This document shows positions 1-33,999 of a DNA stretch of 33,999 nt, piece after piece. Under the pieces are notes generated by a model. It saw only the letters and a program-made list of their open reading frames with translations, made no database searches and was not told the origin of the DNA. Where the stretch lies: positions 1 to 33,999 of IMG/VR virus record IMGVR_UViG_3300044640_001145, one strand, 5' to 3'. The first letter of the stretch is position 1. The number at the start of each line of letters is the position of its first letter. Source of the stretch: a virus. A program made the translations under genes and the position numbers.

Positions 1-833
1 TCATATAACTCTTCCTTATCCATACCGAGGTGTAATAACTCTTCCAGATCAAAACCAGGTGAGTCAAATAATCCATCCATAACTTCATTATTTATTATAA
101 AATATGAGTGACTTTCAATAAAACTCTTAAAATTTATTAAATCCTCAAATGTTGTAATAAAATCATGTCCATTATTAGTTAACCAATCATTAATATAGTT
201 ATAATTAATACGACCAATTTGTTCTGGTGATGCCGTCATTTTTCTTGAGTTGTGGTACTCCATTAATTTTTCAATAATTTGTTCGTATTTTGGATGTAGA
301 TGAATTATAATTTGAGGATTTGTTTTACAATTATTAACTGCATTACACCAATCGGTTCCACCCCCTGCTTTAATATGGTAAGAAAATTTATGATTTGGGT
401 CGTCCTGTGGTTTGTTTTTAAAAATCCAAAAGAATTCAGTTCCAGTAGTATTATGTCTATCCCAGTATGAACTAGTATCTTTAGCAGTTGTACACCATTT
501 AGAACCCGCACCATATTTACAAGACGCTTCCCACGTATTAGCTGCCACTACCAACAAGTCTTTATCTTCATAAAACTTAGTAACATCATCAGGGGCTTTA
601 GCCTTTTTAATTTGATTTAAATCTTTTAATAATTCTTCATAAGAATTGTAATTAGCAAAATCTTTTTTTGGTAGACTTCTTCTATTATCAATTACATCAT
701 CCATTATTTTCATGGCAGCCTCAGGGTTACCACTTTTCTTATTAGCCCAAGATTTATAAAGATTTTGTATATGTTCAATACCCTCAAAAAGTGAACGTTT
801 AATTTCTTCTAAAATAATTTTTTTAATATTCAT
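1..833 (-). CDS. Putative virion protein with LxE-type N-terminus and CKYGAGSKWC motif (3' end outside window)
   Basis: An open minus-strand frame starts at ATG 833 and runs off the left edge, giving 277 codons. The N-terminus MNIKKIILEEIKRSLFEG is short, basic and contains an I-L-E site, as in phage capsid-targeting sequences cleaved by a T4 gp21-like prohead protease. About residues 105-117 read EASCKYGAGSKWC, followed by an aromatic and polar stretch. The same block occurs in the gene at 2182-3606, so the two are paralogs on either side of the tmRNA. The function of the Cys-rich motif is unknown to me. Upstream of the start lies ATATTTATTAATATG, the second promoter-like class of this window, and the terminator of a candidate ncRNA. 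Packaging into the virion is inference. Confidence 0.75.
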   Translation of the reverse strand, partial: MNIKKIILEEIKRSLFEGIEHIQNLYKSWANKKSGNPEAAMKIMDDVIDNRRSLPKKDFANYNSYEELLKDLNQIKKAKAPDDVTKFYEDKDLLVVAANTWEASCKYGAGSKWCTTAKDTSSYWDRHNTTGTEFFWIFKNKPQDDPNHKFSYHIKAGGGTDWCNAVNNCKTNPQIIIHLHPKYEQIIEKLMEYHNSRKMTASPEQIGRINYNYINDWLTNNGHDFITTFEDLINFKSFIESHSYFIINNEVMDGLFDSPGFDLEELLHLGMDKEELY

Positions 834-851
834 ATTAATAAATATACTGTA

Positions 852-883
852 CAAAAAAAAAGACCCACATTTCTGTGAGTCTT
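852..883 (-). terminator. Intrinsic terminator
   Basis: On the minus strand the arms AAGACTCACA and TGTGGGTCTT (one weak pair) form a hairpin followed by nine T. It closes the candidate small RNA upstream of the gene that starts at 833. Confidence 0.75.
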
Positions 884-1000
884 AATAGGGCCGAATGGAT
901 ATAATATCTTTCGGATTCCACCACCTTGTTTTTCTAAACAAGGAAACAGTTAGAGTGTAGTGAGTCTGCAGAACTCTGTGGCACCTACACAAGTTATCCC
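852..1000 (-). ncRNA. Candidate structured small RNA
   Basis: No open frame is seen between the tmRNA and the gene starting at 833. On the minus strand the segment holds three hairpins in series (GTGTAG..CTACAC enclosing CAGA..TCTG; CCTTGTTT..AAACAAGG; CCGAA..TTCGG) and ends in an intrinsic terminator with oligo-T. That is the layout of an independent small RNA of about 150 nt. I do not recognise the family. It could instead be a regulatory leader of the downstream gene, although the terminator argues against this. Confidence 0.45.
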
Positions 1001-1093
1001 ACTTTTATTTAAATATAATTATTTAATTATCATTTTTCAAGTGTAATAAATTTATTTAAAATAAAAAACCCCCATTTTACTGAGGATTAATTT

Positions 1094-1486
1094 TGGTGGA
1101 GGTGGAGGGTTTCGAACCCTCGTCCTGCGTTACATTACTAACGTCTTCTACATGCTTATTCCATTTTAATCTAAATGGACAAAATATTTGATTTATTATT
1201 TACCATTGTAAATCAACAAACAATGGGTATCATTCGATTTTGGGTTCAATGATAATCCACCACAACTACGACTTCTGTTGCTAGGTTATATGTCTGCCGA
1301 CCCCGTAGTAACACCTAATATGATTAGGCAGCTACTGTTGCACCTTCAGTCACAAAGTGACCTACAGTTGCGTTTGCGAATACGTCGCCGTTTGAAGTTT
1401 CAATACGTGTATTAACGTGATAGTATTATTTCACGACATGCTTACCCATTACCAATCGTTAACCAGTCAAATCCAAAAACACCCCC
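1094..1486 (-). ncRNA. ssrA: tmRNA (ssrA)
   Basis: Transfer-messenger RNA that rescues stalled ribosomes and tags the nascent peptide. The 5' end GGGGGTG followed by TTTTTGGATTTGACTGG is the classic tmRNA start. The 3' end has the T-arm GAGGG-TTCGAAA-CCCTC, then CACCTCC-A-CCA with encoded CCA. The acceptor ends pair over 7 bp and include the G3-U70 pair needed for alanylation. The tag frame ends ..ATVAA at stop 1324-1326, which sits in a CCTAAT/ATTAGG hairpin as is usual. The frame is open far upstream, so the tag may be up to about 29 residues, much longer than the usual ~10; the resume codon could not be fixed. A TATATTTG box and a GTTCTTTGA element lie directly upstream. Confidence 0.93.
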
Positions 1487-1537
1487 AATAATTCAAAGAA
1501 CTCTTACAAATATAAGAATAAATATTAAATAATCAAA

Positions 1538-1723
1538 TTAAAGACTACCTAAAGACATTGCTTTTCTTTGTAATAAATCCATTTCTTTTTTTAAAGATTC
1601 CATTTGTTTTTCATCTTCTCTAGTTAAATCAAATTTATTTTTTATAGCCGATACTTGTCTAGCCATTTCATCATGTTCTCTAAGTATTTGGTCGTAAATT
1701 TTTGCCTTTTGTTCATTATTCAT
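1538..1723 (-). CDS. Small coiled-coil protein
   Basis: A protein of 61 residues starting MNNEQKAKIYDQ. It is highly charged, and the heptad-like spacing of hydrophobic residues suggests a single helical hairpin or coiled coil (EKQMESLKKEMDLLQRKAMSL). The ATG at 1723 is chosen; an in-frame TTG three codons upstream is less likely. It stands alone between the tmRNA and a divergent HNH gene. No family is recognised and the function is unknown. Confidence 0.6.
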   Translation of the reverse strand: MNNEQKAKIYDQILREHDEMARQVSAIKNKFDLTREDEKQMESLKKEMDLLQRKAMSLGSL

Positions 1724-1769
1724 AATATACAATTTTTATATAATTATATGTATACATTAAAATAAGTAA

Positions 1770-2180
1770 ATGGCTATACCTAAAAGTAAAAAGGACCTTG
1801 AGTTAATTCAGGAATGTAGAGTCTTGGTTAGAAAAAACCCACACCTCAAAAAACGTAAATTAAATGCTATAAAAGATTTAGAAAAAAGACTTTATTATAT
1901 AAAAGTATGGGTTATAACTGAATCACAACCACTTTTTAAATTAATAAACTATGACAAACGGTGTTTTAGGGGACCTTCCTGTTATCATTTGGACCACACG
2001 GTACCAATAATTTACGGTTACAATAATAACATCCCACCCGAAAAAATAGGGGGTATTTCTAACCTAAGATTTATACCTTCAGAGGATAACATAAGGAAAG
2101 GATATAAAATAACTGAAGAATCACATAAAGTTTTAAGGAAATTTAAGCGGAAAGGTGATATTTATAAAAAAAAGAAATAA
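1770..2180 (+). CDS. HNH-type endonuclease-like protein
   Basis: 136 residues. The central part carries an HNH-like core: CxxxxxCYHLDHTVPI, then a spacer, NNIPPEKIGGISNLRFIP and SEDNIRKG, matching the H..N..N/H layout of small phage HNH nucleases that recognise the site of a host gene. The N-terminus is very basic (KSKKDLELIQECRVLVRK) and could bind DNA. The stop at 2178-2180 is separated from the next start by one base, so the two genes are probably co-transcribed. Likely a free-standing homing endonuclease beside a virion gene; activity not proven. Confidence 0.72.
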   Translation: MAIPKSKKDLELIQECRVLVRKNPHLKKRKLNAIKDLEKRLYYIKVWVITESQPLFKLINYDKRCFRGPSCYHLDHTVPIIYGYNNNIPPEKIGGISNLRFIPSEDNIRKGYKITEESHKVLRKFKRKGDIYKKKK

Positions 2181-2181
2181 A

Positions 2182-3606
2182 ATGAAATTTAACTTATCTC
2201 AAATTTTAGAATCTACTATATTATTAGAAGGTAGAAGAGAAGATGTAATTAAAAAATATGGTGAAGACCATACCGAACTTGTTGATATGTTTGTTGAGGT
2301 TGACCCATCAGGAAATAACAAATATCTTGACTGGATGATTAAAACCGCTTTAGGTAAAAATCAAGATGACAGTATACCAATGGCTGACCAAATAGCTAAA
2401 GCTGTAGTGGACTATCATAGACTATTACCTAGAATTAAACAAAAAGATATTAATACTTATAAATCTTTATCTGAATTAAATGATGTTGTTGCTCAAGCTT
2501 TAAAAGATGAAAAAGACAAAAGAATTTCTAAAGAAGCGACAAAAATTTATGACAAAGATGGTGTTGTGATTTACGTACCATTCACAGTTGAAGCTTCATG
2601 TAAATATGGTGCTGGGTCTAAGTGGTGTATAGCTGGTAAAAGTGGTGATAATAATTTAAATACTTATTTTGACTCCTATAGTGAACACTCAAATTTCTAC
2701 TTTTTTATTAACAATAATTTAGTTAATAGTGATAGTACACATTACAAATACGCTTTACAATGGAGATTTGATGGTAATGGTAGAGATTTAACTTGGTGGG
2801 ATGCACGAGATGATTCACACAGTAACGCACCTTATTGGGTGACTCCTGATATGATGGCGGTTGTGGAAGCTTTTAATCCTTCACACACTAAGAAAAAATT
2901 AGCTATAAAAATAGCTTCTTTCCTTGATGACCCTAAATTTGATGAGTACGCTAAATTTAAAGATTATATTACACCTGAACAAAAAACTAACGTGATTAGT
3001 AAAATTATTAAAAAAGGTGGACTTAACTCTAAAGCTTTTAGTATTTTAGCGTCTGACCTTAATGATAAACAAAAAATGGACTTTATCACTAACTACGTCA
3101 AAGGTACAGTTAACGCTAATGATTATAAACAAATGCAAGAACATTTAACAGAGTTACAAAAAATGACTTTAGTTAAATTCAATCCATCTATTCTTAATAA
3201 TATTGATGTTATGAATGACTTGAATAAGGAATTGACAGATGACCAAAAATATGAATTATCTAAAGTAGTTGACGCAAAACAAATAAACAATACAGATAGT
3301 AAAGTATTGTTTAGAAAATGGTCTATGAGTGCTGAAGAAAGAGCAAAACACGGTCAAACTTCTTTCTATGTATTCTTATCTAATCCAGAAGACTTAGTTG
3401 AGAAGATAGTTAAAGTTGACCCATTAGACCCAGAATCATATAGAACAATCAACATGATGAAACTAAGAAAACAAGTACAACCTGATACTTCAATGTATGG
3501 TATTAAAACTGAATCTGGTTTCCTTGATGATTACATTGGTAAATCTACATCAGATATACCTACTTCTGTTTTAGAAACTATAAAAGAAAAATCAACAAAA
3601 ATTTAA
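2182..3606 (+). CDS. Putative virion protein with LxE-type N-terminus and CKYGAGSKWC motif
   Basis: 474 residues from ATG 2182, the first ATG after the HNH stop. The N-terminus MKFNLSQILESTILLEGRRE has two L/I-x-E sites (I-L-E, L-L-E) expected of a prohead-protease cleaved capsid-targeting sequence. Around residues 133-145 it has EASCKYGAGSKWC followed by IAGKSGDN, shared with the truncated gene at 1-833. The middle contains WRFDGNGRDLTWWDARDDS. The C-terminal half consists of helical segments resembling short repeats, e.g. LNDKQKMDFI and LTELQKMTLV. A strong terminator follows. Function beyond probable packaging is unknown. Confidence 0.8.
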   Translation: MKFNLSQILESTILLEGRREDVIKKYGEDHTELVDMFVEVDPSGNNKYLDWMIKTALGKNQDDSIPMADQIAKAVVDYHRLLPRIKQKDINTYKSLSELNDVVAQALKDEKDKRISKEATKIYDKDGVVIYVPFTVEASCKYGAGSKWCIAGKSGDNNLNTYFDSYSEHSNFYFFINNNLVNSDSTHYKYALQWRFDGNGRDLTWWDARDDSHSNAPYWVTPDMMAVVEAFNPSHTKKKLAIKIASFLDDPKFDEYAKFKDYITPEQKTNVISKIIKKGGLNSKAFSILASDLNDKQKMDFITNYVKGTVNANDYKQMQEHLTELQKMTLVKFNPSILNNIDVMNDLNKELTDDQKYELSKVVDAKQINNTDSKVLFRKWSMSAEERAKHGQTSFYVFLSNPEDLVEKIVKVDPLDPESYRTINMMKLRKQVQPDTSMYGIKTESGFLDDYIGKSTSDIPTSVLETIKEKSTKI

Positions 3607-3610
3607 TAAA

Positions 3611-3642
3611 AAAAAAAAGGGGGACATTAAGTCCCCTTTTTT
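3611..3642 (+). terminator. Intrinsic terminator
   Basis: Arms AAAGGGGGAC and GTCCCCTTTT with a 5-nt loop, followed by T, directly after the stop at 3606. The A-tract on the other side may allow use in both directions. Confidence 0.85.
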
Positions 3643-3732
3643 GTCACCAACAACCTCTTACCATCTAAATAAACTAACGAGGGGCGAAATTACGTTGTCA
3701 ACATTATTAAATATATACTAAAACAGTAAAAG

Positions 3733-4191
3733 TTATTCTGAATAAATAAATTCTATAACACCACTATCAACATCAGCTTTGTTATTGATACCCCAAATAT
3801 CTAAAGTAGTGGTAACATAATAAGAACCATAACTTGTTAATATTTCTCGATACGAGACCAATGTACCATCTACATAAACTCTCATAATAAAATGATATCC
3901 TTGTTGTGGCATAACATTGAAAAATACTTTGTCACCATCATGCAATTGCCAATACTCATACTTCCATATAAACCCATGTTGTATTTGAGTTTTATTAATA
4001 TAAGGTAAATCTGATGGTACATCATTATAATGTGGTGTACAGTTTACATCAATAGCATTTGAACTACCTGATTGACAACCCTCAATAAACTCAATCTCAT
4101 ACTTTATTTTGTGGTTATTAGGTTCTTTCTTACATGAAGTAAGGACAAAAGTAAAAACAAAAACGATGAAATATATAAAATTCTTTACCAT
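3733..4191 (-). CDS. Phage-encoded lipoprotein
   Basis: 152 residues. The N-terminus MVKNFIYFIVFVFTFVLTSC is a type II signal peptide: short basic start, hydrophobic core and lipobox LTSC, so the mature protein would begin at Cys20 and be lipid-anchored. The remainder is a Tyr-rich beta-type domain (e.g. KIKYEIEFIEGC, GSYYVTTTLDIWG) with a few cysteines and no recognised family. It is preceded by a textbook TTG-N19-TATATTTG promoter. In phages such lipoproteins often act in superinfection exclusion at the envelope; that role is inference here. Its expression is separate from the flanking plus-strand virion genes. Confidence 0.82.
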   Translation of the reverse strand: MVKNFIYFIVFVFTFVLTSCKKEPNNHKIKYEIEFIEGCQSGSSNAIDVNCTPHYNDVPSDLPYINKTQIQHGFIWKYEYWQLHDGDKVFFNVMPQQGYHFIMRVYVDGTLVSYREILTSYGSYYVTTTLDIWGINNKADVDSGVIEFIYSE

Positions 4192-4206
4192 AACTTATTA
4201 TTTATA

Positions 4207-4236
4207 CAAATATAAGCATACTTTTTTGTTTGGCAA
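4207..4236 (-). promoter_or_regulatory. Bacteroidetes-type promoter
   Basis: On the minus strand TTG is followed by 19 nt and TATATTTG (box at 4207-4214), matching the Bacteroidetes housekeeping consensus. It drives the lipoprotein gene starting at 4191. Confidence 0.8.
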
Positions 4237-4237
4237 A

Positions 4238-4247
4238 ATATTTATAT
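4238..4247 (+). promoter_or_regulatory. Second-class promoter-like motif ATATTTATA
   Basis: AT-only box ATATTTATAT ending five bases before the ATG at 4252. It lacks a TTG 19-20 nt upstream. Similar boxes stand before other putative virion genes of this window, so it is a candidate late promoter. Confidence 0.4.
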
Positions 4248-4251
4248 AAGA

Positions 4252-6147
4252 ATGAAAGAAATCATTAGAAAAATATTAAAGGAAACTGAGGAAGAGTTAG
4301 ACAACTCAAACCTAATAGATTTACCAAAACATACTGAACCATCTAAGGGTGTTGTTGCTCCATCTCAAAAAGTTATTTCAGATGTTTGTGAAAAAGAACA
4401 GTTTTGTAAAAAACAGGGCCCAATCACTTTTGGTCAATTAAGAACTTTAGTTGAAACTGCTCAAAATAAAAATTTAACATACGATATCGGTGAGGGGGTT
4501 TATAAAGCCTTAATAAGATTGATACCGTGGTTTTTTCCACAAATAGCTGTGGCCGGTTTTGTTGGTAGTTCTATTAGGGCTTTCAATAAAATAATAAAAC
4601 CAGGATTAGAAGATACTAGAGGTTATAAAAAATGGTGGGGTAGAACTTTAATTCATGTTATGGATGCTGTTGAGGGTGATATCCCTCACGAAGACCCCAT
4701 ATCAAAAATATTTTTTATCTCAGATGGTTTGTTACATATGATGGATAGAAAATTCAAAATTAAATTTGCTAGATATATATCTGAATTAGCAGCATCAAAA
4801 CCAGATTCAGAACCAGTTCCAGAATATTTTGTTGAGAATGAATTGAGAAATTGGATTAATCAAAAGTTCTTATTAAGTCCACCATTAGAACCAAAAACAA
4901 TGAATGAATCTAAAGAATTAGATGACATTGATTGGATGAGGGGTGATATTGAAACACCACTTAAAGATTTTAAAGATTTAGGTTATGAATTGACAGATGT
5001 TCTTGGTTTTAACGTTAGAATATCTGAAAATTCAAGATTTTATAATGCCGACGATGAAGATAATCCAATAGAAGAAGTGGGTATCATTAATGACGTTTAC
5101 ACGACTTTTGGTGATAGTTTACCCATACAAGTTAAATGGATTGGTCGTACAAATAGTTACAGTTGGGAGGATTTAATAGTTGTCAGCCAAGGAAATAAAT
5201 TAAATGAATCTGAAGAAGATGATTGGGGTTGGGCTAAAGAAATTGAAGTAAAAACTGATTTAACTCCGGCACAAATTTATAATAGATACCAAACATTCCC
5301 TATAGAAATAGTTGGTCCTTATATTGCTGGTCAATTTATAGATATAGAATATCGAAGTGGTAAATTATATTTTATTGCTGGTGATTGGTGTGACCTTATA
5401 CGATTATTTGAAGATAATGATGGTGGTTACAGTTATATGAATAGGTATCTAGCCAAAGCTGTTTTTTGTGATGAAGATTATTGGGAACCTTACTCAGCCA
5501 GTGACCTTATTGGTCGTGAATGGAAAAGTAATGTGTGGGATTTGGTTACAGATGACCAAAAAGCTTTAGAGTATATAAAAAAATATATTAGGAAAGGTGG
5601 TTTTATAGACGGAGAATTGGAAAACGGTGAACCATTTAGGGAAGACATGTTATTAGATGATGATTTAATGGGTGACCTGATAAATGAAGACGAAATGTTT
5701 GATGATTTAAAAATGGAATTAGGTTGGGCTTATGCAAGTTCATATAACAATGCTGTATCTAGTGGTATTTACACTACAGCTGTAGATAGTATTAAAGATT
5801 TATTAGGTCAACCTATATGGGAAAATAATAATCTTGTTTTTGAATCTACAGATTTAATTTTAGATGTAATAAAAAACAAAATATCTGGATGTTGGGACAG
5901 TTGTAAAAAATATTATGACCCTGAAAGACATTATGACACTACAGAACATGCAGATGAAATAGAAGCTTTTGAAAGTTTTTGTGAAGAATGTATAGATGAA
6001 CCATTTGGTCATTGGTCTTATTTTAATGATTTCTATGCTGATGTCTTGGACGAAGAAAATGAAGATTTAAGCCCACATTACAGTGATTACGCCACCAATT
6101 CAGATATGAAAGAATATTTTTTAGAAGACCTTTATAGTAGAATATAA
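4252..6147 (+). CDS. Large putative virion protein with repeated LxE cleavage-like sites
   Basis: 631 residues. The N-terminus MKEIIRKILKETEEELD ends in L-K-E, as in capsid-targeting sequences. Residues about 75-200 contain a hydrophobic segment (IPWFFPQIAVAGFVGSSI) and a basic helical region. Two internal sites resemble the N-terminal one: M217-N-E-S followed by KELDDIDW, and L317-N-E-S followed by EEDDWGW. They could split the protein into three parts during head maturation. The C-terminal half is strongly acidic and rich in Trp and Tyr, without a family I can name. A terminator follows. The start fits the AT-box directly upstream. Function unknown; presence in the capsid is inference from the sites. 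Confidence 0.8.
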   Translation: MKEIIRKILKETEEELDNSNLIDLPKHTEPSKGVVAPSQKVISDVCEKEQFCKKQGPITFGQLRTLVETAQNKNLTYDIGEGVYKALIRLIPWFFPQIAVAGFVGSSIRAFNKIIKPGLEDTRGYKKWWGRTLIHVMDAVEGDIPHEDPISKIFFISDGLLHMMDRKFKIKFARYISELAASKPDSEPVPEYFVENELRNWINQKFLLSPPLEPKTMNESKELDDIDWMRGDIETPLKDFKDLGYELTDVLGFNVRISENSRFYNADDEDNPIEEVGIINDVYTTFGDSLPIQVKWIGRTNSYSWEDLIVVSQGNKLNESEEDDWGWAKEIEVKTDLTPAQIYNRYQTFPIEIVGPYIAGQFIDIEYRSGKLYFIAGDWCDLIRLFEDNDGGYSYMNRYLAKAVFCDEDYWEPYSASDLIGREWKSNVWDLVTDDQKALEYIKKYIRKGGFIDGELENGEPFREDMLLDDDLMGDLINEDEMFDDLKMELGWAYASSYNNAVSSGIYTTAVDSIKDLLGQPIWENNNLVFESTDLILDVIKNKISGCWDSCKKYYDPERHYDTTEHADEIEAFESFCEECIDEPFGHWSYFNDFYADVLDEENEDLSPHYSDYATNSDMKEYFLEDLYSRI

Positions 6148-6174
6148 AAAAGGGGACCCGAAGGTCCCTTTTTT
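6146..6174 (+). terminator. Intrinsic terminator
   Basis: Arms AAAAAGGGGACC and GGTCCCTTTTTT with a CGAA loop and T-tract, right after the stop at 6147. Confidence 0.88.
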
Positions 6175-6185
6175 GTTTTTGAACA

Positions 6186-6306
6186 GTGAGGGAGGGAATT
6201 AAACCCTCCGATGAATCTTTTCGTGTTTCGGTTTTTCATCCGACAACCTTATTTAGGGAAACCAATCCCACCGTCATGGGACCGTGTATGCTCTCCACCA
6301 CTCACT
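6186..6306 (-). ncRNA. Unresolved tRNA-like or structured RNA
   Basis: About 120 nt without a convincing gene. On the minus strand the ends AGTGAG and CTCACT can pair. Near the 3' end GGAGGG-TTTAATT-CCCTCC resembles a T-arm with an altered loop, and near the 5' end GGAGAGCA resembles the 3' half of a D-arm. Inside are hairpins GATGAA..TTCATC and TCCCA..TGGGA. It is too long for an ordinary tRNA; a degenerate or interrupted tRNA, or another small RNA, is possible. Confidence 0.3.
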
Positions 6307-6390
6307 TTAATACAAAGATATGTTAAATTTTTAAATAATCAATATTTTGTTAATATTTTTTTTAAAAAAGGTTTGATTATTTTAATTTTT

Positions 6391-7152
6391 TTAAGTAAGA
6401 GAGGTTTTATATTTTCTATCAAACCAAAATGTACGTCCTTTTGAATCAACAATTTTTTCTTTTTTCCCATAACATTGTAACCATTCTCTAAAAGTAACCT
6501 TGTCATCAAAGTAAGGGTTAGTCCATTGTAAAAGTTGTCCACCGCCTAATTGGTATGCCTCCATTACAATATCTCTACAAAGTTCTAACATTAATTGGTT
6601 GTTGATTGACTCCCTAGAAGATACAAAAGGGTTTTGGTTAGAGCGGTCTAATATTTCGGCACGTAGATAGTTGCCCAAACCGTTAAAATATTTTTGGTCT
6701 AACATCAATTCATAGATTGATTTATCGAATATTTTTTTGTGTGAATTGTTTTTTAGATTGGTAACAAAATCATCCCATTCGGTTAACATACAAGGACCAC
6801 GGTTATCAGACCAACCTTCGACCCATTTCCATCTAGAAAAACGCCTAAAATCAACTAAGGCAAGTGTATAACCATCTGTGGTATCAAACATTAGATGAGC
6901 GTGTTTGGGTTCTTCTCCTGTTTTAACAAAAACCCAATTACCCGACATCCCCATATTACACAATAACTTTTTATTATTAATTTGTAATATCAATTCTTTA
7001 CCACGGTTGTGAGCCTTTATTTTGAACTCACCCCCAATTATTAATTCAGGATTTTTGTTTTGTGGTGATTTTTTAACTTTGTTGAAAGTTCTTTTATCTG
7101 AAACATAATTTATATATTCAGACATTATTTTTACCTCAGCTAATTCTGGCAT
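6391..7152 (-). CDS. mutM: Fpg/Nei (MutM)-type DNA glycosylase lacking the zinc finger
   Basis: 253 residues. It begins MPELAEV: the Pro-Glu after Met is the catalytic pair of formamidopyrimidine/endonuclease VIII glycosylases, which excise oxidised bases. A Lys in NRGKELIL (about residue 72) matches the conserved beta-strand lysine. The helix-two-turn-helix is clear in LMLDQKYFNGLGNYLRAEIL (about 150-170). The C-terminus ends in WLQCYGKKEKIVDSKG..TFWFDRKY and lacks the four zinc ligands, so it is a zincless-finger variant as known in some Nei-like proteins. A TTACTTTTG box stands about 10 nt before the start. It probably protects or repairs phage DNA under oxidative stress. Confidence 0.88.
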   Translation of the reverse strand: MPELAEVKIMSEYINYVSDKRTFNKVKKSPQNKNPELIIGGEFKIKAHNRGKELILQINNKKLLCNMGMSGNWVFVKTGEEPKHAHLMFDTTDGYTLALVDFRRFSRWKWVEGWSDNRGPCMLTEWDDFVTNLKNNSHKKIFDKSIYELMLDQKYFNGLGNYLRAEILDRSNQNPFVSSRESINNQLMLELCRDIVMEAYQLGGGQLLQWTNPYFDDKVTFREWLQCYGKKEKIVDSKGRTFWFDRKYKTSLT

Positions 7153-7187
7153 ATTTTTTTTTACAAAAGTAATAATAAATAATTAAT

Positions 7188-7697
7188 CTACATAACAATA
7201 GTACAATAATCGTAATGTAAAGTTATTTCTAATTCGGGTTGCTCAAAATCTAAGTAAGTATTACTATAGTGTAAAGAACTACAAAAACAACCTCTTAAAT
7301 CCCATCTACTAATAACAACACCTGTTGGGTCTAACCTTGATATGGTTGAATTAATTTTTCTTCCAGTAATATTATAATCATTAAACCAATCACGAATTCT
7401 ACTGTAAAATAAATTTCTATGAGTTTCATCACCAATAACATCTCTAATCACAACCTGTACGGGTTGCCATTGTGGTCGGTACATATCAAATTCTCGGTGT
7501 CCTCTTGTTATAGAAACTGATGGCAATTCACAATTAACAAGACAATTAAACATAGTGTCACCAAGAGGAAATTCCATCAGATACCTATTTTGTCTCATCG
7601 GTTCATAAGCAACGTAATTAATACCAAGTGATACAAATTCACTCTTTTTTTTGGCTTTAAATTCGTTAAATTTTTTTAATTTCTTTTTTGGTTCCAT
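7188..7697 (-). CDS. Tail tube protein, T4 gp19-like
   Basis: 169 residues. After a basic leader (MEPKKKLKKFNEFKAKKK) comes the gp19-type pattern: RQNRYLMEFP, NCLVNCELPSVS, a beta region with VQVVIRDVIGDE, FYSRIRDWFND, then DPTGVVISRWDLRGCF and the last strand LEITLHYDYC. This order (ligand/ELPSVS loop, central helix, G-x-x-h-x-x-W-x-L-x-G-C-F, final YDY strand) is typical of myophage tail tube monomers, which stack as hexameric rings inside the sheath. The length fits the family (~160-170). The basic extension is unusual. The assignment is by pattern only, so a related tail or baseplate protein is possible. Confidence 0.65.
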   Translation of the reverse strand: MEPKKKLKKFNEFKAKKKSEFVSLGINYVAYEPMRQNRYLMEFPLGDTMFNCLVNCELPSVSITRGHREFDMYRPQWQPVQVVIRDVIGDETHRNLFYSRIRDWFNDYNITGRKINSTISRLDPTGVVISRWDLRGCFCSSLHYSNTYLDFEQPELEITLHYDYCTIVM

Positions 7698-7747
7698 TTA
7701 ATAAACCTAATTGGTTTTTTATTAAAATAAATCATATTTATATATTA

Positions 7748-8341
7748 ATGAGAAAAATATTAACCATCACACTGTTTTTATTTATAATACTTAAAACGTT
7801 TTCACAAAGTAAACTTCGTGATAGTATCTATATAGAAACCCAAATTTTTACTTTGGTTTATTCAGAGAAATTAGAACAACCAAAATGGATTGAATATGTT
7901 GTAGAATGCCCTACAGGAAATGCCTCAAGAAAGGGTATGGATTTTTATAGTAATGATTCAATTAAGACATCAGACAATCAAGATTATATTAACAACATTT
8001 GGGATAAAGGTCATATGGCTCCAGCAGCCGATTTTAATTGTACCAAAGAAATGTTAAAAATGACTTTTAGTTATTTAAATTGTGTTTTACAAAATCAAGA
8101 TTTAAATAGAACTACATGGAGATTATTAGAAGAACATGAAAGGACTTTGGCTTTAAAATATGAAGTAACTGTTGAAATAAGATGTGTATTTTCAAAAAAA
8201 TCTGTTGTACTACCTTCGGGAGCTACAATACCAGACGGATTTTATAAAATAATAAATTATGATGGTAAGAAAGAAACTTATTATTTTAAAAATGAAAAAC
8301 CACTAACAACAGACTATAAAAAATTTTTAATAACCCAATAG
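7748..8341 (+). CDS. Exported DNA/RNA non-specific endonuclease (DRGH family)
   Basis: 197 residues from ATG 7748. Residues 1-20 (MRKILTITLFLFIILKTFSQ) form a Sec signal peptide with a likely cleavage after FSQ. The active-site motif is D86-K-G-H89-MAPAADF, the DRGHxAPA motif of NUC1/Serratia-type nucleases with His as general base. Asn116 in CVLQNQDLNRTTW is the expected Mg ligand region. GNASRKG upstream is also typical. An exported nuclease would act in the periplasm or outside, perhaps on extracellular or competing phage DNA. An upstream in-frame ATG at 7688 would destroy the signal peptide and is rejected. Confidence 0.88.
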   Translation: MRKILTITLFLFIILKTFSQSKLRDSIYIETQIFTLVYSEKLEQPKWIEYVVECPTGNASRKGMDFYSNDSIKTSDNQDYINNIWDKGHMAPAADFNCTKEMLKMTFSYLNCVLQNQDLNRTTWRLLEEHERTLALKYEVTVEIRCVFSKKSVVLPSGATIPDGFYKIINYDGKKETYYFKNEKPLTTDYKKFLITQ

Positions 8342-8357
8342 TTTTAAATTAATAATC

Positions 8358-8408
8358 ATGGAAGATTTGCTAGATGACTATGATTGGCACCCTGACCAAT
8401 CTTTGTAA
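8358..8408 (+). CDS. Possible acidic micro-ORF
   Basis: A 16-codon frame, MEDLLDDYDWHPDQSL, sits between the nuclease stop and its terminator. It is acidic and could be translated from the nuclease transcript. Nothing else supports it, so it may be chance. Confidence 0.25.
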   Translation: MEDLLDDYDWHPDQSL

Positions 8409-8411
8409 AAT

Positions 8412-8441
8412 AAAAAACCCACTTAGTAGTGGGTTTTTTTT
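8412..8441. terminator. Bidirectional terminator
   Basis: AAAAAACCCACT and AGTGGGTTTTTTT flank a short loop between two convergent genes (stops 8341 on plus, 8440 on minus). A and T tracts on both sides suggest it serves both. Confidence 0.85.
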
Positions 8442-8919
8442 ATTTATTATCATCTCCTAAAGATTTAATTAAATCTCTAATTTTTGCCGCTTCTTCGTAT
8501 TTTTCATCAGAAATTGCCTGATTTAGTTTTTTAGTTAAAAGTTTTATTGTATCAATCTCAGGTTCTTTTCTATATTTAGATACTCTACCTTCAAATGGAT
8601 TGAAATATTGGTTTCTACTAAAAGAACTAAAACTAGTAGAACCATCGGGTGACAACCAATTTCTTTTTTCCCATTCACCGTTTTCATCATTACCCTTTTC
8701 AAGTCCCATATCATCATTAAGTTGTGATAATATTTTTCTTAAAGAATCCATATCAAAAGGCTCTATGTTCATTGGATGTGAACCAAAAAAACTATTATTT
8801 TGTGAACCTAAATTTTTTTTCATAAAACTTTCAAGACCTGACTGATACATATTCAAAAATCTTAAAAATTCTTTATTAAACTCTTCATCACTCATACCAT
8901 TAAATCCAAAATCACTCAT
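8440..8919 (-). CDS. UVR-motif protein
   Basis: 159 residues. The C-terminus, about 124-155, matches the UVR motif of UvrB/UvrC and ClpC-adaptor proteins: LTKKLNQAISDEKYEEAAK followed by IRDLIKSL. This helical hairpin mediates protein-protein contact (UvrB-UvrC, or McsA-type adaptors with Clp). The N-terminal two thirds are acidic and rich in Ser, Asn and Phe, probably flexible, without a recognised domain. A TTG-N19-TATATTTA promoter precedes the gene. It could tether host repair or Clp machinery; the partner is unknown. Confidence 0.75.
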   Translation of the reverse strand: MSDFGFNGMSDEEFNKEFLRFLNMYQSGLESFMKKNLGSQNNSFFGSHPMNIEPFDMDSLRKILSQLNDDMGLEKGNDENGEWEKRNWLSPDGSTSFSSFSRNQYFNPFEGRVSKYRKEPEIDTIKLLTKKLNQAISDEKYEEAAKIRDLIKSLGDDNK

Positions 8920-8966
8920 ATTTTATTTTTTTATTATAAATATAATACAGATTTAAATTTTGTCAA

Positions 8967-9003
8967 TAAAAAACCCCACACTTATTCGAAATCGGTGTGG
9001 GGC
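8967..9003 (-). terminator. Intrinsic terminator of RNA cluster A
   Basis: CCCCACAC and GTGTGGGG enclose a 13-nt loop and are followed by T6 on the minus strand. Confidence 0.8.
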
Positions 9004-9108
9004 GTAAAACTCTAGAACCTGAGAACTAGAGGGTCCCGTTGTTTCCAACGGTGGGGTTAAAAGACCTATCCTGGGACGCTGTTCTTATGGGTAGCGTGAT
9101 AGGTACTA
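8967..9108 (-). ncRNA. Candidate structured RNA at the end of tRNA cluster A
   Basis: Downstream of the fMet-like tRNA on the same strand are three hairpins and a terminator: ACCTATC..GATAGGT enclosing ACGCT..AGCGT, CCGTTG..CAACGG, and CTCTAG..CTAGAG. The dense pairing and GC content above the neighbours indicate an RNA gene of ~140 nt. No family is recognised. It may be released from the tRNA transcript by processing. Confidence 0.45.
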
Positions 9109-9112
9109 TTAG

Positions 9113-9185
9113 TAGCGGGAGCTGGACTCGAACCAGCGGCCTTCAGGTTATGAGCCTGCTGAGATACCAACTTCTCCATCCCACA
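9113..9185 (-). tRNA. tRNA-Met(CAT), initiator-like
   Basis: Anticodon loop CTCATAA on stem CAGG/CCTG; T-arm GCTGG-TTCGAGT-CCAGC. The body strongly resembles bacterial initiators (GGGATGGAG.AGTTGGTA.CTC), and positions 1 and 72 (T/T) do not pair, the initiator hallmark. The usual three G-C pairs of the anticodon stem are only partly present. No CCA is encoded. Confidence 0.85.
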
Positions 9186-9190
9186 ATATA

Positions 9191-9480
9191 TGGTATATAA
9201 GGGAGGATTCGAACCTCCACGAACTTATTCAAAACTAGGTTTCTTTCAGTCCATACATTTTACAAGAGTCTAAGGATTTAATTCTATCATATTATTAAAT
9301 CTATCTATATAACTTGTTACAGTTGGTTTTTAAAGAGTACCGTAACCAAACCTCTTGACCAGTCTGATTATAGACCACCAAGATTAGCTAAATCTAAGGT
9401 CTTTTAGGCTTTTACAGAACTCCCAATCTAACCTTACTCTCTTTTCAAACGTAAGCGTCTACCAATTCCGCCACTTATAT
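9191..9480 (-). tRNA. tRNA-Leu(TAA), interrupted by about 185 nt
   Basis: The acceptor halves ATATAAG (9474-9480) and CTTATAT (9195-9201) pair perfectly though 280 nt apart. The 5' part continues with the Leu-type D-arm (GCGGAATTGGTAGACGC). The T-arm is GGAGG-TTCGAAT-CCTCC, followed by A and encoded CCA. The anticodon arm can be rebuilt from TTACG-TTT at the 5' side and AAAA-TGTAT at the 3' side, giving anticodon TAA with an insertion after position 34 (about 9262-9446). This is where tRNA-Leu(UAA) group I introns of cyanobacteria sit. The insert has a P1-like pairing with a U-G at the junction but is very short, and its last base is not clearly G. The variable arm is unusually long. Confidence 0.6.
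9262..9446 (-). other. Probable intron within tRNA-Leu
   Basis: An intervening sequence of ~185 nt without an ORF. CTTAC of the 5' exon can pair with GTAAG just inside the insert, giving a P1-like helix. AGACT-type segments near both ends could be core pairing elements. A group I intron is the best guess, at the lower limit of known sizes. Confidence 0.4.
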
Positions 9481-9488
9481 GTATTATT

Positions 9489-9497
9489 TCAAAGAAC
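9489..9497 (-). promoter_or_regulatory. boxA-like antitermination element
   Basis: GTTCTTTGA on the minus strand, 9 nt before the interrupted tRNA-Leu and shortly after a CACATAG..CTATGTG hairpin (arms 9503-9509 and 9556-9562). It resembles rRNA-leader boxA (E. coli TGCTCTTTAACA). Confidence 0.5.
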
Positions 9498-9569
9498 TTT
9501 ATCACATAGCTGTAGATTTACTCTACTATTTACTCACTAGATAATGATAGTGATACTATGTGATTAGTG

Positions 9570-9678
9570 TACACAAAGAAGGATTCGAACCTCCAAAACC
9601 TACTTTTATCGACCCGAAGGTAGATTATTTTCGGTCAGAGTTGTTACACCCCGTGTTTACCAATTTCACCACTTGTGT
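9570..9678 (-). tRNA. Leu-type tRNA-like gene, anticodon arm not resolved
   Basis: Acceptor ACACAAG pairs with TTTGTGT, the D-arm GTG..CAC with AATTGGTAAA is Leu-type, and the T-arm GGAGG-TTCGAAT-CCTTC is good. Between them are 57 nt instead of ~33, and no 5-bp anticodon stem with a 7-nt loop is evident. A GACC-GAA/TTC-GGGTC pairing fills the variable region. Possibly interrupted or degenerate. Confidence 0.5.
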
Positions 9679-9697
9679 ATGTTTTTTATTTGTTTAA

Positions 9698-9728
9698 CAA
9701 AGATAATAACTTTTTTTTAATCTGTCAA
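9698..9728 (-). promoter_or_regulatory. Bacteroidetes-type promoter of RNA cluster A
   Basis: TTG (9726-9728), 20-nt spacer and TATCTTTG (9698-9705) on the minus strand, 20 nt before the first tRNA-like gene of the cluster. Confidence 0.75.
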
Positions 9729-9740
9729 TTTTTTTTTTAA

Positions 9741-9905
9741 TTATTTTAAGACCATGTATTTTACCCCATCAACAATCTTAACCATATATTTCCCTTGGTC
9801 CTTTGTTTTACCTTGGGAACGTTTTGTGGACTTTGCTGTTTTTGTGTTCTTCTCTGTTTCACCATACTTGTTGGCAATAACCTGTTTCATCGAAAATCTT
9901 TCCAT
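9741..9905 (-). CDS. Small basic protein
   Basis: 54 residues, MERFSMKQVIANKYGET at the start, then a Lys/Thr/Gln-rich stretch (KNTKTAKSTKRSQGKTKDQG) and a hydrophobic end KYMVKIVDGVKYMVLK. The 15-nt leader follows a TATATTTG box at about 9921-9928. Basic and probably nucleic-acid binding; no family is recognised. The plus-strand frame opposite it is antisense noise. Confidence 0.65.
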   Translation of the reverse strand: MERFSMKQVIANKYGETEKNTKTAKSTKRSQGKTKDQGKYMVKIVDGVKYMVLK

Positions 9906-9936
9906 AATTTTTATTTTTTACAAATATAACAATTTT

Positions 9937-10215
9937 TTACAAAATTTTAGGTGGTGTTTTAAAATTATTAAAACCTGGTTTAACTTTTAGATTATCATAC
10001 TTTCTGTATTTAGAATAAACGTCAGCCCAATAATTAACACCTTCGAGTGTTTTTCTAAATTCAAAAGAAACACCAATAAACCCCATCCAGCTGATAAATT
10101 CTAAATCTAAAAATTCCTCTACAGAATAGTTAAATTTATTCAATGAGTTAAAATTGGCAATCCATTTGGATTGTTCTTCCTCATTCAACCAATTAAAGTA
10201 GTCTTTACCTTTCAT
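9937..10215 (-). CDS. Small protein of unknown function
   Basis: 92 residues, Trp- and Tyr-rich, e.g. DYFNWLNEEEQSKWIANFNS and FISWMGFIGVSFEF. The TATATTTG box ends only five bases before the ATG, so the mRNA is probably leaderless. It follows the minus-strand gene ending at 10234 but has its own promoter box. No family recognised. Confidence 0.7.
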   Translation of the reverse strand: MKGKDYFNWLNEEEQSKWIANFNSLNKFNYSVEEFLDLEFISWMGFIGVSFEFRKTLEGVNYWADVYSKYRKYDNLKVKPGFNNFKTPPKIL

Positions 10216-10233
10216 AAGGCAAATATAATAAAA

Positions 10234-11022
10234 TTATTTTGATTTTTGTTGTTGTTCAGCTTTAAAAAGTGTGTATATGTTTTTGAATAGTACTTCTTTA
10301 GCTTGTGGTGTCTCACCCTGTTCTATAAATTGGTTAACAAACTTAACTAATTCTGTTTCTTTTTCTCTGTTTAATTTTGATTTATAATCCATAACATCAT
10401 AGATACTCATAAAATAAAAACCACCCATGTTAACAGAATCTTTTAATATTGATTGTTCGTCCCTAACATCAAAATCATTTGCTCCTTGAACTTTAGCCCT
10501 TTTGGGGTCCCATGTAGTAAAAGCTTCCATATCTTCTTTAATAAGACCTAAACCATTTTTACCTAAACCTGGTCTGTAAACCTTACCACCAAAATCTTCC
10601 CATTGTTTTTTAAAACGTTCAACAATCTTTGGTACGTTTTCTTCACCTATAACATTACCTATTTTTTTTAAAAACTCTGAATCAGTGGTATAATTTGTAT
10701 ATAATGTTTTCCAATTACTTTCATCAGGTACAACAATATCCAAATCACCAATATCCATGGACCAAGTTCTACTATCCATTTGGTTTAAAGCCTTCAATAA
10801 CATGGGATTTTTAAATAATCTAGCAGAACCAGCGATAAAGTATTCACGTTGAGAAGGATTAATACCAAATGCATCAAATATTAATACCTTTGATTTTTTT
10901 AATAGGTCATTTAATTTAGTTGGGTCAGCTTCTTGTAAAATATCAGCATTTAATAATATCTCATCTAATTTTTTCCAGGCCTTTTCAACCATTAAATCAT
11001 TATATACCTCAACTAATTTCAT
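10234..11022 (-). CDS. Nucleotidyltransferase-like putative virion protein
   Basis: 262 residues. Residues about 64-97 show FIAGSARL ... DIGDLDIVVPD, the hG-S...Dh-D-h pattern of the nucleotidyltransferase fold, where the two Asp bind metal; a further acidic residue lies in DMEAF. The N-terminus MKLVEVYNDLMVEKAWKKLD followed by EILLNADILQEADP contains L-x-E sites (LMVE, ILQE) like the capsid-targeted proteins here. Four bases separate it from the upstream gene (stop 11027), which has the same kind of N-terminus. It may be a toxin-like or RNA-modifying enzyme injected with DNA; substrate unknown. Confidence 0.65.
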   Translation of the reverse strand: MKLVEVYNDLMVEKAWKKLDEILLNADILQEADPTKLNDLLKKSKVLIFDAFGINPSQREYFIAGSARLFKNPMLLKALNQMDSRTWSMDIGDLDIVVPDESNWKTLYTNYTTDSEFLKKIGNVIGEENVPKIVERFKKQWEDFGGKVYRPGLGKNGLGLIKEDMEAFTTWDPKRAKVQGANDFDVRDEQSILKDSVNMGGFYFMSIYDVMDYKSKLNREKETELVKFVNQFIEQGETPQAKEVLFKNIYTLFKAEQQQKSK

Positions 11023-11026
11023 ATAA

Positions 11027-11488
11027 TTAAAGTTTTTGTGAATGGATATAAGGAACGTCTAATCCATAATTTTCTTTTATCCAATCTCGGAATATATCTG
11101 ATATTTCTGAAGAATTCAGATCAAATCCCTGTCTCAAAAACGTCCAAATAGAATCATCTACAAACATTTGGTTAGTGTCATGGTCGTAAGCCATAATATC
11201 TCTTTCACCATCTTTATACATTACATATCTATAATCCCTCTCAACGCTTTTACCGTTAACAGTCATTACCTTTATAGTATCAGTTTTAAGTTGTTCCTCT
11301 TCTAATTGTGGAATTCTATCTAAGAAATTATTATAGTCACCACCATAAATTTCATCTGCTAATTTTTTAGCACCACCCACATCTTGAGCATCTTGTTCCC
11401 AATTTAAAGGATCATATTTATAATTGGATGACATACCAAAATCATCCAAAAAAGACTCTTTTAAAATTTTCTTAATCAATCGTTTCAT
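11027..11488 (-). CDS. Putative capsid-targeted protein
   Basis: 153 residues. MKRLIKKILKESFLDDFGM opens with a basic amphipathic stretch and L-K-E followed by Ser, nearly identical to those at 4252 and 33931. ATG 11488 is used; the codon before it is TTG. The body is acidic and rich in Tyr and Asp (e.g. GGAKKLADEIYGGDYNNFL, VMYKDGERDIMAYDHDTNQM). The start follows a GATATTTATTATT box of the second promoter class. It is translationally close to the nucleotidyltransferase-like gene, 4 nt apart. No enzymatic family is recognised. Confidence 0.75.
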   Translation of the reverse strand: MKRLIKKILKESFLDDFGMSSNYKYDPLNWEQDAQDVGGAKKLADEIYGGDYNNFLDRIPQLEEEQLKTDTIKVMTVNGKSVERDYRYVMYKDGERDIMAYDHDTNQMFVDDSIWTFLRQGFDLNSSEISDIFRDWIKENYGLDVPYIHSQKL

Positions 11489-11502
11489 CAATAATAAATA
11501 TC

Positions 11503-11694
11503 TTACTTTTCTTTAGTCTTCAGATATTCTTTAAGATTTTTATTACCCTTTTGGTGTATTGGGTCAAAACAACAGTGTCTACAACCGCTGCCACAACAAG
11601 TACCACGTTTTTTATGGTATCGTTCAGTTAAAACAATAGCCCCATTCTCTAGGTAATAATCCTTACCTTCTTCAAATATAAAATCTTTATCCAT
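11503..11694 (-). CDS. Cys-rich small protein, DUF5522-like
   Basis: 63 residues. The motif YYLENGAIVLTERYHKKRG followed by TCCGSGCRHCCFDP matches the pattern of a small bacterial family (DUF5522) with five clustered Cys and a His, suggesting a metal site. It overlaps the preceding HNH gene by 8 nt, so both are in one operon. The cellular homologs are uncharacterised; the gene was probably acquired from a Bacteroidetes host. Confidence 0.75.
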   Translation of the reverse strand: MDKDFIFEEGKDYYLENGAIVLTERYHKKRGTCCGSGCRHCCFDPIHQKGNKNLKEYLKTKEK

Positions 11695-12196
11695 TTTTAA
11701 ATCCTAAATATTGTTTCCAATCATTACTAATTCTATTTATTTTTTCAACAAAATATAAATAAGAAGGTCTGAAAGGTTTATGTCTCATGGTTAAATTATA
11801 CTCTGATAAAAACTCATCAACATCCTTACTACACTTTCTAACATTACAAATACCACAACAAGTAACCAAATTTTCCCAAGTATTAGAACCACCTTTAGAC
11901 CTAGGGATAACATGGTCAATGGTTAAATCAGTTGTAGCACCACAATAAATACATTCATTATCATCTCTTTTAAAAATATTCTGTCTAGATAGATGAACTT
12001 TCTTAAAAGGCAAAACAATATACTTCAGTAACCGAATTACCGTTGGTCTAATATAATCTTTTTTATCTGTCACAATTGGGTTTTCTGACTCGTGAGTCAC
12101 GACTTCAGCCTTACCTTTAAACACTAATTTAAAACCCTTTTGTAGTGTGGTAATGTTTATTGGGCTGTAGTCCATGTTTAATACTAACACTTTCAT
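11687..12196 (-). CDS. HNH endonuclease (McrA-like)
   Basis: 169 residues. C-terminal HNH domain with two zinc knuckles: CIYCGATTDLTIDHVIPRSK, then NTWENLVTCCGICNVRK; Asp-His is the catalytic pair. The N-terminus MKVLVLNMDYSPINITTLQKG and the basic middle are those of the chromosomal HNH proteins common in Bacteroidetes and cyanobacteria. It could cut DNA during infection, e.g. host or competitor DNA, or serve in phage DNA processing. Its start is 18 nt after the next upstream gene. Confidence 0.85.
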   Translation of the reverse strand: MKVLVLNMDYSPINITTLQKGFKLVFKGKAEVVTHESENPIVTDKKDYIRPTVIRLLKYIVLPFKKVHLSRQNIFKRDDNECIYCGATTDLTIDHVIPRSKGGSNTWENLVTCCGICNVRKCSKDVDEFLSEYNLTMRHKPFRPSYLYFVEKINRISNDWKQYLGFKNG

Positions 12197-12214
12197 AAGG
12201 CCTTTTATTTATAA

Positions 12215-13003
12215 CTATTTATTTTTCCATTCTTTCCAAGTATCAAAATCTTTTAACTTCTCCATCTCTTCTTCCATCCATTTAGCTCCTGATATAAACA
12301 TATCTTTCCAATAACCTGCATCTGATGGTCGATGGTAAGGGTATTTCCTATCTAATACTTTAGTTGCCGCTTCTTCTAGTGTTTCTTGTTTTAAAGCATT
12401 TTCTTTTGCTTCCTTTAGAATTTGAATAGATTCTTTTTCTTCACAGTTATCACATACACCACAAGTACATTCTTGTTTAGGTTCTTCTTGTGGAATGACA
12501 GCACTTCTTCTAATGAAATGTGAATCAGGTAAAGTGTCTAAATGCTTTTCTAAATTCGTTTTAGGTTCTTCTTGTGGAACGATGATTTTATGTAGTTTTT
12601 CTATATATTGAGTTGATTTTTTATCAGATGGATGACTAATTTCAATAAATGACTTTATTTTATAGTCAATATCAACACTCTCACAACTTGGATTCTTAAC
12701 AAACCATTCTAAGAACTCATCATCAATAGCTTGAACACCGTTATCTATTAAAAATTGGTCTGTTGTTAGGATTATTTTACCAAAATTTTCTCCTTTAGGA
12801 TAATTAATTATTGCTTTTTCAATTAATTCTCTTACAGAATAAAACCAATCTCCTTCTTTAATTTCTTCGTTAGAAGTGATGTAGATGTTTAATTTTGTTC
12901 CACTATACTCTTTACGTGGCGTTTGAATTAAAAGTAATCCTGTATGTTTTTGAACAATGGAATGTTGTTCCTTATCCGTTGGTATTAAATGTATGTTTTT
13001 CAT
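12215..13003 (-). CDS. Bacteroidetes phage-type hypothetical protein
   Basis: 262 residues, starting MKNIHLIPTDKEQHSIVQKH. The N-terminal half (KLNIYITSNEEIKEGDWFYS, ILTTDQFLI, DEFLEWFVKNPSCESVDI) is a pattern I know as recurrent in phages and mobile DNA of Bacteroidetes. A linker has two PQEEPK repeats and a Cys cluster, CTCGVCDNCEE. The C-terminal half is helical (ALKQETLEEAATKVLDRKYP) and ends in a Trp-rich tail. The function is unknown. It is first to last with the two small genes upstream (2-4 nt gaps). Confidence 0.75.
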   Translation of the reverse strand: MKNIHLIPTDKEQHSIVQKHTGLLLIQTPRKEYSGTKLNIYITSNEEIKEGDWFYSVRELIEKAIINYPKGENFGKIILTTDQFLIDNGVQAIDDEFLEWFVKNPSCESVDIDYKIKSFIEISHPSDKKSTQYIEKLHKIIVPQEEPKTNLEKHLDTLPDSHFIRRSAVIPQEEPKQECTCGVCDNCEEKESIQILKEAKENALKQETLEEAATKVLDRKYPYHRPSDAGYWKDMFISGAKWMEEEMEKLKDFDTWKEWKNK

Positions 13004-13004
13004 T

Positions 13005-13280
13005 TTATTTAAATTTAAATTTTTTATAGTTAATAAATTTTGGGTGTAGTTCAGAGGTATCCAATTTGGTTAATCTTTTATGTGCCTCATTTGGTTTAGT
13101 AGAAACCATAATAACCTTTGTTTTCCCATTAACATCAGGTTCATCCAAATCAATACCGTACATCCAAAAACCAAATCTATCAGGCATCGATATATGAGCA
13201 AAAGTGCCAGTCATACCATCCCAAACGGAACTTCTTTTACCCTTCTCAATTCTAACCTTAGTACCAATTCTATAATACAT
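13005..13280 (-). CDS. Small SH3/KOW-like protein
   Basis: 91 residues. The start MYYRIGTKVRIEKGKRSSVW followed by DGMTGTFAHI resembles a KOW/SH3-like small barrel (G-x-K-V-R-I..G-x-x-G-x), then FGFWMYGIDLDEP. The fold is inference; no family is certain. One operon with the genes on either side (3 nt and 1 nt gaps). Confidence 0.65.
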   Translation of the reverse strand: MYYRIGTKVRIEKGKRSSVWDGMTGTFAHISMPDRFGFWMYGIDLDEPDVNGKTKVIMVSTKPNEAHKRLTKLDTSELHPKFINYKKFKFK

Positions 13281-13283
13281 ACC

Positions 13284-13685
13284 TTATTTAATTTTCCATA
13301 CAAAATAAACACACTTATCAGAACAATCCCAAGTATCCAATAACTTACCACCATCCAATGCGGCAACATGTTTGGTAATTCTGATGATATATTTACCGTT
13401 AGGGTCCATTTCCACCAATTCCTTAGCTGTCATTCTTTTTTGACCCTTAACTCCAGGGAACGAAATTCTTTCCCACTTAACACCCAAGTCGTCCAAAGTC
13501 TTTGTTACTTGGTCTTCCCAATTACCTTTAGATGATTTTCTAGAGGCTCTCCAACCATGACCATACATAAGTTTATGAACCTTAGAATAATTTTCTTTTG
13601 TGATATTTGCTACAGCCCTGACCATACAGTCTTTATTACATCTGATATCCTCAATTCCCTTTGGTTGTGTATACTCAAAAATCAT
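13284..13685 (-). CDS. Possible papain-like cysteine peptidase fold
   Basis: 133 residues. DCMVRAVANITKENYSKVHK has the Cys at the start of a helix, and late in the protein come RITKHVAALDGGKLLDTWDC; a Cys helix followed by an H..(A/G)..D/N is the order of papain-like or C39-like catalytic folds often seen in phages. Catalysis is inferred from this order. It leads an operon of three; promoter TTG-N19-TATCTTTG at 13706-13735. Confidence 0.55.
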   Translation of the reverse strand: MIFEYTQPKGIEDIRCNKDCMVRAVANITKENYSKVHKLMYGHGWRASRKSSKGNWEDQVTKTLDDLGVKWERISFPGVKGQKRMTAKELVEMDPNGKYIIRITKHVAALDGGKLLDTWDCSDKCVYFVWKIK

Positions 13686-13705
13686 AGTCCCTTATTTTAT
13701 TTCTA

Positions 13706-13735
13706 CAAAGATAAGGAATTATTTTTAAATATCAA
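13706..13735 (-). promoter_or_regulatory. Bacteroidetes-type promoter
   Basis: TATCTTTG (13706-13713) with TTG 19 nt upstream on the minus strand, 20 nt before the ATG at 13685. Confidence 0.75.
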
Positions 13736-13740
13736 AATAA

Positions 13741-13768
13741 AAATCCCCTTGTCAATACAAAGGGATTG
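13741..13768 (-). terminator. Terminator after tRNA-Met
   Basis: AATCCCTTTG and CAAGGGGATT form a hairpin followed by T on the minus strand, one base past the tRNA end. Confidence 0.75.
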
Positions 13769-13842
13769 TGGTCCTTCACGGGCTCGAACCGTGGACCCAC
13801 AGATTATGAGTCTGTTGCTCTAACCGACTGAGCTAAAGGACC
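13769..13842 (-). tRNA. tRNA-Met/Ile2(CAT)
   Basis: GGTCCTT/AAGGACC acceptor, D-arm AGCTC..GAGC, anticodon loop CTCATAA on CAGA/TCTG, and T-arm CACGG-TTCGAGC-CCGTG. Canonical class I. CAT could be elongator Met or, if modified to lysidine, Ile for ATA. No CCA. Confidence 0.92.
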
Positions 13843-13847
13843 TAAAT

Positions 13848-13928
13848 TAGTCAGGACAGGATTTGAACCTACGAGAGTCTTTTCGCCCCACGGGTCTCAT
13901 TTAGGCGTCACCATTTCGCCACCTGACT
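13848..13928 (-). tRNA. Leu-type tRNA-like gene, anticodon GAG possible
   Basis: Acceptor AGTCAGG/CCTGACT, D-arm GGCG..CGCC and T-arm GTAGG-TTCAAAT-CCTGT are good. An ATGAGAC stretch would place GAG (Leu) after U33, but the flanking bases do not form an anticodon stem. It shares acceptor and D-arm with the gene at 14200-14305. Confidence 0.5.
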
Positions 13929-13933
13929 ATTTT

Positions 13934-14182
13934 TTATTTGATAATTAAACTAAATGGTGTTTTAATATGTGTCCCGTCACCATTAACCTCAACTATACCT
14001 ACTGAAACACCTTCCAATTCATCTGTATAATACATACTTGGTGTACAATAATATTTCCCATTAGACACCTGTTCCATTAGTTCTTTCATTTTAAGGAACG
14101 ACTCAACTAATTCCACAGGGATCTTACTGTCGTAACTATCACCATCATAATTCACCATTTGGTATGTTTCTTTATTTTCCAT
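13934..14182 (-). CDS. Small protein of unknown function
   Basis: 82 residues, MENKETYQMVNYDGDSYDSK at the start, then helical VELVESFLKMKELMEQVSNG and a beta part ending THIKTPFSLIIK. It lies between two Leu-type tRNA-like genes, which suggests a common transcript. No family recognised. Confidence 0.65.
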   Translation of the reverse strand: MENKETYQMVNYDGDSYDSKIPVELVESFLKMKELMEQVSNGKYYCTPSMYYTDELEGVSVGIVEVNGDGTHIKTPFSLIIK

Positions 14183-14199
14183 AATTTTTTATTTTTTTG

Positions 14200-14305
14200 T
14201 AGTCAGGACAGGACTTGAACCTGTATGTGTAACTTTCTTGGCCCTTCCCCAATGGCACACTATCCACTCGTTAATTTAGCGTCTAACCAATTCCGCCACC
14301 TGACT
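14200..14305 (-). tRNA. Leu-type tRNA-like gene, anticodon arm not resolved
   Basis: Acceptor AGTCAGG/CCTGACT, Leu D-arm GCGGAATTGGTTAGACGC and T-arm ACAGG-TTCAAGT-CCTGT are all good. The part between them is 19 nt longer than normal and shows no standard anticodon stem. ATTAACG next to the D-arm would give TAA after a U. GTGT..ACAC closes the extra region. Confidence 0.5.
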
Positions 14306-14310
14306 ATGTT

Positions 14311-14520
14311 TCCCCACCTGAGATTAATGGTGAGTAGATATTCACAGTTTTTCTATTTCAAAACCCAACGTGTCTTACCACTTAAAAGTCAACTCTTACT
14401 TGGGGGATAGGAGAGTCTTCCTTCCGATTCCCAACGAGTACCCCTTGACGTGGTGGTACCAGCTCCGTTAAGTTTTGAGGGATACTTAAAAACCCTACGA
14501 GTATCTCTTTCTCGTTTATT
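14311..14520 (-). ncRNA. Possible structured RNA in a gene-free stretch
   Basis: 210 nt without a plausible ORF or tRNA. The minus strand has more G and C than the surroundings, with pairable segments GATACT..AGTATC, the GGTACC palindrome, GGGG..CCCC, and CTCACC..GGTGGG. It lies between an HNH gene and the tRNA-like gene at 14200 on the same strand. Family unknown. Confidence 0.35.
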
Positions 14521-15126
14521 TTAAATATTTTTGTAGTTTAACAAATATCTTTCTTTCCTTGCTGAATTCTTATTTTTAGATTTGTATGTGTCTAACTGTG
14601 AATCACAATTATGACATATTAATCTTAGATTATCTCTTTTGTTATTACTAGCATCACCGTTTATATGGTCCATAACAAAAACTAATGGTTTACCGTTCCA
14701 AAAATTATCTATTCCACAAATATTACACTTATTATCTTGGTCTATTAAAAAATATTTTTTTAACCATCGCAAACCTGATGTGGTATTACAATATTTTTCT
14801 TGATTGTCTAAGTAATCTTTGTATTTATTTTTATTTTTATGTTCCACATTACAATCAAATGAACAATATATTTGTTTATCGTGTGAACTTTTTGTTTCTT
14901 TACCACAATTTTTACATATAACTTTTTTACCCATACCTTTATTGTGTGGTATAAAATTTTCAGGAAAATTTTTTCTTTTTCTAAGTTTAATCCCTAATCT
15001 GCCACACACTTTTTTTATGTATGCGTCACTAACACCATAAATTTTACCAATTTCACGATAACTCTTACTCTCAACAAAAATTAACTTCTCAAGTTCTTCT
15101 TTATTATATTTTTCCTCAAAATTCAT
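14521..15126 (-). CDS. HNH homing endonuclease with N-terminal HTH
   Basis: 201 residues. Residues about 10-50 (KEELEKLIFVESKSYREIGK, YGVSDAYIKKVCGRLGIKLR) form a helix-turn-helix. A CKNCGKE...YCSFDC zinc finger follows at about 71-93. The HNH domain is CNICGID...VMDHINGD and NNKRDNLRLICHNCDSQLDT. This order (HTH, zinc ribbon, HNH) is typical of free-standing phage homing endonucleases. It sits between tRNA clusters B and C on the same strand. An AATATTTATTAATA box precedes the start. Confidence 0.88.
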   Translation of the reverse strand: MNFEEKYNKEELEKLIFVESKSYREIGKIYGVSDAYIKKVCGRLGIKLRKRKNFPENFIPHNKGMGKKVICKNCGKETKSSHDKQIYCSFDCNVEHKNKNKYKDYLDNQEKYCNTTSGLRWLKKYFLIDQDNKCNICGIDNFWNGKPLVFVMDHINGDASNNKRDNLRLICHNCDSQLDTYKSKNKNSARKERYLLNYKNI

Positions 15127-15193
15127 AATATATTTTATTAATAAATATTTAAGGTTTATTAAAAATCGAACCTAGTAGTTAATATTTTTTTAG

Positions 15194-15266
15194 TAGTCCC
15201 GTCAGGATTCGAACCTGAATCAAAGAGGTAGAAGCTCCTTATGTTAATCCATTACACTACGGGACC
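15194..15266 (-). tRNA. tRNA-Arg(TCT)
   Basis: Anticodon loop CTTCTAC on AGGAG/CTCTT and T-arm TCAGG-TTCGAAT-CCTGA. The acceptor GGTCCCG pairs with CGGGACT, with a G-U at position 1. No CCA. Confidence 0.92.
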
Positions 15267-15349
15267 CAAAAATAAAAGAGGTTTCGTCAACGGTGCACTA
15301 CGACAAGATATTACTAAATTATCTACGTACAAAGTATCCACCTCTTTTG
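15267..15349 (-). ncRNA. Hairpin spacer between tRNA-Arg and tRNA-Glu
   Basis: ACCTCTTTT and AAAAGAGGT (15340-15348 and 15274-15282) pair over 9 bp and enclose 57 nt. It could be a processing element or a terminator-like stem (T-rich after the 3' arm). Confidence 0.4.
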
Positions 15350-15421
15350 TAGTCCTACGGGGAATCGAACCCCGCTTTCCAGGATGAAAACCTGACGACC
15401 TAACCGATAGTCGATAGGACC
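15350..15421 (-). tRNA. tRNA-Glu(TTC)
   Basis: Anticodon loop TTTTCAT on CAGG/CCTG, T-arm CGGGG-TTCGATT-CCCCG, acceptor GGTCCTA/TAGGACT. No CCA. Confidence 0.92.
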
Positions 15422-15482
15422 AAATACCACATTATAAAACCATAAAGGTACAACTCTTGTGGTGACGTTGTTCATTTCACAG

Positions 15483-15565
15483 TACTCGGAGAGGGACTTG
15501 AACCCTCACTCCCAATGGGAATTTGATTTTAAGTCAAACGTGTATACCTATTTCACCACCCGAGC
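15483..15565 (-). tRNA. tRNA-Leu(TAA)
   Basis: Canonical class II: D-arm GTG..CAC, anticodon loop CTTAAAA on TTTGA/TCAAA, variable stem CCCATTGGG, and T-arm GAGGG-TTCAAGT-CCCTC. The acceptor is GCTCGGG/TCCGAGT with two G-U pairs. It shows what an intact Leu tRNA of this phage looks like. Confidence 0.93.
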
Positions 15566-15583
15566 AAATACTCCTTATTCTCA

Positions 15584-15643
15584 TACCCTTTTATTTCGGA
15601 GCAAACCTGCTTTACTTAAACGAGTTTTTCAAGGGTACAGGTT
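15584..15643 (-). ncRNA. Candidate H-type pseudoknot
   Basis: Plus-strand segments TACCCTT (15584-15590), AACCTG (15604-15609), AAGGGTA (15631-15637) and CAGGTT (15638-15643) pair in interleaved order (7 bp and 6 bp). The two inner partners are contiguous and could stack. It lies in the leader 20 nt before tRNA-Leu(TAA). Confidence 0.4.
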
Positions 15644-15674
15644 CTTTGAGGTTGAGTCCTCTGTGTTGTAGTGC

Positions 15675-15827
15675 TTAAAGTCTGTCCACTCTTATTCTTG
15701 ATTCCTTTCTCAAGGGAACAACACAATGTATTATATATGTGATGCAGTAGTCGACAACCACACTCGTTTCACCATCTTTTGTCAACAGGCCTATGAACTT
15801 AACGAGTTCACCTTTTCTTACCACCAC
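15675..15827 (-). CDS. Possible small protein in the tRNA leader
   Basis: A 51-codon frame with GTG start (about 15827) reads MVVRKGELVKFIGLLTKDGE and TSVVVDYCITYIIHCVVPL. Regular beta-like composition supports real coding, but there is no ATG and the region also looks structured. Codon use (CTC, TTC, GTC) is richer in G/C than in the neighbours. It may be horizontally acquired or a chance frame in RNA. Confidence 0.3.
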   Translation of the reverse strand: MVVRKGELVKFIGLLTKDGETSVVVDYCITYIIHCVVPLRKESRIRVDRL

Positions 15828-15835
15828 AATATATT

Positions 15836-15930
15836 TTAAAAAAGAACAAGGTAGGGGTTACGTTCTGTCTTGCATTCCATCTCAAGAACTGCCTATTACC
15901 AGTGGGTTTGTGGTTACCTTGTCCCCGTTT
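15836..15930 (-). ncRNA. Candidate small structured RNA behind boxA
   Basis: ACAAGGTA (minus strand, from 15922) and TACCTTGT (15846-15853) close an ~80-nt RNA followed by TTCTTTTTT. Inside, GTTCTTG pairs with CAAG-ACAGAAC. It begins about 10 nt after the boxA-like element. The oligo-T suggests a terminator or attenuator ahead of the tRNA genes. Confidence 0.45.
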
Positions 15931-15937
15931 TAATATG

Positions 15938-15946
15938 TCAAAGAAC
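15938..15946 (-). promoter_or_regulatory. boxA-like element
   Basis: GTTCTTTGACATATT on the minus strand. Directly upstream is a hairpin with 11-bp arms CGGGGGTAGGA and TCCTACTCCCG, giving hairpin-then-boxA order as in rRNA leaders (boxB-boxA). Confidence 0.55.
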
Positions 15947-16010
15947 TTTTTCTTTTTGTCACGGGAGTAGGACACTCATCTCTAACTTCCTACCCCCGTT
16001 GTTTGTCTTA

Positions 16011-16041
16011 CAAATGTAAGTAATCTTTTTTAATCTACCAA
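16011..16041 (-). promoter_or_regulatory. Promoter of RNA cluster C
   Basis: TTG (16039-16041), 20-nt spacer, TACATTTG (16011-16018). Transcription would start just before the 11-bp hairpin. Confidence 0.75.
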
Positions 16042-16050
16042 ATCTTTTTC

Positions 16051-16086
16051 AAAAAAAAAACCCATCTGTTTTAAGAGACGGGTTTT
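16051..16086 (-). terminator. Terminator after micro-ORF
   Basis: AAAACCCGTCTC and CAGATGGGTTTT form a hairpin followed by T on the minus strand, 22 nt after the micro-ORF stop. Confidence 0.8.
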
Positions 16087-16107
16087 AAAATATTATTTAA
16101 AAAATAA

Positions 16108-16176
16108 TCATACCATCTCCATTAGACTAAATCTCTCTAATCTTTCTAATAATGATATGATGTTCGTATTTTTCAT
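16108..16176 (-). CDS. Micro-ORF between own promoter and terminator
   Basis: 22 residues, MKNTNIISLLERLERFSLME at the start, probably one amphipathic helix. A TTG-N19-TATATTTA promoter lies just upstream and an intrinsic terminator just downstream. The next element is the promoter of tRNA cluster C. Two similar units occur at 22767 and 32949. Confidence 0.45.
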   Translation of the reverse strand: MKNTNIISLLERLERFSLMEMV

Positions 16177-16246
16177 TTTATATTATAAATATAGTTGTAT
16201 TTCTTAAAAAGTCAAATTTTGTAATTAACAATTATTACCTTTTATA

Positions 16247-16393
16247 TTATTTGGTTAAACAAATTCTTAATTGTACCATTGCCGCACAAGACCAACCAAG
16301 AATGTTTGGTAAAGACCCTAATGGAATGCTAGCACATAAGTTTGCTACAAATATTATTAACAAAAACCAATCAACTCTTTTCATATTTTCCAT
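16247..16393 (-). CDS. Small membrane protein
   Basis: 48 residues, MENMKRVDWFLLIIFVANLC then ASIPLGSLPNILGWSCAAMV and a short polar tail. One or two membrane spans. It lies 7 nt after the stop of the preceding gene, at the end of a four-gene operon. No family recognised. Confidence 0.65.
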   Translation of the reverse strand: MENMKRVDWFLLIIFVANLCASIPLGSLPNILGWSCAAMVQLRICLTK

Positions 16394-16400
16394 AAATTTA

Positions 16401-16559
16401 TTATTTTTTTATAATTTTATAATTATTAATTTCTAACCATCTGAGAAACTCTAATGCTCCCCATTCTTCAGGGTCTAATTCACCGAGAGGACCATCACCA
16501 AATTGGTCAATAAATTCGGGTAGATAATTTTTTTCTAGTTCAATTTCATTATTCCCCAT
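16401..16559 (-). CDS. Small acidic protein
   Basis: 52 residues. MGNNEIELEKNYLPEFIDQF then GDGPLGELDPEEWGALEFLR and a basic tail. The start overlaps the upstream stop by one base (TAATG), indicating translational coupling. No family recognised. Confidence 0.7.
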   Translation of the reverse strand: MGNNEIELEKNYLPEFIDQFGDGPLGELDPEEWGALEFLRWLEINNYKIIKK

Positions 16560-16798
16560 TATTCCCCAATCTTATCTATGAATGATTGTCTTTTATATTT
16601 TAATTTATGTTCAAGTGGCCAAATAACTGTGTATTGATAACTGTTCCAATATTTATCAGGGGCACTATTTCTTAATTGTTTTGCAAAATTACTAATCAAT
16701 TTTTTAACAGTAAATGTCTGTTGGTATGTCTCGCAAGAATCAATTACCTTTTCAATCCATTTTGATACGTCTCCGTAATGTGTGCTTCTTTTTTCCAT
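16559..16798 (-). CDS. Small protein of unknown function
   Basis: 79 residues, basic and helical, MEKRSTHYGDVSKWIEKVID at the start. The promoter TTG-N20-TATATTTG ends four bases before ATG, so translation probably starts at or near the 5' end of the mRNA. It heads the operon with the next two genes. No family is recognised. Confidence 0.72.
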   Translation of the reverse strand: MEKRSTHYGDVSKWIEKVIDSCETYQQTFTVKKLISNFAKQLRNSAPDKYWNSYQYTVIWPLEHKLKYKRQSFIDKIGE

Positions 16799-16802
16799 AA
16801 CA

Positions 16803-16833
16803 CAAATATAATAAATTTATTTAGTTAATTCAA
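16803..16833 (-). promoter_or_regulatory. Promoter with near-leaderless start
   Basis: TATATTTG (16803-16810) and TTG 20 nt upstream (16831-16833), within the end of the preceding gene. The box ends four bases before the ATG at 16798. Confidence 0.75.
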
Positions 16834-17086
16834 TTTCTTTATAACGTTCATTAAGTTCTTTTGAGTTTACTCCAAGATATTCTAACTCAACTTCACACCC
16901 ACAATCATTATTAAATCTTAGTGTATCAATAATTAAAATTTTACTACCACTAACCTTATGTGTTACAAAATCACCGTTTTTGAATTTAAACTTTTGTTTG
17001 TAATATTCTTCGTCACTACAACCACATCCTGTTAGAAATAGGATGGTAACAAGTACTGTCACCATCCCAATAAATCCATTCTTCAT
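16817..17086 (-). CDS. Lipoprotein coupled to the SPFH gene
   Basis: 89 residues from ATG 17086, which overlaps the stop of the SPFH gene by one base (TAATG). The N-terminus MKNGFIGMVTVLVTILFLTG followed by Cys is a lipoprotein signal (lipobox LTGC). The mature part CGCSDEEYYKQKFKFKNGDF continues with a small beta domain and a second Cys pair (DCGC). A longer frame upstream lacks a signal and is rejected. Coupling suggests it works with the SPFH and two-span membrane proteins in the envelope. Confidence 0.8.
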   Translation of the reverse strand: MKNGFIGMVTVLVTILFLTGCGCSDEEYYKQKFKFKNGDFVTHKVSGSKILIIDTLRFNNDCGCEVELEYLGVNSKELNERYKEIELTK

Positions 17087-18036
17087 TATTTGTTTAGGTT
17101 TAAAAACAATCCTGAACCACCTGCTACCGTTGTTGGTAATTTTCCATCCCAAGCAGACGCCTTTAAGTACTCAATATACATAGGTGTTAATTGAGTTTGT
17201 TTAATCTTAATTGAAAGTGCTGACGCATTTGCGTTGATTATAGTTTCAGCAGAATCCGCTCTTGCTACGGCTACTTTACGTCTTCCTTCAGAGATTGCTG
17301 CGATAGCTTGTTGTTCAGAGGCTTCAGCTTGTTGGATAGCCTTTGTTTTAGCGATAATTGACTCTTGTAATGCCTCAGGTGGTGTGATATTAGTTCTCAA
17401 CTGAGATACGTTAAACCATTTAGATAACCTAACATTACATTCTGCAACAATTGCTGATTCAAATGCTTGTCGGTGATTAAAAATACTATCTACCTCCCAT
17501 GTGTTAGCTACGTCATTTACTGCCCCAATAATAGCGTTTTTCAACCAACCCTTTTCAATTTCACTAATAGATAATCTTAAATTAACAAACATATCACCAA
17601 TAGCATCCTCACGTAGAGAATAGTTAAATGTTGGTTTAATGGTTGCTGAGAATCCACCTTTAAGGATTACACCTTGGTCTTCATACTCAATGTGTTGTTG
17701 GTATGTTGGAAACTCCAATACTTGTTCTGTCCAAGTGTTATAAAGTACCCAACCAGTTTTATACTGATAACTTGATACACCTCGTTGGTCTCCGACCAAA
17801 TTAATCTTTAATCCTTTGTGACCTGCGTCAACTTTTTCAATCGCAAACGGTTGGGTCATTGAAATAACGATACCTACAACAAAAATACCAATCGGTTTAA
17901 TGAGCCAAGATGGGTTGAATCGTTTACTATCATGACCGTAATGGTTTTGGGTTACCGTAAACATACTACCTCTTGTTTTTAGAACGGTAAGGATAACCGC
18001 AATTAAACATACTACAAAAATTACTGTACTAATCAT
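17086..18036 (-). CDS. SPFH (prohibitin/stomatin-like) membrane protein
   Basis: 316 residues. Two hydrophobic segments (about 1-18 and 44-62) are followed by the SPFH domain from VDAGHKGLKINLVGD to about 215, including a hydrophobic strand set and the region NITPPEALQESIIAKTKAIQ. Then comes an Ala/Glu/Gln-rich coiled coil (QQAEASEQQAIAAISEGRRK) as in flotillins and HflK/C, and a C-terminal GGSGLFLNLNK. Such proteins form ring-like membrane assemblies that control proteases (FtsH) or microdomains. Here it may block host FtsH or reinforce the membrane against competing phages. It overlaps its upstream partner by 4 nt and its downstream lipoprotein by 1 nt. Confidence 0.88.
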   Translation of the reverse strand: MISTVIFVVCLIAVILTVLKTRGSMFTVTQNHYGHDSKRFNPSWLIKPIGIFVVGIVISMTQPFAIEKVDAGHKGLKINLVGDQRGVSSYQYKTGWVLYNTWTEQVLEFPTYQQHIEYEDQGVILKGGFSATIKPTFNYSLREDAIGDMFVNLRLSISEIEKGWLKNAIIGAVNDVANTWEVDSIFNHRQAFESAIVAECNVRLSKWFNVSQLRTNITPPEALQESIIAKTKAIQQAEASEQQAIAAISEGRRKVAVARADSAETIINANASALSIKIKQTQLTPMYIEYLKASAWDGKLPTTVAGGSGLFLNLNK

Positions 18037-18224
18037 TTTTCTTCTTTTTTATTATTTAAAACTTTGATGGTTTCGTTTCCTACTAATCCTACGAGTGCAA
18101 CCATTCCAACGAAACCTAAAAGTTGGATGAACCCGTTTACTTCTCTACTTACAAGGTAATCCCCGTAATAAGTTGTGATAACAATAAATGCTAACCACAT
18201 TAAAAACAATTTAAAATATTCCAT
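18033..18224 (-). CDS. Two-span small membrane protein
   Basis: 63 residues. Two membrane helices (YFKLFLMWLAFIVITTYYGD; LLGFVGMVALVGLVG) and a charged tail, NNKKEEK. Overlaps the SPFH start by 4 nt (ATGA). Promoter TTG-N20-TATATTTG (18229-18259), box four bases before the ATG. A holin would have this size, but the coupling to SPFH favours an accessory subunit. Confidence 0.75.
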   Translation of the reverse strand: MEYFKLFLMWLAFIVITTYYGDYLVSREVNGFIQLLGFVGMVALVGLVGNETIKVLNNKKEEK

Positions 18225-18228
18225 AACA

Positions 18229-18259
18229 CAAATATATAGTTATTTTTTTAATTAAACAA
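18229..18259 (-). promoter_or_regulatory. Promoter of the SPFH operon
   Basis: TATATTTG (18229-18236) and TTG (18257-18259), spacer 20 nt; the box ends four bases before the ATG. Confidence 0.75.
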
Positions 18260-18267
18260 TATAAAAA

Positions 18268-18299
18268 CAAAAAACCCCTAACATTTCTGAAAGGGGTCC
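18268..18299 (-). terminator. Terminator of the ferritin gene
   Basis: ACCCCTTTC and GTTAGGGGT followed by T6 on the minus strand, 20 nt after the stop at 18320. Confidence 0.82.
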
Positions 18300-18319
18300 T
18301 TATTCGATGATACAATTAC

Positions 18320-18940
18320 TTAAAAATAAGTTTGTTCAAAATAAAGTATTTGGAATTTATCCCCTTTATCAATCAAATTGGATGCGTTAATCAAATCATT
18401 GTATTCAATTACAGCTCCTTTTTGGATTTCTCTAAATTCAGTTAAAAAATCAAATGTTGTGATATCATCAGAAAAAACATCCTGAGAATCTTTATTATAA
18501 TCTTTCATTAAAGCCAACTCCATAGTGTAAGCTCCATAAACAACATCAAGTAAATTACCAAAAGTGTGTTTTGTTTCTGTTTTTTCTATTTCAGGTAAAA
18601 TATTAAAACCTGTCATATACTCTTGTAGTTTTTGAGCGTGTTCTAACTCATCGTCAGCCTCATTTTTAAAGAACTCAGCAGCTTTCTTATAATTCATATC
18701 CTGACACCAGTTAGTAGCCGCTCTATAATAGTAATGAGCTGTATACTCATCTTTAATTCTATTATTAAGAATTTCTATAACCTTACTACTTAATTTATAA
18801 AGTTCAGGTTCACCTTTTGTTTCAGTTTTCTTTTCTTCAGTATCTTTGTTTTCTTCTTCCTCTTCTTGTTCACGAATTCTACTCTTTCTAAGAATTTCAT
18901 CAACAATAGCTGAAGTACTTCTATTAATATTTCTACTCAT
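18320..18940 (-). CDS. Ferritin-like iron-binding protein
   Basis: 206 residues. Residues 45-206 form the ferritin four-helix pattern: helix A with NRIKDEYTAHYYYRAATNW (Glu65 position), helix B with NEADDELEHAQKL (E98-x-x-H101), helix C with MELALMKDY and helix D with FREIQKGAVIEYNDL. The typical dinuclear ferroxidase residues are largely present. A 44-residue charged N-terminal extension (ILRKSRIREQEEEEEN) is not usual; it contains an I-R-E site, so capsid entry is possible but weakly supported. An ATATTTATAA box precedes the gene. It may store iron or protect DNA from oxidative damage alongside the glycosylase. Confidence 0.86.
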   Translation of the reverse strand: MSRNINRSTSAIVDEILRKSRIREQEEEEENKDTEEKKTETKGEPELYKLSSKVIEILNNRIKDEYTAHYYYRAATNWCQDMNYKKAAEFFKNEADDELEHAQKLQEYMTGFNILPEIEKTETKHTFGNLLDVVYGAYTMELALMKDYNKDSQDVFSDDITTFDFLTEFREIQKGAVIEYNDLINASNLIDKGDKFQILYFEQTYF

Positions 18941-18993
18941 AACTAATTAATTTGTTAATTATAAATATCCTATAAAAGAAATAAAAACACTAA

Positions 18994-19281
18994 TTAACCA
19001 AGTTGTAGGTCAGAAAATTTTAATCCCCACATCATACCTACCCATAACATTTCTTTTTCTGCTTGTTTTGCATACATACGAAGGTTCTTTTGGAGATATT
19101 TTTTACCCCATTTTTTCCATTCGTCGTATTGAGCTTCAGTCATGGTCCATTGGGCGTACCAATTATCCTTACGGTCCTTGATATCGTCATAAGTTACCTC
19201 ATGACCTGCTATCTTAAACATTTCATTAATAATGTCGACAACAGCTTTGTTCATTTTTTCTTCTCTACTTAATCTAGCCAT
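18994..19281 (-). CDS. Small conserved-looking protein of unknown function
   Basis: 95 residues. MARLSREEKMNKAVVDIINE then KIAGHEVTYDDIKDRKDNWY and a Trp/Lys-rich end (EYDEWKKWGKKYLQKN type). A basic helical protein, last of the RNA-repair operon with 1 nt to the gene before it. Co-transcription suggests a link, but no family is recognised. Confidence 0.72.
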   Translation of the reverse strand: MARLSREEKMNKAVVDIINEMFKIAGHEVTYDDIKDRKDNWYAQWTMTEAQYDEWKKWGKKYLQKNLRMYAKQAEKEMLWVGMMWGLKFSDLQLG

Positions 19282-19282
19282 A

Positions 19283-19858
19283 TTACATTAAAAATTTTAA
19301 GATTTTTTCTTTAATCCCTGATTGTTTAATTCCCTGTGTTGATTTTGGTGTTAGGACAAAGTTAGTTAACCCACTATTAGGATTACCAGAGATTGACCCA
19401 AACTTTTCTGACATATCTAAATCATCAACTGCAACCCAATGAGTTACTTCAGGATGTTGCGATAACCAATGTTTGATTTCTGCTTGTCTCTCATACTCAA
19501 GTTTGGCGTAGTTTCTCAATCTTTGCCATTCTCTTGGGTAGATATCTTTAAACATGTCAGTAACCCCAATAGGTCTTTTGATAATTCCTTGACTTTGATA
19601 GTAGTCCCCAAGTTCCTCAAGAGAAGCTTGGTATCTCCAATCAGAAGATACCACAATCTCAGCTCCTGTTTGTTCAAGGATGGTATTTAAAACTTTAATT
19701 GCTTTCACATCAAAGTTATCTAATCTACAATCAATTGGTCTATCATCAAATTTAACATCAGGATTTTTAGAATGATATTTTTTAAATTTTTTCATTCTAC
19801 TACCCCAATTATCTGCCAAACAGATTACACCATCATTATCAAGAAAAATTACTTTCAT
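19283..19858 (-). CDS. HAD-SAK type phosphatase
   Basis: 191 residues from ATG 19858. The start MKVIFLDNDGVICLADNWG has the HAD nucleophile motif D-x-D. FDVKAIKVLNTILEQTGAEI and VVSSDWRYQ (motif II with Ser-Asp-Trp-Arg) are the pattern of HAD domains of the 'Swiss Army Knife' RNA repair set. ITHWVAVDDLD gives the late acidic motif. These enzymes are thought to trim phosphates at RNA ends. A longer upstream frame adds an unlikely hydrophobic leader and overlaps the next gene, so ATG 19858 is used (1 nt after the previous stop). Confidence 0.75.
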   Translation of the reverse strand: MKVIFLDNDGVICLADNWGSRMKKFKKYHSKNPDVKFDDRPIDCRLDNFDVKAIKVLNTILEQTGAEIVVSSDWRYQASLEELGDYYQSQGIIKRPIGVTDMFKDIYPREWQRLRNYAKLEYERQAEIKHWLSQHPEVTHWVAVDDLDMSEKFGSISGNPNSGLTNFVLTPKSTQGIKQSGIKEKILKFLM

Positions 19859-19859
19859 A

Positions 19860-20249
19860 TTAACTTTTAATTTCTGTTTCACAATTATCACGCCAATCAC
19901 TATGACCAACGTTCAAAGGCATACACTTTTCATCAGATTCAAAAATTAACATTAATTCAATTTCGTCATCGTCCAAATGAAATTTGAAGTCTTTACCTTT
20001 CAAATATTCTATCTTGTCCCTTCCGTTTGTGAAGGTAATATTTTTTTCATCAATACCACATTCTTGAGCAACATTAAATAGATTTTTATTTTGGTCCAAT
20101 ATCCACCACCAACCAGCTTCTTTGGCTGCTTTATCACTATGTCTACTAGTAACAATGTGGACATCTAAACCCCTACTCACCAAATCTTTGGCGTATTCTT
20201 GGACACTCTTAAGAGAAAGCGTACCATCAAAATCAAATGAAACTTTCAT
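19860..20249 (-). CDS. HAD family phosphatase
   Basis: 129 residues. MKVSFDFDGTLSLKSVQEYA has the classic DxDGT nucleophile motif, VHIVTSRHSDKAAKEAG gives motif II, and FHLDDDEIELML gives the terminal DD. Small HAD phosphatases of this shape remove 3' or 5' phosphates. Its start overlaps the upstream stop by one base. In this operon it would complement the HAD-SAK and calcineurin-like enzymes in healing RNA or nucleotide ends. Confidence 0.82.
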   Translation of the reverse strand: MKVSFDFDGTLSLKSVQEYAKDLVSRGLDVHIVTSRHSDKAAKEAGWWWILDQNKNLFNVAQECGIDEKNITFTNGRDKIEYLKGKDFKFHLDDDEIELMLIFESDEKCMPLNVGHSDWRDNCETEIKS

Positions 20250-20377
20250 TATTTTAATTTTAATCCTATTAATAATCTAACCCTTCTCTTGAATCTAATT
20301 CTAAGATAACGGTCAACAACTTTTTTAATATCTTTTTTTTGTTGTTTTGTTAATTCTGGTCCCTCAGTATCATACAT
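20249..20377 (-). CDS. Basic microprotein in the RNA-repair operon
   Basis: 42 residues, MYDTEGPELTKQQKKDIKKV followed by VDRYLRIRFKRRVRLLIGLK. Very basic, helical. It overlaps the cREC gene by 8 nt and the HAD gene by 1 nt, so it is a firm part of the operon. RNA binding is plausible. No family recognised. Confidence 0.6.
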   Translation of the reverse strand: MYDTEGPELTKQQKKDIKKVVDRYLRIRFKRRVRLLIGLKLK

Positions 20378-20831
20378 AATACTCAATTTTAACTCTTATA
20401 CAATCTTGTGATTTACCTTCATTCATTAAAAAGTTATTGATATAACCCATGATATTAGCTGAACCTATTGGGTTAGCTGAATGAACCACAACTTTAGGGA
20501 AATAAAAATTTTTATCCCTTTTTTTCTCAGACCTACTCATGTTGATTCTATGTTCATTCAAAGAATAAAACAAATTAACTAACCATTTAACCGCGTCGTA
20601 ACCAGTTTTTTCTTCTATGTTCTCATAATCTAATTTGTAGTTAGGTGAAACATTGTTATAATACTCATTCATAGCAGTATCACCCAAGTCATGGTCTAAT
20701 GAAATTAATTCGATGTTATTCAAACCAACTTTATTTATTAAGTCTACAAATTCATAAAAACTCCTAACAACCAACCAATCTTTGTCATTAGGAGTTCTTA
20801 TGTCATCCAAATATATTTTTACTTTATTCAT
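20370..20831 (-). CDS. cREC (cyclic-phosphate-processing receiver) domain protein
   Basis: 153 residues. MNKVKIYLDDIRTPNDKDWL (acidic pair D9-D10), ISLDHDLGDT, TGYDAVKWLVN, and KVVVHSANPIGSANIMGYIN match the cREC family, a receiver-like fold found in RNA repair operons and proposed to process 2',3'-cyclic phosphates. It lies directly beside HAD, HAD-SAK and metallophosphatase genes, which supports that role. Promoter TTG-N20-TATCTTTG, box four bases before the ATG. Confidence 0.8.
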   Translation of the reverse strand: MNKVKIYLDDIRTPNDKDWLVVRSFYEFVDLINKVGLNNIELISLDHDLGDTAMNEYYNNVSPNYKLDYENIEEKTGYDAVKWLVNLFYSLNEHRINMSRSEKKRDKNFYFPKVVVHSANPIGSANIMGYINNFLMNEGKSQDCIRVKIEYYV

Positions 20832-20835
20832 ACCA

Positions 20836-20866
20836 CAAAGATAACCTATTAATCAACAAATTCCAA
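20836..20866 (-). promoter_or_regulatory. Promoter of the cREC/HAD genes
   Basis: TATCTTTG (20836-20843) and TTG (20864-20866) inside the end of the phosphatase gene; the box ends four bases before the ATG. Confidence 0.7.
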
Positions 20867-21544
20867 ATGATTTGTGTTTTTATCCCATAAAACATTCACA
20901 GGTTTATTGCGGAACTCATATCGTCCATTTAACACAGCTGCGTTAATGTAGTGAGTATTTCCATCAAACACATAACCATAACCTTCGTGGATGTGTCCAA
21001 ATACGTGAATTTTTGGTTTGATTACTTCAACTCGTTTCATTAGTTCTTCACAACCAACATTTTGATTTGGGTATTTTACGTAATCCAATTTGCCAAATGG
21101 TGGTCCGTGAGTGATAAGAATGTCAGTACCAACTGTTATCATATCCCACTTCTCTTTTAAAGCTTGTCCTCTTGGTAAGTTAAATGCCCAATTATGAAAT
21201 TCAGGTTGCCAAGGAGTACCCCAAACTTTAACCATATCGTCATAATCCTCATCACCAACCAATAAAAGTTCGTCTTGTAAATATTCAACTGTTTTATAAC
21301 CAGTTAACAAACCTTTAGTTTCATTAGGTTGGTCTTGGAAACCAAAGTCGTGATTACCTGCTATGAAAATTTTGTGGTCATAGTTATCAATTTTATCAAA
21401 CCACTTAAGAAAATTTTCAATTTCAGTTTTATAACCTCTACTAGTGATATCACCAGCACAGATTAACATATCACCACCAGGAAGAAAACCGTTAAGTTTC
21501 TCGTGTTTGGTGTGTGTGTCACTAATAAAGGTTAATTTTTTCAT
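20849..21544 (-). CDS. Calcineurin-like metallophosphoesterase
   Basis: 231 residues. Full metal-site set: ISDTHTKH (D9, H11), CAGDIT (D32), AGNHDFG (N64-H65), ITHGPPFG, and VFGHIHEGYG. It resembles the MPPED1/MPPED2-type subfamily. Such enzymes hydrolyse cyclic phosphodiesters or RNA 2',3'-cyclic ends, which would fit the cREC and HAD genes downstream. Lambda and T4-like phages carry related phosphatases, but the exact substrate is unknown. Promoter TTG-N19-TATATTTG directly upstream. Confidence 0.88.
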   Translation of the reverse strand: MKKLTFISDTHTKHEKLNGFLPGGDMLICAGDITSRGYKTEIENFLKWFDKIDNYDHKIFIAGNHDFGFQDQPNETKGLLTGYKTVEYLQDELLLVGDEDYDDMVKVWGTPWQPEFHNWAFNLPRGQALKEKWDMITVGTDILITHGPPFGKLDYVKYPNQNVGCEELMKRVEVIKPKIHVFGHIHEGYGYVFDGNTHYINAAVLNGRYEFRNKPVNVLWDKNTNHLEFVD

Positions 21545-21549
21545 AATTA

Positions 21550-21579
21550 CAAATATAAGGGTTATTGTTTAATTGGCAA
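21550..21579 (-). promoter_or_regulatory. Promoter of the phosphoesterase gene
   Basis: TATATTTG (21550-21557) and TTG (21577-21579), spacer 19 nt, between the tRNA cluster and the ATG at 21544. Confidence 0.8.
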
Positions 21580-21587
21580 AATAAAAG

Positions 21588-21670
21588 TACGTCAGGGGGG
21601 AGTCGAACCCCCACATCTTAACGATATTGGTTCCTAAAACCAACGCGTCTACCAATTCCGCCACTGACGT
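21588..21670 (-). tRNA. tRNA-Leu(TAG)
   Basis: ACGTCAG/CTGACGT acceptor, D-arm GCGGAATTGGTAGACGC, anticodon loop TTTAGGA on TTGGT/ACCAA, T-arm GGGGG-TTCGACT-CCCCC. Class II, canonical. No CCA. Confidence 0.94.
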
Positions 21671-21671
21671 A

Positions 21672-21748
21672 TGGAGCGGGTGGCGGGATTCAAACCCGCA
21701 ACTCCCAGCTTGGAAGGCTAGTACTCTAGTCAATTGAGCTACACCCGC
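21672..21748 (-). tRNA. tRNA-Gly(TCC)
   Basis: GCGGGTG/CACCCGC acceptor, anticodon loop CTTCCAA on CTAGC/GCTGG, T-arm GCGGG-TTTGAAT-CCCGC. Discriminator T and encoded CCA. Confidence 0.93.
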
Positions 21749-21792
21749 ATTTGTGGGAACCGCACCCCACCCTGAACTTGTACTTTGTTCTA

Positions 21793-21912
21793 TTAAGCGT
21801 TTTTTCTTTTAAAAATAAATTTTTTTATTCTTTTAATCAATTTATTTTTTTCTCTTTCTCCTCTAAAAATTTCTCTATGTGATTCTAATTTACCTGTTAA
21901 CACTATCTTCAT
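21793..21912 (-). CDS. Basic small protein within the tRNA cluster
   Basis: 39 residues, MKIVLTGKLESHREIFRGER then EKNKLIKRIKKFIFKRKNA. Strongly basic, probably RNA/DNA binding. It sits on the tRNA transcript between tRNA-Ala and tRNA-Gly. The frame is the only good one in this 200-nt spacer; expression unproven. Confidence 0.5.
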   Translation of the reverse strand: MKIVLTGKLESHREIFRGEREKNKLIKRIKKFIFKRKNA

Positions 21913-21945
21913 TAATTTCTTTCTTTTTCTTTTGTTATTTTATTG

Positions 21946-22020
21946 TGGAGATACTCGGAATCGAACCGAGACATCTTCTGAATGCAAATCAGATGTTTTA
22001 GCCAATTAAACTATATCCCC
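21946..22020 (-). tRNA. tRNA-Ala(TGC)
   Basis: GGGGATA/TATCTCC acceptor with a G-U at 3-70 (alanine identity), anticodon loop TTTGCAT on TCTGA/TCAGA, T-arm CTCGG-TTCGATT-CCGAG. No CCA. Confidence 0.93.
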
Positions 22021-22025
22021 ATTAG

Positions 22026-22097
22026 TAGCGTGCTGTGGACTCGAACCACCCCTGAAGTTTATGAGACTCCCATGCAACCAATTACACCTTGCCGCAA
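22026..22097 (-). tRNA. tRNA(CAT) with defective acceptor stem
   Basis: Anticodon loop CTCATAA on GGAGT/ACTTC, D-arm GTG..CAT, T-arm centre GTGG-TTCGAGT-CCAC. Only GCG/CGC pairs in the acceptor; the rest is mismatched, so exact ends are approximate. The assignment (Met, Ile2 or relic) is open. Confidence 0.6.
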
Positions 22098-22104
22098 TAT
22101 AATG

Positions 22105-22174
22105 TACCGAGTATGGGAATTGAACCCACTTGACCATCCTTATGAGAGATAGTTCTTTACCACTAAGCCTCGGT
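22105..22174 (-). tRNA. tRNA(CAT)
   Basis: ACCGAGG/ACTCGGT acceptor (one mismatch at 7-66), anticodon loop CTCATAA on TATCT/GGATG (three G-U pairs), T-arm GTGGG-TTCAATT-CCCAT. Met or lysidine-dependent Ile. Confidence 0.82.
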
Positions 22175-22182
22175 GTGTTTTG

Positions 22183-22254
22183 TTCCCCCGCCGGGTAACG
22201 CTCCCAGCCCCACGGATTAAAAGTCCGTTGCCTACACTTGTTTGCTACGAGGGA
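22183..22254 (-). tRNA. tRNA-Lys(TTT) with unusual T-loop
   Basis: TCCCTCG/CGGGGGA acceptor, anticodon loop CTTTTAA on ACGGA/TCCGT. The T-stem CTGGG/CCCGG is sound, but the loop AGCGTTA lacks the TTC-R-A consensus and the D-loop lacks the usual GG. The loss on both sides suggests a compensated non-canonical elbow. Confidence 0.75.
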
Positions 22255-22316
22255 TTGTGTTTGCCATACTTGCCACTTTCCATAATCTGACGTTTTTATT
22301 TGTTTGTTATTAATTG

Positions 22317-22391
22317 AGCCTCATGTAGGAATCGAACCCACGGCCTTCTGAGTACAAATCAGACGCTCTAAGCCAGCTGAGCTAATGAGGC
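22317..22391 (-). tRNA. tRNA-Thr(TGT)
   Basis: GCCTCAT/ATGAGGC acceptor, D-arm GCTC..GAGC, anticodon loop TTTGTAC on TCTGA/TCAGA, T-arm GTGGG-TTCGATT-CCTAC. Discriminator T, no CCA. Confidence 0.94.
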
Positions 22392-22400
22392 AATTTATTG

Positions 22401-22473
22401 TAGTTCCTACAGGGTTCGAACCTGTGACCTTCTCGATGTAAGCGAGTTGCTCTCCCAGCTGAGCTAAGGAACT
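22401..22473 (-). tRNA. tRNA-Val(TAC)
   Basis: AGTTCCT/AGGAACT acceptor, D-arm GCTC..GAGC, anticodon loop CTTACAT on CTCG/CGAG, T-arm ACAGG-TTCGAAC-CCTGT. No CCA. Confidence 0.95.
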
Positions 22474-22514
22474 GTTTAACCAACCTAGGGGTTACTAGGA
22501 TTTATGGTTAGTTG

Positions 22515-22586
22515 CGGTCCATGCGAGAATCGAACTCGCGGCACATCCGTGACAGGGATGTATGTTGGCCACTACACCAATGGACC
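22515..22586 (-). tRNA. tRNA-Asp(GTC)
   Basis: GGTCCAT/ATGGACC acceptor, discriminator G (Asp identity), anticodon loop CTGTCAC on CATCC/GGATG, T-arm GCGAG-TTCGATT-CTCGC. Confidence 0.94.
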
Positions 22587-22593
22587 ATTTATG

Positions 22594-22683
22594 AGGAAGA
22601 GGTAGGATTCGAACCCACGGTACCCTTTCAAAGGTACTTCTGATTTCAAATCAGATGCAATAGACCAACTCTGCCACCCTTCC
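22594..22683 (-). tRNA. tRNA-Ser(TGA)
   Basis: Class II: GGAAGGG/CTCTTCC acceptor, anticodon loop TTTGAAA on TCTGA/TCAGA, variable stem GTACC..GGTAC, T-arm GTGGG-TTCGAAT-CCTAC. First tRNA of cluster D. Confidence 0.93.
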
Positions 22684-22701
22684 TTTTTTTAAACCGATAT
22701 A

Positions 22702-22710
22702 TCAAAGAAC
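22702..22710 (-). promoter_or_regulatory. boxA-like element of cluster D
   Basis: GTTCTTTGATATAT, directly after the T-tract of the terminator hairpin and 18 nt before tRNA-Ser. Hairpin then boxA, as in rRNA leaders. Confidence 0.55.
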
Positions 22711-22741
22711 AAAAAACCCTGAATCTTTTGGACCCAGGGTT
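22711..22741 (-). terminator. Terminator between micro-ORF and boxA
   Basis: AACCCTGGG..CAGGGTTTTTT hairpin on the minus strand. Its T-tract runs straight into the boxA-like element. Confidence 0.8.
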
Positions 22742-22766
22742 ATTCTATATATAGAGTAAATTCAAA

Positions 22767-22868
22767 TCAACAACTCCAGTATGACAACCCATGTCCGTAG
22801 AAAAGTGAATCCACTTTCCCATCAACCGTTTTAACGGTCCCTTGTTTGTATGTCATTGTTGTTTTCAT
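22767..22868 (-). CDS. Micro-ORF upstream of the cluster D terminator
   Basis: 33 residues, MKTTMTYKQGTVKTVDGKVD then SLFYGHGLSYWSC. Perfect TTG-N19-TATATTTG promoter, 40-nt leader shared with 32949-33059, terminator 25 nt downstream. Leader-peptide or small effector function cannot be decided. Confidence 0.5.
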   Translation of the reverse strand: MKTTMTYKQGTVKTVDGKVDSLFYGHGLSYWSC

Positions 22869-22910
22869 TGAATTTATAAAAATTTTTGTTCGTATTAATT
22901 AAATATGGTA

Positions 22911-22940
22911 CAAATATAGTAAAAGTTTATTAATTGTCAA
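22911..22940 (-). promoter_or_regulatory. Strong Bacteroidetes-type promoter
   Basis: TTGAC (TTG at 22938-22940), 19-nt spacer, TATATTTG (22911-22918), followed by the leader ACCATATTTAATTAATAC that is nearly the same before the micro-ORF at 33059. Confidence 0.85.
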
Positions 22941-22947
22941 ACTATTT

Positions 22948-23625
22948 TTATTCTTTTTTTTCTGTTGCGTATTTTATACCCATAATGGTACCTACAATAG
23001 AAAATGCATTTGTTAATAGAATACCAAATATGTTAGACCAAGTAGCACTAATAACTTGAGTGTCTTTGCCCATTAATAATGTGAAGACATAAACACCAGT
23101 TGTTACAAAACCCACACCCATGATTATCCATAGAGCAACTCTAACAATGGTGGAGATTAGTTCATTTTGAGTTCTTTTTTGTAATAAATCTAAATCGTTT
23201 TCGGCCATATCTTTAGCTTTTTCCGCATCTATTCTAGCCTTTTCAGATTTAGCCATTTCATTTTTTAACTCTTCAGTTAATCTAAGGTTATCTTCTTTCC
23301 ACTCATTAAGTTCCTTATTCTGAACCTCATACGTCAACTTGGAATCCTCAACGTCTTTTAAAGTTTCCTGTAATTCTTCTAGAATTCTTTCGTTTTCATT
23401 ATTTAAATTAGATAGTTCTTGATTTTGTTTTTGTATTTTTTTTGTCATATCAAGACGCTTCTTCCTTTTTTCGGTATCTCTTAATTCACAATCTTTTAAA
23501 TAATCTTTAAATTCTTCATCATCCTCAGAATCAATTAATTTTGTGATATTACCCTCAAGACCTACATTTTTTTCTTTATATAAATCTATTAAACTTTTTT
23601 TAGTAAAACTTTCTATTTTAATCAT
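22948..23625 (-). CDS. Coiled-coil protein with two C-terminal membrane spans
   Basis: 225 residues. A long charged coiled coil (about 55-150, with ELSNLNNENERILEELQETL) is followed by two helices at about 158-184 and 194-217 (VALWIIMGVGFVTTGVYVFT; FGILLTNAFSIVGTIMGIKY). It overlaps the receiver gene by 4 nt and is last in the signalling operon. It is likely the membrane-bound output or scaffold of the pathway; no family is recognised. Confidence 0.78.
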   Translation of the reverse strand: MIKIESFTKKSLIDLYKEKNVGLEGNITKLIDSEDDEEFKDYLKDCELRDTEKRKKRLDMTKKIQKQNQELSNLNNENERILEELQETLKDVEDSKLTYEVQNKELNEWKEDNLRLTEELKNEMAKSEKARIDAEKAKDMAENDLDLLQKRTQNELISTIVRVALWIIMGVGFVTTGVYVFTLLMGKDTQVISATWSNIFGILLTNAFSIVGTIMGIKYATEKKE

Positions 23626-24059
23626 TTGTAAACTTTAAATGGTGCGGTTCTATTTTTATAACCTTCGTAATCTTTTCTAAATTCTTCTAGTCTTGGTTCT
23701 ATATCGTCTGATTTAATAATCCAAAACTGTGCTCCAGCTTGTAATGCTTTAGCTTGTTCATCTGGTTCATTAGACGATGAAATTATACCAATAACCACAT
23801 GGTTACCATATTCAAAGTTTATTTTTCTAATTAACTCAATACCATCAAAAGAACTACCAATAATATTTAAGTCAACAAAAACACATTCTGGTTTATTGTC
23901 TTCATTACCACTTTGGAACCATTTTTGGAATAGTTTTGCTGCTTCGTCAGAACTGTTTAACGCGTTTAAAGACAAACTTATATCTAATAAGGAACACGCA
24001 TCCTCAAATACTAAATGGAATAAATCCTCGTCATCAACTAATAATATAGAATCAATCAT
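23622..24059 (-). CDS. Stand-alone receiver domain (response regulator)
   Basis: 145 residues, whole protein is one REC domain: acidic pair D9-D10 in ILLVDDED, phospho-acceptor D63 in CVFVDLN, switch Ser94-96 in GIISSSNEPDE, and Lys116 in WIIKSDD. There is no DNA-binding or enzymatic output, so it acts by protein contact like CheY or Spo0F. It lies 7 nt after the first kinase and overlaps the coiled-coil membrane gene by 4 nt, its plausible partner. Phosphorylation is expected from one or both of the kinases. Confidence 0.9.
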   Translation of the reverse strand: MIDSILLVDDEDLFHLVFEDACSLLDISLSLNALNSSDEAAKLFQKWFQSGNEDNKPECVFVDLNIIGSSFDGIELIRKINFEYGNHVVIGIISSSNEPDEQAKALQAGAQFWIIKSDDIEPRLEEFRKDYEGYKNRTAPFKVYK

Positions 24060-24066
24060 TTTTTTT

Positions 24067-25470
24067 TTAATTTTTATTTAATTTAACCGTTATTTTTGTA
24101 CCAGTGTTAATTTTTTCACACATCATACTAAAACCATGTTCTTCTAAAATTGTTTTGGTTATACCTAAACCTAAACCAACTTCGGAATTACTCTTTTTAT
24201 TTAAATATTCACCTGTTGTTCTTTCGAACTCTTTTTGTGAAAATCCAACACCATTATCTTCAATAATTAAATCATTATTATCCATGTAAATTTTAATTTC
24301 TTTATTTTCACTACTATTATATTTTAACCCATTTTTAATTAAATTATCAATAGCGTTCCAAAAAAGAGTTTCATTTACATTTAGTGTAACTAATTCACTA
24401 ATTTCTACCTGATTTTTATATGATGTATTTGTTAAGTATTTTAATAAAGATTCTTTTATATCAACCATATTTCTATCTAAAACTACAGTATTTTTCACAA
24501 GGTTTGTAAACTCATAAACACTTTTATATACTTTTTGTGTGTGTGCCAAACCATCTTTTATCATTTTAATTGAGGGTGTAATTTTTAAGTTATTCATTTC
24601 CTCAATTGAAATTCTTTTTTCTAATGACGATAACCCTCTTGGTATATAGGTGTTAATACCTGAATGCATGTCGTGTCTAATTATTCTAGCCGCATATTCA
24701 AGGTAAGTGTTTTTCTTGTTAATGTCTTTTAATTGGTTTTCGATTTCTATGTCTTGGACTTTAATTGTTTTTCTTTGTAATAAAACAATAATACCTAAAA
24801 CCAAAACAGAAAGAACAATTGTGGACCACCATAAATATTTTTTTAAGGTTTTTTTATCGGTAACTAAATCATCATTTTTAACACTAAGATTAATGATATT
24901 TTTTTCTTTACCTAATATTTGTATAGTACTTGTTTTAGAACTGATAACTTCTTGACTAGCTTTATTTTTTAATAATTCTTTTTTTTCTTTTAATAGTTTT
25001 TGGAGTTTTGACTCTATCTCATCAGCAATTTTTTTTATATCTTTTTTAGATAAATTATCGTATGATTTTGGTAGGTCATCTAAAAATTTTTGGTCGGCTT
25101 TAATACTAGATAATTCTGAGTCACTTAACTCTTGTACGGGTTCTTCTTTAGGTGTGTCAAAAACTTTTTCAGGTTTTAAATCAACAACATCAATATAGGT
25201 ACTAACCTTATCTAAATACCAATCTGACTCATCATACATACCTTTATTATAAAAAGAGATACCAATTTCTTGACATAAGCTTGATTGGTATTTAGTTAAT
25301 TTTTTATTTGGTTCGTAATTTAATTTTTTAATTAAACTAGTTATACGACTATCACTAGGACATGTAGGTTCAATCTCTGTTTTTTTGGGGTTATTATCAG
25401 TCTGTGAATTTACATTTAAAGAAGTAAAAAAACCCAAAAACATTATTGTTATTAAAATATTTTTTATCAT
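24067..25470 (-). CDS. Membrane sensor histidine kinase
   Basis: 467 residues. Signal peptide 1-22, an extracytoplasmic region to about 211 with TPR-like and coiled segments, one membrane helix about 212-232 (YLWWSTIVLSVLVLGIIVLL), and a cytoplasmic kinase. The phospho-acceptor is His266 in IIRHDMHSGINTY. The ATP domain shows N-box DNLIKNGLKYN, G1 EDNGVGF and G2 GLGLGI. The kinase module is highly similar to that of the gene at 26078 (same RHDMHSGINTY and PRGLSSLE). It overlaps the exported protein gene by 4 nt, suggesting that protein feeds the sensor. Confidence 0.92.
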   Translation of the reverse strand: MIKNILITIMFLGFFTSLNVNSQTDNNPKKTEIEPTCPSDSRITSLIKKLNYEPNKKLTKYQSSLCQEIGISFYNKGMYDESDWYLDKVSTYIDVVDLKPEKVFDTPKEEPVQELSDSELSSIKADQKFLDDLPKSYDNLSKKDIKKIADEIESKLQKLLKEKKELLKNKASQEVISSKTSTIQILGKEKNIINLSVKNDDLVTDKKTLKKYLWWSTIVLSVLVLGIIVLLQRKTIKVQDIEIENQLKDINKKNTYLEYAARIIRHDMHSGINTYIPRGLSSLEKRISIEEMNNLKITPSIKMIKDGLAHTQKVYKSVYEFTNLVKNTVVLDRNMVDIKESLLKYLTNTSYKNQVEISELVTLNVNETLFWNAIDNLIKNGLKYNSSENKEIKIYMDNNDLIIEDNGVGFSQKEFERTTGEYLNKKSNSEVGLGLGITKTILEEHGFSMMCEKINTGTKITVKLNKN

Positions 25471-26081
25471 AATTTTGGGGTTAATTTATATGGGAATAAT
25501 ACTATTCTTGGTTTATATTTTGGGGATATATTTAATTCCCAACCAATCTCAGGACTTTCTTCTTTAAGTAGATTTATTTGTTTCCAATAATATATATTAG
25601 TAACATCACCTCTTGTAATTAAACTATAATTACCACTTCCTCTATGCGATACTAACATATACAAACTTAAATCAATAACTTTAACTGTTGAGTCTTGCCA
25701 AGAATAATATAGGTACCCATTATCTATCGACGACGATAAAATCCAATTCTCTAACGTATCTATTTTAGAAATTAAACTATCGTAATAATTGTTTTGGACG
25801 GTTAACAAACTATCCAATTGGTTAATAACACTATCTTTTATTTTAATATCGTTATTTAATAACGTGTTAGTATCATTAACTAATTTTATTTCTGTTTTAT
25901 ATTTTTGTATTCTAATTTTTTGATTCTCAATTAGTGAATTAATATCATCAGATTGTTTTTTTGTAAGAATAACCACAGAATCACCTTTTAATTGTGTCTG
26001 GATAGGGTAGGTTGGTTGTGAATACACTATACTTACCATACTTATGAAAAATATGGTTAATAAATTTTTTAGTTTTATCAT
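25467..26081 (-). CDS. Exported coiled-coil protein in the kinase operon
   Basis: 204 residues. Sec signal peptide MIKLKNLLTIFFISMVSIVY-SQ, then a coiled coil (about 45-115, with NQLDSLLTVQNNYYDSLISK) and a C-terminal beta domain (DNGYLYYSWQDSTVKVIDLS, GWELNISPKYKPRIVLF). Four-base overlaps with both kinase genes point to a joint role, perhaps a periplasmic or outer-membrane ligand-sensing partner. No family recognised. Confidence 0.78.
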   Translation of the reverse strand: MIKLKNLLTIFFISMVSIVYSQPTYPIQTQLKGDSVVILTKKQSDDINSLIENQKIRIQKYKTEIKLVNDTNTLLNNDIKIKDSVINQLDSLLTVQNNYYDSLISKIDTLENWILSSSIDNGYLYYSWQDSTVKVIDLSLYMLVSHRGSGNYSLITRGDVTNIYYWKQINLLKEESPEIGWELNISPKYKPRIVLFPYKLTPKL

Positions 26082-28003
26082 TTTAGTTCAATTTTCATTT
26101 TTGTCCCTATGTCATTTTTCTCACACGAAATATTAAATTTATGTTCTTCTAAAATAGCTACACATATATTAAGCCCTAGACCAGTTCCAGATTCTTTTTG
26201 GCCTTCTTTTCTGGTATATGGTTGGGATAAATGAATAAAATCTTTTTGTGTAATCCCTCTACCGTTGTCTTGTATAATTAGATTACCATCTTCCATATAT
26301 ATTTTAACAAATTTTGTATTACTATCATTATACTTTAACCCATTACGAATTAAATTATCGACTGCGGTACAGAATAATGGTTCATTAACTTCTATCGTTG
26401 GTAACTCATCAATAATAACTTGACTACTATATGCTGTCGCTGATAAATAATCCTCAAGTATATCTTTTAAATTACATTCCGTTTTATTTAAAACAACATC
26501 TTTCTTTACAAGATTTGTAAATTCGTAAACCCCTTTATATACTTTTTGGGAATGTTTTAAACCCTCTTTAATCATTTTAATTGGGGCCTCAATTTTTAAA
26601 GTTTTAATATCTTCGGGGGTTAATCTTCTTTCTAAAGAACTTAATCCTCTTGGCATATAAGTATTAATACCTGAATGCATATCGTGTCTTAATATTTTAG
26701 CCGCATGTTCTAGGTAAGTGTTTTTCTTTTCAATTTCTTTCTTTTGTTCGTAGGAATTGGTGATATCTGTCGCGATTTTCATAACACGATAAACCTTACC
26801 ATCTAAACCGATAACTGGATTGTATGTTGCTTGTAGATACACTAAAGAACCGTCTTTTTTAATTCTAGTAATTTCACCGGTAAATAACACCCCTTCATTT
26901 AATTTTTCCCAAAAAAGAGAGTATTCTTCACTTTTTGAGTATTCCTCATCTATAAAAATTCTATGGTGTTTTCCAACTACTTCATCCTGTAAAGAATATC
27001 CCATAGTTTCTAAAAACAAATTATTAGCAAAAATGATGTTTCCTTCTAAATCAAACTCAATAACTGCGTTAGATTTATTTATCGCGTTCATTCTATTGCG
27101 AATTTCAACTTCCTTTTTTTTAAGTTCTGTAACATCTTGTCTTATTGAAGCAAATCCATCCAATTTACCATCGGTATCAAAAATTGCTCTAATAAAAGTA
27201 TCAACGTAATATAATTCTCCTGATTTTCCTTTATTGGTAACAACGTCATTCCATACATCACCTTTCATTACCGTTTCATACATTTTACCCCAATATCCAT
27301 CAGGTTGTAATCCCGAATTAACAATAACATGGTCTTTACCAACTACCTCATCCAAAGACCACCCAGAAACATCCTCAAATTTTTTATTAACATATGTAAT
27401 TTTACCTCTTTTATCAGCAGTAGATATAATTGTCGATACGTCAATAAATTTTTCTGTTTCTTCTATTTTTTTATTTAAATTGTTTGTTTCTTTTATTGAA
27501 TAAGCAAAAGTGTATAAAGAAGATAATAATTGAGTAAAATCAACCTCAAAAGAATCCCATTCACGTAATGTAAAACTTTCAATACATATAACACCAATAG
27601 TTTCCCCAAAATAAATGATAGGTACATCTAACATAGATTTAATACCCAGTGGTTTTAAATAACCATCAGTAAAACAAGATGTTGCTGGATGTTTTTCAGC
27701 ATCATTAGCTATTATTATTGGGTTCTTTATTAATTCTTCGAAATACGGTCCAAAATCCTTTTCAAAGATTTCTAAACCATCATACCACATATTTTCAGAT
27801 TTAACATATAATTGTTGGCAAACAATAGATGTTTTATTTTTGTTGTATAACCATATAGAACATCTATCAACATTAATTGAGTCTACAACTTCTTTAGTTA
27901 GAATTTTAGAACCTTCTACTATATCCCCTTTATAAAAAAGAGGGTTATGTGTTTGTGAAATTAAAGTTTTATTTAATTTATTAATGTAAAAATTTTTATC
28001 CAT
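26078..28003 (-). CDS. Cytoplasmic GAF-PAS-PAS histidine kinase
   Basis: 641 residues without signal or membrane segment. A GAF domain (about 20-180; CSIWLYNKNKTSIVCQQLYV, IGVICIES), PAS 1 (about 185-300), and PAS 2 (about 305-420, with KIATDITN ending). His440 lies in ILRHDMHSGINTY, the N-box DNLIRNGLKYN at 549-559, G1 QDNGRGI and G2 GTGLGLN. First gene of the five-gene signalling operon. GAF/PAS input suggests a small-molecule or redox signal. The kinase core is paralogous to the membrane kinase downstream, pointing to duplication within the phage or its donor. Confidence 0.93.
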   Translation of the reverse strand: MDKNFYINKLNKTLISQTHNPLFYKGDIVEGSKILTKEVVDSINVDRCSIWLYNKNKTSIVCQQLYVKSENMWYDGLEIFEKDFGPYFEELIKNPIIIANDAEKHPATSCFTDGYLKPLGIKSMLDVPIIYFGETIGVICIESFTLREWDSFEVDFTQLLSSLYTFAYSIKETNNLNKKIEETEKFIDVSTIISTADKRGKITYVNKKFEDVSGWSLDEVVGKDHVIVNSGLQPDGYWGKMYETVMKGDVWNDVVTNKGKSGELYYVDTFIRAIFDTDGKLDGFASIRQDVTELKKKEVEIRNRMNAINKSNAVIEFDLEGNIIFANNLFLETMGYSLQDEVVGKHHRIFIDEEYSKSEEYSLFWEKLNEGVLFTGEITRIKKDGSLVYLQATYNPVIGLDGKVYRVMKIATDITNSYEQKKEIEKKNTYLEHAAKILRHDMHSGINTYMPRGLSSLERRLTPEDIKTLKIEAPIKMIKEGLKHSQKVYKGVYEFTNLVKKDVVLNKTECNLKDILEDYLSATAYSSQVIIDELPTIEVNEPLFCTAVDNLIRNGLKYNDSNTKFVKIYMEDGNLIIQDNGRGITQKDFIHLSQPYTRKEGQKESGTGLGLNICVAILEEHKFNISCEKNDIGTKMKIELK

Positions 28004-28027
28004 ATCAATAAGTATTAATTGGAGTTA

Positions 28028-28777
28028 TTAAAGATTAAAATATTTTCTTCCATCAATAACTTCTGGGTTGTTAAAATTTTTATAATAATTACCTATGTAA
28101 TTTTCTACGTTATCCATAAAACCACCCCAGTCTTCGTTGTTATGTTCATTGGCCCCACCATAAGCTACTACACCATTTAAACCTATAACTAAATGGTGTA
28201 AATAATCATAAGAAGTGAAAGGTCTTAATTCTTCTAAATTACCACTATAGGTATAAAGGTCCTCATCAAATTCTAATAAACCATCTATAACAATATTATA
28301 CTCATCCTCAATAATCAGTGGTTCAAAAATAATTATCTTGTTTCTAAATGATGGGTTACTTTCTATAATCCAATTTAACTCTTCAGACTCATTTAATCTA
28401 TCTTTAAAGATATCACCTAATTTATATTCTATATATGGTTTACCGTCTAAATCTTCCATAGCTTTCCAATATTTATGTTCATCAAATAAAGCTTTTGTAT
28501 CACCATACCCAGCTCTTTTTTCACCATTTTGAGCTATGTAAGATTTAACATATGCAGACCCATTTCTAGAATATGTTAATAAACTTTTTACAAAATCTGA
28601 CTTTGATGTACTAATTTCTATATTAACTTCCAAAAGCATATCATATAATTTATTAATCTCTGATTCAGTGGCAGATTTATCTAACCATACAACAACAAGT
28701 GGGTCATCACTCATAAACGGATTAAGTGTACCCATATTAGTCCAACTAAAATCATCGAATTCTCTAATTAACTTCAT
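28028..28777 (-). CDS. Putative virion protein with an internal LxE site
   Basis: 249 residues. The start MKLIREFDDFSWTNMG has I-R-E, a weaker capsid-targeting signal. L128-N-E-S131 followed by EELNW matches internal sites of the protein at 4252. The rest is acidic and Tyr-rich (e.g. DEHKYWKAMEDLDGKPYIEY). A GAATATTTATATTATATG box lies directly upstream, a start context shared with other such genes. Function unknown. Confidence 0.68.
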   Translation of the reverse strand: MKLIREFDDFSWTNMGTLNPFMSDDPLVVVWLDKSATESEINKLYDMLLEVNIEISTSKSDFVKSLLTYSRNGSAYVKSYIAQNGEKRAGYGDTKALFDEHKYWKAMEDLDGKPYIEYKLGDIFKDRLNESEELNWIIESNPSFRNKIIIFEPLIIEDEYNIVIDGLLEFDEDLYTYSGNLEELRPFTSYDYLHHLVIGLNGVVAYGGANEHNNEDWGGFMDNVENYIGNYYKNFNNPEVIDGRKYFNL

Positions 28778-28790
28778 ATAATATAAATAT

Positions 28791-28920
28791 TCTATTTAAT
28801 CGTAAATTTAAAAAATAAGCCAAAAGTACTAGATATTCTCCAATCCCACCTTTTGGGATAAGTGTTCCTTCTATTTACATTTAAATACGTCTTAATATTA
28901 TATTTATAAATAAAAAAAAA
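28791..28920. promoter_or_regulatory. Divergent regulatory region
   Basis: 130 nt between divergent starts. It contains a small hairpin ATCCCA..TGGGAT at about 28842-28858 and, 15 nt before ATG 28921, the AT-box TATATTTATAAA. No promoter with TTG at the proper distance was found, so both directions may use the second promoter class. Confidence 0.4.
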
Positions 28921-31128
28921 ATGAACTTAATTAAATACCTTTTTATACTAATTTCTTTTGTGACCTATTCACAATACTGTCCTTATTTAGGACCAGACCA
29001 AATACTACCTTGTGGTGTTGGGTCAACAACATTAACTGCCGATTTTAGTCAATGTGGACCAGGTTCAAATCCAAATCAAACAACAAACTACGGTGTTACA
29101 AATATTCCTTATGTAACACAAACAAATACTGGTACACAATTATTTATGTCGGATGATTCACAACAAGGTCCTTTTAATATTGGGTTTACATTTTGTTTCT
29201 TTGGACAAACATACAATCAATTTTGGGTTGGTTCTAACGGTTGGATTTCTTTTTCACCGGCACAACCAACAACATTTACTTCAGCAACAATACCTAATGG
29301 TGCGGGTACAGTACCAAAAAATTGTGTCATGGGTCCTTGGCAAGATTGGCACCCAGGTTTAGGTGGGCAAATTAGGTACCAAGTTCAAGGTACAGCACCT
29401 TGTAGAAAATTAGTTGTTAGTTGGGTTGGTGTCCCTATGTTTTCATGTACAAATTTACTGGGGACATTTCATACAGTGATTTATGAATCAACAAACGTAA
29501 TAGAAAATTATATTCAATCAAAACCAAACTGTCTAGCTTGGGCGGGAGGTACCGCGGTTCAAGGATTACATAATACCACAGGAACCGTGGCGATAACTGT
29601 ACCAGGTAGGAATTCCACACAATGGACAGCAAATAATGATGCGTACCGATACACTCCAAGTGGACCAACTGTTTTACCTGTACCAACATGGTATATTGTA
29701 GGTAACCCAAATCCAATTGGGGTTGGTGCGTCCATTACGGTTACACCACCTGTACAAGGAGCTAATTATACTTGTCAACTAGTATATCCTTCTTGTAATG
29801 TTGGATGGAATACTTGTAATAGTATTGCCGGTCCAGGACCTGATACGGTGTTTGTACAACCTGGTCCACCTAACTTACCACAACCTACAATTACTTTTAT
29901 TGACCCAACTTGTTATAACTATTGTGATGGTAGTATTAATGTAATCCCTAACGGAACCAATGGTGTCACTACTATTTCTTGGAATACTCTACAAACAACT
30001 TTTAACCCCACTAACCTTTGTTATGGTAATTATAGTTTTTTAATTACAGACGGTATAGGTTGTACCGTAACAGGTAATGTAACACTCACTAACCCAGCAC
30101 AAATAATAATGACACCTATTAGTGGTCCTGATACGGTATGTTATTTATCAACATCAGAAAGTTATAGTGTACCTTCTATGGGTGTTGGTTACAACTACAT
30201 ATGGTCTACAACACCACAAATAATAAATGGTCAAGGTACTGATAATATAACAACGGATTGGTCATTAGAACCTAGTGGTTTATATCAAGACTCTATAAGT
30301 GTTTATTCTACTAGTCCTATTGGTTGTAATAGTGATACCTCTTACTTCACTACATTTATTTTAAACATAAACCCTACAATAGACCCTATTGGTCCTTTTT
30401 GTGATTATGATGGTTGTGTAGATTTAGTGGGTTCACCTTTAAATGGTACTTTCTTAGTCAATGGGGTTCAGACTGATGAATTTTGCCCACAACAAGGTAT
30501 CATAACAAACAATGATGTAACTTATACATATACACAAAGTAATTGCCCATTTGATACAACAATCAACGTTATTGTAAACCCACAACCAATCATAACATCT
30601 GTAACACCTTCATATGAATTTAACCAACTTTGTGAAGGTGATAGTATTTTTAGAATCTATACAGCTTATTCATCTTTATCTGGGTTGTTTGATTGGGTTG
30701 TTGAAGGTGATACAATACAAGATAATAGTTTACCTTATGTTTGGAATAATGTTGGTTTTTATACAATTAGCGTTTCCCAAACGGTTAATGGTTGTGTTTC
30801 TAATGAAGAACAAGCTAATATAGCAATACAAGAATGTCCACAAGAATTAATTTATATACCTAATACATTTACCCCCGATGGTGATGCTTTCAACAATATT
30901 TGGTTACCAATATTTACTGATGGGTTTGATGTCTATGATTATAATTTATTGGTATTCAATAGATGGGGTGAAACAATTTTTGAATCATACAATCATACCG
31001 TTGGTTGGGATGGTACTTATAATAATAAAATGTGTTTTGATGGGATTTATGTTTGGAGAATAATGTATGGGTCTGAGTATGATGACTCACGTAAAATGAT
31101 AACAGGACATTTAACAATTATGCGATGA
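28921..31128 (+). CDS. Secreted T9SS type B (gliding-motility C-terminal) protein
   Basis: 735 residues. Signal peptide MNLIKYLFILISFVTYS. The N-terminal beta domain (GFTFCFFGQTYNQFWVGSNG) resembles the choice of bacterial surface-protein folds. Around 318-395 a SprB-like repeat occurs (PTITFIDPTCYNYCDGSINV; FLITDGIGCTVTGNVTLTNP). The end, about 645-735, is the gliding-motility-associated CTD: IPNTFTPDGDAFNNIWLP, LLVFNRWGETIFES, GWDGTYNNKMCFDGIYVW. This CTD directs export through type IX secretion in Bacteroidetes. Composition is more Gly/Pro/Thr-rich than its neighbours. It could be adhesive or modify the host surface. Confidence 0.9.
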   Translation: MNLIKYLFILISFVTYSQYCPYLGPDQILPCGVGSTTLTADFSQCGPGSNPNQTTNYGVTNIPYVTQTNTGTQLFMSDDSQQGPFNIGFTFCFFGQTYNQFWVGSNGWISFSPAQPTTFTSATIPNGAGTVPKNCVMGPWQDWHPGLGGQIRYQVQGTAPCRKLVVSWVGVPMFSCTNLLGTFHTVIYESTNVIENYIQSKPNCLAWAGGTAVQGLHNTTGTVAITVPGRNSTQWTANNDAYRYTPSGPTVLPVPTWYIVGNPNPIGVGASITVTPPVQGANYTCQLVYPSCNVGWNTCNSIAGPGPDTVFVQPGPPNLPQPTITFIDPTCYNYCDGSINVIPNGTNGVTTISWNTLQTTFNPTNLCYGNYSFLITDGIGCTVTGNVTLTNPAQIIMTPISGPDTVCYLSTSESYSVPSMGVGYNYIWSTTPQIINGQGTDNITTDWSLEPSGLYQDSISVYSTSPIGCNSDTSYFTTFILNINPTIDPIGPFCDYDGCVDLVGSPLNGTFLVNGVQTDEFCPQQGIITNNDVTYTYTQSNCPFDTTINVIVNPQPIITSVTPSYEFNQLCEGDSIFRIYTAYSSLSGLFDWVVEGDTIQDNSLPYVWNNVGFYTISVSQTVNGCVSNEEQANIAIQECPQELIYIPNTFTPDGDAFNNIWLPIFTDGFDVYDYNLLVFNRWGETIFESYNHTVGWDGTYNNKMCFDGIYVWRIMYGSEYDDSRKMITGHLTIMR

Positions 31129-31205
31129 ATACAGAAATAGTTATTGCTATACTAACCCCAATATTTGTTGGTGTTTGGGCCTATATTGAATATAAAAGAA
31201 ATTAA
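31125..31205 (+). CDS. Single-span micro-protein coupled to the T9SS protein
   Basis: 26 residues, MNTEIVIAILTPIFVGVWAY then IEYKRN. One membrane helix with a basic end. The ATGA overlap with the T9SS gene indicates translational coupling. Possibly an accessory for export or a chance coupling. Confidence 0.5.
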   Translation: MNTEIVIAILTPIFVGVWAYIEYKRN

Positions 31206-31211
31206 AGATAG

Positions 31212-31282
31212 AGGCACCAATTGGGTTCGAACCAATGTAAGCGGTTTTGCAGACCGACCCCTAACCACTCGGGCATGGTGCC
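31212..31282 (-). tRNA. tRNA-Cys(GCA)
   Basis: GGCACCA/TGGTGCC acceptor, anticodon loop CTGCAAA on CGGT/ACCG, T-arm ATTGG-TTCGAAC-CCAAT, discriminator T. Confidence 0.93.
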
Positions 31283-31291
31283 TTATTATTG

Positions 31292-31365
31292 TACACTCTG
31301 ATGGACTCGAACCACCAACCCCAACGTCCGTAACGTTGTGCTCTAATCCATTGAGCTAAGAGTGT
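31292..31365 (-). tRNA. tRNA-Arg(ACG)
   Basis: ACACTCT/AGAGTGT acceptor, anticodon loop TTACGGA on CAACG/CGTTG, D-arm GCTC..GAGC. A34 is normally deaminated to inosine by host TadA. Confidence 0.92.
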
Positions 31366-31370
31366 AATAG

Positions 31371-31442
31371 TATGGATGGGTGGAGTTGAACCACCGAGAA
31401 GACTGTATAAGAGTCTCATGTTAACCGTTACATCACATCCAC
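31371..31442 (-). tRNA. tRNA-Ile(TAT)
   Basis: GTGGATG/CATCCAT acceptor, anticodon loop CTTATAC on AGACT/AGTCT, T-arm GGTGG-TTCAACT-CCACC. Reads ATA directly and needs no lysidine. Confidence 0.9.
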
Positions 31443-31445
31443 ATA

Positions 31446-31535
31446 TGGAGGAAAGGGAGGGATTCGAACCCTCGGTACCCTTACAGGTACGACAACTTAG
31501 CAGATTGTTGGTTTTAGCCACTCACCCACCTTTCC
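31446..31535 (-). tRNA. tRNA-Ser(GCT)
   Basis: Class II: GGAAAGG/CCTTTCC acceptor, anticodon loop CTGCTAA on ACAAT/GTTGT, variable stem GTACC..GGTAC, T-arm GAGGG-TTCGAAT-CCCTC. Discriminator T, encoded CCA. Confidence 0.94.
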
Positions 31536-31541
31536 TTTTTG

Positions 31542-31613
31542 GGTGTAAGGACGGTACCGACCCGTCTTTCCTAGTCCCACAAACTAGTACATCACCTTAA
31601 TGCTTCAAACACC
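31542..31613 (-). tRNA. tRNA-His(GTG)
   Basis: Anticodon loop TTGTGGG on CTAGT/ACTAG, extra G-1 paired with C73 (His identity). The T-loop GTCGGTA departs from TTCRANN and two acceptor pairs are T-T mismatches. Confidence 0.82.
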
Positions 31614-31619
31614 ATATTG

Positions 31620-31692
31620 TTGTCCCACAAGGGTTCGAACCTCGACTCTTCGGTACCAAAAACCGACGTGTTGCCAATTACACCATAGGACA
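31620..31692 (-). tRNA. tRNA-Gln(TTG)
   Basis: TGTCCTA/TGGGACA acceptor (one mismatch), anticodon loop TTTTGGT on TCGGT/ACCGA, T-arm CGAGG-TTCGAAC-CCTTG. Confidence 0.9.
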
Positions 31693-31700
31693 TTGTATAG

Positions 31701-31775
31701 TAGGGTAAGAGAGACTCGAACTCTCACGATGCCCACGTCCCAAACGTGGTGACTTGCCAATTAGTCCATTACCCT
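31701..31775 (-). tRNA. tRNA-Pro(TGG)
   Basis: AGGGTAA/TTACCCT acceptor, anticodon loop TTTGGGA on CCACG/CGTGG, T-arm GAGAG-TTCGAGT-CTCTC. Confidence 0.93.
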
Positions 31776-31779
31776 ATAA

Positions 31780-31855
31780 TGGTGGTGATGGAAGGAATTG
31801 AACCTTCGACACAAGGATTTTCAGTCCTTTGCTCTACCAACTGAGCTACATCACC
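31780..31855 (-). tRNA. tRNA-Phe(GAA)
   Basis: GGTGATG/CATCACC acceptor, D-arm GCTC..GAGC, anticodon loop CTGAAAA on AGGA/TCCT, T-arm GAAGG-TTCAATT-CCTTC, encoded CCA. Confidence 0.95.
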
Positions 31856-31860
31856 ATTTG

Positions 31861-31932
31861 CACATCCCCAAGGCCTCGAACCCTGACCGACTGGGTTGGA
31901 ACCAGCCGTGCTACCAATTACACCAAAGACGC
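31861..31932 (-). tRNA. tRNA-Trp(CCA)
   Basis: Anticodon loop TTCCAAC on GCTGG/CCAGT, T-arm CAGGG-TTCGAGG-CCTTG, discriminator G. The acceptor GCGTCTT/GGGATGT pairs only with four G-U wobbles. Confidence 0.86.
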
Positions 31933-31962
31933 GTATAAAATATACAGGAAGACATGTTGTTT

Positions 31963-32412
31963 TCAAATTTCCGCTTTGATTTTTTTATTTTTACCACAAT
32001 AAGTGTTTGTTTGTGAATGGCAGTTAGGGCAAACCATCCTTAAATTATCCAATTTGTGGTTGTGTGAGTCACCATCAATATGGTCTAATTGCATTGATAA
32101 CTCTATATTATTCCAATCTATTATACCGCAAATATCACACTTATTTTCTTTAACCCCTTCTTTCAATAACCTTTTTTTTAATTTTAAGGTTTGGTAGTAC
32201 GGATGTTTACCTTCTATAATCTCGTTTAAAGGTATTTTTTGTTGTTCAGGTTTAAAGTTTTTATCTTTCCAGGCTAAACCAATTTTTTTTGCCCTTCTCC
32301 ATAATGACACAGTAGTCATTTTTAATTCTGCGGATGCCTGATGTAGTGTGTCGTATTTGTCATATGCCAACTTTATTTCTTCATCAGTAATTTTAACTTC
32401 TCTCTGTTTCAT
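31963..32412 (-). CDS. HNH homing endonuclease within the tRNA cluster
   Basis: 149 residues. N-terminal helix-turn-helix (about 10-50: ITDEEIKLAYDKYDTLHQAS, KMTTVSLWRRAKKIGLAWK), then the HNH core: CDICGIIDWNNIELSMQLDH with DGDSHNHKLDNLRMVCPNC. Shares layout with the gene at 14521 (DHINGD and DNLRLICHNC there), indicating one mobile family inserted twice among tRNA genes. A TATATTTATAAT box precedes the start. Confidence 0.87.
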   Translation of the reverse strand: MKQREVKITDEEIKLAYDKYDTLHQASAELKMTTVSLWRRAKKIGLAWKDKNFKPEQQKIPLNEIIEGKHPYYQTLKLKKRLLKEGVKENKCDICGIIDWNNIELSMQLDHIDGDSHNHKLDNLRMVCPNCHSQTNTYCGKNKKIKAEI

Positions 32413-32480
32413 AATATTCTTTTATTATAAATATAACAAACAGAGTTAAAATCCACTTATATTACATTTATTTTTTTTTG

Positions 32481-32561
32481 TGGGACCTGGTGGACTCGAA
32501 CCACTCCCGCGAGGACGAAATTTACAGTTTCGCTGCCGTATCCAAACGACTTTCAGTTCCC
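32481..32561 (-). tRNA. tRNA-Tyr(GTA)
   Basis: Class II: GGGAACT/AGGTCCC acceptor (one mismatch), anticodon loop CTGTAAA on CGAAA/TTTCG, variable stem with CCTCGCGGG, T-arm GTGG-TTCGAGT-CCAC. Confidence 0.92.
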
Positions 32562-32691
32562 AAGTTAGGAAAGGGGAAGATGGTTGTGTGGACATCCCCT
32601 TTTACGATTGGCTTTACTCGGACAGTTACAACTCCGATATAACCACGACTACTGACACGTTAACGTTATATCATTCCCCAATCAACCTCAG
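32562..32691 (-). ncRNA. Candidate structured RNA between tRNA-Asn and tRNA-Tyr
   Basis: 130 nt with no tRNA or solid ORF. Minus-strand hairpins: GATATAAC..GTTATATC, CGGA..TCCG, and AAAGGGGA..TCCCCTTT (8 bp). The latter has no following oligo-T, so processing rather than termination is likelier. Confidence 0.45.
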
Positions 32692-32764
32692 CGACTCAGA
32701 CAGGACTTGAACCTGTAACGGCCACATTAACAGTGTGGAGCTCTACCAATTGAGCTACTGAGTC
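32692..32764 (-). tRNA. tRNA-Asn(GTT)
   Basis: GACTCAG/CTGAGTC acceptor, D-arm GCTC..GAGC, anticodon loop CTGTTAA on CACA/TGTG, T-arm ACAGG-TTCAAGT-CCTGT, discriminator G. Confidence 0.95.
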
Positions 32765-32782
32765 ATTACTAATACCAATACA

Positions 32783-32791
32783 TCAAAGAAC
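32783..32791 (-). promoter_or_regulatory. boxA-like element before tRNA-Asn
   Basis: GTTCTTTGATGTATT on the minus strand, between tRNA-Ile and tRNA-Asn. The preceding ACAAAAAAGAAAAA is nearly the same as before the element at 15938. Confidence 0.5.
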
Positions 32792-32804
32792 TTTTTCTTT
32801 TTTG

Positions 32805-32878
32805 TCGATGTGGGAGGGCTCGAACCTCCGACCTACACCTTATCAGAGTGTCTATCTAACCAACTGATATACACATCG
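32805..32878 (-). tRNA. tRNA-Ile(GAT)
   Basis: CGATGTG/CACATCG acceptor, anticodon loop CTGATAA on ACACT/GGTGT, T-arm GGAGG-TTCGAGC-CCTCC. Confidence 0.94.
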
Positions 32879-32892
32879 TTTTTTTTTATAAA

Positions 32893-32923
32893 CAAAAAAC
32901 CCAACTCTTTTGGAATTGGGTTT
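32893..32923 (-). terminator. Terminator between micro-ORF and tRNA-Ile
   Basis: AACCCAATTC and GAGTTGGGTT followed by T6 on the minus strand. Confidence 0.8.
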
Positions 32924-32948
32924 GTTATATTTTTATTTACTTCTGTGA

Positions 32949-33059
32949 TTAAATTATTTCCTCACTTCCATTTACACATAACATACCCTTACCATTGTTA
33001 ATAAAACACGGCTGATACCACTGATTACGATTGCTGATATGTATGTTATTTGTTATCAT
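32949..33059 (-). CDS. Micro-ORF upstream of the cluster F terminator
   Basis: 36 residues, MITNNIHISNRNQWYQPCFI then NNGKGMLCVNGSEEII. Promoter TTG-N19-TATCTTTG and a leader nearly identical to that of 22767-22868; terminator 25 nt downstream. The peptides of the three units are not alike. Confidence 0.5.
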   Translation of the reverse strand: MITNNIHISNRNQWYQPCFINNGKGMLCVNGSEEII

Positions 33060-33088
33060 TTTTTTATTCTTATTAATTAAATATGTTA

Positions 33089-33118
33089 CAAAGATAATAA
33101 AAGTTTTTAAATTGTCAA
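33089..33118 (-). promoter_or_regulatory. Strong Bacteroidetes-type promoter
   Basis: TTGAC (TTG at 33116-33118), 19-nt spacer, TATCTTTG (33089-33096), then the shared leader AACATATTTAATTAATAA. Confidence 0.85.
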
Positions 33119-33328
33119 TTAATTTGTAAAATTTATGTGTGTAAATAATTTTTTTGCCGCTTCGATAGGGAAACTACTCCCCCATTTTGTAATATGGGTA
33201 ACATCGTCAAGTTCGTTACCACCCTTCGCCACACCAATATATGCTTTATACCCATCATAGGGGTCTTTAACTAAAACAATACCAACTGTTTGGGATGTTG
33301 TGAACCAAGTATAATCAATTATTTCCAT
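33119..33328 (-). CDS. Small protein of unknown function
   Basis: 69 residues. MEIIDYTWFTTSQTVGIVLV followed by KDPYDGYKAYIGVAKGGNEL, a beta-type start, and FPIEAAKKLFTHINF as a helix. The box TATCTTTG with TTG 20 nt upstream ends four bases before the ATG. No family recognised. Confidence 0.7.
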   Translation of the reverse strand: MEIIDYTWFTTSQTVGIVLVKDPYDGYKAYIGVAKGGNELDDVTHITKWGSSFPIEAAKKLFTHINFTN

Positions 33329-33332
33329 AAGA

Positions 33333-33363
33333 CAAAGATATTACTTTTTTCCGTAATAATCAA
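33333..33363 (-). promoter_or_regulatory. Promoter with near-leaderless start
   Basis: TATCTTTG (33333-33340) and TTG (33361-33363); it overlaps the stop of the next gene upstream. Confidence 0.72.
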
Positions 33364-33445
33364 AATACTCTTTTCTGTCTTTTGAGACTGTCAGTAATAA
33401 AAATGTGATTGTTGTTATTATTAGTGTTAATAATATTATTTTCAT
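33341..33445 (-). CDS. Small single-span membrane protein
   Basis: 34 residues. MKIILLTLIITTITFLLLTV forms a membrane helix or uncleaved signal, followed by the charged tail SKDRKEYFDYYGKK. It ends inside the promoter of the gene at 33328. No family recognised. Confidence 0.55.
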   Translation of the reverse strand: MKIILLTLIITTITFLLLTVSKDRKEYFDYYGKK

Positions 33446-33502
33446 ATAACAATATATAGGTCATAAAAGTAAAAAGGACAAATATCTAATGTTAAGAAAT
33501 CT

Positions 33503-33931
33503 TTAATAATTTACGTTTATTAACCCAGGGTAAACCCACCAACATCTATTATCACACATATTAGCAATCTCCCCATTTTTTTCACCACTAAAATTGTCAC
33601 TAATCCCATCATGTCCATTAGTACTTTCATAAAATTTTAATAATAATACTTCTACCTCTTTAGTATAACAACCATTTGTTTTTACCCTCATTTTTGGTAC
33701 CACTTCTACTAATATTACTTTTACTTCAGATTCATAATCAACATCATCTGGGAAGTATTCATCAACACAATCATCAGTCATAACTTCAGATTTAAGATTT
33801 ATTGTAAAAGATTCACCTTTTAATTTGTTATGATATAAATCCCAACCATCTATAATTGGTGGTATCTCATCTAGCCATGCCCAATCTGGGTCAGTAGATT
33901 CTTTTAATATTTTTTTAATTAAATTTCTCAT
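33503..33931 (-). CDS. Putative capsid-targeted protein
   Basis: 142 residues. MRNLIKKILKESTDPDWAWL has the same basic start and L-K-E/S site as the genes at 4252 and 11488; ESTDPDWAW also resembles the residues after the internal sites of 4252. The rest is a small acidic domain with four Cys toward the C-terminus (DDCVDEY, NGCYTKEV, NMCDNRCWWV). Start overlaps the upstream stop by one base. Role in the head inferred. Confidence 0.75.
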   Translation of the reverse strand: MRNLIKKILKESTDPDWAWLDEIPPIIDGWDLYHNKLKGESFTINLKSEVMTDDCVDEYFPDDVDYESEVKVILVEVVPKMRVKTNGCYTKEVEVLLLKFYESTNGHDGISDNFSGEKNGEIANMCDNRCWWVYPGLINVNY

Positions 33932-33999
33932 TATATTTCGTAAAAATCTACCATATTAGAGGATACCCAAAAGTAACTAATTTTATTATCATCTATATC
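33931..33999 (-). CDS. C-terminal end of an upstream gene (5' part outside window)
   Basis: The frame runs in from the right edge and ends at 33931, reading ..YFWVSSNMVDFYEI. It overlaps the following ATG by one base (TAATG), which supports real coding. Nothing can be said about function. Confidence 0.5.
   Translation of the reverse strand, partial: DIDDNKISYFWVSSNMVDFYEI

Follow-up and report, generated by a model that had tools for sequence, protein, structure and literature searches.

A histidine kinase (HK), a stand-alone receiver (REC) and a membrane protein (p225) form a conserved gene module of uncultured phages, i.e. a phage two-component system that probably feeds into the lysis programme. 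The module itself is well supported and its role in lysis control is likely; from the nature of the parts we infer a mechanism in which REC would gate p225. We analysed a 33,999-base IMG/VR record (IMGVR_UViG_3300044640_001145, here called the window), in which an operon on the minus strand spans positions 22948-28003. Its five genes, all on that strand, encode a soluble histidine kinase of 641 aa with a GAF, two PAS and a HATPase_c domain (HK1, 26078..28003), an exported coiled-coil protein of 204 aa with a signal peptide (p204, 25467..26081), a membrane histidine kinase of 467 aa with a periplasmic domain and a HATPase_c domain (HK2, 24067..25470), the stand-alone receiver of 145 aa with a Response_reg domain (REC, 23622..24059), and a 225-aa protein composed of a coiled coil and a membrane hairpin (p225, 22948..23625). 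These domains were assigned with Pfam, which returned nothing for p204 and p225. From HK1 to p225, the junctions are two 4-nt overlaps, a 7-nt gap and another 4-nt overlap. The five genes and their junctions, as described in a first-pass annotation, are thus borne out by the ORF positions, and all catalytic motifs that it listed (H440, H266, the N, G1 and G2 boxes, and D9, D10, D63 and K116) were located in the sequence. Since there are many relatives, the catalytic residues are invariant in 88 of 88 complete HK-REC-p225 triplets and dN/dS is low, the operon is not a chance assembly. At the sequence level it is a complete viral two-component system, as had been claimed. The conserved unit, however, is HK-REC-p225; the p204-HK2 pair is an optional sensor insert that is absent from most loci.

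The two kinases of the operon differ in their predicted location. HK1 (H440, N550, D579 in a DNGRG motif, and a GTGLGL box at 606) is soluble by hydropathy and presumably cytoplasmic. HK2, in which H266 is the phosphorylatable His and the N, G1 and G2 boxes are present, shows one strong hydrophobic segment (211-238) plus a signal-like N-terminal stretch, from which a periplasmic domain and a single membrane span are predicted. As the kinase cores of HK1 and HK2 share 57% identity, they look like a duplicated core equipped with different sensors; a second kinase is found in 15 of 120 loci. None of the Pfam models of the DHp (HisKA-type) domain had a match in the operon kinases, and the dimerisation domain is therefore divergent. 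For the HK1 family, 22 sequences were aligned. p204 combines a signal peptide recognised by hydropathy with a coiled coil and a predicted beta-rich C-terminus, although its AlphaFold model is of low confidence (pLDDT 67). It was found in 10 unique loci, every time in the order HK1-p204-HK2, and is likely the periplasmic sensory partner of HK2.

To define the module, we surveyed 147 loci with distinct REC genes, 140 of which had room for p225 and 120 for a kinase. A p225 homologue lies downstream of REC on the same strand in all 140 (overlapping by 4 or 1 nt in 111), and a kinase lies upstream in 119 of the 120. Gene junctions within the module are mostly overlaps of 1-4 nt; in about a dozen loci extra genes separate REC from p225. 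The distance matrices of HK, REC and p225 correlate with r values of 0.57-0.83, which 0 of 500 permutations reached. With median dN/dS values of 0.08 for REC, 0.13 for the kinase core and 0.25 for p225, all three proteins are under purifying selection. The sensor ends differ among loci: some are anchored in the membrane and others soluble, GAF may be present or absent, and most contain PAS. The module thus consists of a fixed core with changeable sensors.

This linkage bears on the question of whether the circuit is closed. Conceivably, the phage kinases act on response regulators of the host, or REC titrates host kinases, so that host signalling would be hijacked. A precedent is the set of agr genes in Clostridium difficile phage phiCDHM1, where a kinase of the same HATPase_c class, without an identified receptor domain and without a response regulator, has been proposed to signal to the host (PMC3901668). 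The present system differs from phiCDHM1 in that the circuit is complete and occurs on hundreds of contigs. Given the strict linkage and the correlated evolution of HK, REC and p225, and the distance of the plasmid-borne cellular relatives (at most about 31% identical), a hijacking role is very unlikely. Phage-borne histidine kinases, sometimes two, are also described for uncultured pelagiphages, in passages that place them in curli (T8SS) clusters, link them to curli genes and mention neither a two-component system nor a partner receiver (PMC9599517). In the open-licence literature, phrase searches matched neither a phage histidine kinase nor a response regulator of a phage, and nothing relevant turned up there that joins holins or lysis with response regulators.

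The first-pass annotation had also spoken of a phosphorelay, a term that does not apply in its strict sense. No second receiver or HPt step was seen, i.e. an HK-REC-HPt-REC series with an HPt bearing a conserved His and a second receiver was not found; Response_reg matched at most once per contig, on 14 of 17 contigs. A relay through p225 was likewise rejected, as no histidine of p225 is conserved across the 88 triplets. Natural fusions among HK, REC and p225 were not found. Elsewhere in the window, a gene at 20370-20831 (minus strand) matches PF20274 (cREC_REC), a cyclic-phosphate processing receiver-like domain. It adjoins a calcineurin-like phosphoesterase gene (20849-21544), and members of this phosphoesterase family are also encoded close to the module at other loci.

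REC, which scores 35.9 bits against Response_reg (cut-off 30.2), is the most conserved gene of the HK-REC-p225 module, and its residues D9, D10, D63, S94 and K116 are invariant in all 88 complete triplets. Its nearest solved natural structure is the receiver 3ilh. With bacterial two-component systems that employ a stand-alone CheY-like receiver it shares the H, N, G1 and G2 boxes of the kinase, the D, D, D, S and K residues of the receiver, and the lack of a DNA-binding output. In contrast to those systems, the module is viral, it has a dedicated coiled-coil, two-span membrane partner in p225, and it resides in a lysis neighbourhood. The nearest plasmid-borne receiver is only about 30% identical to REC (26-31% for the closest ones), and plasmid-borne kinase cores among the matches listed are about 24-28% identical.

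Because REC has neither a DNA-binding nor any other output domain and p225 is its invariable partner, p225 would be the natural effector of REC, and we propose that it acts at the membrane. AlphaFold predicts for p225 (pLDDT 84) a small N-terminal domain, a 149-residue helix and a C-terminal two-helix membrane hairpin; the hydropathy profile shows two C-terminal segments. At least two membrane segments are predicted for p225 in 88 of 88 triplets, and its best conserved regions are the hairpin, the N-terminal domain and the stretch where the coiled coil begins. Foldseek retrieved nothing from the PDB and a sole significant match from BFVD, an uncharacterised protein of an uncultured phage. Comparisons with Pfam, PHROG, Foldseek and hhalign detected no similarity of p225 to known holin families in sequence or fold. 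Kinship with the small two-span holin-like proteins encoded nearby was rejected, as hhalign shows no profile similarity. p225 need not be the holin, since it is larger than usual holins, its profile does not resemble those of the small two-span proteins, and some phages encode a recognised holin in addition to it. It may act as holin or as antiholin, or it may serve to anchor REC and present it to another protein, a small two-span holin.

In the viral collection, at least 593 relatives were retrieved with HK1, at least 561 with REC and at least 484 with p225 as query. Among 50,697 deposited phage records, REC had no match beyond chance-level E-values, p225 had none, and HK1 was matched through its PAS region only. 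The expectation that phages rarely carry such genes therefore holds for deposited records as judged by REC and p225, whereas hundreds of uncultured phage contigs do carry the module. A search of p225 against a bacterial and archaeal genome collection of 84,980 species gave a single match, on a phage contig in a bacterial bin; 244 other genomes from the phylum of that bin had none. HK1 is present with 100% identity on four longer IMG/VR contigs, one of which (226 kb) carries a large terminase, and relatives of the module are located on contigs of 96-304 kb with terminases. One terminase match (G020:127319-130385) is split into two pieces with about 1.4 kb between them, a pattern that an intron, an intein or an insertion would produce.

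It could be argued that bacterial DNA was mis-sorted as viral, or that host genes were captured recently and have no function: the module resembles ordinary bacterial parts, and one p225 relative does sit in a bacterial bin. Yet the contig of that bin itself has terminase and portal-like genes, the 226-kb contig with the identical HK1 has its terminase, there are hundreds of viral contigs, and dN/dS values of 0.08-0.25 contradict a functionless capture. Such an origin is thus extremely improbable. The bacterial-contig explanation was rejected on the terminases of the relatives' contigs, the bin contig and the 226-kb contig, and the assignment to a phage genome stands.

The window also holds several HNH endonuclease genes and a tail-tube match. 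A search for the tape-measure family PF20155 gave one sub-threshold, uninformative match. A tmRNA was located at 1094-1486 on the minus strand (Rfam RF00023, 99 bits), and ARAGORN reported 24 tRNAs. An SPFH/Band_7 membrane protein (PHROG 200) and a ferritin-like protein are encoded at 17086-18036 and 18320-18940 (minus strand). At 28921-31128 on the plus strand, a 735-aa protein combines a CHU_C type IX secretion signal domain with a PKD-like domain; relatives of it occur near the module in three other loci (L006, L007 and L048). These domains suggest that the host belongs to the Bacteroidota and that its type IX system may export this phage protein. DnaK/HSP70-like genes are found near the module in 17 loci (e.g. 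L013:7987-9837, L062:10166-12031 and L125:12228-14120).

A comparison of eight carrier phages revealed that between lineages the terminases share as little as 16-30% identity, while the REC proteins are 70-94% identical; in one pair (L007 and L063) the values are 29% for terminase and 94% for REC. The combination of divergent terminases with similar receivers implies horizontal transfer or an unusually strong constraint on REC, and thus points to a module that moves between lineages or to a receiver that is extremely constrained.

To assess the neighbourhood of the module, we used the 102 unique loci that are flanked by three or more genes on both sides. A cell-wall hydrolase family lies within four genes of the module in 62 of them; some of the family assignments behind this count come from single-linkage clustering, and shared ancestry inflates the co-location statistics. 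The hydrolase was found downstream on the same strand (28), upstream on the same strand (24) or upstream on the opposite strand (21). The families involved are GH19 with PG_binding, Amidase_2, GH24, M15, DUF5675 and an endolysin PHROG. According to the clustering, a GH19 endolysin with a peptidoglycan-binding domain is the commonest flanking gene, followed by the endolysin-like family PHROG 33083 and then by the Phage_holin_4_1 family, whose genes adjoin HK in some phages. Of 11 contigs of 96-304 kb that have GH19, each with one match over the cut-off, 10 carry it no more than about 4 kb from the module (Fisher p 2e-7 over 12 groups, or 1e-5 once related phages are collapsed). In several phages the same-strand GH19 endolysin gene starts 10-12 nt past the end of p225, and in several loci HK, REC, p225 and endolysin constitute a single operon. 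One locus (L245) reproduces the five-gene order of the window and continues directly into a GH19-family endolysin.

The first-pass annotation had offered three guesses as to the role of the operon, and this genomic evidence favours one of them, lysis timing. Since the module is usually beside lysis genes, the viruses may sense cell state for the lysis decision, and the data suggest that the carriers do so to decide when to lyse. As an alternative, phosphorylated REC and p225 could alter the envelope physiology, stress or surface state of the host, the proximity to lysis genes then reflecting shared late transcription. GAF and PAS are general cell-state sensors, a recognised lysis gene is absent from the four-gene neighbourhood in 38 of the 102 loci, and in some loci YceI-like genes flank or interrupt the module. 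That the association with lysis genes recurs across orders, strands and hydrolase classes argues against this alternative, which we consider unlikely. The YceI-like genes either separate HK from REC or directly precede HK (L105:9025-9552, L106, L019 and L022).

For the phage of the window, close linkage does not apply. No endolysin is encoded within the window; all four longer contigs with the identical HK1 carry a phage lysozyme, and a small membrane protein, a GH24 lysozyme and a second endolysin are encoded about 20-21 kb upstream of HK1. Close linkage is therefore not universal, and with the lysozyme about 21 kb from HK1 a link in this phage would act in trans.

The other two guesses, superinfection control and host taxis, found no support here. 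In superinfection exclusion or lysis inhibition, an HK2/p204/p225 membrane complex would respond to a second infection or to damage of the envelope by holding up lysis or preventing the entry of DNA, a function comparable to that of the RI/RIII and Imm proteins of T4. Although the periplasmic sensor module p204-HK2, the membrane effector and the lysis neighbourhood would suit this role, p204-HK2 is missing from most loci, HK1 of the window is soluble and nothing here shows exclusion, which renders it a rather improbable explanation.

If the module controls lysis, the sensors (cytoplasmic GAF/PAS, transmembrane or periplasmic variants, and here p204-HK2) would monitor the condition of the infected cell or of its envelope. 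How far REC is phosphorylated at D63 would then depend on kinase and phosphatase activity, and REC would dock on the N-terminal domain or coiled coil of p225 instead of DNA. Phosphorylation could thereby switch p225, a holin-like or antiholin-like membrane hairpin, to advance or delay membrane opening and hence endolysin action. The usual account of lysis timing in tailed phages is that of a holin clock modified by antiholins, including the holin/antiholin control of T4. To our knowledge, what times known lysis cassettes is the accumulation of holin together with antiholins, and not a kinase-receiver pair. With holin-endolysin cassettes the module shares the position beside endolysins and holins and a membrane-hairpin protein, but p225 lacks detectable similarity to holin families. 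In its most far-reaching form, which we put forward only tentatively, the proposal is that a virus-specific, horizontally moving module uses its phosphorylated receiver to gate directly a new family of membrane effectors, p225, so that lysis becomes a sensed and reversible decision, not a timer.

The findings suggest a circuit of kinase, receiver and putative membrane effector that hundreds of large aquatic phages carry, usually near lysis genes, and describe a viral signalling module whose receiver differs far less between its carriers than their terminases do. p225 would offer a new effector family, and the matching of burst time to host state by phages becomes testable. If the proposed role is true, many environmental phages would compute their lysis time from metabolic or envelope signals.
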